Shown here piece by piece: positions 1 to 64,000 of a stretch of DNA of 64,000 bases. Position 1 is the first letter of the stretch, and the number at the start of each line of letters is the position of its first letter. A program made the position numbers and the translations under genes. Origin of the DNA: Synechococcus sp. UW179A (GTDB taxonomy: Bacteria; Cyanobacteriota; Cyanobacteriia; PCC-6307; Cyanobiaceae); contig NZ_UCNJ01000025.1 in the NCBI RefSeq assembly GCF_900473965.1, positions 124,001 through 188,000 of the forward strand, given 5' to 3'. Below the pieces are notes generated by a model that had not been told where the DNA came from, ran no database searches, and worked only from the letters and a program-made list of their open reading frames with translations.

Positions 1-870
1 ATCAGCGCAAGCATCAATCAGACGCCGAGTGAAATAGCGGGGATGGCTCGTGGCGAAACGGATCCGTTCGATTCCCTCCACGTCATGGACGTGATAGAGC
101 AAGTCGGTCAGTGTGTTCTTGCGACGCCCTTCTGCAGTGATGCCAGGCAGATCGCGTCCATAGGCGTCGATGTTCTGCCCTAGCAGAGTGATTTCCCGGT
201 AACCCTGCGCTGCCAGTCCTTCCATTTCCAGTTTGATTGCATCCGGCAGGCGCGACTGCTCCTTGCCGCGAACGGATGGAACTACGCAATACGTGCAGCG
301 TTCGTTGCAGCCGTAGATCACGTTGACCCAGCCGCAGATGCTGCTGTCGCGGCGAGCCGTGGTGATGTCTTCAAGAATGTGGTGCTCTTCAGTCGCCACC
401 ACTTGCTGACCGCTATCAACTTGCTGCAACAGGGTTTCCAGCCGATTGGCGTGCTGCGGGCCCATCACCAGATCCAGTTCGGGAACGCGCCTCAGTAGTG
501 ATTCACCTTCCTGCTGGGCAACGCAGCCTGCAACCACGAGTTTGAGATGGGGGTTGATGCGTTTCCGACGTGCCTGGCGCCCGAGGTAGCTGTAAACCTT
601 CTGTTCAGCGTTGTCGCGGATCGTGCAGGTGTTGTAGAGCACCAGATCGGCGTTGAGCTCGGCCGTGGCTTCCCGGTACCCCATCGACTCCAAGATTCCG
701 GCCATTCTCTCGGAATCAGCCTTGTTCATCTGGCAGCCGAAGGTGGTGATCCAGTAGCTGCCTCGCTCCAGGCCTGGCACTTGAGCTGTTGAGGGAGAGG
801 CGGTAACGGTCAAGGCGGAGGGCCGTCCGATGGACCGCCGACGAGGGAACCTTCCTTCAGTGTGGTTCAC
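1..870 (-). CDS. miaB: tRNA-2-methylthio-N6-dimethylallyladenosine synthase MiaB (3' part beyond window)
   Basis: Radical-SAM methylthiotransferase that adds the 2-methylthio group to i6A37 of tRNAs. Read on the minus strand, the N-terminal UPF0004 domain starts [19 protein letters not shown], followed by [10 protein letters not shown] and VVAGCVAQQ, which supply the three Cys of the auxiliary cluster. The radical-SAM motif CNERCTYC follows with [11 protein letters not shown]. Reading continues to base 1, so the C-terminus (rest of the SAM barrel and TRAM domain) lies outside. Start choice is uncertain: GTG at 870 has an AGGGGA-like ribosome site, while TTG at 813 fits the length of homologues better. 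It is divergent from the decayed epimerase at 911. Confidence 0.93.
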
Positions 871-910
871 AAACGTCCCCTGTCACCTTGAGGGTCGCTG
901 CGCAGGTTGC

Positions 911-1513
911 ATGGGCTGGTTGCTGCGTTGGTTTCCGCTCACCAAGCCGGTTCCATTGGCCATCAGCCGAGGCACCACGTCGGTTGTGGAACGGCTTGAA
1001 CTGTGCCTTGACCATGACGGAATCACCGGTCGGGGTGAATCCGGTGGTGTCTGGACACCGGTCACCGCTCTGATGGATTGCAGGGCATCGAGGCTGAACT
1101 CCAGGGTGTGCTGCCCGCCCTCAACAGGTGGCTTCTGACGTTTGAAGTGGTTCTGCTGGAGCAGGCTGCGGCTGCAAGCCTTGATCTCCAGGAGGATCGA
1201 CTGCGTATCGCCCCCCAGGTGGATGGGCTCAATCTCAAACTGCTCAAAACCATTGGCCTAAGGGATGCCTTGTTGATGGCCAGAGTTGCCGGGCGATTGA
1301 ACCTTGATTTGATGGTGGGGTGTTATTTCAGACAGCTCTCTCCCCATCGGAGCTGCAGCTCAACGGGTGTCGTTGATCCGCTGGCCTGATCTCAACAGTC
1401 ATCTCAATTTTGTTGACGACACTTATCTCGGACTTGCGCTGGATCAGGACAGACTGTCCTTGTCATTTGCAGCTGGTCTAGGAATCAGCAGCACATCAAC
1501 GTTTTCAAGCTGA
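911..1513 (+). pseudogene. Decayed dipeptide epimerase (enolase superfamily, DgcA/YkfB-like)
   Basis: Family knowledge: these enzymes epimerise L-Ala-D/L-Glu type dipeptides; the DgcA member acts in D-glutamate use. The N-terminus is recognisable in one frame (PLAISRGTTSVVERLEL, then DGITGRGESGG). The frame changes near 1050, after which DTGHRSDGLQGIEAELQGVL continues. The central barrel with the first Lys motif and metal ligands is missing. A later part with VDGLNLKLLKTIGLRDALLM and LDLMVGCY is present, then another frame change before IRWPDLNSHLNFVDDTYLGL and a stop at 1511-1513. Only about 200 of the usual 330-370 residues remain, in at least three frames, so it cannot make an active enzyme. 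Confidence 0.75.
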
Positions 1514-2555
1514 TTGGCTGGCCTCTTGTTCGGCCAGTTCACGCAGATAACGACGTCTTTGAGGGGACTCGTAGCCAGTGATTTGATAGGCCTTGGCAGG
1601 TTTGCCAGACCTTCTCCACTCCCGATGGGGAGCACTTTCTCTTCGATTCATTTGAGTTCAACTTATCGGATCTCGCGCAGTGGACCCTTCAGGGCTCTTC
1701 GGCGTTTGGTAATTATTGCACGGCTTTCAAGTTTTTGCATGAAAGTCTGTTTTGCGCTGAGTGACGGACAGTCGATTTGGTCTGAGGTTGTGTGACCTTC
1801 TGTGGATCAAGTATGGGCTTAAAAAAACCTGTTCTCCACCATTGCTCTACATGCACAGGCCATGCATGGTGTCCTCTGCAGAGTTAAGTAGTGAAGCTGA
1901 ATTCGTGCTTTGCCGATGGCCACTGATGATCTGTGGCATCGTCGCCTCTTGTCTCGGGCTTTTTTTAGCCGAGGTTGGATTGTTGGAATCTAAGGTTGAT
2001 CGCCAGAATGTAATCGTGTGCTTTGTTGGGCGGTTCGCAACCTGCTGAAGCAGTGTGATTCTGGCTTCGGAGAGGCTATTCAAAAGCCAGCCAAATGGAG
2101 CAGGGTCTCTAGTGTGGCCAGGCCCAGAAGAAATGTGGCGCCGAGAAAACTTGCTTCTTTCAGTCCTTTGGACATGAGCAGTGCCCCCAGAAAATCGCAG
2201 CCTTCTGAACAGAAGATTAATCAGCAGTGCAGCTCGAGATTGTTTAAAACACAAAAATATTTTTTGCCTGTCGATGACAATCAAGTTTCTACAGTGTTCT
2301 GTGTCATTGGAGCCCAAAGGCCTGCTTTTGAGGCTGTCAGCTACACAAAAAATCGTGACTTTTCATTGAGTTGATGATTTTTTGTTGCGTGTTTGCGTTG
2401 CGTTTTCGATGTGTGGTGCATTCGATCAGTCAACGAAGCCTTGCTGTGATTCACGCATGCAGGTTGGTGGGCATTGCTAGATCCATGCTCACTGGTGTGG
2501 GCCCCATCGATTGAGTCTTGAATCCATCACTCAGTGCCCTTCAGGCTTTGCTGCC
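1514..2555. other. Long non-coding stretch with one weakly coding-like relic
   Basis: No intact gene is supportable here. On the plus strand, one frame from about 1501 to 1764 reads a protein-like segment (FKLIGWPLVRPVHADNDVFE, a stop at 1579, then TPDGEHFLFDSFEFNLSDLA and a stop near 1762). It may be a remnant of an unidentified gene between the two decayed genes. Around 1952-1975 lies a T-looped hairpin (CTCGGGCT...AGCCGAG). The remainder to 2555 is AT-richer and without recognisable coding. Confidence 0.4.
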
Positions 2556-3063
2556 ATGCCACTGGTGCTGATGCAGAACGGAGGTCTGAGGTTTCTCACT
2601 GGTAAAACTGGGCTGGCGATGTAGCGCCATCGGCCTCGTCCGATTGTGGCCGTGATTGATCCTGACCTGCAGGCCAGCGGCTGGACCTTGTCATGGGGAT
2701 TGCCAGGCCAGTGCCAGTGATGCGCAATCTGGACGAGGCGCTTGCCCATGGACTAGCTGTTGCTGTGGTCGCTCTGGCTCCCTTAGGAGGTGGATAGCCC
2801 GATGCCATGAGGACCGATCGATTCGCGGCACGCAATGCCGGCTCGTCCATCGCCATTGGTTTGCACACCTATCTGAACGATGACCAGGAGCTGCAACCAG
2901 CGTTGCAACGCGATCTGGATCTGGGACCTGCGCGGTGAGCCGACTGGACGATCAGCAGGCATCGGCAGCCGTCAAACAGTTCGCTGCACACCTTGGAATT
3001 CTGTGCAGGGATCCCATCCGCCATGGAGCGGGTGATCTGCTTCAGGCTTTGATCACTTCTTAA
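2556..3063 (+). pseudogene. Decayed DUF1611 protein (DgcN-like)
   Basis: The start reads LMQNGGLRFLTGKTGLAM, then a TAG at 2622-2624 interrupts what continues as RHRPRPIVAVIDPDLQASGW. A frameshift near 2700 leads into ARPVPVMRNLDEALAHGLAV and a second stop (GGG-stop-PDAMR), then SSIAIGLHTYLNDDQELQP. The P-loop core is deleted: the next recognisable part is the family C-terminus (VSRLDDQQASAAVKQF, ILCRDPIRHGAGDLLQAL) ending at TAA 3061-3063. DUF1611 genes are typically next to dipeptide epimerase genes, and one member, DgcN, is described as a D-glutamate N-acetyltransferase. Its presumed partner at 911-1513 is decayed too. Confidence 0.75.
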
Positions 3064-3089
3064 AACGCAGCCTGCTCAAAAGGTGAAAG

Positions 3090-3163
3090 GGCGAGCGAGG
3101 GGATTCGAACCCCCGAATAGCGGCGCCACAAGCCGCTGCCTTAACCACTTGGCGACGCCCGCC
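3090..3163 (-). tRNA. tRNA-His (anticodon GTG)
   Basis: Read on the minus strand, the acceptor GCGGGCG pairs with CGCTCGC (one G-T pair), with an encoded G before position 1 and discriminator C, both hallmarks of tRNA-His. The anticodon arm is GCGGC-TTGTGGC-GCCGC and the T arm GGGGG-TTCGAAT-CCCCT. CCA is not encoded. Confidence 0.95.
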
Positions 3164-3206
3164 GCGTCAGTAAGAATCTATCAATTCGCCCTGCAGTCAC
3201 ACCCGC

Positions 3207-3635
3207 ATGTCTTCGCCTCGTTGGCCCTGGCCTTCAGCAACGGCGAGTGCAGCTTTGCTGGTGGTGGTAGGAAGTAGCGCTGCATTGTTCGTCACCAATC
3301 CCACCAGGGAGGACTACCGGGTCTTTGCCGGCGAAACACTGGCAAAGCTGGCCACCAAGGAGATCTGTGAGCGTCAGACCTTGCCGATGGTGCTGCAGCT
3401 CTGGATCAGTGACTGTCCTCGCTTGATCGCTGATCAGGAGCAGGCGCTGGCGTTGCTTGCTGACCAGTTCACCCGTCGCTGGAACCTTGGTCTGGCCAGC
3501 GTTTATACAACGACTGTCGGTGGCCAGAACCTGTTGCCTGCCCTGCGGTTGCCGCGCTATTCAGTGACCAGCCTGGGACTTGCAGGCCAGTTTTTGGTGC
3601 TCAATGCCCATTCGGATGCCGGCAAGCTCGAATGA
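3207..3635 (+). CDS. DUF4359 family exported or membrane-anchored protein
   Basis: A 142-residue protein with a hydrophobic N-terminal segment (about residues 12-28), then the family-typical NPTREDYRVFAGETL with a Cys at ICERQ and a second at DCPRL, which could form a disulfide outside the cytoplasm. The C-terminus is rich in hydrophobic beta-like residues (SVYTTTVGG, LGLAGQFLVLNA). The layout matches cyanobacterial DUF4359 proteins of unknown function. Its last codons overlap the start of the amidohydrolase by 4 bp (ATGA), so the two are probably co-transcribed; a functional link is not established. Confidence 0.8.
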   Translation: MSSPRWPWPSATASAALLVVVGSSAALFVTNPTREDYRVFAGETLAKLATKEICERQTLPMVLQLWISDCPRLIADQEQALALLADQFTRRWNLGLASVYTTTVGGQNLLPALRLPRYSVTSLGLAGQFLVLNAHSDAGKLE

Positions 3636-4879
3636 GCACAGCAGCTGTTTCGTTGTCATCCGGTGAGCTCAAAGCACGTTGTCCTCGTTCTTTGCTCGAT
3701 CTTGGTGCCGAGCCGATGCCAACCGCTGGGGTTGATGGATTGATTCCCGTGCTGCTCACCTGGTCAGGCAGCAGGATCCTGTCGGTGAGGGCAACGTCTG
3801 AGGCCACCGGTCTGGTGTTGCCCCGACTGGTGGAACCCCATGCCCATCTGGACAAGGCGTTTTCCTGGACTGAGCACCCCAATCTTCAGGGCACCTATGA
3901 GCAGGCCCTAGCGGCCAACTTCAGGGAGCATGAGACTCGCACGGCGGCGAAGGTTGAGCAACGTGGAGAGCGCTGTTTGCAACTGGCTTGGCAACACGGT
4001 CTGCGAGCCGTGCGCAGTCATATCGACAGCCTCGGACCTGGCTCGAACTTCAGCTGGGAGGTGCTCTCCGATCTGCGCAATCACTGGCATGAACGCATTG
4101 AGCTGCAGCTCGTGGCTTTGGTGCCGATTGAGCACTGGTCCACGTCCGAGGGGGAGCACTTGGCTGCTGCGGTAGCCAAGGTGGATGGACTGATTGGCGG
4201 TGTTCTGGCACCTCCCTGTAGAGGTCGGGCCACGCGCCGTGCTCTGCGTCGTCTGCTGGAGCTTGCGGATCGACACGGCTGCCCGGTGGATCTGCATATT
4301 GACGAAGCAGCCTCCCAGCCTGCAGAGGGCGTGCGCCAGCTATTGCGTGTGCTTGAGAGTATGACTGTTTCGGTGCCTGTTACCTGCAGTCATGCCAGCA
4401 GCCTGTCGCTGCTGTCAGCCGGTGCATTGCAGCGGCTGGCAGCCCGTATGGCGCGACAGAACCTGCAGGTGGTGGCACTGCCGCTCACCAATGGCTGGTT
4501 GCTCGGTCGTCACGACAACGAAACCCCGGTCTGCAGACCGCTGGCGCCGATCCGTCAGCTGCAACGCGCAGGGATTCCTGTGGCTGTCGGTGGTGACAAC
4601 GTTCAGGACCCCTGGTATCCAGGCGGTCAGCTTGATCCCCTGGCACTGATGGCCATGAGTCTGCCGCTGGCTCAGCTCGCCCCCTGGGATGAACATGGTC
4701 TGAAGCCCTTCGGAACTGATGCGACGGGGCTGATGGGTTTGGAGTGGGACGGACGGTTGCGCGCGGGTGCACCAGCGGATCTGATTCATCTGCCCGCTGG
4801 GGGCTGGCCTGAGTTGCTGTCGATGGCATCCCGACGTCGGGTTCTTGCCGGTGGAGATTGGGTGCAGGATTGGGCGTAA
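3632..4879 (+). CDS. Cytosine-deaminase-like amidohydrolase
   Basis: A metal-dependent hydrolase of the amidohydrolase superfamily, 415 residues, in the CodA/N-isopropylammelide group. Metal-binding motif HAHLDKAF lies near residue 70, a second His in DLHIDEAA near 225, CSHASSLS near 250, and the C-terminal Asp in AVGGDNVQDPW near 318; this is the deaminase arrangement. Substrate cannot be read from the sequence: cytosine, creatinine or another aminated heterocycle are possible. It overlaps the DUF4359 gene by 4 bp and is followed after 18 bp by an FAD oxidoreductase on the same strand, suggesting a three-gene unit. Confidence 0.82.
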   Translation: MSTAAVSLSSGELKARCPRSLLDLGAEPMPTAGVDGLIPVLLTWSGSRILSVRATSEATGLVLPRLVEPHAHLDKAFSWTEHPNLQGTYEQALAANFREHETRTAAKVEQRGERCLQLAWQHGLRAVRSHIDSLGPGSNFSWEVLSDLRNHWHERIELQLVALVPIEHWSTSEGEHLAAAVAKVDGLIGGVLAPPCRGRATRRALRRLLELADRHGCPVDLHIDEAASQPAEGVRQLLRVLESMTVSVPVTCSHASSLSLLSAGALQRLAARMARQNLQVVALPLTNGWLLGRHDNETPVCRPLAPIRQLQRAGIPVAVGGDNVQDPWYPGGQLDPLALMAMSLPLAQLAPWDEHGLKPFGTDATGLMGLEWDGRLRAGAPADLIHLPAGGWPELLSMASRRRVLAGGDWVQDWA

Positions 4880-4897
4880 CGCCCTCAAGACCGACCA

Positions 4898-6229
4898 ATG
4901 CTTCCTGATGCCCTGCGAACTGAGTTGGCGGCAGTCCCCGGCCTCAGGTTGTTGACCCAGCCGGAGGAGCTGGATCGGTTGTCCCGTGATGCGTATGACT
5001 ACTCGCCTGTGCTTCAGAAGCGTTTGGCCGATTGCAGAGCGGAGCTTGTGGTCAGGCCGGACACTGTTGAGGCGGTTGTGTGTGTGGCGGCAGCGTGCCG
5101 GCGCCACGCGGTTCCTTTGACCCTACGCGGATCAGGCACTGGCAATTACGGCCAGTCCGTGCCTCTGGAATCTGGGGTGGTGATGGTGATGACCCAGCTG
5201 CGGGCGGTGCGTTCCATCGATCAGGCCAGCGGCGTAGCCGTGGTTGAGTGCGGGTGTCTTCTGAAGGATCTCAACAGAGAGCTGGCTGGTTTTGGCCGGC
5301 AGTTGCGTCTAATGCCGAGCACCTGGCGCAGCGCCACGATCGGTGGCTTCATCGCCGGAGGTTCCGGTGGCATCGGCTCCGTGCGCTGGGGATTTCTTCG
5401 GGATCCGGGGCACCTGCTCGGACTGGAAGTGGTGACCATGGAGCAGGAGCCAAGGGTCCTACAGCTCGAAGCTTGTGATGCCGAGGCGTTGAATCATGCC
5501 TACGGCACCAATGGCATCATCACGGCATTGAGGCTGGCCACTGCACTGCGTGTTGATTGGCAGGAAGTGGTCGTGGATTGTCCGGACTGGACAACGGCAG
5601 TGGAGCTGGCAAGGCGTTGCAGTTCAGCGGCCATCGACCTTCATCTCTGCACCGTTCTGGAGGCAGCTGTGGTCGAGTTGCTGCCGAAGTGGGATCTGCC
5701 TCAGCACCGCGCTGATCGCCTGTTGCTGCTCGTGGCACCCGATGCGGTGAGCACGGTTCAGCGGCTGGCGGCCGCTGTAGGTGCTGACCTAACCCATCTG
5801 GGGGCGGAGGCCGACCGCCAAGGCAACGGTCTCCGAGAGCTGAGCTGGAATCACACCACCCTGCATCTGCGTCAGCGTGACCCTGACTGGACCTACCTGC
5901 AGATGCTGCTGCCGCAACCGGAGATCAACTGTCTGGAGACTCTGAAGCAGGCCTGGGGTGATGACTTGCTTTGGCATCTGGAGGCTGTTCGACAGCAGGG
6001 AGCTCAGCGCATTGCAGCGCTTCCTCTGGTGCGCTGGCGCGGCGTTGAAGCACTGGAGCAGTTGATGCAGCAATGCAGGGATCTCGGCGCTCTGATCTTC
6101 AATCCACATGTGCTCACCGTGGAGGGTGGTGGCCTCGGTGTGGTGGATGGTGATCAGGTGGCCACCAAGCACCGTTATGACCCTGCCGGTTTGCTGAACC
6201 CAGGAAAACTTGGAGGCTTCAGCAGTTGA
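4898..6229 (+). CDS. FAD-binding oxidoreductase (GlcD/FAD_binding_4 family)
   Basis: A flavoprotein of the vanillyl-alcohol-oxidase fold, 443 residues. The PP-loop FAD domain is visible: PLTLRGSGTGNYGQSVPLES (about residues 74-93), then VVECGCLLKDLNREL, the APA-like PSTWRSATIGGFIAGGSGGI and YGTNGIITALRLAT. The C-terminus LLNPGKLGG is the usual end of GlcD-like enzymes. Such proteins oxidise 2-hydroxy acids or aldoses; the substrate here is unknown. It lies 18 bp after the deaminase-like gene and converges on the pentapeptide gene, overlapping it by 11 bp. Confidence 0.85.
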   Translation: MLPDALRTELAAVPGLRLLTQPEELDRLSRDAYDYSPVLQKRLADCRAELVVRPDTVEAVVCVAAACRRHAVPLTLRGSGTGNYGQSVPLESGVVMVMTQLRAVRSIDQASGVAVVECGCLLKDLNRELAGFGRQLRLMPSTWRSATIGGFIAGGSGGIGSVRWGFLRDPGHLLGLEVVTMEQEPRVLQLEACDAEALNHAYGTNGIITALRLATALRVDWQEVVVDCPDWTTAVELARRCSSAAIDLHLCTVLEAAVVELLPKWDLPQHRADRLLLLVAPDAVSTVQRLAAAVGADLTHLGAEADRQGNGLRELSWNHTTLHLRQRDPDWTYLQMLLPQPEINCLETLKQAWGDDLLWHLEAVRQQGAQRIAALPLVRWRGVEALEQLMQQCRDLGALIFNPHVLTVEGGGLGVVDGDQVATKHRYDPAGLLNPGKLGGFSS

Positions 6230-6773
6230 GGCTGTCGCGCGTTGAGACACCCGTGGTGGTGTTCACGCCCTCAGCTTCTTGGCAGAGCCGGCGCTGATCA
6301 TCTCGGTCCAGCAGAGCATCACTGAAGTCAGCGCCATCGATCTGGGCTCCGGCAAAGCTGCTGCCGGCAGCGATGACGCCGATCAGCAGAGCATCGCGCA
6401 AATCCGTACGCGTGAAATCTGCCCGGTCCATCAGCGCATCGCTGAGATCGGCTCCATGAAAATCAGCTTCGGCAAAAGCCCCCTGGGTGAAGATTGCCCC
6501 ATGCAGATTGGCTCCGCTGAAATCAGCGCCACGCCCAACTGCGCCAGCGAAGGAGGTGTTGGTGAGTTGCTGGTCGTGAAAGTCACCGTCGCTCTGGTTG
6601 GTGAGCGTGTAATCCACCCGATCTTGAAACAGCGCTCTGTCTTGAAGGCCTACGCCAGCGGAGGTATCAAGTGCCAGAACAGTGACCGGCGTCAGCCAGG
6701 TCATCACCAGGGTGAGTGCGGCGAGCAGCTTCAGCAGCGATCTCATGGTTGCAGTGAGTGGCTTGTCGTTCAC
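6219..6773 (-). CDS. Exported pentapeptide-repeat protein
   Basis: A 184-residue protein with a signal peptide (positively charged start, hydrophobic segment LLAALTLVMTWLTPVTVLA, likely cleavage after ALA). The body carries consecutive A(D/N)LXX pentapeptides such as GADFSGANLHGAIFTQGAFA and ADLSDALMDRADFTRTDLRD, predicting a right-handed beta-helix in the lumen or periplasm. Two Cys (RRLCQ and the final NC) flank the end and may pair. It is the last gene of a leftward unit: its ATG overlaps the folC stop (ATGA). Cyanobacterial lumenal pentapeptide proteins are common but their function is mostly unknown. Confidence 0.85.
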   Translation of the reverse strand: MNDKPLTATMRSLLKLLAALTLVMTWLTPVTVLALDTSAGVGLQDRALFQDRVDYTLTNQSDGDFHDQQLTNTSFAGAVGRGADFSGANLHGAIFTQGAFAEADFHGADLSDALMDRADFTRTDLRDALLIGVIAAGSSFAGAQIDGADFSDALLDRDDQRRLCQEAEGVNTTTGVSTRDSLNC

Positions 6774-8008
6774 TCTGCCTCCAATAAGCCGTTTTCCATC
6801 AGGTAGCCGATCAGATAGAGAGATCCCGCGATCACTGGCGCCGAGTCAGGCCAGCCCTGATCCAGCAGTTGAGCGAGTGCGTGGGAAGCAGTCTGCGCTG
6901 ATCTCAGTTGATGGGCCTGCAGCGGCAGCGATTGCTGTAGTTGTTCCAAGCTCCAGCTGCGATGACCGGGCACCGGCACAATCCAGGCCTCATCTTGCGG
7001 ACTGAGCAGCTGTTGCAGCATCTCCGCTCCCTGCTTCTGTGCCTGGATCGCCAGGACCCAGACCTGCCGCGTGCCAGCGGATGTCCAGAAGCAGCGTTCT
7101 CGTGCCAGCTCAATGGCGGCAGGTGGATTATGGGCTCCGTCCACCCGCAGCCTTAAGCCCCTCCAGCGCATCCACTGCAAGCGACCGGGCCAGTGAGCTA
7201 TGGCAAAGCCTGCACGGATGGCTTGGCTTGCGATCACTTCACTGCGTGAGCTCATCCATTCCAGGGCGGCGGCAGCCACAGCCCCATTGCGTTTCTGCCA
7301 GGTGCCTGAAAGGCCCAAGGTCCAGCTGTCATCCAATGCATCGACCCACTGCAGGGTGCCTTTCATCTCACTCACCCGTTGTTCGAGTACGGCAGACACC
7401 TCAGCCTCCTGGGTGGCACTGATCACATGTGCACCCACACCGATGGCCGCGGCTTTCTCAGTCGCGATGGCCTGAAGGTTGGGGCCCAGGTGCTCGCGAT
7501 GGTCCATGCCGATCGACGCCACAGCAATTAAAGGCCTCCAGCTGTGGGCTGTGGTGGCATCCAGCCGGCCTCCCAGTCCGGCTTCGAGCACTAGCCAGTC
7601 GGGTTTCTGCTCTTCAAAGTGAATCATGGCAGTGCAGATCAGCTGCTCGAACGGTGTTAGGCGGCATTGTTCTGTCAGTGGTTGCAACTGCTCGAGCGTG
7701 TGTCGCAAGGCTGCGATGGAAATCACCTGGTCGTTGACGCGGATGCGTTCACACCAGCTCACCAAATGGGGCGACGTGGTCAGGCCTGAGCGCAGACCGG
7801 CTGCCATCAATCCATGGTGGATCAGGCAGGCGATGGACCCCTTGCCGTTGGTGCCCACGACCTGAACCGCTGGAATCGACTGAGCAGGCTGATGCAGCTG
7901 TTCCAGAGCAATGGTCATCCTGTCCAGCGACAAGTCCATGCCGCGTACGTCAAAGCGTGGCAGCAGATCACTCAAATCATGGGGAGTATGGCCCTCCTGC
8001 TGATTCAC
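6770..8008 (-). CDS. folC: Folylpolyglutamate / dihydrofolate synthase
   Basis: A Mur-ligase-type enzyme that adds glutamate to folates and, in many bacteria, makes dihydrofolate from dihydropteroate. It has 412 residues. The ATP-binding loop VVGTNGKGSIACLI is near residue 50; SPHLVSWCERIRVN, LEAGLGGRLDATT and GMDHREHLG are Mur/FolC signatures, and VDGAHNPPA marks the C-terminal domain. The start is a GTG placed immediately after the argD stop, and the 3' end overlaps the pentapeptide gene by 4 bp, so argD-folC-pentapeptide is one transcription unit. Confidence 0.93.
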   Translation of the reverse strand: MNQQEGHTPHDLSDLLPRFDVRGMDLSLDRMTIALEQLHQPAQSIPAVQVVGTNGKGSIACLIHHGLMAAGLRSGLTTSPHLVSWCERIRVNDQVISIAALRHTLEQLQPLTEQCRLTPFEQLICTAMIHFEEQKPDWLVLEAGLGGRLDATTAHSWRPLIAVASIGMDHREHLGPNLQAIATEKAAAIGVGAHVISATQEAEVSAVLEQRVSEMKGTLQWVDALDDSWTLGLSGTWQKRNGAVAAAALEWMSSRSEVIASQAIRAGFAIAHWPGRLQWMRWRGLRLRVDGAHNPPAAIELARERCFWTSAGTRQVWVLAIQAQKQGAEMLQQLLSPQDEAWIVPVPGHRSWSLEQLQQSLPLQAHQLRSAQTASHALAQLLDQGWPDSAPVIAGSLYLIGYLMENGLLEAE

Positions 8009-9283
8009 TCAGCTCACACGGTTCAGGGCTCGTTCCAGTCGCGTGAGCAGGGCCTGGATTTCTCGCGCATTAATCACCAGAGCAGGCACCATACGCACCA
8101 CCTGAGCACCGGCGGGTACCACAAGCAGCTGTTCCTCAAGAGCTGCTTTCACCACGTCTATCGCAGTGATCCCGCAGTCCTGCTTAAGAACTAGGCCCTG
8201 AAGCAGCCCCCATCCACGTGACCCCTCCAAATAATCAGGGAAATGGTCTACGAGCCTGTTGAGGCCTGCACGCAGCTGGGCGCCTCGATCGCGCACATTG
8301 CGCAGCAGATTGCGCTTTTCGATTTCGCTCGCCACTGTCAGACAGGCCTGACAAGCGAAAGGGTTGCCGCCGAAGGTGCTTGCGTGGTCGCCAGGTTCGA
8401 AGACGTCCGCGTTGTGTCGCACCATCAGTGCACCGACGGCGTGTCCGCCGCCTAGGCCTTTGGCCAGGGTGAGGGCATCGGGACGAACCCCGAGCTGCTC
8501 ATAACCCCAGAGCGTGCCGGTGCGGCCCATCCCCACTTGCACTTCATCGAAGATCAGCAGGATGTTGCGTTGATCGCAGTGCTCGCGGATGGCCTGCATC
8601 ACGCCGGGATCACTGGGATTCACGCCTCCTTCGCCCTGAAGAGGCTCGATCAGTACTGCGGCCACGCGTGGACCGTTCTGTTCCAGTCGCTCGAGGAGTT
8701 GTTCGAAATCCGCGAGATCGTTGTACTGGAAGAATTCGAAACCTTCCACCATGGGCTCAAATCCCTGGTGGTATCTGGGTTGGCCAGTTGCGCTCACCGC
8801 TGCCAGCGTGCGCCCATGGAAGCTCGCCGAAGCAGTCATGATCACGGGGCGCTGTATCCCTCGCCGCAGATGACCGTGTTTTCGGGCAAGTTTGATCGCA
8901 GCTTCGTTGGCTTCAGCCCCCGAATTGCAGAAGAACACACTGTCTGCGCAGCTGTTGTTCACCAGCCACATCGCTAGCGCTTCTTGTTCTGGAATTCGAT
9001 AGAGATTGGATACATGCTGAAGCTTGCGCAGCTGCCCGGTGAGAGCCTTGCGCATCGCTCTGTTGCTGTGCCCCAGGGTGCAGGTGGCGATACCGGCAAC
9101 GGCATCCAGATAGCGACGGCTTCTGTCATCCCAGACCCAACAACCTTTGCCGCGTTGGAGGGAGAGCGCGAAGCGGTTGTATGTGCCCATCACCGCGTTG
9201 GACGAGGGCACTTGCTTTGGCTCCACCATGGATCGTTCAGTGCTGTTCCCCGGGGGAACAAAGACAAACCCATTGTCTCGCAA
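8009..9283 (-). CDS. argD: Acetylornithine aminotransferase
   Basis: A PLP-dependent class-III aminotransferase of arginine synthesis (N-acetylglutamate semialdehyde to N-acetylornithine), 424 residues. Motifs: YLDAVAGIATCTLGHSN, FFCNSGAEANEAAIKLARK (PLP phosphate site), FHGRTLAAVSATGQ, LLIFDEVQVGMGRTG (Asp to the pyridine N) and LTLAKGLGGGHAVGA with the Schiff-base Lys. The printed start adds about 20 residues before MVEPKQVPSSNAVMGTYNRF; the ATG of MVEPK (about 9229) is the likelier start. First gene of the leftward argD-folC-pentapeptide unit. Confidence 0.93.
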   Translation of the reverse strand: MRDNGFVFVPPGNSTERSMVEPKQVPSSNAVMGTYNRFALSLQRGKGCWVWDDRSRRYLDAVAGIATCTLGHSNRAMRKALTGQLRKLQHVSNLYRIPEQEALAMWLVNNSCADSVFFCNSGAEANEAAIKLARKHGHLRRGIQRPVIMTASASFHGRTLAAVSATGQPRYHQGFEPMVEGFEFFQYNDLADFEQLLERLEQNGPRVAAVLIEPLQGEGGVNPSDPGVMQAIREHCDQRNILLIFDEVQVGMGRTGTLWGYEQLGVRPDALTLAKGLGGGHAVGALMVRHNADVFEPGDHASTFGGNPFACQACLTVASEIEKRNLLRNVRDRGAQLRAGLNRLVDHFPDYLEGSRGWGLLQGLVLKQDCGITAIDVVKAALEEQLLVVPAGAQVVRMVPALVINAREIQALLTRLERALNRVS

Positions 9284-9339
9284 TGTCCTGCAGCTTTGGG
9301 AGTGATTAGCTCAATCCTGTTGGAGACCTTGAAGATGAA

Positions 9340-9421
9340 TAGGAGCGGTCGGACTTGAACCGACAAACCCGAAGGCGGCGCATTTTGAGTGCGCTGCGTC
9401 TACCAATTCCGCCACGCTCCC
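9340..9421 (-). tRNA. tRNA-Leu (anticodon CAA)
   Basis: On the minus strand the acceptor GGGAGCG pairs with CGCTCCT, discriminator A. D-arm box TGGCGGAATTGGTAGACG, anticodon arm GCGCA-CTCAAAA-TGCGC, a long class-II variable arm and T-loop GGTTCAAGTCC are visible. CCA is not encoded. Confidence 0.95.
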
Positions 9422-9459
9422 GCTTTTCAACTTTAGGTGATGCAATTCGGAGGAGTGTC

Positions 9460-10758
9460 TCAGGGACAGTGACGTTCCAGCTTCGCCCCGCTAGCCGTGA
9501 GTTTCGCTTCAATTCCGGCATAGCCCCGGTCGAGATGGTTAAGGCCGCTCACTTGCGTTCTGCCCTGAGCCACCAGGCCTGCAAGCACCATGGCTGCAGA
9601 GGCGCGCAAGTCGGTTCCATTCACAGGGGCTCCACTGAGAGACGGAACACCTTCAACCACAGCTGCGTTGCCCTGAACACGGATGGCCGCACCCATACGC
9701 TGCAGCTCTGCTACGTGTTGCATGCGGTTTTCATAGATCTTTTCAGTGATCACGCTGGTGCCTTGAGCTGTTGCCAGCAGGGCCATGAAAGGTGCCTGCA
9801 GATCGGTGGGGAAGCCCGGAAAAGGCTGGGTGGTGATATCGATGCCCTTGATGGTGCCTGGCGTGATGATGATGCCATCACCATCAATTTCGAGAGTGCA
9901 GCCACAATCGCGCAGTTTCTGGAGCACGGAACTGAGGTGATCGGGAACCACCGGGGCCACACGCAGGGTTGAGCGAGTGATTGCGGCAGCCAGCAGGAAC
10001 GTTCCCGCTTCGATCCTGTCGGGAATCACCGTGTAGTCACAACCGTGCAGTCGCTCCACACCCTCAATCGTGATGGATGGTCCGCCGGCTCCGCTGATGC
10101 GAGCCCCCATGGCATTCAGCAGGTTGGCCAGGTCTTGAACCTCAGGCTCTTGCGCTGCGTTTTCGATCACACTGGTGCCTTCCGCCAGGCTTGCTGCCAT
10201 CAGAATTGTTTCAGTGGCGCCGACGCTCGGGCAGTCGAGCACGATTGAGGCCCCTTTTAGACGTTTTCGTTCACCTGGAACCGTGGCAGAGACCACGCCA
10301 TGTTCAACAGTCACCACAGCGCCGAGAGCCTTCAGGCCGCGGATGTGCTCAACCACTGGGCGGGCACCGATGCGACATCCGCCAGGCAGAGGAACTTTGG
10401 CGTGGCCCATGCGGGCGAGGATGGAACCAATCGCGAAGAAGCTGGCTCGGAGCCCATTCACAAGTTCGTATGGAGGCTCTGCGCTGGTGAGATCGGAAGC
10501 CTGAAGGTGGATGGTTTCACTGCTGCGCCGAACCTTCACACCCATTGAGACCAGAATGCTCTCCATTCCATCGATATCGGTCAGCGGAGGCACGTTTCTG
10601 AGGGAGAGCGTGTCTTCCGTCAGAAGGGCAGCCGTCATCAACACCAGAGCGGAATTCTTGGCACCGCTTACACGAAGCTCTCCGTGCAATTTGTTCCCGC
10701 CTTGGATCTCAAGATGTGGCTTGAGAATGTCGTGAGACGCGGGCGCCGCGGCTGTCAT
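9460..10758 (-). CDS. murA: UDP-N-acetylglucosamine 1-carboxyvinyltransferase
   Basis: First committed enzyme of peptidoglycan synthesis: transfers enolpyruvate from PEP to UDP-GlcNAc in the cytoplasm. It has 432 residues, about family length. EPSP-synthase-fold signatures: [19 protein letters not shown] near the N-terminus with the PEP-binding Lys, the active-site loop [12 protein letters not shown] with Cys128 (the fosfomycin-target Cys) and [32 protein letters not shown] and [13 protein letters not shown] are near the end. It stands alone between two tRNA-Leu genes. Confidence 0.95.
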
Positions 10759-10902
10759 CCCTGTTATTTCCTGCCGAATGCTTATCTTGACGGCTATGTC
10801 TGAGACCGTCTAGACGGCCGGCCCCCAAACTGTCTTGTTGATCGACTGAACAGCCGGGTGCCGATGTCGTATGTTTCTCGGGTCGCATAGCGACACACGC
10901 CA

Positions 10903-10986
10903 GCGGATGTGGCGGAATTGGTAGACGCGCTAGTTTCAGGTACTAGTGGCAGCAATGTCGTGGGAGTTCAAGTCTCCCCATCCGCA
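10903..10986 (+). tRNA. tRNA-Leu (anticodon CAG)
   Basis: Acceptor GCGGATG pairs with CATCCGC, discriminator A at 10986. D-arm GGCGGAATTGGTAGACGC, anticodon arm CTAGT-TTCAGGT-ACTAG, long variable arm and T-loop AGTTCAAGTCT are clear. The AT-richer prochlorosin-like region begins directly after its 3' end, a common island position. Confidence 0.95.
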
Positions 10987-11619
10987 TCAAATCAGTTGAT
11001 ACAACTGGGTTCTTCGATAAGCTGAGCTTGTCGATGCACAGTGTGTGGCTGTTGACAATTGCAGGATAATGTGCATTGCTATTTATCACCCTTAATCAGA
11101 CTTCGTATCGTTAGTGATATCGACGGCTAGTCGTATCAGTGAGGCAAACTAACGAACAGTCTTGTGACAGTGGAGAAGAGTTAAAAGTTCATCAATCGTT
11201 GGCGTTGATTGAGTCTTGTCTGAGTCTTGTATCAGTCGCCACCGGTGGTGAGAATTGCCTGAGCGGGATCAAGTCGTGTGGCTCTCCAAAGCCACACAGA
11301 TACACGCGTGAAATAGAGGAGTGAGTATAAATGCTTAGTGCATAAATTATTCTGAGCCAGGCTGCGGCTGGTAAGTATTTATGCTTACTGTCCAGTGCCA
11401 AGCCCTGTCAGTAGCACTGGTTGTCATGACTAGTGAGCACCTATCCCCTTTGCTCAGCCCCAGCAGCCAGCCAGACCGCGTAGGGGGGCAACCAGGCGCT
11501 GCGTTATTGAGACATGGCCTGAGACATTTTTGTCATTTTTTATCGGGTTTAATATTGGCAACTACCCAATAATCGTGCCAGGTACTGAAGGCTGATTTGT
11601 GGGATTATTGGCGAGATTG
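10987..11619. other. AT-richer accessory stretch behind tRNA-Leu
   Basis: No firm gene. The plus-strand frame 11139-11324 contains SGEELKVHQS, later SVATGG followed by ENCLSGIKSCGSPKPH. This resembles the end of a Nif11-type leader with a double-Gly site and a Cys/Ser-bearing core, but the leader's N-terminal half is not recognisable and an 11-nt near-duplication (TGAGTCTTGTC) sits in the middle, so it is probably a relic or chance. No tRNA 3'-end duplicate was found by eye. Confidence 0.35.
11572..11606. repeat. Direct repeat copy A behind broken precursor gene
   Basis: Starts with ATCGTGCCAGGTAC (11572-11585), then an imperfectly shared GAAGGCTGATTTGTGGGA. The same block occurs at 11988-12022. 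On the minus strand each copy lies just downstream of a Nif11-leader precursor gene, so the repeat appears to belong to a duplicated precursor cassette. Confidence 0.75.
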
Positions 11620-11653
11620 AAAAAATAAAAAGCCCCTCTCAGTGCAGAGGCTT
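11620..11653 (-). terminator. Rho-independent terminator for the broken precursor gene
   Basis: On the minus strand a hairpin AGCCTCT-GCACTG-AGAGGGGCT is followed by TTTTTATTTTTT. It lies about 25 bp past the precursor's stop at 11676. Confidence 0.7.
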
Positions 11654-11675
11654 TGAGGGCAAAAGATTTCTATCG

Positions 11676-11915
11676 CTAGGGGCCTACGCAGCCGCCAGGT
11701 ACTTGAGACGCCGCGCTTCCTATGCACTCCCCGCCAGCCATGCCTTCTAGTTCCTCTTCACTGAGTTAAGTCACCTTATCAGCGGTGAATTCGTGGCCAT
11801 GCTCTTTAGCGATAGTCACGACATCTTCGGGTGACTTCACCGCTTTAAGTTTATCCTGAATGGACTGGTCGTCCTTAGCTTTGGCGAGGAATGCCTTGAG
11901 TTGCTCTAAGGTCAT
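11676..11915 (-). pseudogene. Nif11-leader (prochlorosin-like) peptide precursor with nonsense mutation
   Basis: The minus-strand frame starts MTLEQLKAFLAKAKDDQS, continues with KLKAVKSPEDVVTIAKEHGH and EFTADKVT, then hits TAA at 11766-11768. It resumes without frameshift as LSEEELEGMAGG and a putative core ECIGSAASQVPGGCVGP ending at TAG 11676-11678. The leader matches the LanM-substrate (ProcA) type: an N-terminal helix EQLKAFL, the LSEEELEGMAGG end, and a Gly-Gly cleavage site. The core has two Cys and two Ser, enough for lanthionine rings. The stop falls in the leader just before the part next to the cleavage site, so no core can be made unless it is read through. Close relative of the intact gene at 12051. 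Confidence 0.8.
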
Positions 11916-11987
11916 GGGTATCAGGTCTGTTTAGCAGTCATAGCAACGGTCTGCTGCAATGTCTTTGGCAAATAATTGACTGTTAAA

Positions 11988-12022
11988 ATCGTGCCAGGTA
12001 CCTAAGGCAATTTGCGGAATTT
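11988..12022. repeat. Direct repeat copy B behind intact precursor gene
   Basis: Contains the same 14-mer ATCGTGCCAGGTAC (11988-12001) and a similar AAGGCAATTTGCGGA tail as copy A, 416 bp away. A TTGGCAA element also precedes both copies. It lies about 30 bp past the stop of the precursor gene at 12051. Confidence 0.75.
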
Positions 12023-12050
12023 TCCAGAATGGACTTTCTGCTATCGTTAA

Positions 12051-12317
12051 TTACAGCTTGCATTCAAAGCAAAGACTTTCCTCATTGGTCTCGTTGCAGT
12101 TTCCAAATATAGAATTTCCATGTACTCCTCCAGCAATATTTTCAAGCTGTCTTTCTGAAACTTCTACTTTTTTGATGTCATCAGCGCTTATTGCGTGGCC
12201 GTGTTCTTTAGCGATGCCCACGACGTCTTCAGGTGACTTAGCTGCTTTTAGCTTGGCTTGAAGATTGGAATCACCTTTCACTTTTTCCAGGAACGCTTTA
12301 AGTTGCTCTTCTGACAT
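12051..12317 (-). CDS. Nif11-leader (prochlorosin-like) lanthipeptide precursor
   Basis: An 88-residue precursor, start chosen at MSEEQLKAFLEKV (an in-frame ATG seven codons upstream is possible). The leader has KGDSNLQAKLKAAKSPEDVV, IAKEHGHAISADDIKKVEV and SERQLENIAGG, typical of ProcA-type substrates of a promiscuous LanM enzyme in marine picocyanobacteria. The 24-residue core after Gly-Gly begins VHGNSIFGNCNE and ends ESLCFECKL, with three Cys and three Ser/Thr, so up to three thioether rings are possible. No LanM, protease or transporter is encoded in the window, so modification would depend on a distant enzyme. A decayed sister lies at 11676. Confidence 0.85.
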   Translation of the reverse strand: MSEEQLKAFLEKVKGDSNLQAKLKAAKSPEDVVGIAKEHGHAISADDIKKVEVSERQLENIAGGVHGNSIFGNCNETNEESLCFECKL

Positions 12318-13335
12318 TAGGAATGATTCAGGTGTCACATTCTAGCCAAGATTCAGAGACTTGTCGTATTCAAGTTCCACGTACAGTTCAGCATATAAAT
12401 ATAGACCTTATATGAGTCACCTATTGATAAGTCAATAATCAGCATTGGATCCTTTGATAATTGGAGCGTTAACGACAATTAGAGAAGGATCCTGGGGCGT
12501 TAGGTATATCAGTATGGTAGGCCTTGAGATCCCAGTAAAAATAACCCCAGAGGCCCCTTGTAGACGATTTAAAGGGCCTATTTGAGAGTTTTCAACGTAG
12601 GTTGGTGGGCTCTGTACATCCTGTAAAACGGGATGATTTATTACTCCGACTAACCAGAAGCTTCAGTGCTTCAAATTCAGGGATTCTCTCACCGATCAGG
12701 ACCTTCTCTCGATCACGAATAGGGAAATAAGGGATGTTATTGGCATACGCATTAAGACCACCTTCCCGTGGTCCACAAATATGGGAATACATTTAAATTA
12801 GACATTAGAATTATTAGTTACCCGTTTAGATGTTCTGACACTTCATGAATCGAACTTATGATGCATTTGAATCGTGATTTTTACATGCTAAATAAGCCGA
12901 TAAGCTCGATGCCTGAATAGGTAATTGACTTGAGTTTCTTGGCTGTTAGGTGCTGAAGTTTTTGGAGCAGTGGATGCGTGAATGGTGGTTGTGAAGCTGA
13001 ATGCTTCGCCTTCAGTGACTTGGCTTTTTTGGGGGTGTTGCCCCCTTGACTCCTTCAAGCTCACAGCCATTCTGCTGAACCCCGCTGCATAGCTTTGGTG
13101 CAGACCCCCAAGAGGTTCTGGTGAACTTCTGGTAATTGGCCCAGATCCCACACGGAGCCCAGGTTCAATTCATCCGCAAGCCGGTAACTCCAAGGTTTCG
13201 GGGCGCTGGATCTCTGGCCCGGGTCACAGGCTAGGCGCCACTGGAAGCCTTCCTTGTGTTGCATTGATGCCGCTGCTCACTGCGCTTAGCCCCCCAACGC
13301 GGCAATAGTTCAACCCTCTCCATCCGAACTATCTT
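12318..13335. other. AT-rich accessory stretch with doubtful small ORFs
   Basis: Besides the weak ORF at 12592-12792, two overlapping minus-strand ORFs (12888-13151; 13061-13264, with GFQWRLACDPGQRS) are open but have no recognised family and no clear ribosome site. I see no terminator or RNA gene here. Confidence 0.35.
12592..12792 (-). CDS. Small hypothetical protein, doubtful
   Basis: A 66-residue frame starting MYSHICGPREGGLNAYANN and containing YFPIRDREKVLIGERIPEF. The composition looks protein-like (charged helix, aromatic residues spread evenly), but there is no ribosome site I trust and no family I recognise. It lies about 275 bp upstream of the intact precursor gene on the same strand. 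It could equally be the end of a longer lost gene. Confidence 0.3.
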   Translation of the reverse strand: MYSHICGPREGGLNAYANNIPYFPIRDREKVLIGERIPEFEALKLLVSRSNKSSRFTGCTEPTNLR

Positions 13336-13362
13336 GTGCTCATAAGGCTTCAACCACTGCCC

Positions 13363-13611
13363 ATGATTGTTCTGAAGATCTCCAACTCATCAGAGGTTGT
13401 GGCGTCCAAGGTAGGAAAGTTTTTGGAAGCCCTCACTCCCGATAAGGTTGATCAGGCTGCTGTTGAAGACCAGGTCATCAAGAAGTTGGTGGAGAATCTT
13501 TCTGCCGAGGGCATCAAAGGAGAAATTGCGTCCGTTAACGGTGTCGATATCGCCGGAAGCGAGCTCAGCCTTCACGATGGTTTGAAAGTGCGGAAGCACA
13601 CCAGCTTCTGA
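13363..13611 (+). CDS. Small conserved-looking protein upstream of RNA methyltransferase
   Basis: An 82-residue cytoplasmic protein from ATG 13363 (a GTG nine codons upstream is the alternative). It begins MIVLKISNSSEVVASKVGKF and has alternating helix-forming stretches (VEDQVIKKLVENLSAEGIKG) and a beta-like tail (LSLHDGLKVRKHTSF). I do not recognise a named family. Its stop lies one base before the methyltransferase start, so both are likely translated from one mRNA. Confidence 0.7.
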   Translation: MIVLKISNSSEVVASKVGKFLEALTPDKVDQAAVEDQVIKKLVENLSAEGIKGEIASVNGVDIAGSELSLHDGLKVRKHTSF

Positions 13612-13612
13612 G

Positions 13613-14488
13613 GTGAATCAGGTTCCGGGATTCGGCGTCGGTCTGATTACCAGTCGCCGCAATCCGCTTGTGCGGCGTCTTCGCTCCCTGTCGACGTCCT
13701 CAGGGCGTCAGCAGGATGGCCATCTTTTACTTGAAGGAACACATCAGCTGCAGGAGCTGCTGTCTCTGACAAGAAGGTTGACAACGCCCGTCAAGGTGAT
13801 CGCGACGCCTGCCTGGCTGGATTCCCATTCGGATCTGATCGATCGGTTGGGTGATCACATCGATCTGCAGCCGATGGCCGATGAAGCCCTCAGGGCAGCG
13901 CTCTCCACGGTCAACCCAGACGGAGTGGCCTGCCTCTGGCCGATCGACCAGCTGCCGGCGTCTACTGAAGCTCCATCGTTTGTGTTGGCGCTGGATCGTG
14001 TACAGGATCCCGGGAATGTGGGCACCTTGCTGCGCACGGCACTGGCAGCCGATGTGGAGGAGGTCTGGCTTGCCGCCGGCGCCGATCCTCTGGCTCCGAA
14101 AGTGGTGCGTTCAGCCGTTGGAGCAGTGCTGAGACTGCCGCTCAGACGTTTGGGACCAACGGATGTGCCTGGAGTGGAACAGTTGGCCTGCACGCTTTGT
14201 GCAGCCCGAGATCGTGGCCTTCAGGTGGTGGCGGCTCTGGTGCCTGACTCAGTGGTCGGGGTGCCGGTGATTCCTTACTGGCAGCTGGACTGGTGCCGTC
14301 CCACCGTGTTGGTGCTCGGCAATGAGGCAGCAGGTTTGCATCCATCACTGCAAGCCTGCTGCAGCCATGGGGTCACCCTTCCCCACAGCACTAAGGTTGA
14401 GTCTCTGAATGTCGCCTCAGCAGCTGTTCCTCTCCTCTTGGAACGCCGACGGGCGACAATGACGGCCTCCATGCAGCTGTCCGGGTGA
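13613..14488 (+). CDS. TrmH/SpoU-family RNA 2'-O-methyltransferase
   Basis: An SPOUT-fold methyltransferase acting on rRNA or tRNA ribose, 291 residues. N-terminal substrate-binding part ITSRRNPLVRRLRSL and LLEGTHQLQEL; the catalytic part has ALDRVQDPGNVGTLLRTA (motif 1), then VLVLGNEAAGLHP (motif 2) and SLNVASAAVPLLLE (motif 3), which together form the knotted SAM site. It starts with GTG one base after the small gene at 13363, and its 3' end overlaps lpdA by 4 bp. The exact target nucleotide cannot be deduced. Confidence 0.9.
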   Translation: MNQVPGFGVGLITSRRNPLVRRLRSLSTSSGRQQDGHLLLEGTHQLQELLSLTRRLTTPVKVIATPAWLDSHSDLIDRLGDHIDLQPMADEALRAALSTVNPDGVACLWPIDQLPASTEAPSFVLALDRVQDPGNVGTLLRTALAADVEEVWLAAGADPLAPKVVRSAVGAVLRLPLRRLGPTDVPGVEQLACTLCAARDRGLQVVAALVPDSVVGVPVIPYWQLDWCRPTVLVLGNEAAGLHPSLQACCSHGVTLPHSTKVESLNVASAAVPLLLERRRATMTASMQLSG

Positions 14489-15933
14489 GCGACGCCAGTT
14501 TCGACTTCGATGTAATCGTGATCGGTGCCGGTTATGGCGGTTTCGATGCGGCCAAACATGCCGCCGATCACGGACTGAAGGTGGCGATCATCGAGTCGCG
14601 CGATATGGGTGGCACCTGCGTCAATCGCGGTTGTGTTCCCTCCAAAGCCCTTTTGGCCGCAGCAGGCAGGGTGCGAGAGCTGGCCGATGCGCAGCATCTC
14701 TCCAGCTTCGGCATCCATGCGGCACCCGTTCGCTTTGAGCGCCAGAAGATTGCTGATCATGCCAATGATTTGGTAGCCACGATCCGCAGCAACCTCACCA
14801 AGACGCTGGAGAGGGCTGGGGTCACGATCATTCGTGGCCAGGGACGCTTGGATGCTCCACAGAGGGTTGGAGTTCGTGAAATCAGCGGTGTCGACAGGAT
14901 TCTCTCGGCTCGTGATGTCATCCTGGCAACAGGTTCCGATCCATTCGTCCCGCCCGGTATCGAGACGGATGGACGCAGCGTGTTCACCAGTGATGAGGCC
15001 GTGAACTTGGAATGGCTGCCGCGCTGGATTGCCATCATTGGCAGTGGTTACATCGGCCTGGAGTTCGCCGACGTCTACACCGCGCTCGGATGCGAGGTGA
15101 CCATGATCGAGGCTCTGGATCGGGTGATGCCCACCTTCGATCCAGACATTGCCAAACTTGCTGCGCGCAAGCTGATTGATGGGCGCGACATCGATGCCCG
15201 TTCAGGCGTGCTGGCCAAGTCGATTAAGCCCGGTTCCCCCGCTTTGATCGAACTGGTTGACATGCAGACCCGTGAACCCGTTGAGACTTTGGAGGTCGAT
15301 GCGGTGTTGGTGGCCACGGGCAGGGTGCCTAGCAGCAAAGGACTCAATCTTGAGGCACTGGGCATTGAAACCAACCGGGGATTTGTGCCCATCGACGATG
15401 GCATGCATGTTCTGGCCACTGGTCAGCAAGTACCCCATCTCTGGGCCGTTGGGGATGTGACCGGCAAGCTGATGCTGGCCCACACCGCTGCTGCTCAGGG
15501 CACGGTGGCTGTTGACAACATCCTTGGCCACGCCCGTGAGATCGACTACCGCAGTATTCCTGCAGCCACGTTCACGCACCCCGAAATCAGCTCAGTGGGG
15601 CTTAGCGAAGCCGATGCCAAGCAGCAGTCTGCTGATCAGGGCTTTGAGCTTGGGGTGGTGCGCAGCTACTTCAAGGCCAATTCCAAGGCTCTGGCGGAAC
15701 TGGAAAGTGACGGACTGATGAAATTGCTCTTCAACAAGGTCACAGGTGAGGTGCTTGGTGCCCATATTTATGGATTGCACGCTGCCGACCTGATTCAGGA
15801 GGTTTCTAATGCGGTGGCCCGTCGTCAGAGTGTGCGCCAGCTGGCCACTGAAGTGCATACCCATCCCACCCTCAGCGAAGTGGTTGAAGTGGCCTACAAG
15901 CAGGCTGCAGCTTCCCTCATCGCCGCTGCCTGA
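14485..15933 (+). CDS. lpdA: Dihydrolipoamide dehydrogenase
   Basis: The E3 flavoprotein of pyruvate dehydrogenase (and possibly glycine cleavage), reoxidising dihydrolipoamide with NAD. It has 482 residues, a normal length. FAD-binding VIGAGYGGFDAA, redox pair Cys45/Cys50 in GGTCVNRGCVPSK, NAD-binding GSGYIGLEFADVYTALG, AVGDVTGKLMLAHTA and the C-terminal interface with the catalytic His in EVHTHPTLSEVV. The GTG start overlaps the preceding methyltransferase. The E1-alpha gene (pdhA) is elsewhere in this window at 25095. Confidence 0.94.
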   Translation: MSDASFDFDVIVIGAGYGGFDAAKHAADHGLKVAIIESRDMGGTCVNRGCVPSKALLAAAGRVRELADAQHLSSFGIHAAPVRFERQKIADHANDLVATIRSNLTKTLERAGVTIIRGQGRLDAPQRVGVREISGVDRILSARDVILATGSDPFVPPGIETDGRSVFTSDEAVNLEWLPRWIAIIGSGYIGLEFADVYTALGCEVTMIEALDRVMPTFDPDIAKLAARKLIDGRDIDARSGVLAKSIKPGSPALIELVDMQTREPVETLEVDAVLVATGRVPSSKGLNLEALGIETNRGFVPIDDGMHVLATGQQVPHLWAVGDVTGKLMLAHTAAAQGTVAVDNILGHAREIDYRSIPAATFTHPEISSVGLSEADAKQQSADQGFELGVVRSYFKANSKALAELESDGLMKLLFNKVTGEVLGAHIYGLHAADLIQEVSNAVARRQSVRQLATEVHTHPTLSEVVEVAYKQAAASLIAAA

Positions 15934-15954
15934 TTACCTCCCACCACTGCCGTT

Positions 15955-16839
15955 ATGGAGTTTCGTCGTCGTCCACCCAACCCCAAGATTCAGGTGGCCC
16001 ATCTCGAATATGCGATTCCTCACGAGGAGAGTGAGCCACGCAACATCCTGGAGAAGATCGTTTGGGAGAAAGACCGGGAAATTGAAACAGCTCGTCAGCG
16101 CATGCCGCTGGCCAAGCTGAAAGCACGCGTCGCTCAACTTCCCAAGTCAAGAGATTTTCTGGCAACGTTGCGATCGGCTCCGGTCTTACCAGCTGTGATT
16201 GCTGAGGTCAAAAAGGCCAGTCCCAGCAAAGGTGTGATTCGAGAGGATTTCGATCCCGTTGCGATCGCACGCTCCTACGTGGCCGGTGGTGCCAGCTGCC
16301 TGTCCGTGTTGACGGATAAGGCGTTTTTTCAGGGTGGTTTTGATGTGCTGGTTGCCGTGCGCGAAGCAGTGGATGTGCCGCTGCTCTGTAAAGACTTCAT
16401 CCTCAGCCCCCATCAGCTTTATCAGGCGCGTGCTGCTGGCGCTGATGCAGCTCTGTTGATCGCCGGCATCCTCTCGAATCAGGATCTGTCCTACTTGAAG
16501 AAAGTGGCTGCGGCGATCGGACTCACGGTGCTGGTGGAAGTGCACGACTCGCAAGAATTACAGCGTGTTCTCGCTCTTGGTGGTTTCCCATTGATTGGTA
16601 TCAATAACAGGGATCTCACCAGTTTTGAGACCGATCTCTCCACCACTGAGCAATTGGCCCAACAGTTTGAAGACGACTTGAAGGCCCAAGGCGTGTTGCT
16701 GGTGAGCGAGTCGGGTTTGTTCGTGCGAGCAGATCTCGATCGTGTGCAAGACGCAGGTGCTTCAGCGGTGTTGGTGGGTGAAGCCCTGATGCGTCAGCAG
16801 AACGTTGAACAGGGCCTTCGCAGCTTGATCTCAGGCTGA
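15955..16839 (+). CDS. trpC: Indole-3-glycerol phosphate synthase
   Basis: A TIM-barrel enzyme of tryptophan synthesis that closes CdRP to indole-3-glycerol phosphate. It has 294 residues with the cyanobacterial N-terminal extension ([20 protein letters not shown]). Motifs: [20 protein letters not shown] with catalytic Lys, [35 protein letters not shown] with the second Lys, [25 protein letters not shown] and [10 protein letters not shown]. It is 21 bp after lpdA. A small palindrome ATCTCA-GGC-TGAGAT spans its stop. Confidence 0.94.
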
Positions 16840-16842
16840 GAT

Positions 16843-17220
16843 TCAGTTGTTGTCGATCTGCCGAGCTGTTGATGGAATCACAGCTGTTACAACCCCGATG
16901 ACCCGGTTCAATGGAACTTGTCCGAAGTGGCGGCTGTCTGTGCTTCCGTCTTGGTTGTCGCCCCTGAGCTCCAGCCAGGTTTCTGTGGACTGCCAGACGC
17001 GCTTTGTGATTACCAGATTGAGATCGCTTGGGTGAAAACACACCACAACAGTGCCCGGTGAGGGCGGCTGGGCTGTTTTAGGCAGAGTCTTCACCAGCAG
17101 CCGTTGCTTGGGTTGAAGAGCGGGGAGCATGGAGTCACCTTCCACTTGGAACAGTCTTCGTCTGCCTAAAAAAAACAGCAGCATGTCTTTAAGACCTGCT
17201 GCTGGAACTGGAGCGTTCAC
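16843..17220 (-). CDS. sodX: Nickel-type superoxide dismutase maturation protease
   Basis: An S26-like peptidase that trims the SodN leader to expose His1 of the nickel hook. It has 125 residues. Catalytic Ser30 lies in VEGDSMLPAL and the general-base Lys44 in RLLVKTLP, followed by the signal-peptidase box LRGDNQDGSTDSRHFG and a beta-rich end (LNRVIGVVTAV). It lacks a strong transmembrane anchor. It lies 26 bp downstream of sodN on the same strand, the standard pairing, and converges with trpC. Confidence 0.92.
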   Translation of the reverse strand: MNAPVPAAGLKDMLLFFLGRRRLFQVEGDSMLPALQPKQRLLVKTLPKTAQPPSPGTVVVCFHPSDLNLVITKRVWQSTETWLELRGDNQDGSTDSRHFGQVPLNRVIGVVTAVIPSTARQIDNN

Positions 17221-17246
17221 TGTGACTCACCCAGACTCTGGGGCAC

Positions 17247-17720
17247 TCAGGATGCGGTGACCCAGGCGTCGTTGCGGCCCTTCGACTGCCAGAACATGCC
17301 ATGGATTTTTTCAACGGCAGCCATCAGCTCTTCTGCCTTGCCCTGATCGATGTTGACCTTGCAGGCGCTGCAGAGTTTGGCTGCTTTCCAGAAGGTGTCG
17401 TGCAGATCGGGGAAGGTGGCGAGGTGATCGGGCTTGAAGTAATCCGTCCAGAGGATCATCAGTTCTTTCTTGGCCTTGGTGGCTTCCTCTTCCTTGATCG
17501 CGACGTAACGCGAAAACGTGTTGTTGTAGGTCGCCAGAGCTGCAGCGTCGCCTGCTGCAGGAGCCTCGATGGCCTTGAGCTTTTTGGTCATCGAGAGGAC
17601 AGCCTCTGCAGCTACGCGAGCTGAAGCTGGGTCATAGACCCCACAAGGACCGTCACAGTGGGCTTGTGCTGCTTCAGCAGGTAGTGCGCGAACGATGGCT
17701 GTGAGTGCCGAGCGGAACAC
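17247..17720 (-). CDS. sodN: Nickel superoxide dismutase
   Basis: Converts superoxide to oxygen and peroxide using nickel bound by the mature N-terminus. The leader MFRSALTAIVRALPAEAAQA is followed by the hook HCDGPCGVYDPASAR, giving mature His1, Cys2 and Cys6 ligands after cleavage before His21. The helical bundle follows with NTFSRYVAIKEEEATKAKKE, WTDYFKPDHL, FWKAAKLCSACKVNIDQGKA and HGMFWQSKGRNDAW. The GTG start fits the known leader length. Marine picocyanobacteria often rely on this iron-free enzyme. Probable operon with sodX. Confidence 0.95.
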   Translation of the reverse strand: MFRSALTAIVRALPAEAAQAHCDGPCGVYDPASARVAAEAVLSMTKKLKAIEAPAAGDAAALATYNNTFSRYVAIKEEEATKAKKELMILWTDYFKPDHLATFPDLHDTFWKAAKLCSACKVNIDQGKAEELMAAVEKIHGMFWQSKGRNDAWVTAS

Positions 17721-17763
17721 GTGGGTTGAGGGTCAACTGCCGTCCGCTCAGCCTAACTGGCGC

Positions 17764-18405
17764 TCAAGACTTGATGTCGAGCAGCTCCACTTCGAAAATC
17801 AGCGTTGCGTTGGGTGGAATGACGCCGCCGGCTCCGCGGGTGCCGTAGCCGAGCTCAGGTGGGATCACCAGCCTGCGCTTGCCGCCCACCTTCATGCCCT
17901 GGACGCCTTCATCCCATCCTTTAATGACTTGCCCGCGTCCGAGCGGGAAGCTGAAGGGCTTGCCGCGGTCATAGCTGGCGTCGAACTGTTCGCCGTTTTC
18001 CAGCGTTCCTCGGTAATGGACCACAACGGTCTGCCCGGCGACGGCTTCAGGCCCGGTGCCGACCTCAAGGTCGGTGATGCGCAAACCGTTGGCGAGGATC
18101 TGAGATTTATCGGCGCTCATGGCGCCTCCCAGTGCCGACGCGTCGGCTTGGTTGGTGTCGGGTGCCATAGCGAAAAGGGTTGGATTGGTCTCATCGGGAT
18201 CCAGTTCCATCGGACTGGATGCGCTGCTCAGACCAGCGGTCTGAACGATGGCGGGTTGCGCTGCCGGAGCTGCGGCGATCACGGTGGATGGAGCCACGAT
18301 CTGACTGACGAGAGCCACGATCAGGCATCCCACGCAGACGGCAGAACTGATCAGAATGTCGCGCACTGGAGATCTGTTCGTTCCTGCTAATTCTGGCAGG
18401 CTCAC
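17764..18405 (-). CDS. Membrane-anchored or exported FKBP-type peptidyl-prolyl isomerase
   Basis: A 213-residue protein with an N-terminal hydrophobic segment ([20 protein letters not shown], residues 17-36), an Ala-rich linker, and a C-terminal FKBP domain (about residues 105-213). The domain shows [59 protein letters not shown] and [16 protein letters not shown], with the conserved Tyr, Phe, Trp and Tyr of the active pocket. It probably helps fold lumenal or periplasmic proteins. Its start overlaps the 3' end of the phasin-like gene by 4 bp. Confidence 0.9.
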
Positions 18406-18731
18406 TCCTGACGATCACGTTGGCGCAGCTGTTGCTCGAGTCGGTCGATCCGGCCCCGCAGTTCATCCAGCTCCTTCTGGCTGGCGAGACCCAGATCCTG
18501 AAGCAAGTTGTCACGGTTGCGTTCGAGGTTGCGCCCCATCTGCTGCTCAAGCTCGGGTGTTTCCCCGCGCAGAGCCTTCAGGACGTCGTCCACGAGTGCG
18601 GAGGCATGAGTTGCATCCAGGCGTCCACTGCTGACCCATTCCTGGGTCACGTAGCGAAGACGGTCAGCCACCAGGGTGGTGGTTCCGAGACCACGGAGCA
18701 GCAGTTGCTGAAGGGGGTTGGCGGTCTCCAT
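18402..18731 (-). CDS. Phasin-like / coiled-coil small protein
   Basis: A 109-residue helical, charged protein. The end ([20 protein letters not shown], then LRQRDRQE) is a coiled coil; the first part ([20 protein letters not shown]) is an amphipathic helix. This layout matches PhaF/phasin-family-like small cyanobacterial proteins, but no PHA genes are nearby, so the role is open. Co-transcribed with the FKBP gene (ATGA overlap). It is divergent from lnt. Confidence 0.75.
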
Positions 18732-18785
18732 CGAGAATCGCAGTTCAGTCCGAATTCAGGATGACGGCATCCAATGGTGCTGACC

Positions 18786-20303
18786 ATGGGCAATGACCGA
18801 TCCCTGCGATTGCTCAGGGGGTTGAGCGGAGGCGTTCTGGCAGGACTAGGCCTCTGTCTTTCAGGTCCCTGGTGGATGGTTCCAGCCTTGGCGTTGTTGT
18901 GGTCTGTGGTCCGATCTCCTCTGGCGGCGGCACTGTGGGCCGCGGTGGCCATAGCCATCAGCCATCGCTGGTTGATTGCCCTTCACCCCCTGACCTGGCT
19001 CGGGGTACCAGCACCACTGAGTCTCCCCCTTGCTCTGATGGTCTGGTTGGCCTGCGTCCTCTCCGCAGCCCTGCTTGTGGCGGGATGGAGTCTGTTGGCG
19101 CGCTGGCTGCCCGGTCGTAGCCGCTTAGCGCAGGCCGTGGTTCTGTCTCTGGTCTGGGGCTTGAGCGAGACACTTCTCGCCAGGGGGCCACTCTTCTGGA
19201 TTGGTGTTGGCGGGAGCGCTCTCCCCGCTGACCACTGGCTTGCAGGTCTAGCCAGTTGGTTCGGTGCCGGAGGTCTGGCAGCTGTTCAGCTCCTGCTGGG
19301 TTGGTGGCTCTGGCAATTGTGGAGTGCAGTCCGCCTTGAAGGTGAGCAGCGCTGGCGGCTGCTTCGCTGGGGTGTCCTTGCCCTTGTGCTCGCCCATGGT
19401 TTGGGTGCCGTGGCCTTGAAGGGAGTCGCTCAGGGCTCGGAAAACGACGAAGCTGCATTGCCGATGGCCCTTTGGCAAACGGCGATCCCCACCCGTGAGA
19501 AGTTCAGCGTTCGTCGGCAGACCGAGCTGCCTCGCAGATTGCGTCAGGCCCTGGACAGCGCCGAACGAGGCGGGGCCCAACTGCTGATTGCTCCTGAGGG
19601 CACGCTCCCAGTGAATTTTGGTATTGAACACGGCGAGGGGATTCCCCTGATCAGTGGAGGCTTTCGTTTCGTGGCGGGCCAGCAGCGCAGCTCACTACTG
19701 CTGATGGCATCTCAGACGCCAGGAACGTTCAACAGCATCGACAAGCACCGTCTGGTGCCGCTTGGGGAATGGGCTCCGTCTTGGCCTGGACTGGCCGGAT
19801 TGTCGGCGGTCGGAGGCCTGCAGTCAGGTGAGCCCTCCAGGCTCTGGCGCTGGGGTGGTCCTCCTGCGGCGGTGGCCATCTGTTACGAGATCAGCAATGG
19901 AACAGCCCTGGCCGAGGCCGTGGCGGATGGTGCGCAATGGATCCTGGCAGCAGCCAATCTCGACCCCTATCCGCTGCTGCTACAGAGTCAGTTCCTGGCC
20001 TTGGCACAACTGCGCAGCCTGGAGACTGCCAGGCCACTCGTCTCGGTTGCTAACACGGGCCCCACGGCTCTGATTGCCGACATGGGGGTGGTTCAGTCAG
20101 AGCTTCCAGCCATGCTCCCTGGGCTGCTGTCGGTGCGACTGGAACCGGTGCAGGGCATGACGCTGTATGCGCTTTGGCGTGAGTGGCCCCTCTGGCTGAT
20201 GCTTTTGGTGGCTGCCGGTGTTCTGCTTAGAACGAGTTCTGGATCAGGCCCCCTCCCAGCACGGACTCGCCTTCGTAGAACACCGCCGCCTGGCCGGGGG
20301 TGA
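18786..20303 (+). CDS. lnt: Apolipoprotein N-acyltransferase
   Basis: An inner-membrane enzyme that N-acylates the lipoprotein Cys. It has about 505 residues, with several transmembrane segments in the first 200 (for example [20 protein letters not shown]) and a nitrilase-like domain. The catalytic triad region shows [14 protein letters not shown] (Glu), the Lys in [15 protein letters not shown] and the Cys in [11 protein letters not shown], then [20 protein letters not shown]. The ATG at 18786 is chosen over a GTG four codons upstream. The C-terminus runs 77 bp into the convergent mnmA gene, with an Arg/Pro-rich tail likely not essential. Confidence 0.92.
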
Positions 20304-21396
20304 TTGAGAACTGAGGCTCGTCGAACCTCAGTCGGCAGCGATGGGGACGTTGCCCAGCAATATCGGCATCACTGGCCTCGATGCAGGTGAGATCGGCCAT
20401 CACCGGGCCGCTGCGGTAACGAACTTGCACCTCCACTCTGCGGCTGAAACCTGCATCCGGTGGTGCGATCGAGACCCAGTTGATGGCTCCTACCTCACAA
20501 CAAGCGCGACCTGCCTCGGCCCTGGGTGCCACCACCACGCGATTCATCGCCGCATCAAGGCGCACGACATGCAGAGGTTCGCTCCATGCCACACCCAGTC
20601 CCTTGCGCTGGCCAATGGTGAAGTGCTCGATCCCATCGTGATGGCCCACAATTGTGCTGTCCTGAAGCACGATCTCTCCCTGTCGCGGCGGCAGATAGGC
20701 ATCGAGGAACGCTCGCATGGAGCCGTGATGGTCGGCCAGGCAGAGGTCCTGACTCTCTGGTTTCTTCGCAGTGCGCAGTCCATGGCGGCTCGCTTCCAGT
20801 CGGGTATCGGGTTTGGTGAGTTCGCCCAGCGGAAAGACCACGCGGGAAAGCACATCCTGGTTGAGGTCGTACAGGAAATAGCTCTGGTCTTTGCGGGTGT
20901 CCAGACCCCTTAAAAGCTTCCAGCGTCCTGTGGTTTCATCCAGGCGTATCCGGGCGTAATGACCTGTGGCAACGCGTTCGAGCCCCCGTTCTTGCCGTGC
21001 CCACTCGAGCATCGGTCCGAATTTCACCGACCTGTTGCAGCGCGAACAGGGCAGGGGCGTGATCCCAGCTTGGTAGCCCTCGATCAAGCCCTCCACAATT
21101 TCGCGTGCGAAGTTGTCGCGCGAATCAACGATGTGATGGGGGACGCCCAGTTGCTCGCAGATTCCTGCCGCATCCACCAGTCCTTCGGCGCAGCAGGCGC
21201 CTTTGCCGCTCATCAGCCAGAGCGTTAGCCCTTCAATTTCCCAGCCTGCCTCCACCAGCAATGCAGCGGTGAGGGAGCTGTCAACTCCTCCGGACAGCCC
21301 TACCGCCACGCGGTGCTCACCAGGCCAGGCGTGCAGGCGCTCCAGGGCCTGGGCACCGGCTGACGTGGCGGCAATGCTGGGCGTCGTTGCCGACAT
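20227..21396 (-). CDS. mnmA: tRNA-specific 2-thiouridylase MnmA
   Basis: Adds sulfur to U34 of Lys, Glu and Gln tRNAs. It has 389 residues. PP-loop [20 protein letters not shown] near residue 32, the ATP/tRNA part [20 protein letters not shown] carrying the first catalytic Cys, [16 protein letters not shown] and [20 protein letters not shown]. The second Cys is in [17 protein letters not shown], and the C-terminal barrel has [10 protein letters not shown] and [19 protein letters not shown]. Convergent with lnt. Confidence 0.94.
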
Positions 21397-21436
21397 GGCT
21401 GGGCGGGCATGAACAGGATTCTCTTTCCATAGTGAG

Positions 21437-23008
21437 GTGCCATGGGTCTCGGCAGTGATCTGGCCACCCGCTGATGCAGACCATCTTCTTGTCTCCGCCG
21501 ATCAGATGCTCGCTCTGGAGAGGGAGTGGCTGGCCAGTGGCCTTGCGGTAGCGGCTTTGATGGAAACGGTGGGCCAGCGCATGGCTGACTGGTTTCTGGC
21601 ACGTCCGGAGTTATTGGCTTCCGGCGTTTTGGTGCTGGTTGGACCAGGTCACAACGGTGGCGACGGACTGGTGGTTGGTCGCAAGCTGCTGGAAGCGAAT
21701 GTGGATGTAAGGGTCTGGGCGCCTCTTGCTTTGCGTCAGCCCCTCACGCTGGAGCATTGGCGCCACCTGCACTGGCTTGGCGCCGCTTCCTTGCAGTCTT
21801 GTCCTGATCCAGCTCAACAGGGTCTTTGGATCGAGGCGCTGTTTGGTCTGGGTCAGAAGCGTCCATTGCCTGCAGATCTTGCTGATCTGCTGCAACGCAG
21901 ACAACATCATTGCCCGGGGCGTTTGGTGAGTCTGGATCTTCCCGCTGGTCTGGATTCCGATACCGGCTGCCCGATGGAGGGTGGTGCCGCGATTGCTTCG
22001 GACACTCTTTGCGTGGGATTGATCAAGCGCGGACTCGTGCAGGACGCTGCTTTGGCGCATGTGGGCCGCCTGCACCGCATTGACCTGGCTGTGCCCATGC
22101 AGCTCACGCAGTCGCTCCCACCACCGGCGAAGCTGCTTCTACGGACTGATGATCTTGCTGAACTGCCGCGTCCTCCGGAGTTGCCGGTGGCGACGAAATA
22201 TCAGAGGGGGCGTCTGTTGTTGATCGCTGGCAGCGAGCGCTATCGGGGTGCAGCCCACCTAGCACTGCGTGGGGCCCTGGCCAGTGGTGCTGGCAGTGTC
22301 GAGGCCTGTCTCCCTGATTGCGTGGCGGAACATCTCTGGCAGCAGGCTCCTGAGGTGGTTCTAAGGGCGCGTCTCTCGTCGGACCACCGTGGGGCATTGG
22401 CGTGGGGAGGGGCCTGGGATGAGTGTGATCTGGCTCGTTTAGATGCCGTCCTGCTTGGGCCGGGTCTGGGAATGGTGCAGGGATGTTGGCACCAGTGGGC
22501 GGATCCCCTGCTTGGTTTCACCGGCTTGCTTGTGCTTGATGCCGATGGGCTTAATCAACTAGCTGCCGCTGATGGCGGCTGGCGCTGGTTGTTGAAACGA
22601 TCTGGACCGACGTGGATCACGCCTCACAGCAGTGAATTTGAGCGCTTGTTCCCCGACTGCCTGCAGGCCTCTCCGCTGGACAAGGCCGCGGCAGCGGCAA
22701 ATTGCTCAGGTGCGGTTGTGTTGCTGAAGGGTGCTCACACCGTGATTGCTTCCCCTGGCGGAGACGTGAGGCAACTAACAGGCACTGATCCAGAGGTGGC
22801 TCGCACAGGCCTGGGTGATCTTCTGGCTGGTCACGCCGCTGGTTGGGGATCCCGCTGTCTAGCGGCCAAGGGCTATCTCAGTTTCGAAGACCTTGCCGCA
22901 TCTGCCTTGTTACACGCCGTTGCGGCTCAACAATGCGATCGAGGCAGTGGTGCAATCGCAATTTCAGATCAATTAGCGAGTCTCACGCGTTTCAAGTTGC
23001 GATCTTGA
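21437..23008 (+). CDS. nnrD: Bifunctional NAD(P)HX epimerase / ADP-dependent dehydratase
   Basis: Repairs hydrated NAD(P)H. It has 523 residues in two domains. The N-terminal YjeF/NnrE domain (about 1-210) has [20 protein letters not shown] and [13 protein letters not shown]. The C-terminal ribokinase-like NnrD domain has [60 protein letters not shown] and [14 protein letters not shown]. The printed GTG start is early; a GTG at 21455 giving [18 protein letters not shown] is equally plausible. Divergent from mnmA with about 40 bp between, so the promoters must be tight. Confidence 0.92.
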
Positions 23009-23162
23009 CTTGATGTGCTGATGAGTTTGGCATATCTACATTTTTTACAAGATTCACCGGGTTTTGTGTCGTTTTCAACGCATGAATCTGAAGGGTTGCT
23101 GAAAACACATCGCTGATCGTGAAATTCATAGGACAGTCGCATCACGACACAGATTCATCCCC

Positions 23163-24104
23163 ATGGTCTCATCGGCAGCAGGGGTTTCAGAAACCCAAAA
23201 ACGACGAAGTAGTGATCCGATCAGTTGGTACCTCGCCACGATCGGCCGGATTCCTCTGCTTACTCCAGCTGAGGAGATTGAGTTGGGGAACCAGGTGCAG
23301 CAACTCATGCAACTCACTGAGGATGGAACGATTCCACCTGACAGTGAGTCATTCTCAAGCAAGCAGAAGCGGATGATTCGCGTTGGCCTGCGTGCCAAGC
23401 AGCGAATGATGAAAGCCAATCTGCGCTTGGTTGTGAGTGTCGCCAAAAAATATCAAGGGAAAGGTCTTGAACTGCTTGATCTGATTCAAGAGGGTTCGCT
23501 TGGGCTGGAGCGTGCTGTTGAAAAATTTGATCCCACCCGTGGCTACAAATTCTCGACCTACGCCTTTTGGTGGATTCGCCAGAGCATGACGCGCGCCATT
23601 GCTTGTCAATCGCGCACCATCCGTTTGCCTGTTCATCTCAGCGAGCGCCTCACAACGATTCGCAAAGTGAGTTTGGATCTCGCCCACAAGCTCGGTGCGA
23701 TGCCCAGTCGACTCGAGATCGCTGAGGCGATGGACATGCCTGTTCAAGAACTTGATTCGCTGTTGAGGCAGGCACTGACCACCAGCAGCTTGGATGCACC
23801 TGTGAATGGCGAGGAAGGTCGTAGCTTCCTTGGCGACCTGATTGCTGACTCTTCACTGGGCGAGCCGCTCGACAAGGTGGAGCAACGCATTCATCACGAA
23901 CAGCTCGGGCGCTGGATGAGCCATCTCAGTGATCAGGAACAGCACGTTCTCACCCTGCGTTTCGGTCTGAATGGCAATGAGCGACACACATTGGCCGAAA
24001 TTGGTCGTTTGCTTGAGGTCTCGCGTGAGCGTGTCCGTCAGGTGGAGCTCAAGGCATTGCGCAAACTGCGTAACCTGACACGTCGCGTTGCACCCAGCTT
24101 CTGA
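23163..24104 (+). CDS. Group 2 sigma-70 family RNA polymerase sigma factor
   Basis: A non-essential RpoD-like sigma factor, 313 residues. Region 1.2: DPISWYLATIGRIPLLTPAE. Region 2: NLRLVVSVAKKYQGKGLELL, DLIQEGSLGLERAVEKFDPT, YKFSTYAFWWIRQSMTRAIA. Region 3 follows, and region 4 has LTLRFGLNGNERHTLAEIGR and VSRERVRQVELKALRKLRNL. It lacks the long region 1.1 of the primary sigma, as expected for group 2. The 154-bp AT-rich leader before it suggests its own promoter. Conditions for activity cannot be inferred. Confidence 0.92.
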   Translation: MVSSAAGVSETQKRRSSDPISWYLATIGRIPLLTPAEEIELGNQVQQLMQLTEDGTIPPDSESFSSKQKRMIRVGLRAKQRMMKANLRLVVSVAKKYQGKGLELLDLIQEGSLGLERAVEKFDPTRGYKFSTYAFWWIRQSMTRAIACQSRTIRLPVHLSERLTTIRKVSLDLAHKLGAMPSRLEIAEAMDMPVQELDSLLRQALTTSSLDAPVNGEEGRSFLGDLIADSSLGEPLDKVEQRIHHEQLGRWMSHLSDQEQHVLTLRFGLNGNERHTLAEIGRLLEVSRERVRQVELKALRKLRNLTRRVAPSF

Positions 24105-24134
24105 TTTGTCAGAGGTCAGTGGTCCTTTGAATCG

Positions 24135-25049
24135 TTGAAACCACCACTCGTTTATCACGAGGTTTACAGCGCTCCGCTCCCCAGTAGTCATCGTTTCCCG
24201 ATGGCGAAGTTTCGCCAGCTCGACAGATGTCTCAGAGACACGGGGCTGGCCAATGACGTTCAGATGCATCGACCACTTCCAGTTCCTCGTCGGCTACTGG
24301 AATTGGTGCATGACCGCGCCTATCACGAAGCATTTGCCAGGGACAGGCTGGATCGCCAGGCACAAAGGCGAATTGGACTTCCTGTTACGACCCCTTTGGT
24401 GCAGCGTACCTTTCTTGCCGTTGGAGGTTCGCTTCTCACAGCTCAACTGGCTTTGAAGCATGGTCTGGCCTGCCACCTCGCCGGTGGAACGCACCATGCC
24501 TTTCCTCGTTACGGCAGTGGGTTCTGTATCTTCAATGACCTGGCGATCTGTGCTCGCGTGCTGCTGGAGCAGCAGGGCCTTAGCCAGATCATGGTGGTGG
24601 ATCTTGATGTCCACCAGGGCGATGCCACTGCGCTGATCTTCCAGGACGACCCCCGCGTATTCACCTTTTCAGCGCATGCTCTGTCCAATTTTCCTGCGCG
24701 TAAGCAGAACAGTGATCTCGACCTGCCGATCAGCGATGGGGTGGAGGATCAGGAGTACCTCGCCTTGATTGGCGAGCATCTGCCCGATCTGCTGGACCGG
24801 TTGAATCCGCAGATCGTTCTTTACAACGCCGGTGTTGATCCTCATCGCGATGATCGTCTGGGACGACTGGCCTTAACGGATGTCGGCCTGTTGCAAAGGG
24901 ATCACCTGGTGCTGGATGCCTGTCTGCGCCGCAATATTCCAGTGGCCACAGTGATTGGCGGTGGTTACGACGCCATGACGCCATTGGTCAAGCGGCATGC
25001 ACTGGTGTTCAGGGCCGCAGCTGATCAGGCCCGTTTGCATGGTCTGTGA
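24135..25049 (+). CDS. Histone-deacetylase-family zinc hydrolase
   Basis: A class of arginase-fold deacetylases found in bacteria (acetoin-utilisation/acetylpolyamine deacetylase type), 304 residues from TTG 24135. Active-site motifs: HLAGGTHHAFPRYGSGFCIF with the tandem His, VVDLDVHQGDATA with the Zn Asp/His, and LYNAGVDPHRDDRLGRLALT with the second Zn Asp and nearby Asp; a Gly-rich end GGGYDAM. The start gives MKPPLVYHEVYSAPLPSSHR, matching family N-termini. The substrate may be an acetylated small molecule or protein lysine. Confidence 0.9.
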   Translation: MKPPLVYHEVYSAPLPSSHRFPMAKFRQLDRCLRDTGLANDVQMHRPLPVPRRLLELVHDRAYHEAFARDRLDRQAQRRIGLPVTTPLVQRTFLAVGGSLLTAQLALKHGLACHLAGGTHHAFPRYGSGFCIFNDLAICARVLLEQQGLSQIMVVDLDVHQGDATALIFQDDPRVFTFSAHALSNFPARKQNSDLDLPISDGVEDQEYLALIGEHLPDLLDRLNPQIVLYNAGVDPHRDDRLGRLALTDVGLLQRDHLVLDACLRRNIPVATVIGGGYDAMTPLVKRHALVFRAAADQARLHGL

Positions 25050-25094
25050 TCAGTTTGAGATGGGTTGATCAGGCTCTGGCTTTGAGGCCGGGCG

Positions 25095-26198
25095 TCAGTC
25101 TTCGGCCCAGATGTAGCGGGTGAGTTCAGAGCCATCCGGTTCGGGTGCGCTGAGGGCGAAGTCGACACAGTCCTGCACGATGCCATCGATGTCCTTTTCG
25201 ATCGCTCGCAGGTCTTCGCTGCTGGTTAAACCGGAGCCGACTAGATCGCGTTCAAGCGCTTTGAGTGGATCGCGTTTGGCCCAGAACTGTTTTTCCTCTT
25301 CGGCGCGCAGTTCATCGGGGTCAGCCAGCGAATGGCCTCGGAAGCGGTAGGTCAGGCACTCCAACACCGTGGGACCTTCTCCAGCCCGGGCACGTTCAAC
25401 GGCTCGCTGAGCTGCAGCCCGAACGGCCAGCACGTCCATACCATCGACCTCTTCTCCGGCCATGCCGAAAGCACCGGCCTTGCGCCAGATCTCCGGATCG
25501 CTGGTGGCACGGTCGTGGGCCATGCCGATCGCCCATTTGTTGTTCTCCACCACAAAAATGATCGGCAGCTTCCAGAGCTGCGCCATGTTCAGGCACTCGA
25601 AGAATTGGCCGTTGTTGCAAGTGCCGTCTCCGAAAAATGCTGCAGTGACGGAATTGCTGCTGGGGTCACCCAGGGCATCCCGCTTGTAGCGGCTGGTGAA
25701 TGCTGCTCCGAGGGCCACCGGGATGCCTTCCCCGATGAAGGCAAAACCGCCAAGCAGATGGTGCTCTTTGGAAAACAGGTGCATCGAGCCTCCCCGCCCT
25801 TTGCTGCAACCTGTTTCCTTGCCGAACAGTTCGCTCATCACCTCACGGGCTGGAACCCCAGCACTGAGGGCATGAACGTGATCGCGGTAGGTGCTGCAGA
25901 ACCAGTCGTGTTGTCGCTTCATAGCGCCGATCACACCGGTGCTCACAGCTTCCTGGCCGTTGTAAAGGTGCACGAAGCCAAACATTTTGCCGCGGTAGTA
26001 CATCTCCGCGCATTTGTCCTCAAAGCGGCGTCCCAGGGTCATGTCGCGATACAGCGCCAGGCCGGTCTCCCTGTCAACGGTGGCCCTTTGGGCTGTCACC
26101 AGGGTCGAAAGCCGTTCCGCATGGGCACCGAGCAGGGACTGGCCGTCGGAGGCGGTGGCGCTGCGTGACTCTGTGCCGATTGCGATGTCCTGACCCAT
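25095..26198 (-). CDS. pdhA: Pyruvate dehydrogenase E1 component, alpha subunit
   Basis: ThDP-dependent subunit of the pyruvate dehydrogenase complex feeding acetyl-CoA. It has 367 residues from ATG 26198 (an upstream GTG at 26264 would overlap the divergent neighbour). Motifs: [40 protein letters not shown], and the ThDP fold [20 protein letters not shown] with [35 protein letters not shown] is the phosphorylation-loop-like region. E1-beta is not in the window; the E3 gene lpdA is at 14485. Confidence 0.94.
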
Positions 26199-26292
26199 GG
26201 CACCACCTATTTGACCACCAACTTTAAGGGTCCATGGCGGATCGATGGGCAAAATCCCAGACACTGCCTACAGTCTGCAGCCAATGGCTGCA

Positions 26293-28386
26293 ATGCTGGT
26301 GGACCTTCCCATCGACCATTTCCGTCTGCTGGGGGTTAGTCCAACGGCTGAACCTGAGGCAGTGTTGCGCACACTTCAGTTGCGCTTGGATCGTTGTCCC
26401 GATCAAGGTTTCACCCACGAGGCACTGAATCAAAGGGCTGAACTGCTTCGCCTGTCAGCCGATCTGCTTACGGATCCTGAGCGCCGTGGCCAGTACGAAG
26501 CAACACTGCTGGAACTCGGTCAGGATCATCCAGGCGACGCCACTGGCCTGGAACTGTCCTCCAATCTGGAGGTCGCCGGCCTGATGCTCCTTTGGGAAGC
26601 CCATGCACCCCATGAGGCCTTTCAGTTGGCTCGTCAGGCCTTGCAACCGCCTCAGGCTCCTGCTTTGGGTAGTAGCAGGGAGTCGGATTTGGCCTTGTTG
26701 GCCGCTCTGGCAGCCCGCGACGCTGCAGTTCAGGACCAAGAGCAGCGCCGCTATGAATCGGCAGCCAATCTGCTGCAGGAGGGGATGCAGCTGCTTCAGC
26801 GAATGGGCAAGCTTCCCGAGCAGAGGCAGGTGTTGGAACACGATCTCTTCAGGCTTTGTCCCTTCCGAATTCTTGATCTGCTGAGTCGTGATCTTGCTGA
26901 GCAATCGGCGCGACATGAAGGCTTGATGATGCTGGAGGCTTTCATCAGCGATCGGGGCGGTCTCGAAGGGAGTGCCCTTGAGGGGCTGGAGACCGCTGAA
27001 CTGCCCGCAGGTATGGATCAGGGCGCCTTTGAGTTGTTTTTTCAGCAGATTCGTCGCTTCCTGACCGTGCAGGAGCAAGTGGATCTGTTTAGACGCCTGC
27101 AGGAGGCGGGCTCAGCAGATGCGTCGTTCCTCGTTGTCATGGCTCTTGCGGCTGCGGGTTTTTCCCAGCGCAAACCTGAACGGGTTCAGGACGCCCGCAC
27201 CCGTTTGGAAGAACTCACGCTTGACGGTCTTGACACCCAACCTCTTCTGGGATGTCTTGATCTTCTTCTCGGCGATGTGGATCGGGCCGAGCGTCATTTT
27301 GCAAGCAGTCCTGATCCTGCCCTCAAGACTTGGCTCTCAGCGCATCCTGGCGACGCCTTGGCAGCGCTCTGCGACTACTGCCGCACTTGGCTGGGACGCG
27401 ATGTGCTGCCCGGTTATAGAGATGTCGATGCCGAAGCCATCGATCTGGAGGCCTGGTTTGCTGATCGGGATGTGCAGGCTTACGTCGAGCGGTTGGAGCG
27501 TCAGGAGCAGCCTCGAGATTGGTCACTCGAAAACTTGTCTCCGTTAACAGTGGATCCAGACGGAACGCTGCCGCTGCCTCTGCTTGATTCCGATTCTCCA
27601 GTGGATGACAAGGCTCATCAAGAGGATGGGGCCGTGGCAGGTTTCGCATGGCCCTCTCTGCCTCGTCCATCTCTTCAGTCCATGCCGCAGCTGCAATGGC
27701 CGAAGCTGCCTCAACCCAGTCGTTCGACCTGGATCGGAACCGGGGTGTTTCTTGCTGTGGTTCTGGTGATCGGGGTCTTTAGTGTCATCGGTCTTCGCCG
27801 TGAAGCTGAGCAGCCCCAGCTGGCTGATGAAACATCAATGGATGCACCTGTTGATCAGCCGGCTTCAGATGCGCAGCAGCAGAGCTCTGATCAGGATGCC
27901 GCTGATGCTTCCACTGAGAATGGTGTGCCAGATCTCACGGAAGCGCCTGAGCCCGAGCCTGCTTCCGCCGCCGTGGCTGAATCTGATCCGGTGCTTCGTT
28001 CTGAGCGTCCCTCCGATGCCCAGCTGGAGGCCCTGCTTCAGGCCTGGCTGGATCGCAAAGCCTCTGTTTTGCGTGGTGATGGCTCAGCGGATGAACGTCT
28101 TCAACCCATTGCCAGATCCAGGCTGATCAATCAGGTGCGCCAGCAGCGATCTGCTGATCAGTCAGCAGGACTGACCCAAAAGATTGATGCCTCAATCGAT
28201 TTTATGAGGGTCATCAGCCGTACGCCCCAGCGCATCGAGCTACGTGCCGATGTGGACTACAGCGATCAAACGCTCAACGCAGCTGGAACTGTGGTGAACA
28301 GCACAGCGCCGAAATCACTCAAGGTGACTTACATCCTTGGCCGAGATGAGGATGGCTGGCGCCTGCAGGCCTATGCACCGGTCTGA
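26293..28386 (+). CDS. ARC6/Ftn2 (ZipN)-like cell division protein
   Basis: A cyanobacterial divisome protein that tethers FtsZ to the membrane, here about 697 residues. The N-terminal J-domain-like region reads VDLPIDHFRLLGVSPTAEPE and LLTDPERRGQYEATLLELG (no HPD triplet is visible, as in ARC6). A long helical middle is followed by one transmembrane segment WIGTGVFLAVVLVIGVFSVI near residue 505, an acidic linker, and the C-terminal IMS/ARC6-like domain (LLQAWLDRKASVLRGDGS to GWRLQAYAPV). ATG 26293 preferred; 26284 possible. Divergent from pdhA. Confidence 0.85.
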   Translation: MLVDLPIDHFRLLGVSPTAEPEAVLRTLQLRLDRCPDQGFTHEALNQRAELLRLSADLLTDPERRGQYEATLLELGQDHPGDATGLELSSNLEVAGLMLLWEAHAPHEAFQLARQALQPPQAPALGSSRESDLALLAALAARDAAVQDQEQRRYESAANLLQEGMQLLQRMGKLPEQRQVLEHDLFRLCPFRILDLLSRDLAEQSARHEGLMMLEAFISDRGGLEGSALEGLETAELPAGMDQGAFELFFQQIRRFLTVQEQVDLFRRLQEAGSADASFLVVMALAAAGFSQRKPERVQDARTRLEELTLDGLDTQPLLGCLDLLLGDVDRAERHFASSPDPALKTWLSAHPGDALAALCDYCRTWLGRDVLPGYRDVDAEAIDLEAWFADRDVQAYVERLERQEQPRDWSLENLSPLTVDPDGTLPLPLLDSDSPVDDKAHQEDGAVAGFAWPSLPRPSLQSMPQLQWPKLPQPSRSTWIGTGVFLAVVLVIGVFSVIGLRREAEQPQLADETSMDAPVDQPASDAQQQSSDQDAADASTENGVPDLTEAPEPEPASAAVAESDPVLRSERPSDAQLEALLQAWLDRKASVLRGDGSADERLQPIARSRLINQVRQQRSADQSAGLTQKIDASIDFMRVISRTPQRIELRADVDYSDQTLNAAGTVVNSTAPKSLKVTYILGRDEDGWRLQAYAPV

Positions 28387-28467
28387 TCGACCGATCAGCT
28401 TTGAGCAGATTGCACCTCCACCCCCTGCCACTTTTACGATCAGAGAACTGAAACCGATGTCCGGCCG

Positions 28468-29940
28468 ATGTTCGATGAGCTGTCAGCCCGCTTTGAAGAC
28501 GCGGTCAAGGGGCTGAGAGGCCAGGACCAGATCAGCGAAACCAATGTCGAGGGCGCGCTTAAGGATGTGCGCCGCGCTCTGCTGGAGGCGGATGTGAGTC
28601 TGCCGGTTGTTAAAGATTTTGTCGCGGAGGTGCGTGAAAAGGCCGTTGGCGCCGAGGTGGTGCGCGGGGTCAGTCCAGATCAGAAGTTCATTCAGGTGGT
28701 GCATGACCAGCTGGTGGAGGTCATGGGCGGTGACAACGCCCCTCTTGCTAAGGCCGAGGCGGCTCCAACGGTGGTGCTGATGGCCGGCCTCCAGGGTGCG
28801 GGTAAGACCACGGCAACAGCGAAGCTCGGACTCCACCTCAAGGATCAGGGCAGACGGGCGCTAATGGTGGGTGCCGATGTGTACCGACCTGCTGCCATCG
28901 AGCAGCTGAAGACGCTTGGTGCACAGATCGGTGTCGAGGTATTCAGTCTCGGTGATGACGCCAAACCGGAAGACATCGCAGCGGCAGGTCTTGAAAAAGC
29001 CAGGCAGGAAGGCTTCGACACGCTTCTGGTCGATACAGCTGGTCGTCTTCAGATCGACACCGACATGATGGACGAGATGGTGCGGATCCGCACCGCCGTG
29101 CAGCCGGATGAAGTGCTGCTGGTGGTGGATTCAATGATCGGTCAGGAAGCGGCCGATCTCACCAGGGCCTTCCACGACCAGGTGGGGATCACCGGAGCCG
29201 TGCTGACCAAGCTCGATGGTGATTCACGAGGTGGTGCCGCTCTGTCGATCCGCAAGGTGAGCGGCCAACCGATCAAATTCATCGGTACGGGGGAGAAGGT
29301 GGAGGCCCTGCAGCCTTTTCACCCCGAGCGGATGGCGAGCCGCATCCTCGGGATGGGCGATGTGCTCACCCTTGTTGAGAAAGCCCAGAAGGAGGTGGAA
29401 CTCGCCGATGTCGAGCAGATGCAGAAGAAGCTGCAGGAAGCCACCTTTGACTTCTCGGATTTTGTGAAGCAAATGCGGCTGATCAAGCGCATGGGATCGC
29501 TGGGTGGATTGATGAAGATGATCCCTGGCATGAACAAGATCGACGACGGCATGCTCAAGCAGGGGGAGCAGCAGCTGAAGAAGATCGAAGCCATGATCGG
29601 CTCGATGACCCAGCGGGAGCGGGAGAACCCCGACCTGCTGGCTAGCGAGCCCTCCCGTCGTCGTCGCATCGCCCGAGGCAGCGGCCACCAGCCCGCCGAT
29701 GTCGACAAGGTGTTGGCTGACTTTCAGAAGATGCGCGGTTTTATGCAGCAGATGTCTCAGGGCCAGATGCCTGGCATGGGAGGCATTCCTGGTATGGGAG
29801 GCATGCCAGGTATGGGTGGAATGCCTGGCATGGGTGGCGGCATGCCTGGAATGCCAGGTGGAATGCCGGCCGGCCGCGGCGGTGGACCCCCGCGGCGTCA
29901 GCGACCGTTCAAGAAGAAGAAGGGCTTTGGCGACCTCTGA
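28468..29940 (+). CDS. ffh: Signal recognition particle protein Ffh
   Basis: The SRP54 GTPase that binds signal sequences and 4.5S RNA, 490 residues. N domain to about 95, then G1 [56 protein letters not shown] and [20 protein letters not shown]. The M domain has [10 protein letters not shown] and the RNA-binding [11 protein letters not shown]. The tail is a Met/Gly repeat ([11 protein letters not shown] type) of about 40 residues ending in a basic [13 protein letters not shown]. The repeat resembles other cyanobacterial Ffh tails but is long. Confidence 0.95.
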
Positions 29941-30017
29941 CGGGCGGCAGGTTAAGTTGGTTGTTTGGCGCTTCTGTCAGATGCGCCGAACTGTCCCAAC
30001 CCACAGCCAGCGCCACG

Positions 30018-30410
30018 ATGATCAAGCTCCGCCTGAAGCGGTTCGGTAAGAAGCGGGAAGCAAGCTTCCGCCTCGTGGCCTGCAACAGCACTTCACGCCG
30101 TGATGGTCGTCCTTTACAGGAGCTGGGTTATTACAACCCCCGCACTAAAGAGACCCGTCTGGATGCTGAGGCACTGCGCGAGCGTTTGAGCCAGGGCGCT
30201 CAGCCTACGGATGTCGTCCGCACCCTGCTTGAAAAGGGTGGGTTGATCGAGAAGAAAGTCCGTCCTGCAGAAGTGGTCGGCAAGGCCAAGCAGGCTCTCA
30301 AACGTGAAGCTGATGCCAAACAGGCCGCCAAGGATGCGGCTGAGGCCAAGGCCGCTGCAGCTGAAGCTGAGCAACCAGCTGGAGATGACGCAGCCAGCGC
30401 TGAAGGCTGA
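30018..30410 (+). CDS. rpsP: 30S ribosomal protein S16
   Basis: A small-subunit assembly protein. From ATG 30018: [40 protein letters not shown] and [20 protein letters not shown] form the normal S16 core of about 80 residues. An Ala/Lys/Glu-rich extension ([20 protein letters not shown] and on) brings it to 130 residues, probably flexible. It lies between ffh and phoH, all rightward, 77 bp after ffh and 8 bp before phoH. Confidence 0.95.
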
Positions 30411-30418
30411 TAGACACG

Positions 30419-31450
30419 ATGTCCGAGGCAACCTCGCCTGGTCGCTTCGTCTTTGATCTGCCGCATACAGAGGCTGCGCTCGCTCTGGCGGGTGGTCCTA
30501 CTTCACAGACACTGCGTCAACTCGAGGCTCTGACGGGGACCACTCTGGTTTTGCGTGGACTGCAACTGGAGATCAGCGGTCGCCCCAATCAGCTGGAACG
30601 CACTGCTGCTGTTATTGAGCTCCTGCGCAAGTTCTGGGAAGAGGGTGAAACCATTTCGCCGGTAGATCTTCAGTCAGCCCTGCAGGCGCTCGATACCGGC
30701 CGCAACCATGAGCACGAAGCCATGGGCCAGCAGGTTCTGGCACGCAATCAGCGTGGCAGTCTGTTGCGCCCGCGAACGCTACGTCAGAAGGCGTACGTGG
30801 AGTCGATGGAGCGTCACGATCTCACTTTTGCGCTCGGTCCTGCAGGCACAGGCAAAACGTTTTTGGCAACAGTTTTGGCTGTGCGCATGCTGACCGAGCG
30901 CAAGGTGGAGCGTTTGGTGCTGACCAGGCCTGCTGTGGAAGCGGGCGAGCGATTGGGTTTTTTGCCTGGTGATCTTCAGCAGAAAGTGGATCCCTATCTG
31001 CGTCCGCTCTACGACGCCCTGCACATGCTGCTTGGACAGGAGAAAACAGCAGCATTGTTGGAGAAGGGTGTGATCGAGGTGGCACCACTGGCCTACATGC
31101 GTGGCCGAACCCTGGCGGAATCGTTTGTGATCCTTGATGAGGCTCAGAACACCACTCCGGCACAGATGCGGATGGTGCTGACCCGTTTGGGAGAGCGTTC
31201 CCGCATGGTGGTGACTGGAGACATCACCCAGGTGGATCTACCGCCAGGCCAGCTCAGCGGTTTGGTGGAAGCTTCGGAAGTGCTGGATGGGGTCGAAGGT
31301 GTGGCTGTCTGCCGCTTGACATCGGCTGATGTGGTCCGTCATCCGCTGGTGCAGCGTGTGGTGGATGCCTATGCACGACGTGACAAGAGCCATCCCCGTC
31401 GGGATGCAAGGCCGATTCGGCGGTCGATGGGGAGATCCGCACCGGGCTGA
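30419..31450 (+). CDS. PhoH-family ATPase
   Basis: A P-loop protein of the PhoH family, 343 residues. An N-terminal KH-like part (LEALTGTTLVLRGLQLEISG) is followed by the ATPase: SMERHDLTFALGPAGTGKTF (Walker A), VLTRPAVEAGERLGFLPGDL, FVILDEAQNTTPAQMRMVLT (Walker B) and MVVTGDITQVDLPPGQLSGL. Family members are associated with RNA metabolism and ribosome quality pathways; the ssRNA helicase assignment is from relatives, not from this sequence. Eight bp after rpsP. Confidence 0.9.
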   Translation: MSEATSPGRFVFDLPHTEAALALAGGPTSQTLRQLEALTGTTLVLRGLQLEISGRPNQLERTAAVIELLRKFWEEGETISPVDLQSALQALDTGRNHEHEAMGQQVLARNQRGSLLRPRTLRQKAYVESMERHDLTFALGPAGTGKTFLATVLAVRMLTERKVERLVLTRPAVEAGERLGFLPGDLQQKVDPYLRPLYDALHMLLGQEKTAALLEKGVIEVAPLAYMRGRTLAESFVILDEAQNTTPAQMRMVLTRLGERSRMVVTGDITQVDLPPGQLSGLVEASEVLDGVEGVAVCRLTSADVVRHPLVQRVVDAYARRDKSHPRRDARPIRRSMGRSAPG

Positions 31451-31502
31451 AAGCCACAACCTTGTTGCAGCTGCCAAGATATGTTCAGTGATCTGGGGCA
31501 AC

Positions 31503-32258
31503 ATGCCAGCCAGCAGCAATTTCCAAAACGCCATCCGCGAGGCGCAATCCAGCGCACTGGTAGGCCCCAATGTGGTCAACAAAGCACTCCCTTATGTGGG
31601 TGGTGGCATGGTTTTGACTGCTCTTGGGGTTCTCGGTGGTCTCTCGATGCAGCCCATGCCTGCCCTTGGTCAGGCAGGCAGTCCTCTGTTTTTCCCTTTA
31701 TTCATTGTTGCCTTTATCGGAGAGATTGTTCTCTTCTTTATGGCAAGTAGCGCCGCAAATAATGCCAACAACGCCAAAGCACTTCCGTTGCTCTCCGCAT
31801 TCAGTTTGCTCACTGGCTTCACGCTCAGTGGAATTGTTGGCCTTGCTTATCAAGTCGCGGGTATGGGTTCCATTGCCACGGCTGTGATCGCGACAGGCCT
31901 GACCTTTGTGATTGCTTCAGTTGTTGGCAAGAACATGAGCGACAGCGTCGGACAGGCGCTCTCCGGGGTGGTTGGTCTTGGTTTAGTCGGTTTGCTCATT
32001 GCCATGGTGGTGCAAATCATCGGCGGATTATTTGCTCCCGAAATGTTCCAGCAAGGCACTTTCGAGCTGATGATTGCCGGCTTTGGAACCGTTCTTTTTG
32101 TGGGGATGGCTTTCGTCGATTTCTACACGATGCCTCGCACCTACCGAGATGATCAGTACTTGGCAGGTGCACTTGGGATGTATCTCACCTACATCAATCT
32201 GTTTATGTTTCTTCTGCGTCTGATCATTGCTCTTCAAGGCGGCGGCCGCCGCGACTGA
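31503..32258 (+). CDS. Bax inhibitor-1 (YccA-like) membrane protein
   Basis: A seven-helix integral membrane protein of the BI-1 family, 251 residues from ATG 31503 (the upstream frame overlaps phoH and is unlikely). Hydrophobic segments alternate through the protein; the family-type end is LFVGMAFVDFYTMPRTYRDD, then YLAGALGMYLTYINLFMFLL. Bacterial BI-1 homologues are pH-sensitive calcium leak channels in some cases. It is followed by a clear terminator at 32287. Confidence 0.88.
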   Translation: MPASSNFQNAIREAQSSALVGPNVVNKALPYVGGGMVLTALGVLGGLSMQPMPALGQAGSPLFFPLFIVAFIGEIVLFFMASSAANNANNAKALPLLSAFSLLTGFTLSGIVGLAYQVAGMGSIATAVIATGLTFVIASVVGKNMSDSVGQALSGVVGLGLVGLLIAMVVQIIGGLFAPEMFQQGTFELMIAGFGTVLFVGMAFVDFYTMPRTYRDDQYLAGALGMYLTYINLFMFLLRLIIALQGGGRRD

Positions 32259-32286
32259 GTCGGGGCAGATTGTTTTAGTGCAAATC

Positions 32287-32312
32287 AACCCCGGCAAGGC
32301 CCGGGGTTTTTT
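32287..32312 (+). terminator. Rho-independent terminator after the BI-1 gene
   Basis: Perfect stem AACCCCGG / CCGGGGTT with loop CAAGGC, followed by six T. It ends the rightward rpsP-phoH-BI-1 run. Confidence 0.85.
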
Positions 32313-32398
32313 GATGTCCGAGATCTCAGGGTGTGACATTGATCGGACAACTCCAGAATCTTTCGCTGAATTGAGGTCACTGCTGCTGTCCTTTAGGC

Positions 32399-33802
32399 AT
32401 GCAACCTCGCACTGCTGAAGATCAACAGCGGATTTTCACGATCCTGAGTATTTCCATCACCGCTGCACTGGGTGGTTTCCTCTTCGGGTATGACACGGCC
32501 GTGATCAATGGTGCGGTGAGTGCCATTGAGGCCACATTTAAGACCTCGGCATCTTCGCTGGGACTGACTGTGTCTTCGGCCCTACTGGGGTCCGCAGCTG
32601 GTGCCTTGGGGGCCGGATGGCTGGCAGACCGTTTTGGGCGTCGACCCAGCATGTTGCTTGCCGCCGTGCTGTTCATCCTGAGTGCCGCCGGGTCGGCTCT
32701 GGCGCCAAGGCTGGTCGACCTGGTGATCTGGCGTGTATTGGGGGGTGTGGCTGTGGGCTTTGCCAGTGTGCTCGCCCCGGCCTATATCGCTGAGATTTCT
32801 CCAGCGGCGATGCGGGGACGCACAGGATCTCTCCAGCAGCTGGCAATTGTGCTCGGCATCTTTATCTCACTGCTGTTCAACTATCTGATCGTGCTGGTCA
32901 CATCCGACCAGGAGCCCACGTCGCTTGTGGGCCCGATGGCGGCCTGGCGCTGGATGTTGATGGCAGAGGTTGTTCCTGCTCTCTTGTATGGCTTTTTGGT
33001 ATTGCGGATTCCTGAAAGTCCTCGTTATTTGGTGCAGATCGGCGATCTGGATCAAGCAAGAGCCGTGATTCGTCGCACGATTGGTGAACCCACCACAGAG
33101 GTGATTGATCGCATCCAGTCCAGTCAAGGCCAGGGCGGTGGCGGTTCGATCAGGGATCTTTTCAGTCGTCGATCCGGACTGCTACCGATCGTGTGGACCG
33201 GCGTTCTGCTGGCGATCTTCCAGCAGTTGGTCGGCATCAATGTGATCTTCTACTACTCCAGCGAGCTTTGGCAGTCGGTGGGTTTCAGTACCACCGAAAG
33301 TCTCAGCGTCACCGTGATCACCGCTGTGACCAATGTGGTGACTACGTTTCTGGCCATTGCCACCATTGACCGCCTCGGTCGACGTCCGCTGCTGCTTCTG
33401 GGTTCAGTGGTGATCACGATCAGCTTGGGGCTGATGAGCTGGACGTTCTCCGGAGCCCCTCTTGTGGATGGAATGCCTCAGCTGACGGGAGTCCCATCTC
33501 TGGTTGCACTGGTTTCAGCCAATGTGTTTGTATTTGCCTTCGGATTCTCCTGGGGACCTGTGATGTGGGTCCTGCTGGGTGAGATGTTCAACAACCGCAT
33601 CAGAGCGATAGCGCTGGGGTTATCGGCCACGGTGAACTGGCTTGCGAACTTCCTGATCTCCACCACTTTCCCGATACTGTTGAAATCTTCGGGTCCAGCC
33701 CTCGCCTATGGGCTCTACGCCACAGCCGGTGCCATCTCATTCTTCTTCGTGCTGTTTCTGGTGAAGGAGACGCGTGGCAAGGAACTGGAGGAAATGGCCT
33801 GA
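32399..33802 (+). CDS. Sugar porter (MFS, GlcP/XylE-like proton symporter)
   Basis: A twelve-helix sugar transporter, 467 residues. Sugar-porter signatures: TAALGGFLFGYDTAVINGAV (helix 1), WLADRFGRRPSMLLAAVLFI, IPESPRYLVQIGD, IFQQLVGINVIFYYSSEL (helix 7), IDRLGRRPLLLLGSVV and FGFSWGPVMWVLLGEMFNN. The end KETRGKELEEMA is the PETKG-type motif. Glucose is the likely substrate by family, which would allow mixotrophic uptake; specificity is not proven. The downstream porin starts 5 bp after its stop. Confidence 0.9.
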   Translation: MQPRTAEDQQRIFTILSISITAALGGFLFGYDTAVINGAVSAIEATFKTSASSLGLTVSSALLGSAAGALGAGWLADRFGRRPSMLLAAVLFILSAAGSALAPRLVDLVIWRVLGGVAVGFASVLAPAYIAEISPAAMRGRTGSLQQLAIVLGIFISLLFNYLIVLVTSDQEPTSLVGPMAAWRWMLMAEVVPALLYGFLVLRIPESPRYLVQIGDLDQARAVIRRTIGEPTTEVIDRIQSSQGQGGGGSIRDLFSRRSGLLPIVWTGVLLAIFQQLVGINVIFYYSSELWQSVGFSTTESLSVTVITAVTNVVTTFLAIATIDRLGRRPLLLLGSVVITISLGLMSWTFSGAPLVDGMPQLTGVPSLVALVSANVFVFAFGFSWGPVMWVLLGEMFNNRIRAIALGLSATVNWLANFLISTTFPILLKSSGPALAYGLYATAGAISFFFVLFLVKETRGKELEEMA

Positions 33803-33806
33803 ATTG

Positions 33807-35159
33807 ATGAAACGCCGAAATCCTCTGCAGCGTTTGCTCGGGTTGGCACTGTTGATCAGTTGTTTCAGTCCGACAGAATGCGCCCGTTCGGATGAACTTC
33901 CCACTGTTCAGGATTCTGTTCCGCTTTTGCAGCTAAGGCCTGAGCCAATTCTTCAAAACTGGCTGGATGTTCCCGACTGGTTGTCGCTCTCTTTTGGCTA
34001 TGTGAATGAAATCAATGGCAATCCCTGGGGTGGCCTTGAGCAGACGGCAACTTATACCCACAATCTTTCACTGAACATGACTGCTTCCAGCGGTCTTGCT
34101 CGTTCAGTCGAAGACTGGCAGGAGTGGGACCACTGGAGTTTGACGGCAAATTTGTCTCAGCGATCGGGAACAAGTCTTTCTGAATCCATTCCCAACGCTC
34201 AGGCGGTGCAGCAGATTTTTGGCTATGGCCAGACCTTTCGGCTCGCTGGACTCTGGGTGGAGCGTCATCAGACCGAAACAGGTCTGCTGAAGATCAAAGC
34301 TGGAAAAGTGGCAACGTTTGATGACTTTGCGTCATCGCCCCTGTTCTGCTTTTACTCCAACAATGGTTTCTGTGGGCAGATCTGGGGAATTCCTAACTCG
34401 CTTCCCGTGGCCGCCTACCCGGCGAATCAATACGGTGCAGTAGCGCATCTAGGAACGACCGACTCAACAACACTGCGCTACGGGATTTATCAGATCAACC
34501 CCGATGGATTTGAACCTGAATATCACGGTGCTGACTTTCAGCTGAATGCATCACGAGATGGCGTGGCTCAGTTTCTGCAGATTGATTGGCCATTTTCGAG
34601 GACTCTCGCCCTTCCTGTGAAGCAACTCGATGATGGACGTGTTGTTCGAGTGCCTGAAGATGAGAAAGACTTAGACTTCATTTCGGGTCTTCCAGCACCT
34701 GGTGTGCAGTTGGGCGGTTGGCTTGGCCGTTGGGACTTTCCGCAACTGGTGGATCCAGAGCAATCGTCTGCTCGAAACGATGGTGTGTATGGACTCGTGT
34801 CACTCCCGTTAACCCTGGGAGATCTGGCGCTGGATGGTCGCCTGTGGGCTACAGCCTCCTACGGCTTTAATCCCGACGTTCAGACGATTCCTGTTTTTGT
34901 TGCAGCTGGTTGGGTGGGTAAGGGCGTGCTGCGTCGCCGACCCCATGACGCATTGGTGTTGGGGGTCACCCATGCGAGCTGGAGTTCTCAGGCTCCCAGC
35001 GGACAGGATTGGGAATCGATCCTTGAACTGGGCTATCAAATCGCCCTTGGGGACAACGCAAGTATCCAACCCAATCTTCAGTTCATTCTCAATCCGGATG
35101 GAACTGGTGAGGTTCCTGATTCCATTGCCATCGGTGTGCAGATGACCGTGTTGTTCTGA
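33807..35159 (+). CDS. Carbohydrate-type outer membrane porin (OprB-like)
   Basis: A 450-residue exported protein. A signal peptide (MKRRNPLQRLLGLALLISCF) leads to a body of alternating aromatic beta strands with OprB-like pieces: WLSLSFGYVNEINGNPWGG, GLLKIKAGKVATFDDFASSP, CGQIWGIPNSLPVAAYPANQ, LRYGIYQINPDGF, and the C-terminal LQFILNPDGTGEVPDSI with final strand ending in Phe (MTVLF), as required for Bam recognition. It lacks the SLH domain of the common cyanobacterial porins. It follows the sugar porter directly, suggesting a paired outer/inner sugar import route. Confidence 0.82.
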   Translation: MKRRNPLQRLLGLALLISCFSPTECARSDELPTVQDSVPLLQLRPEPILQNWLDVPDWLSLSFGYVNEINGNPWGGLEQTATYTHNLSLNMTASSGLARSVEDWQEWDHWSLTANLSQRSGTSLSESIPNAQAVQQIFGYGQTFRLAGLWVERHQTETGLLKIKAGKVATFDDFASSPLFCFYSNNGFCGQIWGIPNSLPVAAYPANQYGAVAHLGTTDSTTLRYGIYQINPDGFEPEYHGADFQLNASRDGVAQFLQIDWPFSRTLALPVKQLDDGRVVRVPEDEKDLDFISGLPAPGVQLGGWLGRWDFPQLVDPEQSSARNDGVYGLVSLPLTLGDLALDGRLWATASYGFNPDVQTIPVFVAAGWVGKGVLRRRPHDALVLGVTHASWSSQAPSGQDWESILELGYQIALGDNASIQPNLQFILNPDGTGEVPDSIAIGVQMTVLF

Positions 35160-35171
35160 TCGATGTCCAAT

Positions 35172-35196
35172 AAAAAACCCCGGATCAAATCCGAGG
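35172..35196 (-). terminator. Possible minus-strand terminator
   Basis: On the minus strand CCTCGGAT-TTG-ATCCGGGG (one mismatch) is followed by six T and ATT. It is about 230 bp past the minus-strand gene at 35423 and just behind the porin stop, so it may act for that gene with a long tail. Confidence 0.4.
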
Positions 35197-35422
35197 CATC
35201 GACATCGGTTGATCCCCATCACCCGGCCGATGGCGTTAACAGTAATCAGTGTGCGACGAAAGTTGTCTCAACTTCAGAATGCCCTAATAGTGTTGCAAGC
35301 AGTATCTTCATGGTTCGTCACACCAGATCTGGGGCATGGTTCTTGCGGATGGTCTGGCTGAGGTTTTGGATCCTGGTGCTAAGGCCTGGGGCTGCTCAGT
35401 TCGGGCTTCTTGGTGACTGAGC

Positions 35423-35941
35423 TCACTCAGCAACGGCCTGCACTGCATCGCCGATCGCTCGTCTCTGATGATCGTCGTAACCCCAGCGCTCGAGAAAGGC
35501 CAGATCCTCTCCGCGACAATGGTTCGCGGCTTCCAGCAGCACCTCAAGACGCGCTTTGACACGCTGAGAATCAAGCTGACGCAGGAGCTCTAAGCAGCGT
35601 TGATTCACGCGCTCTGATCCTGCAGCCTGCTCATTGTCGTTGTTATTGCGGTGATGCAAAGCCATGGCCGCGCTCATGGCGAGATTGCGGGCCGTGAGAT
35701 CCACCACGCCGTCGCCCGCTTCGCGCAGTGTGATCAACAGGGCATCCGGAAGCCTGTCCATCAGGGCACTGTCGCCCGCAAGACTTACGACGAAGAAGCC
35801 TCTGGCGCCATCACGGCTGGCCACGAGTGCTCCGACGCGGTCGGCCATGACTTCATCGCTGATTTCCTCTTGGTCCCATTGCTTCATCCAGCCGGCGGCG
35901 ATCTCCATGGCTTCCTGGAAGCTCGGCTCTCGCTGGGTCAT
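35423..35941 (-). CDS. Conserved-looking cytoplasmic protein of unknown function
   Basis: A 172-residue protein from ATG 35941. It is acidic and mostly helical (FQEAMEIAAGWMKQWDQEEI, CLELLRQLDSQRVKARLEVL) with a beta-like central part ARGFFVVSLAG and a C-terminus LERWGYDDHQRRAIGDAVQA. No signal peptide, Cys cluster or membrane segment. I do not recognise a named family, but length, composition and divergent position next to era support a real gene. Confidence 0.75.
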   Translation of the reverse strand: MTQREPSFQEAMEIAAGWMKQWDQEEISDEVMADRVGALVASRDGARGFFVVSLAGDSALMDRLPDALLITLREAGDGVVDLTARNLAMSAAMALHHRNNNDNEQAAGSERVNQRCLELLRQLDSQRVKARLEVLLEAANHCRGEDLAFLERWGYDDHQRRAIGDAVQAVAE

Positions 35942-36006
35942 GAACAGCAACTGATTGGCCTCACAAGCCTATGGGCAGGGTGCGGCCTTCAGGCGATGCT
36001 GAAGGC

Positions 36007-36951
36007 ATGGATGCAGCTTCATCGTCGCTCTCTGACGGCTACCGCTCGGGTTTTGTCGCCTTGATCGGACGTCCCAATGTGGGTAAGTCAACGCTCGTGA
36101 ATCAATTGGTGGGCGACAAGGTGGCGATCACTTCACCGGTGGCCCAGACCACACGCAACCGCCTCAGAGCGATTCTTACCACGCCTAGTGCCCAGTTGAT
36201 TCTTGTCGATACTCCAGGCATTCATAAGCCGCATCACCTACTAGGGGAGCGTCTGGTTCAGAGCGCACGCTCTGCGATTGGCGAAGTGGATCAGGTGTTG
36301 CTGCTGCTGGAGGGCTGTGAACCGCCTGGTCGCGGTGACGCATTCATCGTCAACCTCCTGCGTCAGCAACGCTTACCGGTGCAGGTGGTACTCAATAAAT
36401 GGGACCGGGTCCCGGGTGATCGCAAGCCCGAGGCTGATGCGGCCTATCGCGAACTGCTGGTGGAGACGGATTGGCCGCTGCACCATTGCTCAGCCTTGAA
36501 CGGTGCCGGCTGCCTTGAGCTCGTGGACGCTGTGAGTGCTCTGATGCCTGAAGGCCCCCAGCTGTACCCACCCGAGATGGTGAGTGATCAGCCCGAAAAG
36601 CTGTTGATGGCTGAGTTAATCCGCGAGCAGGTGCTAATGCATACCCGCGAAGAAGTCCCCCACAGTGTGGCGGTGAGCATCGATCGGGTGGAAGACATGC
36701 CGGCTAGGGGAAAAGGCAAAGCTCGCACCGCCGTTTTGGCCACCGTGCTGGTGGAGCGCAAGAGCCAGAAGGGCATCCTGATCGGCAAGGGCGGCGCCAT
36801 GCTCAAGACCATCGGCCAGGGCGCTCGCCTGCAGATGCAGAACCTGATCGACGGTCCTGTGTATCTGGAGCTGTTTGTGAAGGTGGTGCCGGACTGGCGC
36901 AGCAAGCCACAACGCCTTAATGAGCTTGGCTACAGCGGTGATGCTTTCTGA
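36007..36951 (+). CDS. era: GTPase Era
   Basis: A ribosome-assembly GTPase binding 16S rRNA 3' end. From ATG 36007 (314 residues). G1 LIGRPNVGKSTLVNQLVGDK, G2 region ITSPVAQTTRNRLRAIL, G3 DTPGIHKPHHLLGERLV, G4 LNKWD, G5-like CSALNGAGC. The C-terminal KH domain has LVERKSQKGILIGKGGAMLK and IGQGARLQMQNLI, then LFVKVVPDWRSKPQRLNELG. Standard length and order. Confidence 0.94.
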   Translation: MDAASSSLSDGYRSGFVALIGRPNVGKSTLVNQLVGDKVAITSPVAQTTRNRLRAILTTPSAQLILVDTPGIHKPHHLLGERLVQSARSAIGEVDQVLLLLEGCEPPGRGDAFIVNLLRQQRLPVQVVLNKWDRVPGDRKPEADAAYRELLVETDWPLHHCSALNGAGCLELVDAVSALMPEGPQLYPPEMVSDQPEKLLMAELIREQVLMHTREEVPHSVAVSIDRVEDMPARGKGKARTAVLATVLVERKSQKGILIGKGGAMLKTIGQGARLQMQNLIDGPVYLELFVKVVPDWRSKPQRLNELGYSGDAF

Positions 36952-37178
36952 TGCTTGTCAGGGGAAACGGAAATCTGTAGAACTTGTCGAAGTTTTCTTG
37001 ACAGACAAATATCCCACGTCTTTCCTGGCCATGGTGTTGATCGAAGATCGGTCTAAACTCTGCCGATGTTGTTCTCAGCACCCTGAGTATGACAAGCTAT
37101 GATGTTATTTATGGTCAGAGATTGAATGGCTTGTTGGTTATTCAGTTCGGCAGGAATGAATTGGATGTGCTCAAAGGG

Positions 37179-37667
37179 CTAGGTAATCGCTCTGCAGCTT
37201 TTAATGCATGCTAAGCATGATAGATAACACTCTTGACATGATGGGTGGTGATCAATGTGTGGCTTGCAAGCAGCAGCACATTCCGTGCAGCTTTTGATAG
37301 AGAGCTTGGCAATCCCTGTGGTTAAAGGCGACTCTTGTGCGGAAAGGCTAAGCAGGGCCTCGCAGATCGGCAGCATTTGTCTTGTGGCGACAGCGCATTC
37401 AAAAAATGTCTCCTCACCTTTTGCCAGCAGCTCCACCATTTTGGTTAAACAGATTTCGGCCGAGGCCACGCAATTTTTGGCGGTTATGATGCAATTGGCA
37501 TAGGGGTTTGGCGCGGAAGTGTTGCCGGAAGAGGCAACAACAGGAGCATTCTTTTGGGTGGAAGCTGAACCATTTTTTATTTGGTGAGTGAGTGCACTTG
37601 CTGCAGAAGGTGCAGCGGCTCCTACAGCGGTTAATCCGAGTGCGCTGATCATCTCTCTTCGATTCAT
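37179..37667 (-). CDS. Tat-exported Cys-rich four-helix copper-binding protein (Csp1/DUF326-like)
   Basis: From ATG 37667 a signal MNRREMISALGLTAVGAAAP with an RR pair fits Tat export. The mature part has 13 Cys spread along helices: ANCIITAKNCVASAEICLTK, ECAVATRQMLPICEALLSL, KSCTECAAACKPHIDHHPSC and QECYLSCLACIKSCR. This spacing (CxxC / CxxxC with Met and His) is that of DUF326/Csp1 copper-storage proteins, where Cys line the bundle interior. The upstream in-frame starts would hide the RR motif, so they are rejected. The protein is isolated, with no copper transporter in the window. Confidence 0.82.
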   Translation of the reverse strand: MNRREMISALGLTAVGAAAPSAASALTHQIKNGSASTQKNAPVVASSGNTSAPNPYANCIITAKNCVASAEICLTKMVELLAKGEETFFECAVATRQMLPICEALLSLSAQESPLTTGIAKLSIKSCTECAAACKPHIDHHPSCQECYLSCLACIKSCRAIT

Positions 37668-37986
37668 GGTTGAATTGATATTGACTTGTACGAAGGATTC
37701 TAGGTCCTGATTTGGGATCTGTTTTTGCAAATTATTTGTTTTAATAATTGAAGCAAGGCGTTGGAATGTTTCAAATCGAAGTTGCTTTTCGTGCGGGTGT
37801 TTTGTGGGATTTGATCTTTGTTTTCAGCCAATGCTTGGACGAGTGGATGTTGGCTGACGGCCAATCTGAGCTCCTTATTGGCTTGCTAAATCTTTGTTGG
37901 GTTAGATTTGGCAGGCTCGTGAAGGAGATGCAGGATTGCGGCTCATCCTTTACACTCGATAGCAGATTTGAGATCTTGGTTCTCTT
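37668..37986. other. Gene-free stretch between two minus-strand exported-protein genes
   Basis: A plus-strand frame from 37748 is open but its second half overlaps the end of the NTF2-like gene on the other strand, and no family or good ribosome site is seen. I see no hairpin terminator. Confidence 0.4.
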
Positions 37987-38538
37987 TCAGCGAAGCTCTA
38001 AAAGTTGCACTGAGTTTTCGGAGCCAATGTTTTTGGCAAGGTGTCCGTAATCATGGTATGAGGAATACTCCGAAATCAACCCCTCGTTATCGTAGGAAAC
38101 CTTGAATATGCTGGTTAGATCAAGCGTATTGTTGGACGCGGAAGTACCCCGAAAGTTGCCTGAGTTGAGAATATTTTGTTCGACAACAATCACAACTGAT
38201 CCGTCTTCAAGAGCAGTGGCAACAATTGGTGTTACTGCATTTCGACGGAAGCCGCTATTCCACTGCCCGATTCGTTTGATCAACTGAGGCTGGTTGAATT
38301 GCTGTCCAGTTGCGGATGTATAGCTCAAATTAGGCGAGGTGTAAGTCTCCACGGCCTTGGCTGGATCTTGGAAGGCCATCTCCCGATAAGCGTTGAAACG
38401 TTTCACTCGTGGGTCTTCCAGGGAGAGGCACGGCCCCTTGCTAGACGACGAAAAAGCCTTGCGTGGAGTGGATGCAACAACACCAAGTCCCAGGGAGCCT
38501 GCAAGAAGCGTGAAGGCCCGCCGTCCAAAGAGACTCAT
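37987..38538 (-). CDS. Exported NTF2/SnoaL-like protein
   Basis: A 183-residue protein from ATG 38538. A Tat-like signal MSLFGRRAFTLLAGSLGLGV carries an RR pair. The mature part has one Cys (KGPCLSLED) and an NTF2-like pattern: REMAFQDPAKAVETYTSPNL, LIKRIGQWNSGFRRNA, ALEDGSVVIVVEQNI, TSIFKVSYDNEGLISEYSS. The pattern suggests a cone-shaped binding fold; ligand unknown. Same strand as the Cys-rich copper protein, with 319 bp between, so they may be separate units. Confidence 0.7.
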   Translation of the reverse strand: MSLFGRRAFTLLAGSLGLGVVASTPRKAFSSSSKGPCLSLEDPRVKRFNAYREMAFQDPAKAVETYTSPNLSYTSATGQQFNQPQLIKRIGQWNSGFRRNAVTPIVATALEDGSVVIVVEQNILNSGNFRGTSASNNTLDLTSIFKVSYDNEGLISEYSSYHDYGHLAKNIGSENSVQLLELR

Positions 38539-39068
38539 CGAATTACTCCTGAAAATTCCAGAATCCTTATGTTGTTCATGCCATGGCATGCAGGGTTTGT
38601 TGCGCAATTTTTCTTGATCTGTGAAGGTCTTTGTTCACTGCGTCTGTCATCGGTGACGCCGCAAAATTTGATACTTAGTGGTCGTTTTCTGTCCTGGTTC
38701 TGTTGTCGATGCAAAGTTGGAGTTAATAGACCATTTGTTCGTCCAATGCTCTCTGAGCCAATCTCAATCAGCTGTTCTCTCGGCATCTTGTTGCACTGAT
38801 CCAACACGCCAGCTCGACGATTAGATCGTGAGTTTGATGGCGAGGGCAATGCTCATGCCTTTCACGATGGCTCTAAAAGAATGATTCAGCTGGTTGCCCT
38901 GACTGTTTCTTGGTAGCTCTGCTACAGCAGGAAGCAATGCCGAGCGACGATCGGCAGCTGGTTTTGACGTCAGCCGTATCTGACTCTGCTGCAACAGCCT
39001 GGCCAAAACGCATGGGAGGAGCATGAGCGATCCTCTGGTTCAGATCGTTGCCCTGCGAAGATGGTCTG
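38539..39068. other. Region before the phycobiliprotein lyase, one short coding-like frame
   Basis: Minus-strand ORFs here look like noise. On the plus strand, a frame from about 38875 to 39027 reads CPDCFLVALLQQEAMPSDDR then QLVLTSAVSDSAATAWPKRM and a stop overlapping ATGAGCGATC, preceded by GGGAGGAGC. It may be a short leader peptide or a gene remnant. ATG at 38938 would give 29 residues. No family is recognised. Confidence 0.35.
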
Positions 39069-39539
39069 ATGGATGAGACCGCTTTTCCTCCAGCTGATCT
39101 GAAGGCGTTCCTCACACTGTGTGTTGGCTGCTGGATGAGTCTGCGCAGCCGCTTTGACCTCAGTGGCTCCGAAGAAGATGACTGGCATACCAGCGACCGT
39201 GGCGAGGTAACTGTGACCCTGAGTGATCAGTCTGTTGATTCGGTCTTGTCGGTGCAGTCTGCGGATGGAGCCGCAAGCGAACTTCGCTTTGCTAGCGATG
39301 GGGGTCTTGTGGTGTTGGCTGGGGGGGAAGAGCGCAGTGGCCGCTGGCAGCTGCGAGCAGATGCCAGCCTTGAGCTGGAACTCAAAGATGGTGTCTCGGC
39401 TGCGACCGTGTTGGAACGCATCTGGTTCATTAAGCCCAATCTGCGCCTGCGCAGCACGACGGCTATCGCGACAGATGGGACCCCTCTTCAGGCGCGCTTC
39501 TGCTCCGAGATCCGGCGCGTGTCATCTCCTCAGCCCTGA
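39069..39539 (+). CDS. CpcS/CpeS-family phycobiliprotein lyase
   Basis: A chromophore lyase that attaches phycobilins to Cys of phycobiliproteins. It has 156 residues from ATG 39069. A lipocalin-like beta barrel is suggested by the family start FLTLCVGCWMSLRSRFDL and the highly typical end ERIWFIKPNLRLRSTTAIAT, PLQARFCSEIRRV. The subgroup (CpcS, CpeS or CpeU) cannot be decided by eye; its place outside a phycobilisome cluster, next to trmD, would favour a general CpcS-type lyase. It runs into trmD with a 3-bp gap. Confidence 0.85.
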   Translation: MDETAFPPADLKAFLTLCVGCWMSLRSRFDLSGSEEDDWHTSDRGEVTVTLSDQSVDSVLSVQSADGAASELRFASDGGLVVLAGGEERSGRWQLRADASLELELKDGVSAATVLERIWFIKPNLRLRSTTAIATDGTPLQARFCSEIRRVSSPQP

Positions 39540-39542
39540 GCC

Positions 39543-40271
39543 ATGTCGGCCTATCGCCTGGATGTGATCAGCCTGGCGCCTCAGGCATTTGCGCCGCTCG
39601 AGCAACTTGGGGTGATCGGCAGAGCCTTTGCTGCTGGAGGGGCAGAGCTGCATCTTCATAACCCCCGCGATTACGCCACCGATCGCTACCGCAAGGTTGA
39701 CGATGAGCCCTATGGCGGTGGTGCGGGCATGGTGCTCAAGCCTGAGCCGGTGTTCGCTGCCTTCGAGTCGATTCCGTTCAGCCCTCGGCGCCGGGTGCTA
39801 CTGATGACGCCTCAGGGCCAGCCTTTGACCCAGCCCGATCTGCAGCGCTGGGCTGACAACTATGACCAGCTGGTGCTGCTCTGCGGTCACTACGAAGGCT
39901 TCGATGAACGCATTCGCTCACTGGCCGATGAGGAAGTGTCGCTTGGAGATTTCGTGCTTACCGGCGGGGAGCTGCCGGCCATGACGATCATCAACGGCGT
40001 GGTGCGGTTGTTACCCGGCACGGTGGGAACGCCGGCCTCGCTGCTTGAGGAAAGCCATAGCGACCTCTTGCTGGAACACCCGCATTACACGCGTCCTGCC
40101 GATTTTCGGGGGATGAGGGTGCCAGACGTGCTGCGCAGTGGGGACCATGGAGCCATTGCCAAATGGCGTCAGCAGCAACGTGAACAGCGCACCGCTGATC
40201 GACGCCCTGACCTGCTGGATCGCTGGAACCGGCGCTCTAACGCCGAGAATGACAACGTCGGCACGAACTGA
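39543..40271 (+). CDS. trmD: tRNA (guanine-N1)-methyltransferase TrmD
   Basis: Makes m1G37 to keep the reading frame. It has 242 residues, normal length. SPOUT-knot motifs: RLDVISLAPQAFAPLEQLGV, DDEPYGGGAGMVLKPEP, VLLCGHYEGFDERI, VSLGDFVLTGGELPAMTIIN, LLEESHSDLLLEHPHYTRPA and RVPDVLRSGDHGAIAKWR with the catalytic Asp. It follows the lyase and precedes ispF by 12 bp. Confidence 0.95.
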   Translation: MSAYRLDVISLAPQAFAPLEQLGVIGRAFAAGGAELHLHNPRDYATDRYRKVDDEPYGGGAGMVLKPEPVFAAFESIPFSPRRRVLLMTPQGQPLTQPDLQRWADNYDQLVLLCGHYEGFDERIRSLADEEVSLGDFVLTGGELPAMTIINGVVRLLPGTVGTPASLLEESHSDLLLEHPHYTRPADFRGMRVPDVLRSGDHGAIAKWRQQQREQRTADRRPDLLDRWNRRSNAENDNVGTN

Positions 40272-40283
40272 CCGCCAGTAAGC

Positions 40284-40769
40284 ATGAACCTCCGCATCGG
40301 CAATGGTTACGACACGCACCGGTTGGTGGAGGGGCGCCCTTTGATCCTGGGTGGTCAGCTTCTGGAGCATCCCGAAGGCCTAGGTCTCGATGGCCATAGC
40401 GATGCCGATGTGCTGGTCCATGCGGTGATGGACGCACTGCTTGGAGCGCTTTCGCTCGGTGATATCGGCAAGTATTTCCCCCCCACGGATCCCCGTTGGA
40501 AGGGGGCGGATAGCTTGGTTCTGCTGGAGCAGGTCGTGGCGCTCGTGAAAGAACGCGGTTGGCAGGTTGTCAATGTGGATTCTGTGGTGATTGCTGAACG
40601 TCCCAAGCTCAAGCCACATATCGAGGCCATGCGTGGGGCGATCGCGCTACGCATGGGGCTGGACCCCGATCAGGTGGGTGTGAAGGCGACTACGAACGAG
40701 CGGCTTGGACCCGAAGGACGGGAGGAGGGAATGTCATGCCATGCAGTCGCTCTGCTCACCAGGCCATGA
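40284..40769 (+). CDS. ispF: 2-C-methyl-D-erythritol 2,4-cyclodiphosphate synthase
   Basis: MEP-pathway enzyme for isoprenoids, trimeric and zinc-dependent, 161 residues. Zn ligands: Asp and His in [12 protein letters not shown], His in [57 protein letters not shown] and [20 protein letters not shown] complete the family. The stop overlaps the next gene's ATG (ATGA). Confidence 0.95.
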
Positions 40770-41212
40770 CCCTGAAGCACTTGCGGAGAGATCTCCTTAC
40801 CCTGATCTCCCCTGTTGTGGTTGTCCTGATCCTGATTTCCGGCCATCCCGATGTCAGTCTGGCCTGTTTTTCAGACCCGGACGGCGGCCACGACGTCGCA
40901 GTGGTCGAGCATCTGCGCATTCAGGTTCCCAGTCAGAAACGCAAGGCCTGGATAGACGCGGAACATGGCAGTTGGCAGCCCTGGCTTGCCAGGCAAGAAG
41001 GATTCGTCGGCCGTGATCTGCTCTGGGATCCTGAAACCGAAGAAGGCACCATCCTGGTTGGATGGAGCAGCCGTAAAGCCTGGAAGGCGATCCCCCAGCT
41101 CGAGGTGGAGGCAGTCCAGGAGCGTTTCGAGCAGATTGCTCGCCAGTCCACTGGACAGAAAGAGGGCAATCCATTTCCACTGGTGTTTGAAGGCGAATTG
41201 TTGCCGCCGTGA
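40766..41212 (+). CDS. TIGR03792-type cyanobacterial protein
   Basis: A 148-residue protein from ATG 40766. A hydrophobic N-terminal segment ([17 protein letters not shown]) suggests export or anchoring. Then [20 protein letters not shown] and [31 protein letters not shown] match TIGR03792, a cyanobacterial ferredoxin-like/ABM-related family of unknown role. It overlaps ispF by 4 bp and larB by 4 bp, so it is embedded in the lyase-trmD-ispF-larB run. Confidence 0.82.
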
Positions 41213-41874
41213 CCGCGCAGGAGTCACGTCTTGACCTGGAGCGTCGTCGCCGGCTTGGGATGGTCGAAGCCGTTTGGGGTGAACACAAGAGCGTGGATCA
41301 AATTGTGGCGATCTTGTTGTCCATGCAGACAGCCGGGGAGCTCGCTCTGGTGACAAGGGTTGATGCAGCAAAAGCGGCTGCCGTTCAGGAACGCTGTCCT
41401 GCTGTTGAGGTTCATGGCCAGGCGGCCTGTCTCACCCTCGGTGAGATCCCAGCCACGAGGCATGCCGCTCAGGTGGCAGTTCTCAGTGGTGGGACCAGTG
41501 ATCGTCGCGTGGCTGAGGAAGCCGCTCTGGCTCTGAGCGTTCATGGGGTTGCCAGCGAGTCTTTCCTGGATGTGGGGGTTGCTGGTTTGCACCGTCTGCT
41601 GGATGTGCTGCCTGATCTCACACCGATGTCGGTGCTGATTGCCTGTGCGGGGATGGAGGGAGCTCTGCCAACGGTGCTAGCAGGTCTTGCCCCTCAGCCG
41701 GTCATCGGTGTGCCGGTGTCTGTGGGCTATGGGGTTAGTGCGGGAGGCAGGGCTGCTCTCGATGGCATGCTCGCCAGCTGTGCTCCAGGTCTGAGCGTTG
41801 TGAACATCGACAACGGCTATGGCGCTGCGATGGCGGCTTTGCGCATCCTCAAGGGAGTGGATTCTCAGGACTGA
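41209..41874 (+). CDS. larB: Nickel-pincer cofactor biosynthesis protein LarB
   Basis: Carboxylates and hydrolyses NaAD to make P2CMN, the first step of the nickel-pincer nucleotide. It has 221 residues. PurE-like motifs: LSGGTSDRRVAEEAALALSV, LIACAGMEGALPTVLAGLAP, PVIGVPVSVGYGVSAGGRAA and CAPGLSVVNIDNGYGAAMAA. No larC, larE or larA in the window, so the cofactor's user is unknown; another nickel enzyme (sodN) is at 17247. GTG start overlaps the previous stop. Confidence 0.92.
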   Translation: MTAQESRLDLERRRRLGMVEAVWGEHKSVDQIVAILLSMQTAGELALVTRVDAAKAAAVQERCPAVEVHGQAACLTLGEIPATRHAAQVAVLSGGTSDRRVAEEAALALSVHGVASESFLDVGVAGLHRLLDVLPDLTPMSVLIACAGMEGALPTVLAGLAPQPVIGVPVSVGYGVSAGGRAALDGMLASCAPGLSVVNIDNGYGAAMAALRILKGVDSQD

Positions 41875-42044
41875 GAAGGATGCGGCGGGCTGGGTAACAG
41901 CGGTTGCGCCGGTTCACTGGGGTCGATGTCCAGCATCGTTTCCACCCACAGCCGCATCGATCGCGGCAAAAGGTTTTGCTCGTAGCGATGCAGCGCTTCA
42001 ACCAACACGGTTGAGTTGACCCAATGAGGTGATCGTGCGCGCAT
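41865..42044 (-). CDS. Very small basic protein converging on larB
   Basis: A 59-residue minus-strand frame: MRARSPHWVNSTVLVEALHR, YEQNLLPRSMRLWVETMLDI, DPSEPAQPLLPSPPHPSQS. The amphipathic helix and Pro-rich end look like true coding in a stretch otherwise lacking a gene, and the larB stop overlaps its end by 10 bp. No family or strong ribosome site is recognised; the frame stays open about 15 codons upstream of the ATG. Confidence 0.45.
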   Translation of the reverse strand: MRARSPHWVNSTVLVEALHRYEQNLLPRSMRLWVETMLDIDPSEPAQPLLPSPPHPSQS

Positions 42045-42152
42045 CGTTGCTGAGCGACACGCGAAACTTGGATGCAGGTCGCCCTCTCAGCAAGTGGGGA
42101 CAATTCAGGTTCCGGATTGTTGTCGGTTGAGTCGCTTAGCGGCTTCGATCGA

Positions 42153-43184
42153 TCAAAGGTGCTGGAGATTCGGATACGCCGTGACTAGCTCATCAGCGCT
42201 GAGAACATCGCCGACGCCATCCGGCTGCCAGATCACCTCAAGGGCCATCAGATCGCTGGATGCTGTGGAACCAAGAATGCGCAATGACTCCCGAAGCTGT
42301 TCGCCGTTATCTGCCTGCTTCAGTTTCACCGCGCTGCGGCTGGCCACCAGCACAGTGACAACGATGAATTCACTGGTGGCGTCCGCATCGCCGCGCGATG
42401 CGAGGTCGCTGCCGGCGGATTGAACACCACCCACATTGGTGGTGAGTTCTTCGCGCAGCTTGCTGCGCTCGGTCATCGACAGTCGGTTGAAGGTTGATTC
42501 CGCTGCGTTGAATGGCACACTGCCAGACTCAACGTTGGCGTAGACCCACAGATCGGGCTGACGCAGAAGTGCAAGTGTGGTGTCCTGCAGCACCCGTTGC
42601 AAACCGCTGGAGCTGCTGGTGTCAGCGCTACTGGCGAGTTGACGCAGATCGCTCTGTAGGTCTTTGGCGCTGGCAAGCAGACCGATCTGGAGCTGCAGCA
42701 GAGACACTGGGCCCATTGCAATCTCACGAGGACGCTCGTAGCCGCCCATCGCTGGACGACCAGATCCTGCTCCAGCGCCACGGAAGGCATTCACAAGGAC
42801 TCCAACAAACGCCATCAGGACCATGAAGCCCAAGAGACCGCCACCACCGAATCCGAAGAACGGAATGATGAAGGGGAATCCAATGCCACCGCCGTAGCCA
42901 CGGTTGTAACCACCTCCCATACCGCCACCGCGGTATCCGCCGGTGCGGGGCATGGAGGGTGCCCGGAAACTGCCGCCCCCAATCCGCCCGCCGCGTGCTG
43001 CGTCACTCGGCAGCGGATGAAAGATCAGCAGCCCAATCATCAGCACCGGCACCATGAGGCCGGAAAGCCAGCGTCGCAGCTGAACCAGGGTGGAACGTTT
43101 CGGCAATTGGGCCAAAGTGGCGTTGAAGACTGAGTCGATCCTAGGAACCCCCGCCAACGATGGTGACGATCTCGAGGCTGTCAC
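42153..43184 (-). CDS. DUF1517 family membrane protein
   Basis: A 343-residue protein. A hydrophobic segment near residue 45 (GLMVPVLMIGLLIFHPLPSD), then a Gly/Arg/Ser-rich stretch (RGGRIGGGSFRAPSMPRTGG), a second hydrophobic region (LGFMVLMAFVGVLVNAF) and the DUF1517 body: VSLLQLQIGLLASAKDLQSD, FIVVTVLVASRSAVKLKQAD and LMALEVIWQPDGVGDVLSAD. These proteins are cyanobacterial and plastid membrane proteins of unknown function. Its start overlaps thiS by 44 bp in another frame, so a later start is possible. Confidence 0.85.
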   Translation of the reverse strand: MTASRSSPSLAGVPRIDSVFNATLAQLPKRSTLVQLRRWLSGLMVPVLMIGLLIFHPLPSDAARGGRIGGGSFRAPSMPRTGGYRGGGMGGGYNRGYGGGIGFPFIIPFFGFGGGGLLGFMVLMAFVGVLVNAFRGAGAGSGRPAMGGYERPREIAMGPVSLLQLQIGLLASAKDLQSDLRQLASSADTSSSSGLQRVLQDTTLALLRQPDLWVYANVESGSVPFNAAESTFNRLSMTERSKLREELTTNVGGVQSAGSDLASRGDADATSEFIVVTVLVASRSAVKLKQADNGEQLRESLRILGSTASSDLMALEVIWQPDGVGDVLSADELVTAYPNLQHL

Positions 43185-43347
43185 CGTCGTTGACCTGCTG
43201 CTCTGCCCAGCGATCAGGGGTGAGGATCAGTCCGTTGAATTCCACCACCACCAACTTGGGGTGATGGCCGAGCGCTTCAACCACATGATCAAGCCGGTTG
43301 AGACCTGCTTTGAGCTGGCGCTGTTCGCCGTTCACCGTGAGCTGCAT
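43141..43347 (-). CDS. thiS: Thiamine sulfur carrier ThiS
   Basis: The sulfur-carrier that is thiocarboxylated for thiazole synthesis. It has 68 residues with MQLTVNGEQRQLKAGLNRLD, LVVVEFNGLILTPDRWAEQQ and DGDSLEIVTIVGGGS. The beta-grasp layout is normal, but the C-terminus is GGGS rather than ending at GG, so the last Ser (or Gly-Ser) must be removed before activation, or the family in this lineage tolerates it. It lies between thiE (45 bp upstream) and DUF1517. Confidence 0.88.
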   Translation of the reverse strand: MQLTVNGEQRQLKAGLNRLDHVVEALGHHPKLVVVEFNGLILTPDRWAEQQVNDGDSLEIVTIVGGGS

Positions 43348-43391
43348 GGGCTGAACCGAGATGAATGAAACCAGACCATCAATGTTGAAGA

Positions 43392-44453
43392 TCAGCTGAG
43401 CAATTCCAACAGCTGCAGACTGGCGGCAGCTGGATTATTGGCCCCCATGATTGCGCTCACCACAGCAACACGGGACGCGCCTGCAGCCAGCACCTCGGCA
43501 ACGTTGCTGCTGTTGATGCCACCTATGGCAAACCAGGGAACTCTGGCTGAATCCTGGGCTTGCCGCACCCAATCCAATCCTGCCGGCTTCCGATCAGCCT
43601 TGGTGGCGGTGGCATAGACAGCACCGACCCCCAGATAGTCGGCACCCTCCTCCTGGGCCACGAGCAGTTGTTCGAGTCGGTGGGTGCTGCGACCAATCAG
43701 TTTTTCGGGACCCATCAACTGACGTGCCTCTGAATAGGGCACGTCCCCCTGGCCAAGATGCACCCCATCGGCATTCACGAGCAATGCCAGATCAATGCGG
43801 TCGTTGATGACCAGTAGTGCCTGGTGGGCCTGGCACAGCCCGGCAAGCTGACGTGCTTCTTGCAATCGCAGAGCATCAGCTCCGTGCTTGCGCCGGTACT
43901 GCACAAGCGAGACGCCTGCTTGCAGGGCTAATTCCACCCGATTCAACATCTCAGCACTTGCCTCTTTCCCGCCTGGATCGGTAATCAGGCAAAGCCGTGC
44001 GCGTTCCAAGCGCTGCTGCCGTTGGGTTTGCCCGCAGGCCTCCAAGATGCGCACTTCATGGTCGTAGAGCGCATAACGAACGAGCGCAGCTGTCTGGGCC
44101 AGTTCGGTATCACCAGTGCGCGCGAATTCTTCAATCACCCGTAAGGCTTCTTGGACCCTGCTGGCATTGGCTTTCAAGATTTGGGTGCTGTCGGTACGGT
44201 TCTGCTGAGCGGGATGACTCAGCCCTGCAGCCGTATCGGTGGCCGTGGAACGTGCCTGTCTGTAGCAGTCGGCGTGCAGTTGTCCCAGCTGTTGTCGCCA
44301 GTCCTTGAGCGGCACCACCAGGTCTTGTCGGTCCAGTCCGAAACGACACCAGTCCTCGATCACCCGCAAGCCTTCCCGGGCTCGGTCGAGGTTGGCATCG
44401 ATCAGCCTGGCGATACGCGTGTCAGTGCAGGGGGCGACGGGCATCGATTCCAT
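43392..44453 (-). CDS. thiE: Thiamine phosphate synthase with N-terminal ThiD2-like domain
   Basis: Joins HMP-PP and thiazole phosphate into thiamine phosphate. It has 353 residues: an N-terminal helical domain of about 140 (RLIDANLDRAREGLRVIEDW, EALRVIEEFARTGDTELAQT) as in cyanobacterial ThiE, and the C-terminal TIM barrel: LCLITDPGG, GVSLVQYRRKHGADALRLQE, LLVINDRIDLALLVNADGVH, LGQGDVPYSEARQLMG, ADYLGVGAVYATATKADRKP and WFAIGGINSSNVAEVLAAGA. It leads the minus-strand thiE-thiS-DUF1517 unit. Confidence 0.93.
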   Translation of the reverse strand: MESMPVAPCTDTRIARLIDANLDRAREGLRVIEDWCRFGLDRQDLVVPLKDWRQQLGQLHADCYRQARSTATDTAAGLSHPAQQNRTDSTQILKANASRVQEALRVIEEFARTGDTELAQTAALVRYALYDHEVRILEACGQTQRQQRLERARLCLITDPGGKEASAEMLNRVELALQAGVSLVQYRRKHGADALRLQEARQLAGLCQAHQALLVINDRIDLALLVNADGVHLGQGDVPYSEARQLMGPEKLIGRSTHRLEQLLVAQEEGADYLGVGAVYATATKADRKPAGLDWVRQAQDSARVPWFAIGGINSSNVAEVLAAGASRVAVVSAIMGANNPAAASLQLLELLS

Positions 44454-44473
44454 GGCACTGTGGGCAGGATCTC

Positions 44474-44608
44474 ATGTCTGGTGTGGCGATGGAGAACGGT
44501 GGATCAGAAAGCACGATGCACGTTCTGGTGTGGGGCATTGGTCTTCTCGGTGGCATCGGCGTTTTCATCGTGTGGGGCTTGACCAACGCCTATCCAGCGG
44601 TGTCTTGA
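44474..44608 (+). CDS. Tiny single-span membrane protein
   Basis: A 44-residue frame: MSGVAMENGGSESTMHVLVW, GIGLLGGIGVFIVWGLTNAY, PAVS. One hydrophobic helix flanked by a polar N-terminus and NAYP end, like small thylakoid proteins, though I do not match it to a named photosystem subunit. It fills the gap between thiE and ribF and its last 19 bp overlap the ribF 3' end on the other strand. Confidence 0.6.
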   Translation: MSGVAMENGGSESTMHVLVWGIGLLGGIGVFIVWGLTNAYPAVS

Positions 44609-45483
44609 AGCCGAGCTCTCGCCTGCTGGGCATCACGACTGATCTGGGCACTGAGTTCCTCCAGGCTTGAGAAGCGTTGTTGGCCGCGCAGGCGCTCCAC
44701 GGGTTCCACCCGCAGAATTCGGCCCACCAGTTCGCGGCTGGCGTCGAGCAGATGCACTTCCACCGCTGAAGGCGATGCTGGATCCACAGTGGGTTGAGGG
44801 CCGAGGTTCATCACGGCAGGGAGTGCAAGCGTCTCGTCGTCGACCCAGGCTCGCGCGGCATAGACCCCCAATCCCGGCAGGAATTTTCTGCCATCTACTT
44901 GCAGGTTGGCGGTAGGCCATCCAAGCTTTCTGCCGAGGCCGCGGCCTTGAACCACCTCGCCTTGGAAGCGGTAGGGCCGTTGCAGGAGTTCACTGGCTGT
45001 TGTGAGGTCGCCCTCTGAGAGTGCCTCACGGATCCGACTGCTGCTCATGCGACCACCAGGGTCTTCCAGAATCGGCAGCACGCTCACCATCACACCAGCG
45101 GCCTCCGCCAAGCTGGTTAGCGTGTCAGCCCCCCCCTCGCGTCCTCGCCCAAAACGGAAGTTGGCGCCAATGGCGATGTGACGTGCCTGCAACGTGCCAA
45201 CCAGAATCTGATCAACAAATTCGGCAGCACTGAACTGGGCTAGTTGGCGGTCGAAGGGAACCAGCACCAACTGCCTGATGCCAAGTGGTTCGAGCAGATG
45301 CAGCTTTTCGTCAGGCAGATCCAGGCGGAGTCTTGGTTCGCCATGCAAAACCTCGCGCGGGTGTGGCCAGAAGCTCACCACCGTGGGGACTCCACCTGCC
45401 GGGTGCTGGCACACGGCTTCGATGACCCGCCGGTGGCCAGCATGTAGCCCATCGAAGCTGCCCAACGCCAGGGCGGTGGGCAT
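44590..45483 (-). CDS. ribF: Bifunctional riboflavin kinase / FAD synthetase
   Basis: Phosphorylates riboflavin and adenylates FMN. It has 297 residues from ATG 45483 (MPTALALGSFDGLHAGHRRV). The N-terminal nucleotidyltransferase has VVSFWPHPREVL, GANFRFGRGREGGADTL and SSSRIREALSEGDLTTASEL; the C-terminal kinase has RGLGRKLGWPTANLQVDGRK, FLPGLGVYAARAWVDDETL and PAVMNLGPQPTVDPASPSAV EVHLLDASRELVGR. Divergent from DUF3611. Confidence 0.93.
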   Translation of the reverse strand: MPTALALGSFDGLHAGHRRVIEAVCQHPAGGVPTVVSFWPHPREVLHGEPRLRLDLPDEKLHLLEPLGIRQLVLVPFDRQLAQFSAAEFVDQILVGTLQARHIAIGANFRFGRGREGGADTLTSLAEAAGVMVSVLPILEDPGGRMSSSRIREALSEGDLTTASELLQRPYRFQGEVVQGRGLGRKLGWPTANLQVDGRKFLPGLGVYAARAWVDDETLALPAVMNLGPQPTVDPASPSAVEVHLLDASRELVGRILRVEPVERLRGQQRFSSLEELSAQISRDAQQARARLQDTAG

Positions 45484-45575
45484 GCGGGCCTCCTCAGGGG
45501 AGCAGAGAGGAATCAACGGGCCGTGCACGGTGCAATGGTTGATGGCAAGTTTGGACGACAGACCTCCTCGCCCGC

Positions 45576-46136
45576 ATGGCCGATCGGCTCGACTTCCAGC
45601 TGCTGGCCCTTGGCCTGCGGCGCACTGCCTGGATTCGTTTCTGGATTCAGACCGCTCTCGGTGTGGTGGTGGTGGGGGTGCTGTTGTTCAACAACATCGG
45701 CGGCAGCCTGTCCCGCAATGCAGATCGGGCCGTTGGCTTGAGCCCGGGCCTGTCGCTGACCACGCTTTCGTTTTTAGTCCTGTTATTCAGCCTTTGGCAA
45801 GGGTGGTTGATCGTGCGTCTTGGCCGTGCGCTCGATAGTGGCGCCCGCCCCAGTCGCGGCGAGGCCAGCCGTCTGCTCAAACGCGGAATCCTGGCTGACC
45901 TGCTGGGGTTGGTGTTCGCGTCGATCGGGTATCAATCATTGGCCGGAGCCCTGTTTGTTCAGGCGTCGTCGCAAACACCTGGTATTGCCATCGGTGGTGC
46001 TGGTGCAGCAGAAAACCTGGCGATCACTTCACTGGAGATGCTCTCGGTGTTGAGCAACACCCAGGTGCTGTTCGCCCATCTGATCGGCTTGCTGTTCTCC
46101 CTCTGGATGCTGCAGCGGATCTACCGGACCCGTTGA
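45576..46136 (+). CDS. DUF3611 family membrane protein
   Basis: A 186-residue protein from ATG 45576. About four transmembrane segments ([80 protein letters not shown]) separated by the basic loop [14 protein letters not shown]. This is the DUF3611 pattern, known from cyanobacteria and chloroplasts with no defined function. It converges on surE, overlapping by 16 bp. Confidence 0.85.
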
Positions 46137-46930
46137 CCATCAATTTCAACCTGTGGCAGGCCACTGAGTGATCCACGCCAGAACAGTTCCGGTTCAATCG
46201 GTGTGAGCGAGGGTGAATTGCTTCCGATCTGGGCTACATCCGTGGGCCAGTCGCGGGGACCATCGCCCCCTGACTTCAGGTCTTCAACCAGTTTCCCCGC
46301 CAGCCAGTAATACGAACGACCCTGCGGATCTGTTCGCGGACTGAACTGCTCCCTGTATCGACGAATCGACAGCCTGGTCCAGCGCATGGGGCCCATGGTT
46401 TCAGGCTTGCAAGGGGGCAGGTTCAAGTTGAGCAGCAGATTGCTAGGCCATCCCTCCCGCAGCGCTGATTCGGCCGTATCCATGGCGAGCACAGCGGCCC
46501 CCTCGAATTCCCGCCATTTGAAGCAGGCACTGCTCACCGCCATGGCCGGACGGCCTTCCAGGGTGCCTTCCAACGCCGCTGCCACGGTGCCTGAGCAGAA
46601 GATGTCGGTGCCGAGATTCGGGCCGTGGTTGATCCCCGACAGCACCAGGTCCGGCGGGGTCTCTAGCAGTTCGCAGATGGCCAGTTTCACGCAATCGGCA
46701 GGGGTCCCACTGCAGGCCCAGGCTGTAATGCCCTGGCCGAACAGCTGGTCGGCCCGTTCAGCTCGGATCGGGTGCTGAAGGGTGATGCCATGGCCGGTTG
46801 CCGAGCGTTCTTTGTCGGGACAGACCACGGCCACCTGATGGCCTCGGGTCGCGGCGGCCAGGGCCAGGGCCTTGATTCCGTCGGCGAAGATGCCGTCGTC
46901 ATTGCTGATCAGAATCCGCAGCGGGGCCAT
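46121..46930 (-). CDS. surE: 5'/3'-nucleotidase SurE
   Basis: A metal-dependent nucleoside monophosphatase. It has 269 residues from ATG 46930 ([20 protein letters not shown], the metal-binding DD). Further motifs: [65 protein letters not shown] and [11 protein letters not shown]. The upstream GTG/ATG adds 13 residues not typical of the family. Divergent from pheS. Confidence 0.93.
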
Positions 46931-47001
46931 GGGGTTGCGTACCGGTGGGGCGAACCTAGTCGTGATCACTGCTTACAGTCAGCTGTCGTGATGTCAAAGC
47001 C

Positions 47002-48009
47002 TTGAGCGCCACCGTGTCCCTGCAGCAGCTCACCGACCAGCTAGAGGCGCTTGAAGCTGAGGCTGCTGAAGCGATCTCTGCAGCGGCTGATGCTGAGGCC
47101 CTTGAGCAGCTTCGGATCGGATTGCTCGGCAAGAAGGGTCGCCTCTCAGGAGTGCTGGGTGCCATGGGCAAGCTTCCTGGTGAAGAACGGCCCTTGGTTG
47201 GTCAGCGCGCCAACGTGCTCAAATCCCAGGTTCAAACTCTGCTGAGCGACCGACTGCAGGCGGTGAAGCAGGCGGCGATGGAAGCCCGGATCGCGTCTGA
47301 GACCCTCGATGTGACCGCTCCTGCCCAGGGGATTCCCATGGGTCATCGCCATCCCCTGGTCACGACCACCGAGGAGATCGTTGACCTGTTCTGCGGCCTT
47401 GGATACCAGGTGGTTGAAGGCCCTGAAGTGGAAACCGATCACCACAACTTCACTGCTCTGAACATCCCGCCGGATCATCCCGCCCGGGATATGCAGGACA
47501 CCTTTTACCTCAAGGACAATCTGCTGCTGCGCACCCACACCTCGCCGGTGCAGATTCGTCACCTCGAAAACCATGCGCCGCCGGTGAGGATTGTGGCGCC
47601 TGGTCGTGTTTATCGCCGGGATGCGGTTGATGCCACCCATTCGCCGGTGTTTCATCAGGTGGAGGTGCTCGCGATTGATGAGAACCTCGATTTCAGCCAT
47701 CTGCGCGGCACGGTGATGGCTTTCCTCAAGGCATTTTTCGGGGATCTGCCCGTGCGCTTTCGCGCCAGTTATTTCCCGTTCACGGAGCCGTCTGCCGAAG
47801 TGGACGTGCAGTGGCGCGGCCGCTGGTTGGAAGTGATGGGCTGCGGCATGGTTGATCCCGCCGTGTTGGAGGGTCTGGGTTTGGATCCCGAGCGTTACAG
47901 CGGTTTTGCCGCTGGTGTGGGAGTGGAGCGTTTCTGCATGGTGCGCCACGGAATTGATGACATTCGCCGTCTCTACACCAGTGATCTTCGTTTTCTGGAG
48001 CAGTTTTGA
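47002..48009 (+). CDS. pheS: Phenylalanyl-tRNA synthetase alpha chain
   Basis: Charges tRNA-Phe with the beta chain (not in the window). It has 335 residues: an N-terminal coiled coil ([20 protein letters not shown]), [60 protein letters not shown], motif 2 [22 protein letters not shown], and motif 3 [18 protein letters not shown]. The GTG/TTG-like start region gives [20 protein letters not shown]. Confidence 0.95.
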
Positions 48010-48162
48010 TCAGGCTGCAGTAACCCCTGCAGACGATTGATGTTCGACTTTGCGCGTCGCTCTGCGGTCGCTGATCCCGTTTATTCCGTATTGGCGGCTC
48101 AGCGCTGACGCTCTTTCGCACAGGGCTCAACATGCGGGAACTGTTTTCGCTCGGCGTCAGGC

Positions 48163-49806
48163 ATGTCCGTGCTCTCTGTTTTCGACGGTTCCACGCGGGC
48201 GGTGGAGATCGTGCGGATCGTCAGTCGCCATGAATGGTCATTTCTATCCCAGTTGCTGCGCCGCGGTCATGCCGCTGAGACGCGTCTGCCGTTGCCCTCA
48301 GTGCTGTGCAATCTGCTCACCGAGCTCGGGCCTGTTTATGTGAAGTTGGGCCAGCTGCTGAGCACGCGTCCCGACCTGCTGTCGGATGACTACATCGAGG
48401 CTCTCAGCCGGCTTCAGGCCAATGTTCCTCCGGCGGCCTGGCCAGAAGTGCGTGAACAGATGGCCCAGGAGCTCGGTTCCGACGTCAGCTCGGTTTTCGG
48501 CAGTTTTGAGGAAGAACCCATTGCCGCAGGCAGTGTCGGCCAGGTGTATCGCGCCAATCTCCAAAACGGGCCGAAGGTGGCGGTGAAAGTGCTGCGGCCT
48601 GGTATCGAATCCCAAGTGCAGGAGGATGGTCGTCTGTTGCGTAAAATCGCCGCAATGGCGTCGGCGACCGCGCTCGGTGGCCAATACGACTTCGTGGGGC
48701 TTGCCGACCAAGTCCTCGAAGCTCTTGGTCGCGAGCTGGATTTCCGGATTGAAGCTGAAAACACACTTCGGCTACAGCGCTGCCTGGCGGCTTCCAGCTT
48801 TGTGCCCAATGGAAAGCTGAGGCTTCCAAACGTGGAGGAAAACCTCTCCGGTCAGCGGGTGCTGGTGCTCGAGTGGATTGATGGTGACTCGATCCTGACT
48901 GCAGCAGCGAGACAGTTCCTTGAGGCTGGTCCAGGCATTGCCTCCACCACCAGCGCCATGCTGGGTGCCTTTGTCGAGCAGTACTTCGTTGAGGGTTTCT
49001 TTCATGCCGACCCTCACCCCGGCAATCTCAAAGTTCAGGCTGATGGCACGGTGATCCTGCTTGATGCCGGCATGGTGGGTCAGTTTGATCCACGCACCCG
49101 CAGCAACCTGCTGGATCTGGTGCTGGCGCTCATCAATCAGGATGCTGCGCGCGCCACTGATCTTCTTGAGCAGATTGCGCCGCCTGCACGTGGCGTGCGG
49201 GTGGATCGCCAGCAGCTGCAGCGACAGCTCGATCAGTTGATTTCTCGCAGTTTTTCCAAGCCGCTGCAAGAGCTGAATTTCGCGCTGTTCTTGGCGGAGC
49301 TGCTGCAGTTGGCCAACCGCACAGGTCTCTGTGTGCCAGGCACTCTGGGATTGTTTGTGAAGTCGGTCACCAATTTGGAGGGCGTGGGCTGTTCGCTCAA
49401 TCCCGCATTCAGCTTCACCGGTGAGATGCAGCCTCTTGTGGCCAAACTGCTGGCGAGATCGGTGATGTTGCCGCAGCAGCGTTTGATGCAGTTCGGCCTT
49501 GACCTGCGCAACCTCTCAATTGACTCACCCAGACAACTGAGTCAGTTGTTGCGTCGTTTTAGCAGTGATGAGCTGTCATTCGCCCTGCAGATCGAGGGCC
49601 TCGAATCCCTGCGCAGAACCCTGGATCGTTTGTCGCGACGGGTGTCTTTGGCGATTCTGGTGGCGGCTCTGCTGCTCAGCGCCACACTGATGGCCACCCT
49701 TGCTCAACAGCAGCTGCTGCGCAACGTGAGTGAGGCGCTATTCATTGTTGCGACCGTGTTCGGGATCTGGTTGATCGTGTCACTGCTGAAACCCAGCAGA
49801 CGCTGA
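48163..49806 (+). CDS. ABC1/AarF/UbiB-family protein kinase-like protein
   Basis: A 547-residue member of the ABC1 atypical kinase family, linked to isoprenoid quinone handling and thylakoid/plastoglobule function in relatives. Motifs: LGPVYVKLGQLLSTRPDLL (KxGQ), EEPIAAGSVGQVYRANLQ (Ala-rich nucleotide loop), VAVKVLRPGIESQVQED (Lys), GFFHADPHPGNLKVQADGTV (catalytic His/Asp/Asn), and LLDAGMVGQFD. Two hydrophobic segments near the C-terminus (VSLAILVAALLLSATLMATL; ALFIVATVFGIWLIVSLL) anchor it in the membrane. Rightward, 150 bp after pheS. Confidence 0.9.
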   Translation: MSVLSVFDGSTRAVEIVRIVSRHEWSFLSQLLRRGHAAETRLPLPSVLCNLLTELGPVYVKLGQLLSTRPDLLSDDYIEALSRLQANVPPAAWPEVREQMAQELGSDVSSVFGSFEEEPIAAGSVGQVYRANLQNGPKVAVKVLRPGIESQVQEDGRLLRKIAAMASATALGGQYDFVGLADQVLEALGRELDFRIEAENTLRLQRCLAASSFVPNGKLRLPNVEENLSGQRVLVLEWIDGDSILTAAARQFLEAGPGIASTTSAMLGAFVEQYFVEGFFHADPHPGNLKVQADGTVILLDAGMVGQFDPRTRSNLLDLVLALINQDAARATDLLEQIAPPARGVRVDRQQLQRQLDQLISRSFSKPLQELNFALFLAELLQLANRTGLCVPGTLGLFVKSVTNLEGVGCSLNPAFSFTGEMQPLVAKLLARSVMLPQQRLMQFGLDLRNLSIDSPRQLSQLLRRFSSDELSFALQIEGLESLRRTLDRLSRRVSLAILVAALLLSATLMATLAQQQLLRNVSEALFIVATVFGIWLIVSLLKPSRR

Positions 49807-49880
49807 TCAAAAAGTCTCCACACGCGTGTTAAGGCAGGATCCTTCTCATAAAGTGATCGCAACGTTGCATGTAGCGATCG

Positions 49881-50789
49881 GTGCCCCGTGTCGGACTGAT
49901 CGTCAATGACGGCAAGCCGCTGGCGGTAGAAATCGCGGGCAAAATTCATTCGCGTCTTGAGCTGGTTGGTCACGAGGTGATCCGTGCCAGCAGCTCAGGC
50001 GGGATGGTTGGGTTCGCGAATCCCGATCAGCACCTACGCATGCTGGGGTACAACGCCTGCGTCCCAGAGGGCTTTGATCACTCGATGGTCTTGGCAATCG
50101 TGCTGGGTGGCGACGGCACGGTGTTGTCCGCAGCGCGTCAGACCGCTCCTGTGGGAGTACCGATTCTCACCATCAATACAGGACATCTCGGCTTCTTGGC
50201 AGAGGCTTATCTCGATGATCTGGATCATGCTCTGGATCAGGTACTCACCCAGCAGTGGACCATCGAAGAGCGGGCCAATCTGGTGGTGAGTGTGATGCGC
50301 GGTGATCAGCGCCGTTGGGAAGCGTTGTCACTCAATGAGATGGCGTTACACAGGGAACCGCTCACGAGCATGTGTCATTTCGAGATCGCCATCGGTCGCC
50401 ATGCTCCTGTGGATATCTCTGCCGATGGAGTGATTTTGTCGACCCCGACGGGGTCTACCGCCTATGCACTCAGTGCCGGGGGACCGGTGATCACGCCGGA
50501 CTGCCCGGTGCTGCAGCTCACGCCGATCGCTCCCCATTCGCTGGCTTCAAGGGCGTTGGTGTTCAGTGATGCTGAGCCTGTCACCGTTTTCCCCGCCACA
50601 CCTGAACGCCTGATGATGGTGGTGGACGGCTGTGCAGGTTGTTATGTGTGGCCGGAAGATCGTGTTTTGATTCGCCGCAGTGATCATCCCGTTCGCTTTG
50701 TGCGTCTCAGGGACCATGAGTTTTTTCAGGTTCTACGCAACAAACTGGGCTGGGGGTTGCCCCATGTGGCCAAGCCCGATCGTTCATGA
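49881..50789 (+). CDS. nadK: NAD kinase
   Basis: Phosphorylates NAD to NADP. It has 302 residues from GTG 49881 ([20 protein letters not shown]). Motifs: [64 protein letters not shown] and [20 protein letters not shown]. The 3' end overlaps the response-regulator start (ATGA). Confidence 0.94.
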
Positions 50790-51505
50790 CCGTTGTGCAT
50801 GGCTCCATGGCAGGCAGCTTTCAAGATGCCGTTGTTCTGCTGGTTGGCCCCGAGGCGGCAGCACTGGCGGAACGTCTGAGGGCTTCGGGATACGCTCCGA
50901 TTAACTGGACCGTTGGTGCTGAAAGCGATCTGGTCAACGGTTCCGACCCAGCCCCGGTTGCTGCGATCCTGGCTAGCGACCAGGGATCAAGGGTTCTCGA
51001 GCTGCGCTCTCGTTTTGAGGCACTGCCGATTCTGATCGGAGTGAGCGACGACAGTATTGCCGCCCGGGAGTCGGTGTTGGCCTTCGGTGCGGATGATTTT
51101 TGGTTCACTTTCAGTGCCCCGAGCGATTTGCTGCAGCGGTTGCGCTTGCATCTTTCGATTCAATCCCGCAGTGCACTGAGACCTCCGCTGCTGCAGCTCG
51201 CTGATCTCAGCGTGGACATCAGTTCCAGGCAGGTGCGTCGCGGTTCTCGGTCTCTTGTCCTCACGGCCAGGGAATATGCGCTCTTGGTGCTGTTGCTGGA
51301 GGAGCGGGGCAGGGTTGTGAGCAGAGATCGCATCCTCCGGGATGTCTGGAAGGATGACCAGGGTTCCTCCAGCAACGTGATCGAGGTGTATGTCCGTTAC
51401 CTGCGCCAGAAACTCGAGGAAGGCGGGGAGCCTCGTTTGATTCATACGATCCGTGGTCGGGGCTATTGCCTCAACGACGGCTTCCCGAGCCTGCGCCACA
51501 TGTGA
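50786..51505 (+). CDS. OmpR-type regulator with degenerate receiver domain
   Basis: A 239-residue winged-helix regulator. The C-terminal domain is standard Omp[41 protein letters not shown] and [20 protein letters not shown] with [11 protein letters not shown]. The N-terminal receiver-like part (about residues 15-120) lacks the phospho-Asp motif (position reads AAILASDQG) and the conserved Lys (FTFSAPSD instead of TKP), so it is unlikely to be controlled by phosphorylation. It starts within the nadK stop and its stop overlaps the DUF192 start; no histidine kinase is beside it. Confidence 0.88.
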
Positions 51506-51945
51506 TGGATCAGCCACCTCTGCCTCCTCAGATCTTGCCGATCGAAGCGCGTTGGTGCCTGGAGCAGCGCCCTGCGAGTTGTATTGCTCTGGAAGTGGCT
51601 GATCAGCCTGAAGAGCAGCGGAAGGGACTCATGCAGCGCCCTGCCCTGCCGCCCCTCCGAGGGATGTGGTTTCCGGCCCGATCGGCTCAGCCGCTGCGTT
51701 TTTGGATGCGTCATACCCTCGCTCCCCTGGACATGGTGTTTATCCGTGACGGCAGGGTGCTCGACATCGCAGCCAACGTGCCGATTTGTGCGGCATTGCC
51801 TTGTCCTTCCTATTGGGCTGATGCTGATGGCAATGGTCGAGCGGATTTTGTTGATGGCGTGATCGAAATTGGCGCGGGTGAAGCACTGCGCTTGAACATT
51901 CGTTCGGGCGATGCAGTGACGATTGAAGCAGTCAGCGCCAATTAA
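51505..51945 (+). CDS. DUF192 family protein
   Basis: A 146-residue protein from ATG 51505, overlapping the regulator's TGA by one base. DUF192 signatures: CIALEVADQPEEQRKGLMQR (the RxxGLMxR motif), GMWFPARSAQPLRFWMRHTL, APLDMVFIRDGRVLDIAANV, PICAALPCPSY and GAGEALRLNIRSGDAVTI. No signal peptide is evident, unlike many members, and the protein's role is unknown. Third gene of nadK-regulator-DUF192. Confidence 0.88.
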   Translation: MDQPPLPPQILPIEARWCLEQRPASCIALEVADQPEEQRKGLMQRPALPPLRGMWFPARSAQPLRFWMRHTLAPLDMVFIRDGRVLDIAANVPICAALPCPSYWADADGNGRADFVDGVIEIGAGEALRLNIRSGDAVTIEAVSAN

Positions 51946-52131
51946 CGTCGCTCTCATAACTTTATCTGCTGAAAATCGCGGAAATTGATGAACTCAGAAT
52001 CCCTGAGTCATGACTGCTTGATAAGACGTGGAAACAGCTGTTCTTTTAACCGAACCTTGGATGACGGTTATCCTCCCTTTAGGGATGGATGTCGGGGCAA
52101 TAGACCAAAAAAGTCCTTTGAAGAGGCGGTG

Positions 52132-52851
52132 ATGAACACACTAAAAATTCAATCCTCGACTCAGACGAACCTCGAGGCGGCTTTCGGTGGTGAAAGCATG
52201 GCGAGCCGCAAGTATCTGTTCTTTGCCGATGTTGCGAAAAAGCTCGGTAATCAGGAACTGGCGCGTTTGTTTCGAGAGACTGCAGCACAGGAAACAGAAC
52301 ATGCATTTGCACACTTTCGTCTGTTGCATCCAGAACTGGTGTTTGACAATCCTGAGGACCTCAGTGAGGACTTCAAACAGATGTTGCTAGCCCGATGCCT
52401 CGAGTTGGCGATTGAAGGTGAAGTGTATGAATACACCACGATGTATCCAGCATTTGCAGCTGAAGCTTTTCAAGATGAAGATCATGCTGCAGGTGAGGAA
52501 TTCCAAGAGCAGGGTGAAGAATCAAAAGAGCATGCAAATATGTTCCATTCAGCTGCTAAGAACTTTGGACTCCTAACTGCGATTGAAAAACATCACGCTG
52601 AACGCTACGGAGTGGCTCTTTCTGCACTGAAAGGTGATGGAGAGCCTGGCGAGTCGGAGCAACCAGTATCCAATCAATGGATCTGTAAGAAATGCTCGAT
52701 GATTTATGATCCTGTCGCTGGTGATCCTGATTCAGGCATTGCTCCAGGTACGCCATTTGAAGCCATCCCTGATGATTGGAGTTGTCCAATCTGCGGTGTT
52801 ACAAAAGCAAGTTTTGTTCCTTATCGCACTGCTCAGTTGAAGGCTGCTTGA
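52132..52851 (+). CDS. Rubrerythrin
   Basis: A non-heme diiron peroxidase with a rubredoxin tail, 239 residues from ATG 52132 (ribosome site AAGAGGCGGT). The four-helix domain has [52 protein letters not shown] and [14 protein letters not shown] carrying the ExxH diiron ligands. The C-terminal rubredoxin has [12 protein letters not shown] and [10 protein letters not shown] (CxxC pairs). It probably removes peroxide or scavenges in low oxygen. The upstream in-frame extension lacks family similarity. Starts its own unit after 186 bp. Confidence 0.92.
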
Positions 52852-52995
52852 GTTTCCTTGATGTTGAGAGCCGTTGATGATCCTGCTGGTAGCTGGCAGC
52901 TCCAGCAGAACGGCATTTATCAGTTGTACTCTTTTGGCGGATGATGCAGCTTTGGCTCAGCAGAGCTATGTTTAAACTGCTTGGAGTTGTAAAAA

Positions 52996-53343
52996 ATGAT
53001 CTCCTGTTATCTGCAGAAACTTGTTGCTCAAATCAGATCAAAGCCCAATGAAGAGTGGCTTCATCTCAAGGATGTGATTGAGTCTGGTGGTAATGCGGGT
53101 CTAGAGGCCTGGCTCAAGGAAGTAGCATCTCTTGCATCAGATCTTGAAACCAATTTCGAATCTGCCTCCAGAGGCAAGAAGACCAAGTACTGCCTTAAAA
53201 AAGTTCAGGCTCTTGAAGATCGCTACAGAAGACAGGCTGCCGCTTATAAAAAAGCGATTGATGTTGGTCTGATTCATGACAACAAACTGCCAAGGCTTTA
53301 CAGCTCGAACATGACCATGTTGATTAATCGTTACGCGCGCTAG
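52996..53343 (+). CDS. Small helical hypothetical protein
   Basis: A 115-residue basic, mostly helical protein (LVAQIRSKPNEEWLHLKDVI, SRGKKTKYCLKKVQALEDRY, LINRYAR end). One or two Cys, no signal or membrane segment. No family recognised; coding-like composition and an ATG at 52996 support it. Rightward, 145 bp after rubrerythrin. Confidence 0.6.
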   Translation: MISCYLQKLVAQIRSKPNEEWLHLKDVIESGGNAGLEAWLKEVASLASDLETNFESASRGKKTKYCLKKVQALEDRYRRQAAAYKKAIDVGLIHDNKLPRLYSSNMTMLINRYAR

Positions 53344-53481
53344 AGATAGTGGGTTTTGGCGATTGACACTTCGATTGATAACAATTAAAGGCAGCCCCGC
53401 TTCATGTGATATTGGCTATTGTGATAAATCATGCTTGTGCGGCTTGCGGTCCGAGCAATTATCTGCCAAAGCGCCTAAGTC

Positions 53482-53676
53482 ATGATATCTCCCATGTCAT
53501 CCTTTTTCTATGAGGCGGATGACCATTATTGCCGTGAGGTTGAGCAATGGTGGCAAGAAAGGATTCGATATTTGATCGGTAATGGCCAGGCTTATGATGC
53601 TGCAGCTCTGTTTGAGGATTTTGAACTTGAACGAAAACTGACGATTGTTAAGCCTGAAAGTGATGAAATCAGGTGA
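53482..53676 (+). CDS. Small acidic hypothetical protein
   Basis: A 64-residue protein (ATG at 53482, or MSSFFYEADDHYCREVEQWW at 53494). Aromatic and charged (WWQERIRYLIGNGQAYDAAA, LFEDFELERKLTIVKPESDE), likely a compact helix-strand protein. No family recognised; resembles many small orphan genes of marine Synechococcus islands. Confidence 0.6.
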   Translation: MISPMSSFFYEADDHYCREVEQWWQERIRYLIGNGQAYDAAALFEDFELERKLTIVKPESDEIR

Positions 53677-53896
53677 GCGTCTTCGGCTTTTTGATGAGAG
53701 CTGATTGATATCAAGTCAGGATTTGCTGATTAAAGAGTCTGATGCAGTTGTCAAATATTATGGGTGTCGCGATTGATTGGCCGAAGAATCGCTGGGATAA
53801 ATGTTGCTTGATATTATTGATTGGAATGGGTTCTCAAAGGTTTAGGTGCTCTCTTTGGTAATTTGTTTTTCACTGCGATTTTAGAAGTGAATTGGC

Positions 53897-54040
53897 TTAT
53901 TCATCACTTCTGTATGGCTTTTTGGGGTGCCGGTCTTTGGCTTGTTTGATCTGATTGTGCATGCAGTTATTGCGCATTCTGGCTTGTCCGCTGATTGAGC
54001 CCAGTTGAGCTAGGGCCACAGCTCCACCCAGGACAACCAA
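53897..54040 (-). CDS. Tiny secreted-type peptide or remnant
   Basis: A minus-strand frame from TTG 54040: VVLGGAVALAQLGSISGQAR, MRNNCMHNQIKQAKDRHPKK, PYRSDE. A short hydrophobic start and a single Cys in a charged mature part resemble small exported peptides; compare the protein at 56312 (DHNRCVSISKKAL). No ATG and no clear ribosome site, so it could be a 5'-truncated gene. Confidence 0.4.
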   Translation of the reverse strand: MVVLGGAVALAQLGSISGQARMRNNCMHNQIKQAKDRHPKKPYRSDE

Positions 54041-54119
54041 GGTCTTGAGTCAAGGTCGTTGAAGCGTTCTTCCAGTCAGGATTCCAGTTTCTTGCCTGCT
54101 GCAAGCGCCGTTCCCTGGT

Positions 54120-54347
54120 TCACCATGCTGCCTCAGTGTCAGTCCAGCCGTATTGCTTGAGCTGGAACCACAGAGCAACGGCGTCTTCATATCTCATGCT
54201 TCGCCGGGTTTTCAGAAGAGCGGGCTCATCGCCAGGCATGGGTCTCCCATTGTCCACAACGACTCCTGCATTCAGTGCCCAGGCTTTTGGATCTCTGTGA
54301 AACCTGGCGTACCAGCATCCTTTTGGATCCTTCAGCCATCCATCCAT
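54120..54347 (-). CDS. DUF1651 family protein
   Basis: A 75-residue protein: MDGWLKDPKGCWYARFHRDP, MPGDEPALLKTRRSMRYEDA, VALWFQLKQYGWTDTEAAW. The GDEPALLKTRRSM and ALWFQLKQYGW motifs are those of DUF1651, a family almost confined to marine picocyanobacteria, often in many copies. Function unknown. A degraded second copy with a nonsense codon lies at 56578. Confidence 0.8.
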   Translation of the reverse strand: MDGWLKDPKGCWYARFHRDPKAWALNAGVVVDNGRPMPGDEPALLKTRRSMRYEDAVALWFQLKQYGWTDTEAAW

Positions 54348-54401
54348 CGCTTTTTGCCCTCAGCGGTCAGCACTGATAGTAATAGTACAGGCGTACTGTT
54401 T

Positions 54402-54548
54402 CTAGTTCTTGTGGGGTTCGCAGAACGCATCGATCCCGCTAAGACCGCCGTTGTAGTTGTCTGGGGCCTCTGCATTGATGCCAAGTCGTTTCCAGTAACC
54501 AGCGAAGTGCTCCAAGCTCTCATAACCATTAGGGAAAGGGTTAACGAG
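54402..54548 (-). pseudogene. Gene fragment with strong coding look
   Basis: The minus-strand frame between TAG 54549-54551 and TAG 54402-54404 reads LVNPFPNGYESLEHFAGYWK, RLGINAEAPDNYNGGLSGID, AFCEPHKN. It has no start codon, but the residue pattern (ordered aromatics, Gly turns, a Cys at the end) looks like the C-terminus of a real small protein. No family is recognised. Other frames of this stretch look like noise. Confidence 0.45.
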
Positions 54549-56311
54549 CTATTCAAGGCAGAGGTCTCGTTTCGACTAGCAGCCAGCGATCAGTAGAGAG
54601 GCAGTGGTAGTGGCTGTGATGGTGGAGAAGCATTTCATGGTTGTGATTGCGACATCAGCGGTACTGGTAACCCTTCAATACAGAGCTCTGAATGTTTTGC
54701 ACCCATCCGGCGATGACCGCAGTGCCCACCAGTCGGAGCAAAGCTCGGTGTCAAGGTTTTTGAATCGCTTTAGCTGCTTGAAAGCAAAAAAGACAGTAAG
54801 CGCGAGTGCCCAGGCTGAAGATTTGACTTTGCCAAGGGCATTGCTTGGAACTTTGAATGAAGCCAGCAGGCCAAAGACAGTATGAGTCGTGAGTTGGCTT
54901 GTGAGTGATCACCCTGTTCTGAGCTGTCTTGATATCAATCCTCTAGACGGATTCCTGATTCTCTAAAATTGATGAGGATTGAGTCAGAATATCGCGCACG
55001 TATTTTGACCAACTCATGCGTGATCAGTGCTTTTGGATGACATTCTTTGTACATATGATCGGCCTTGGCTTTGTCGTCGAGTCAGATATCCTGCGTCCGC
55101 TTTGATTGGGCTGTTCCCACCCCTATGAATACTGCTGAATATCTAACGGTGCAGTTGCTGTTCCCCCTGGCCGTTACAGAAAGGGATGTCTGAGCCTGTA
55201 TCAATGCCTCTCCTTCATGCATTGGTTCAGACATGCTTCTGATGCCTGGTTTCCATCGTCCTATGTGATTGTTTGGGCTTGGAGTAGATGCATTGAACGC
55301 TCTTTGTTTGGGAAAGCACAGCTGGATAGTCAATGGAATGCCGGCTCAAGATTCAGGCATCGATGTTGTCTTTCGGGATGGATCGATCATCGGTGTCTAT
55401 GAGCAGATCTGCGTTGCTCGATCCAGAAGAACGAGTCTTTGTCTTGATCAAGCTTTTATGGAACAGTTTGTATCGGAAGTGATGACCCGATCACTTGTCG
55501 CTCTGTTCGGAATAGAACTGGTTATGTCGAACTCCTGTAAGTTCCTTGACATGACCTTCACATGGATCTGCACATCAGCGTGCTCCTGAAGGCAGTGGCC
55601 GAGGCGCTGGGTCTGGATCAGTTGCTGAATGCTTGGCATCCACTTAAAAGCAACCGAGACGGTGATGGTCGGTCATTCAGGTTTATAGGCATGCCCAAGC
55701 AGGATCCTGGAAGCCAATCTGACTCGGAAAGAATCAGTCCAGTGACCTTTGTCAGCCATCGAGATGACTTCCTTGATGAAATAGGTGTTTGCCTCTTTCT
55801 TTGTCATCTTCTGTGCTCCAGCTCACATCTGTCTTACACGAGGTTCTGCTGGTCATTCAAGGGGTTGACGTCAATGCGTCTTGCTGTTGTGCTTTAAGGC
55901 TTCTTGTAAAGCCTCAAAGCGCTCTCTGAACGTTAAAAAAGATCCTGGTAGAGGTTAATCAGAGTCCATCAGGTAAGAAACTTCATCAACTTATGGTCTG
56001 TGGCTTCTTTTGAGAGCTTTCCTTGTCCTGCTCGGTTATGAAGTGTGGGTGCTTCCAGCCGATGCCGATCCATCAGGGCTCACTAGGTCGCCTCGTTTAA
56101 GGGCTCCGTGTGCTGATAAACCTTTTCTTGGTCATGGCAAATCAGCGGATGTCAGCCAAAGAATCTCATCGGTTGATAGAACTTGATCATGCATGTATGG
56201 GACAGGATTTTATTGTTTTAGAGATTCATCTAAGAACTCACTTTCGGGGTTGCCAAGCCACTTCAGCCAAGGTCCAGCCATCGCCAAGGTCCAGCCATGT
56301 GACTAGAGGTA
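54549..56311. other. Long stretch without a supportable gene
   Basis: Several ORFs of 60-115 codons are open on both strands (for example 54604-54885, 55269-55589, 55562-55897, 56110-56322), but none shows a family, a good ribosome site or coherent composition. The frame from 55269 (WIVNGMPAQDSGIDVVFRDG) is the least noise-like. A small hairpin AGGCTT-CTTGT-AAGCCT lies near 55895. It looks like decayed accessory DNA. Confidence 0.4.
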
Positions 56312-56515
56312 TTAATTGCTGAGAAAATGTGGATTGCCATTGCACTCGCTTACAGCGACAGCATGGGAGTGAGGCTCCGCCAACCCTTTCGCCATCAGTG
56401 CCTTCTTGCTGATGGACACACAGCGGTTGTGGTCCCTGGACTGCTGGGCCACCTCATTGAAAAGAAGAAGAAAGGCTGCTCCACCAACCGCAAGCAACAG
56501 GATCAAAACATTCAT
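56312..56515 (-). CDS. Small anchored or secreted protein
   Basis: From ATG 56515, 67 residues: a hydrophobic N-terminal helix MNVLILLLAVGGAAFLLLFN and a polar part EVAQQSRDHNRCVSISKKAL, MAKGLAEPHSHAVAVSECNG. Two Cys could pair outside the cytoplasm. The upstream in-frame extension begins with an unrelated charged stretch and is not used. No family recognised. Confidence 0.55.
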   Translation of the reverse strand: MNVLILLLAVGGAAFLLLFNEVAQQSRDHNRCVSISKKALMAKGLAEPHSHAVAVSECNGNPHFLSN

Positions 56516-56577
56516 CTCTGACACCCTTCGGATCATGTTCCCAATGTCCTGACGCTCCATAAGCGTTCATAGCCTGA

Positions 56578-56700
56578 TCACCAGGTGGTGTCACAGGATG
56601 TCCAGCCATAGCTTTTGAGCTGAAACCACAGAACAACGGCGTCTTCGTATCTCATGCTTCAACGACTCTTGAGGAGGGTCTGCACGTCACCTTCCCTTGC
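56578..56700 (-). pseudogene. Broken second DUF1651 copy
   Basis: Minus-strand reading gives AREGDVQTLLKSR, a TGA, then SMRYEDAVVLWFQLKSYGWT and SCDTTW with a stop at 56578-56580. Aligned to the intact copy at 54120 (GDEPALLKTRRSMRYEDA VALWFQLKQYGW) the nonsense codon replaces the second Arg of TRRSM. The N-terminal half is lost. DNA identity with the intact copy is high over about 60 bp. Confidence 0.75.
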
Positions 56701-56906
56701 TCGTTGGTAGCGAACGACTAATCAACAGATGGCGAAAGAAAAATGACAGATCAGGACTAAGCACTTGAGCAGCGCTCCCTGAAGATCAATAAAAGGGGCC
56801 TTAGGGCTTTCAGCGTCCTTGGAGGTAAGTCATAGGGCTTCAGAAATTTCGGCTGGGTCTTGGGGGATCAAACCAAATGGCTGATCTACTTTGGTATGCC
56901 TGCATC

Positions 56907-56996
56907 TCACAACAGAAAGGACTGCTCCCCTTGAGCCATGGCGTCATAGGCTTCCGCGAGGCTGATTCCCAGTCGGGCGATGGCGTCGGGGTGATC
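56907..56996 (-). pseudogene. In-frame coding-like tail after the exported protein's stop
   Basis: Immediately after the TAA of the exported protein, the same frame continues as DHPDAIARLGISLAEAYDAM and AQGEQSFLL before TGA. The segment has an amphipathic helix character and no start codon. Either the upstream stop is a recent nonsense mutation that shortened the protein, or this is the 3' remnant of another gene. Confidence 0.45.
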
Positions 56997-57443
56997 TTAT
57001 CTGCCTTGGCAAATACGTTTTAAATGTGGGCTATCAGGCCATTTTGTACTAGCTGTTCTCCATGCTCCCCAATGCCATGGTCCCCAATTTCCTTGATCAC
57101 TTTTTAAGCGCTTATAGTTTCTCCATCCCATGCTGCCGTCTCGACAATTCCAAAGATATTGACTTTTTGTGATTTCCAAATATTCGTAACGGGGCTCTCC
57201 CTTTTCGGATACTCTATCTGTAACTACAATGTCACCTTTTCTTGATACAATGCGGTCGTAAGTACATACGTCTTCGAAGCAAAAGTCGTCTTTTATAAAT
57301 CCTTCGGGAGTGTTTGTCCGCCAAGCACGTGGTGCAGCTGAGCCAGGCATTGTTCCTAATCGTTCGTCTGCTGCGATTGGCTGAAATGCTGTACTAACTG
57401 CCAATCCAAATACCAGCAAAAAATAGACTCTCAAAAGTTTCAT
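56997..57443 (-). CDS. Exported hypothetical protein
   Basis: A 148-residue protein with a signal peptide (MKLLRVYFLLVFGLAVSTAF, likely cut after AFQPIAA). The mature part has four Cys (FCFEDVCTYD; LWNCRDGS; KRICQGR) and Trp-rich strands (DQGNWGPWHWGAWRT), suggesting a small disulfide-bonded periplasmic protein. No family recognised. The stop may be secondary (see the in-frame tail at 56907). Confidence 0.7.
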   Translation of the reverse strand: MKLLRVYFLLVFGLAVSTAFQPIAADERLGTMPGSAAPRAWRTNTPEGFIKDDFCFEDVCTYDRIVSRKGDIVVTDRVSEKGEPRYEYLEITKSQYLWNCRDGSMGWRNYKRLKSDQGNWGPWHWGAWRTASTKWPDSPHLKRICQGR

Positions 57444-57782
57444 CTCAGGGAAAAATTGTTAATGGTCTTTTTAAGGGCTTTGCTCTCATCTATAGCTGTC
57501 ATCAGTTCGTTAGCCCATCCTCTGAGCAAGAATGTGGGTCACTAGATCAGCGTTGACCACACAGATCAGGCCAAAGTCTCATCGCGTTGTCGTGATCTCT
57601 TGTGCCTAGTGACTCTCTGTAGGTCTTGCCATCGTCTGTTCTTTAGACGGCACACCTGGAGCCCTCTGATCCGTGAAGCTGCCTAGGTCTAACTCGCTTC
57701 CTTCCTGTAAGGATTCAGAAAAGCACTTCCTTAAAACTCAATTCTCCTGAAAAGCCTTACTAGCAGAGCAATTCAGTGGATA
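57444..57782. other. Gene-free stretch
   Basis: I find no ORF, hairpin terminator or RNA gene worth reporting between the exported protein and the tiny membrane protein at 57783. Confidence 0.4.
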
Positions 57783-57905
57783 TCAGCCAAAGAATCCTTT
57801 GGATTGCAAAAACAGGCCAACGGCCAGCAGTGGACCGAATCCAGCGATCAGCAGTGTGATTTTCATCCGCAGGGGTGACACCTGCTTCTCCTTCTGCACC
57901 GGCAT
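57783..57905 (-). CDS. Tiny membrane protein downstream of cbiET
   Basis: A 40-residue frame: MPVQKEKQVSPLRMKITLLI, AGFGPLLAVGLFLQSKGFFG, TGA at 57783. A basic N-terminus and one hydrophobic helix with a FFG end, like small thylakoid or cytochrome-complex peptides, but not matched to a named one. It lies 33 bp after cbiET on the same strand. Confidence 0.6.
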   Translation of the reverse strand: MPVQKEKQVSPLRMKITLLIAGFGPLLAVGLFLQSKGFFG

Positions 57906-57938
57906 TGATCTCGATCGGGATGGTCTTGATTCTGCTTG

Positions 57939-59189
57939 TCAGCTTTGGCTTTTGGTGCCACTGAGAATCAGCACTGGGTTCATGGGCGCCATTCGGGTGC
58001 CATCGGCCAGAGGTTGTCCGCGATAGGCCTGTTGCTGACTGATCTGGATCAACCAGCGGGCGTTGTCCAGGATTGGCCGCAGTTCCGCCAGTGCTTCAAC
58101 GTTGGCCATTGGAATCACCACCACCCCACCTGGGTTCATGCGATCGATCACAGCCTGGAGCAGCTCAGCTCGTTGGCGACCACCTCCGCCCAGAAGCACG
58201 CGATCAGGTTTCGGTATCTGATCAACAACAGTGAGGGCATTGGCTTCGATCACGTCTGCTGGTTTCACACCCAGGCGTTTGGCATTGGCCTGAATCAGCG
58301 TGCCGCCGCCGCTGCGCTGCTCCACGGCAAACAATTGCAGTTGCGGCCGGAGCCTCAGTGCTTCCAACCCCACGCTGCCGGTGCCAGCGCCCAGATCCCA
58401 GAGCACTCCTTGTTGTGGCAGCTGTAGATCAGCCAGCAGCTGGATTCTCACTTCACGCTTGGTCATCAAGCCAGGACGGTCCTGGTGTTGCAGAAAAAGG
58501 CCGTCGTCCAGACCGAACAGGGGTAATGACTCTTGGATCGGGTCGGCTGTTGGCTCTGCCACCAACACAACCAGGTGCAATGGATTGAGGTCTGAGGGGA
58601 TTGGCTCAGCTGCACTCAGACGCTGCACTCGCTCATCACCATGGCCCAGCGCTTCAAAGAGCCACAGTGCATAACTGGCCTTCAGCCCGCTGCTGCTGAG
58701 GATGCGCCGCACTTCTTCAACCCCGCCGCGCTTGGGATCCGTCAGCACAGCCAGGGCTGATGGGCGTTTCTGCAGCCGCTGAATCAATGGGGCTGAATCA
58801 CGCCCATGCAGGCTGATCCATTCCGCGTTCTGCCAGGGCATGCCCAGCCTTGCAAAAGCCAGTTGCAGTGATGAGGGGCCTGGATGAAAGCGCAGACTCT
58901 CTCGCCCCACACGTTCGATCAGGATCCGGCCGATCCCGAACCAGAGCGGATCGCCACTGGCCAGCACCACACCTCGTTGGTCTGAGCCGAGAGCTCTCAG
59001 GCTCTGGCAGAGGCTGATCGGATCGTCGCTGTTGATGCACCTTGCTGAGGAGCAACGTTCCAGCCACTGCTTCAGTGCTGGTTGCATCCTTTGTGGAGCA
59101 GCGATCAGATCGGCTTGTCGTACCAAGGCCTGGAGTGCTTCTGGCAGCGAGTCAGGGGCACCGGCATCGGTACCGATCACATCAATCAT
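57939..59189 (-). CDS. Precorrin-6Y C5,15-methyltransferase (CbiE-CbiT fusion, CobL-type)
   Basis: A corrin-pathway enzyme that methylates C5 and C15 and decarboxylates. It has 416 residues. The N-terminal CbiE half (to about 200) has VIGTDAGAPDSLPEALQALV, VLASGDPLWFGIGRIL and FHPGPSSLQLAFARLGMPWQ. The C-terminal CbiT half has REVRIQLLADLQLPQQGVLW, DLGAGTGSVGLEALRLRP, DRVLLGGGGRQRAELLQAVI and RMNPGGVVVIPMANVEALAE. Marine Synechococcus make pseudocobalamin-type corrinoids, consistent with the gene. Confidence 0.92.
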   Translation of the reverse strand: MIDVIGTDAGAPDSLPEALQALVRQADLIAAPQRMQPALKQWLERCSSARCINSDDPISLCQSLRALGSDQRGVVLASGDPLWFGIGRILIERVGRESLRFHPGPSSLQLAFARLGMPWQNAEWISLHGRDSAPLIQRLQKRPSALAVLTDPKRGGVEEVRRILSSSGLKASYALWLFEALGHGDERVQRLSAAEPIPSDLNPLHLVVLVAEPTADPIQESLPLFGLDDGLFLQHQDRPGLMTKREVRIQLLADLQLPQQGVLWDLGAGTGSVGLEALRLRPQLQLFAVEQRSGGGTLIQANAKRLGVKPADVIEANALTVVDQIPKPDRVLLGGGGRQRAELLQAVIDRMNPGGVVVIPMANVEALAELRPILDNARWLIQISQQQAYRGQPLADGTRMAPMNPVLILSGTKSQS

Positions 59190-59516
59190 GGTCTTATTCT
59201 CACGCCAGTGCCGAGCCTCTGCAGTTCAGAGCTCGGTGGCAGTCTTCACCACAGAAGCGGCCCAGGCCCCGGTCGCTGAGGCCATTTCACTGACATCAGT
59301 CCGTGCAGTGTGATCCCTTGCTGTTGTGCTGGTCTCTCATTGTTCCCAGAACGATGGCTGACATTGACTGCGGAGTGTATTGCTGCTGCTTTTTATGGTT
59401 TTGGGGAACAAATACTCAATCACTTCTCCCAGATACATTTTGGTCTTCTGCACAGCAACAATTGATCAAGGTTGACTGAAAGTTGCCTGCATTATTCTCC
59501 CAGATTTTGTGGCGTA
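59190..59516. other. Upstream region of cbiET, no gene seen
   Basis: Frames crossing this stretch are overlaps of cbiET. It probably holds the promoters of cbiET and of the small gene at 59517; I could not identify a cobalamin riboswitch by eye. Confidence 0.35.
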
Positions 59517-59702
59517 ATGGATCTGAGATTAATTCAATTCCTGTCTGAATGTCGCGATGAAGAGCATGAAGCGATTGATCGTTGGTTCCATGCTTTTCAG
59601 CCAATCTCAATGACAATGGCCGGTGCGATCAGTTTTGCAAGAGACACCACACGCTTGGCTGAGCTTCTCGGAACAACCGAATCTGCTGCCCATAACGCTT
59701 GA
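59517..59702 (+). CDS. Small hypothetical protein
   Basis: A 61-residue frame from ATG 59517: MDLRLIQFLSECRDEEHEAI, DRWFHAFQPISMTMAGAISF, ARDTTRLAELLGTTESAAHN A. An amphipathic helix and a Cys. No family; coding-like but short. Confidence 0.5.
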   Translation: MDLRLIQFLSECRDEEHEAIDRWFHAFQPISMTMAGAISFARDTTRLAELLGTTESAAHNA

Positions 59703-59876
59703 TCAGTAATCATTTGATCAGCGTTAAGTTGATGGCTTGATGCTTGCCATGTTGAGCATGGCCGTAGTGGTCAATTGTGCCCCAAGCGTCCGCATCAATC
59801 ACTACTCGCCATCGATGCATTCAACTTTAAGTCAATGTTCTGAATTCTTATAATAAGCTTTTGCGATTGATCTCGA

Positions 59877-60098
59877 ATGACATCGAGTCGAGTCGATCGG
59901 ATTTCCAGTGTTCACTGGTGGTTGCCTCATAAAGATATTGGTGTGATGTTGAGACAAGCTCACTCCACGTTTAGTGATGATTTTCAGGGCGAAGAAATTC
60001 AAGAAATGATGGAAAAATGGGTTGAAAATGTCTGCCGATTGTCAGAGGGAGATATGCGTGATCTTCTGAGCCTGGTAAAAGAATTTTCCCTGGATTAA
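59877..60098 (+). CDS. Small acidic hypothetical protein
   Basis: A 73-residue frame: MTSSRVDRISSVHWWLPHKD, IGVMLRQAHSTFSDDFQGEE, IQEMMEKWVENVCRLSEGDM, RDLLSLVKEFSLD. Helical with one Cys; a typical marine Synechococcus orphan. No family recognised. Confidence 0.55.
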   Translation: MTSSRVDRISSVHWWLPHKDIGVMLRQAHSTFSDDFQGEEIQEMMEKWVENVCRLSEGDMRDLLSLVKEFSLD

Positions 60099-60145
60099 AG
60101 GCGTATTCATTGTAATTCAGATTTTTATTTTGAATCATCAGGGCG

Positions 60146-60214
60146 CTAGCAATGCTGATGCTGATGACTCATGTCGTCAGGCCTTGCGTTGCCGGCGACC
60201 AACAGCATTGCTAG
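60146..60214. repeat. Nested inverted repeat before the DUF1254 genes
   Basis: Perfect 12-bp arms CTAGCAATGCTG (60146-60157) and CAGCATTGCTAG (60203-60214). Inside, CTGATGAC-TCAT-GTCGTCAG (60161-60180, one G-T pair) forms a second hairpin. As RNA it would fold into a stem enclosing a hairpin and a short unpaired tail, 30 bp before the gene at 60244. No T-run follows, so it is not a simple terminator. Confidence 0.7.
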
Positions 60215-60243
60215 TAGGTCCTTAGTTCCTACAACGACTGTCT

Positions 60244-61356
60244 GTGAGCAAGTCTTTACGCCGCGGAGCCTCGCTTCTTTTTGCTTCAGCTATGGGATGC
60301 GCTGCCTTGGCAGGGCTCAGCGGCCAAGCGGGTACCGTCAGGTTGGCGTCGAGCGGCCAGAGCTGCCCTGAAGCTGCTATTGAACAGACCGCCACGGTGG
60401 TGACTCCGGTCACGAAGGCCAACTATGCCTTTGCGGAAACCGAAGTGATCCTTGCCGATTATGTGCGCAAGATCGCCAAAGGCACCTGTAGTGATGGCGT
60501 TGGTGTGTTCTTCCACCAAAAGACGGCCCAGGATCCAAAAGAACGTTCGATTCTGCGGCCCAATTTCGACACGCTCTATTCCTTCGCTGTGCTGGATCTC
60601 AACAGTCCGGCCACTGTGGTGTTGCCCGACACCGATCGCTATCAGATTCTCGAGGTCGTAGATGATGAACACTGGATTCCGCTGATCAGTGATCAGCCGG
60701 GGAGCTACACCCTCACTAAGGACTCTATGGGTAGTCGTTATGTGTTCGCCTTCGTCCGGACTCAGGTGAACATGCAAGATCCCGAAGATCTCAAGCGGGC
60801 AGCAGCTGTGCAGGACCAGATCAAGCTTGAGCAGAGCGAGAAGGGGTCTTTTGTTGTGGGTCATAAGTACGACATGAAGCAAATTCTGGCCTTGCGAGCT
60901 GACTACAACGCGCGACGGCAACCAGAGGGGATCACATCGGAAATGGCTTTTGGTAAGAAAGGGCAGATCAGTCCTGAAATGCGTAACTTCGGGGTTGCCA
61001 TCGGCTGGGGTGGCCTCCCCAAGGAAGGCGCTGTTTATCCATTCCCAAAGGTGGTTGATTCGACAGAACCTCAGACGCTGACTCTGAAAAACGTTCCGAT
61101 TGATCCGCGGGCGTTCTGGTCAGTGACTATTTATGATAAGGATGGGTTTTCTGTTGGTGAAAAATATAATATCAACAGTGCTTTTGCTAAGCAGAATGAG
61201 CAAGGCGAGTATGTGATTCATCTTGGTGGTGATAAAAATCAGGACAATTATCTTGATATTTATCCGGGATGGAATGCTGCGATTCGCATCTACTCACCAA
61301 CTAAAGCATACTTTGATGGTTCGTGGACTTCTCCTCAATTCGAACCTGCAAAATGA
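60244..61356 (+). CDS. Exported DUF1254/DUF1214 protein, copy 1
   Basis: A 370-residue protein with a signal peptide (MSKSLRRGASLLFASAMGCA, then ALAGLSGQAGT) . The mature part has NYAFAETEVILADYVRKIAK, RSILRPNFDTLYSFAVLDLN, GSRYVFAFVRTQVNMQDPED, and the DUF1214-like end DPRAFWSVTIYDKDGFSVGE, DIYPGWNAAIRIYSPTKAYF. Two further relatives follow in the same direction, so this is a tandem family. The start is GTG at 60244. The family's function is not established. A terminator at 61456 separates it from copy 2. Confidence 0.85.
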   Translation: MSKSLRRGASLLFASAMGCAALAGLSGQAGTVRLASSGQSCPEAAIEQTATVVTPVTKANYAFAETEVILADYVRKIAKGTCSDGVGVFFHQKTAQDPKERSILRPNFDTLYSFAVLDLNSPATVVLPDTDRYQILEVVDDEHWIPLISDQPGSYTLTKDSMGSRYVFAFVRTQVNMQDPEDLKRAAAVQDQIKLEQSEKGSFVVGHKYDMKQILALRADYNARRQPEGITSEMAFGKKGQISPEMRNFGVAIGWGGLPKEGAVYPFPKVVDSTEPQTLTLKNVPIDPRAFWSVTIYDKDGFSVGEKYNINSAFAKQNEQGEYVIHLGGDKNQDNYLDIYPGWNAAIRIYSPTKAYFDGSWTSPQFEPAK

Positions 61357-61455
61357 ATGATCTCATAAGGCTTTGCGTCATAGCTTTTTTCTTCTATCGA
61401 CGCAGTTTCTAGTGAGTTGGGCCCTTGTTACTGGTGGAAAAACCAGCTAACTCAG

Positions 61456-61487
61456 CGCGTGTGGGCTTGGTCCGCACGCGTTTTTTG
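61456..61487 (+). terminator. Rho-independent terminator between DUF1254 copies 1 and 2
   Basis: Stem CGCGTGTGG / CCGCACGCG (one G-T pair) with a 6-nt loop, then six T. Confidence 0.85.
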
Positions 61488-61616
61488 TGGCTGTGTGCAA
61501 TCGGTTGAAAAGCGGCAAAGATCTGTCTGATCCCATTTGGGCGAATTTCTTTTTGCTGCGCAGTCGCATCACCTGATTTTCTTTAAACAAAAAAAGAACG
61601 CTCCGTATGGCAGTCA

Positions 61617-63194
61617 ATGAAAGGATTTGCGAGCAATCTGCGCAAAAAATCTTCCGCTGTTTTTCTTGCTTCAGCTTTTGCTGCCAGTTTGTGTGCGCCA
61701 GTTCTGGCCCAGAGCACGGCCAACAGCTCTGGTTCTGTCCCCAAGGGTTACACCACTCCCATTCCCGCTGAGCTGTTCACGCCTGATCAGGTCGAGACCA
61801 GTGTTGGCACATTTCGTTTCTTCGATGGCATGCCGGATGCCGCCACGGTTGATGCCAGTTTTGACTACCTCAAATTCATCCGCGCCTATGAAACGTTTCT
61901 CACGCTGATGCCGGCCGCCAGCATCGAGATGATGCGTGTCGGCCATGCGCAGCAGGGGGTCGACGACTACACGAAGGTCATGTTGATGGCCCCGCTGAAT
62001 TCCAACCCTCTGTTTCTGACCGGAAATACCGATACGGTGTATGGCTCCGCCTTCTTCAATCTGAAGGACACGGGGCCGATGGTGATTGAAATCCCAGCCG
62101 GCCTCGGCCCTGGCACGATCAATGACGCCTATTTCCGATTTGTGGCCGATACAGGTGCTCCCGGCCCAGATCGGGGCAAAGGCGGCAAGTATCTGATCCT
62201 TGGTCCCGACGACGCAGAGCCCGCGAACACCGAGGGCTATTTCGTGTTTCGTTCACCCAGCTACTCCAACTGGTTGATCATGCGTGCTTTTCTCGATGAT
62301 CAAGGCAAGCCTGATCAGGCGGTTGCCAACTATGAAAATGGCGTACGTCTTTATCCCCTCTCACTGAAAGACAACCCTCCGGCGATGACTTTTGTGCAAG
62401 GAGGCGATCTCGTCTTCAACACGGTGCATGCCAATAATTTCCACTTCTTTGAAGAGCTGAACACGGTGATTCAGCGTGAACCGGTCGATCTGTTTGACCC
62501 AGAACTGCTCGGACTGGCTTCGGCGATCGGACTCGAAAAAGGCAAACCCTTCAATCCCAGTGCTGAGGATCGCAGGATTCTCGAGGAAGCTGTGCAGGTT
62601 GGAGTCGCCTATGTGCGCTCCGACATGGGTAAGCCTCGTAATCGCGACGTCTACTTCTATGAGGACAAGCAGTGGTTCAGTCCTTTTGCCGGCGGGAGCC
62701 ATGAATGGCTGATCGATGGCGGCAGGGGCGGCAGAAACCTTGATGCCAGAAGCAACTTTTTCTGGGGTTACACCGTCAACACCCCTGCCATGGTGCTCAA
62801 GATGGTCGGTGCCGGATCTCAGTACGGGGTGGTGGCGACTGATGCTGATGGCCTCTATCTCGATGGCAGTAAGAACTACAAGTTCACGGTGGATGCCAAC
62901 GTGCCTGCCAAGGATTTCTGGTCGATGGTGGTCTACGACCCCCAGACGCGCTCTGAATTGCAAACGCCCCAGATGCTGCCCAGCAAAAACAGCAAGCGCA
63001 ATAAAGACATGGTGGTGAACGCCAATGGCAGCATTGATCTCTACTTCGGTCCCACTGCACCGCAGGGCAAGGAAGCTAACTGGATTCAGACCATTCCCGG
63101 TAAGGGATGGTTTGGAATTTTCCGTTTTTACGGACCGCTGGAGCCTTGGTTCGACAAGACCTGGCAGCTCAACGACATTCAGCCTCTCGGTTGA
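61617..63194 (+). CDS. Exported DUF1254/DUF1214 protein, copy 2
   Basis: A 525-residue protein with a signal peptide (MKGFASNLRKKSSAVFLASA, FAASLCAPVLAQ). The DUF1254 domain has LKFIRAYETFLTLMPAASIE, NPLFLTGNTDTVYGSAFFNL and PGTINDAYFRFVADTGAPGP DRGKGGKYLIL. The DUF1214 end has DANVPAKDFWSMVVYDPQTR, IDLYFGPTAPQGKEANWIQT and GWFGIFRFYGPLEPWFDKTW. It is longer than copy 1 and closely resembles copy 3 at 63232. Confidence 0.88.
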   Translation: MKGFASNLRKKSSAVFLASAFAASLCAPVLAQSTANSSGSVPKGYTTPIPAELFTPDQVETSVGTFRFFDGMPDAATVDASFDYLKFIRAYETFLTLMPAASIEMMRVGHAQQGVDDYTKVMLMAPLNSNPLFLTGNTDTVYGSAFFNLKDTGPMVIEIPAGLGPGTINDAYFRFVADTGAPGPDRGKGGKYLILGPDDAEPANTEGYFVFRSPSYSNWLIMRAFLDDQGKPDQAVANYENGVRLYPLSLKDNPPAMTFVQGGDLVFNTVHANNFHFFEELNTVIQREPVDLFDPELLGLASAIGLEKGKPFNPSAEDRRILEEAVQVGVAYVRSDMGKPRNRDVYFYEDKQWFSPFAGGSHEWLIDGGRGGRNLDARSNFFWGYTVNTPAMVLKMVGAGSQYGVVATDADGLYLDGSKNYKFTVDANVPAKDFWSMVVYDPQTRSELQTPQMLPSKNSKRNKDMVVNANGSIDLYFGPTAPQGKEANWIQTIPGKGWFGIFRFYGPLEPWFDKTWQLNDIQPLG

Positions 63195-63231
63195 GACCTG
63201 AACCCATCAACACCACGATTCATTCTCAACC

Positions 63232-64000
63232 ATGACTCCTCTGACTCGTTTCCCATCCGCTGTCCTTTCCGCATTGTTGCTTGCCTGCAGTGGTTCAGCT
63301 TTGCAGGCCGCTGATGTCGTCCCCAAGGGCTACAACACCACCATTCCTGAGGATGTATTGACGCCTGACAGGGTGAAGACCCGGATCGGTACATTCAATT
63401 ATTTCGATGGTTTCCCCGACGACGACACCATGGCCAAGGCCCGCCGTCAGGTGGATCTTGGCCGTGGCGTGCAGACCTTCCTGAACTTCATGCCGGCGGC
63501 ATCGCTCGAGATGCTCTACGTGGGGCACCGTGATGGCTACGGCATGCGTGAGAACCGGGATATTGGCTTGTTTGAAGAGCTGATGAGTTCCAAATCACTC
63601 TGGCTAACCGGCAATACCGACACGGTTTACGCCACTGCCTTCCTGGATCTCTCCAATGGTCCCATCGTGGTTGAGGTGCCGGCTGGCACGGGCCCCGGCA
63701 CGGTCAATGATGCCTTCTTCCGCTTTGTGGTCGATATGGGTGGCCCCGGCCCCGATAAAGGTAAGGGCGGAAAATATCTGATTGTTGGTCCAGGGCAAGC
63801 AACCCCGGCCAACACCGATGGCTATTTTGTGGCCAACACTCCAAGCAAGATCAATTGGTTGATCCTGCGTGGTTTTCTGGATGAGGAGGGCAAAACAGAC
63901 ACCGCCAGAAATGCTTTCAAGGGTGGTTTGAAGGTTTATCCCTACGCAGAGCGTGCCAATCCCCCTGCCAACAACTTCAAAAACCTCACGGATTGGGAGA
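63232..64000 (+). CDS. Exported DUF1254 protein, copy 3 (truncated by window end)
   Basis: From ATG 63232: a signal peptide MTPLTRFPSAVLSALLLACS, then VVPKGYNTTIPEDVLTPDRV, GTFNYFDGFPDDDT, LNFMPAASLEMLYVGHRDGY, SLWLTGNTDTVYATAFLDL and DKGKGGKYLIVGPGQATPAN, paralogous to copy 2 residue by residue. Reading runs off the right edge after 256 residues. It lies 37 bp after copy 2, with no terminator, so the two are co-transcribed. Confidence 0.88.
   Translation, partial: MTPLTRFPSAVLSALLLACSGSALQAADVVPKGYNTTIPEDVLTPDRVKTRIGTFNYFDGFPDDDTMAKARRQVDLGRGVQTFLNFMPAASLEMLYVGHRDGYGMRENRDIGLFEELMSSKSLWLTGNTDTVYATAFLDLSNGPIVVEVPAGTGPGTVNDAFFRFVVDMGGPGPDKGKGGKYLIVGPGQATPANTDGYFVANTPSKINWLILRGFLDEEGKTDTARNAFKGGLKVYPYAERANPPANNFKNLTDWE

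Follow-up and report, generated by a model that had tools for sequence, protein, structure and literature searches.

Two precursor genes of the prochlorosin type, one intact and one interrupted by an in-frame stop codon, lie head-to-tail beside a tRNA-Leu (CAG) gene in the window, a 64,000-nucleotide stretch of one contig of Synechococcus sp. UW179A. The pair is likely to be a two-gene outpost of a huge recombining prochlorosin-type family, in which the intact gene is a mosaic and its neighbour has been shut by a nonsense mutation. We propose that a single LanM and a single C39-ABC exporter, both encoded elsewhere in the genome, would serve this family. Turnover would proceed by recombination among the near-identical leaders and the conserved spacer found behind each gene's terminator, so that leaders, cores and whole gene-terminator-spacer units could be swapped between loci, and point mutation would kill some of these units. 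The exchange through leaders and spacers could be due either to homologous recombination or to a site-specific system.

To our knowledge, it is still an open question for the prochlorosins how a single promiscuous enzyme has come to act on dozens of unrelated substrates. Two genomes of the genus carry about 100 or more precursors, among which living, dead, chimeric and core-less genes stand next to each other, and plain strain comparison could thereby measure how, and how fast, precursors are born and die. The spacer repeat may mark the unit of exchange, and it could also serve as a handle for locating precursors and dead copies overlooked by gene callers.

Two precursor genes at a variable tRNA-Leu site

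The two precursors are encoded on the minus strand, the complete gene upstream and the stop-cut gene downstream (Table 1). The first-pass annotation had described them as Nif11-leader precursors in head-to-tail order with a shared 14-mer, ATCGTGCCAGGTAC, at 11572-11585 and 11988-12001, and both the coordinates, with their spacing of 416 bp, and the leader-model matches of the two genes agree with that description. A scan of the window for the 14-mer with up to two mismatches gave three matches, a number reached in 0 of 100 shuffles. The TIGR03798 cut-off of 32.3 bits is exceeded by both genes, as is the cut-off of PF07862. The leader of the intact gene ends in QLENIAGG, a variant of the D/EELExxxGG type.

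Table 1. Features of the precursor site, with positions counted from the first base of the window.
Feature	Position	Strand	Basis
tRNA-Leu (CAG), edge of the variable site	10903-10986	+	RNA family search
Variable region carrying both precursors, 2.27 kb	10988-13254	.	comparison with eight relatives
Array-end copy of the conserved spacer block, with 14-mer 11572-11585 and no precursor right behind	11571-11628	-	block alignment; together with the 3' UTR 91% identical to C4:18023-18111
Intrinsic terminator of the killed gene	11629-11654	-	terminator prediction
Remainder of the killed gene: LSEEELEGMAGG, core ECIGSAASQVPGGCVGP (11679-11729), TAG 11676-11678	11676-11765	-	sequence
In-frame TAA, codon 50 of the killed gene, directly ahead of the LSEEELEG motif	11766-11768	-	sequence
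Leader ORF of the killed precursor, truncated to 49 aa, start at 11915 (MTLEQL...)	11766-11915	-	TIGR03798, 60.9 bits
5' region of the killed gene, beginning with 14-mer 11988-12001	11916-12001	-	side-by-side upstream regions; block alignment
Intact Nif11-leader (prochlorosin/SyncA-type) precursor	12051-12317	-	ORF (ATG start, MSEEQL...); TIGR03798, 86.3 bits
Intact gene: leader up to GG at 12126, then core VHGNSIFGNCNETNEESLCFECKL	within 12051-12317	-	ORF
Longer version of the intact ORF, GTG start	12051-12338	-	ORF
Region upstream of the intact gene, different from the block type; resembles the same place in G008	12339-12815	-	88.8% identity over 12194-12815

It had also been noted that a single TAA kills the downstream precursor and leaves its Gly-Gly site and core whole, and this reading holds, since the frame continues behind the TAA to the final TAG with the Gly-Gly and the Cys/Ser core undamaged. 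No other damage is found in the leader, which, the stop aside, is an average one for the family (97.1 bits, rank 61 of 116). Judged from its sequence, the killed gene is a unit of the typical kind, with a core not shared by others, that was shut by a nonsense mutation, and the stop would abolish its product. The 5' region of the killed gene contains a promoter-like AAGACA (11965-11960) separated by 17 bp from TATGAC (11942-11937); these hexamers were picked by eye, and the promoter scan did not list them.

The genome (G000) is a 3.06-Mb draft in 35 contigs, and the genus set comprises 31 genomes. The PF07862 profile has 128 matches in the genome, with 115 above its cut-off, and a full-leader model gives 116 matches at E <=0.001. 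At least 150 leader-model matches (150 scored of 296 candidates) are found in G008, a genome of 3.31 Mb in one contig that ranks as the nearest relative when judged by the neighbouring methyltransferase (91%). Examination of 123 of the PF07862 hits (the 128 minus four weak ones with E >=0.19 and C12:202399) yielded 82 full leaders that begin with Met and are free of stops, according to a strict end-motif pattern. This pattern misses real leaders with variant ends, including that of the window's intact gene, so the number 82 is a lower bound. The core of 78 of these 82 intact genes contains Cys plus Ser/Thr. It is noted that in one gene, L055 (C2:251550-251747, minus strand), the leader stops exactly at the Gly-Gly and no core follows.

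A search for a LanM (ProcM) gene returned a single one of the CCG type. The sole LANC_like match in the genome lies in this 1127-codon ORF (C25:301730-305110, about 114 kb past the window end), which matches TIGR03897 with an E of 2.8e-210 and has its CCG motif at residue 1011; a C39-peptidase ABC exporter is encoded nearby. The Nif11 leaders matching TIGR03798, the one CCG-type LanM and the C39 exporter together bear out the prochlorosin-type (SyncA) identity first given to the precursors, and by these sequence features the window genes are classed as prochlorosin/SyncA-type (Nif11-leader class II lanthipeptide) precursors. The likeness to the prochlorosins/SyncA with a ProcM-like LanM, known from marine Synechococcus and Prochlorococcus MIT9313, extends from the Nif11 leader with its D/EELExxxGG-type end and the hypervariable Cys-bearing core to the genomic arrangement, with many precursors scattered over the genome, one CCG-type LanM apart from most of them and a C39 exporter. 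The highest published precursor numbers, according to the accessible part of PMC10783134, are 83 and 79, compared to 82 by the strict pattern or 116 by the model in this genome and at least 150 in G008; the counting criteria differ from those of that source, and no like-for-like record is therefore claimed. The same part of PMC10783134 reports recombination-related genes near precursors. In this genome, a Pfam scan of seven array-side proteins, out of 79 listed ORFs, found no integrase near the arrays. One Y1_Tnp (IS200-like) transposase, L058 (C4:85887-86678), sits between precursors.

The tRNA-Leu locus is a variable site with precursor turnover. The distance from the tRNA-Leu to the next conserved stretch is only 0-322 bp in six of the eight relatives compared (G014, G030, G018, G026, G024 and G013), and in G008 and G009 the same interval measures 15.5 and 8.3 kb, respectively. 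At this site G008 also has two precursors, with the same upstream region and array-end block as in the window and with different cores. A scan of 10800-13400 for known RNA families at E <=1 detected the tRNA alone.

The intact gene is a mosaic

The nearest relatives of each segment of the two genes were compared within 40 stretches of this genome, seven stretches of G008 and 12 kb of G017. For the first 143 leader bases of the intact gene, the nearest relative in this genome is at C4:85163, with 90% identity. The leader tail, core and 3' UTR are about 90% identical to a gene of G017, and the upstream region matches G008 at the same chromosomal site. Considering that these segments match different sources, the intact gene is a recombinant. 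The homology with G017 ends inside the 14-mer. Recombination breakpoints also fall within leaders, which indicates that the spacer is not the sole exchange point.

The segments of the killed gene likewise point in different directions. The closest relative of its 5' region is in G017, that of its leader in G008 at 946335, and that of its 3' UTR together with the block at C4:18023; its core is near to nothing in the stretches compared.

Two further observations were made on precursors elsewhere in this genome. The same 36-residue core is found under two different leaders, at C2:252637-252834 and C12:360110-360307, as a core or leader swap could leave it. An identical leader and core occur in C17:76800-76997 and C19:1166-1363, both near contig ends, and could be a true copy or an assembly duplicate.

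A conserved spacer behind the genes

The exact 14-mer occurs three times in the genome, the third copy being at C4:17670-17683 between two other precursors. When TACCTGGCACGATT was searched with at most one mismatch, 67 sites were found in the genome, compared to two for a reversed control pattern. Of these near-copies, 40 precede a same-strand precursor by no more than 120 bp, with 34 of them 72 bp ahead of the start codon, and 58 are within 400 bp behind a leader. The flank is not a sequence that occurs widely without relation to precursors, since 62 of the 67 sites adjoin a precursor one way or the other. The first-pass annotation had taken the 14-mer as part of a 3' flanking block shared by the two window genes. 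It is indeed present behind both of them, but the block is a genome-wide spacer repeat, and the copy at 11988 also belongs to the 5' region of the killed gene.

The alignment, which covers 64 of the 67 sites, defines a conserved spacer that runs from the gene's terminator through TCAATACCTGGCACGATTGAGCGCAGT, after which the copies diverge by kind. Some continue into a shared promoter-like stretch with a start codon, some into a long upstream region of MTQEQL-type genes, and some mark array ends with no precursor near behind. By this alignment, the copy at 11988-12001 flanks the killed gene on its 5' side, and the one at 11572-11585 marks an array end.

The position of the spacer relative to the genes was counted for 85 precursors of this genome, limited to strict end-motif leaders and hence without the window's intact gene, after four of 89 genes near stretch edges were excluded. 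The spacer is only on the 3' side of 27 precursors, only on the 5' side of four, on both sides of 37 and on neither side of 17 (sign test, p 3e-5). The corresponding numbers for 53 precursors in the G008 stretches compared, with one of 54 near a stretch edge excluded, are 18, 8, 23 and 4 (p 0.08, which is weak alone). The count allows four mismatches in 20, a limit that is exceeded by the 5' copy of the killed gene, exact over 14 bases and yet scored as absent. The tendency of the spacer to keep to the 3' side of genes, newly observed here, suggests a cassette composed of gene, terminator and spacer.

It could be that the precursors travel as true cassettes of this kind, with the TCAATACCTGGCACGATTGA core as the exchange point and newcomers added at the end of an existing one. 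The first gene of an array would then have a private promoter region and the array end would carry an orphan spacer, and the window pair would represent an array of two cassettes at a stage between insertion and decay. We regard this reading as rather unlikely. The 17 precursors that have no spacer on either side also speak against the preferred reading of a family recombining through leaders and spacer. The arrangement resembles integron cassettes in that a gene is followed by a conserved 3' element, units form arrays and different genes occupy the same slot. Unlike in integron cassettes, the exchanges occur inside leaders too and the spacer does not show attC-like folding, with the block DNA folding no better than shuffles (z 0.0 to 0.3, three sequences). 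Considering also that there is no integrase among the few proteins scanned, the likeness to integrons is one of order only. The same lack of folding separates the spacer from REP/RAYT systems, to which it is otherwise similar as a short intergenic repeat in many copies, with one Y1_Tnp transposase located between precursors. Within the preferred reading of a recombining family, recombination may well act through the spacer in addition to the leaders.

No description of the spacer repeat was found in the prochlorosin/Nif11 literature as represented by titles and abstract openings, and the main evolutionary paper on the prochlorosins (PNAS 2017) may describe it. Neither the spacer repeat nor killed precursors are described in the accessible part of PMC10783134.

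Some copies of the spacer have a short palindrome (GGTGACGAC..GTCGCC type) just ahead of TACCTGGCACG that is reminiscent of a REP insertion. Such copies are at C4:97213, C4:98166 and C32:108605 in this genome and near 801900 in G008.

The killed core holds GTACCTGGC (window 11694-11702), a word of the spacer. An origin of cores from spacer sequence was considered and rejected. Although a 10-base word is common to the killed core and the spacer, nine or more bases are shared in merely three of 82 cores (shuffles: mean 0.46, up to 3 in 200), and one of these three is a long core that seemingly runs on into its own spacer.

Stopped leaders in the family

Stop codons interrupt nine of the 116 leader matches in this genome and eight of the 150 scored in G008. 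There are at least seven more among the matches listed for four other genomes (168 matches in all), and seven of 104 leaders in eight further genomes carry stops at a stricter threshold. The view that precursor birth and death are caught in progress is therefore sustained, with the window case being real but one of many in a constantly reshuffled family of about 100 genes. A killed gene of G008, at 1267596, shares its core with the intact C12:412356 of this genome, so that another broken gene has an intact counterpart.

The TAA in the window could in principle be a sequencing or assembly error, with both genes intact. The draft state of the assembly, in 35 contigs, would allow such an error, and so would the undamaged condition of the rest of the killed leader. 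However, the like stops in G008, which is a single contig, and in the other genomes make stops ordinary in this precursor family, and we consider an error highly unlikely.

The 31 genomes of the genus were compared in a search for an intact allele of the killed core (28 of 36 candidates scored in G008), and none was found. All non-self matches to the killed-gene query with E <0.001 stop no later than query base 67, within about six bases of the Gly-Gly codons. The matches over the core itself extend over at most 34 bases with E >=0.0065, and are short and at chance level. The strain comparison suggested at first to reveal the intact allele thus gave no core match beyond chance in the 31 genomes, and with the core found nowhere else the stop of the killed gene cannot be polarised. 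The killed leader is otherwise average; the "fresh" inactivation proposed earlier is plausible, and the killing stop may be recent.

That inactivation had been thought to follow a cassette duplication, but the present comparison speaks against this part of the claim. A simple tandem duplication of one cassette with subsequent loss of one copy would account for the head-to-tail order and for the common 14-mer 416 bp apart. It is very improbable in light of the comparison of the two window leaders, which are 71% identical over 130 nt and, among the stretches compared, rank no higher than 52nd and 58th in each other's lists of non-self hits. The two genes are therefore not each other's nearest relatives as tandem duplicates should be; their segments have closer relatives elsewhere, and the 14-mer is repeated genome-wide.

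The positions of the stops may not be evenly distributed. Seven of 23 stops, counted in 20 broken leaders of six genomes, are on the two codons before the LSEEELEG-type motif, where about 1.1-1.5 would be expected; in the codons of this genome's intact leaders these two positions account for 6% of the chances. The p value is 0.0003, or about 0.003 after scanning all positions, and 0.0001-0.0002 with leader types kept apart. G000 30606, G013 597803 and G013 1094481 were too decayed to be placed and were left out of the count, which also does not include the G000 match C32:154502-154615. Two of the seven hot-spot cases, with contexts 90% alike, may go back to a single event. In a second set of eight genomes, where eight stops in seven leaders were placed by eye, one case is clear and another ambiguous. 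The hot spot before the motif was found post hoc and is suggestive. If real, it would favour leader-only products or context-dependent mutation.

A programmed split, in which the stop yields a peptide of the leader only and re-initiation at the in-frame ATG within the GMAGG motif gives a core that is modified with the leader in trans, would be in keeping with this hot spot, with an ATG that starts 24 bases past the killed gene's stop codon and with the one other gene that ends exactly at the GG without a core, but given the post hoc nature of the hot spot, the possible common origin of two of its cases and the few recovered in the second set, it is scarcely credible as an explanation of the window pair.
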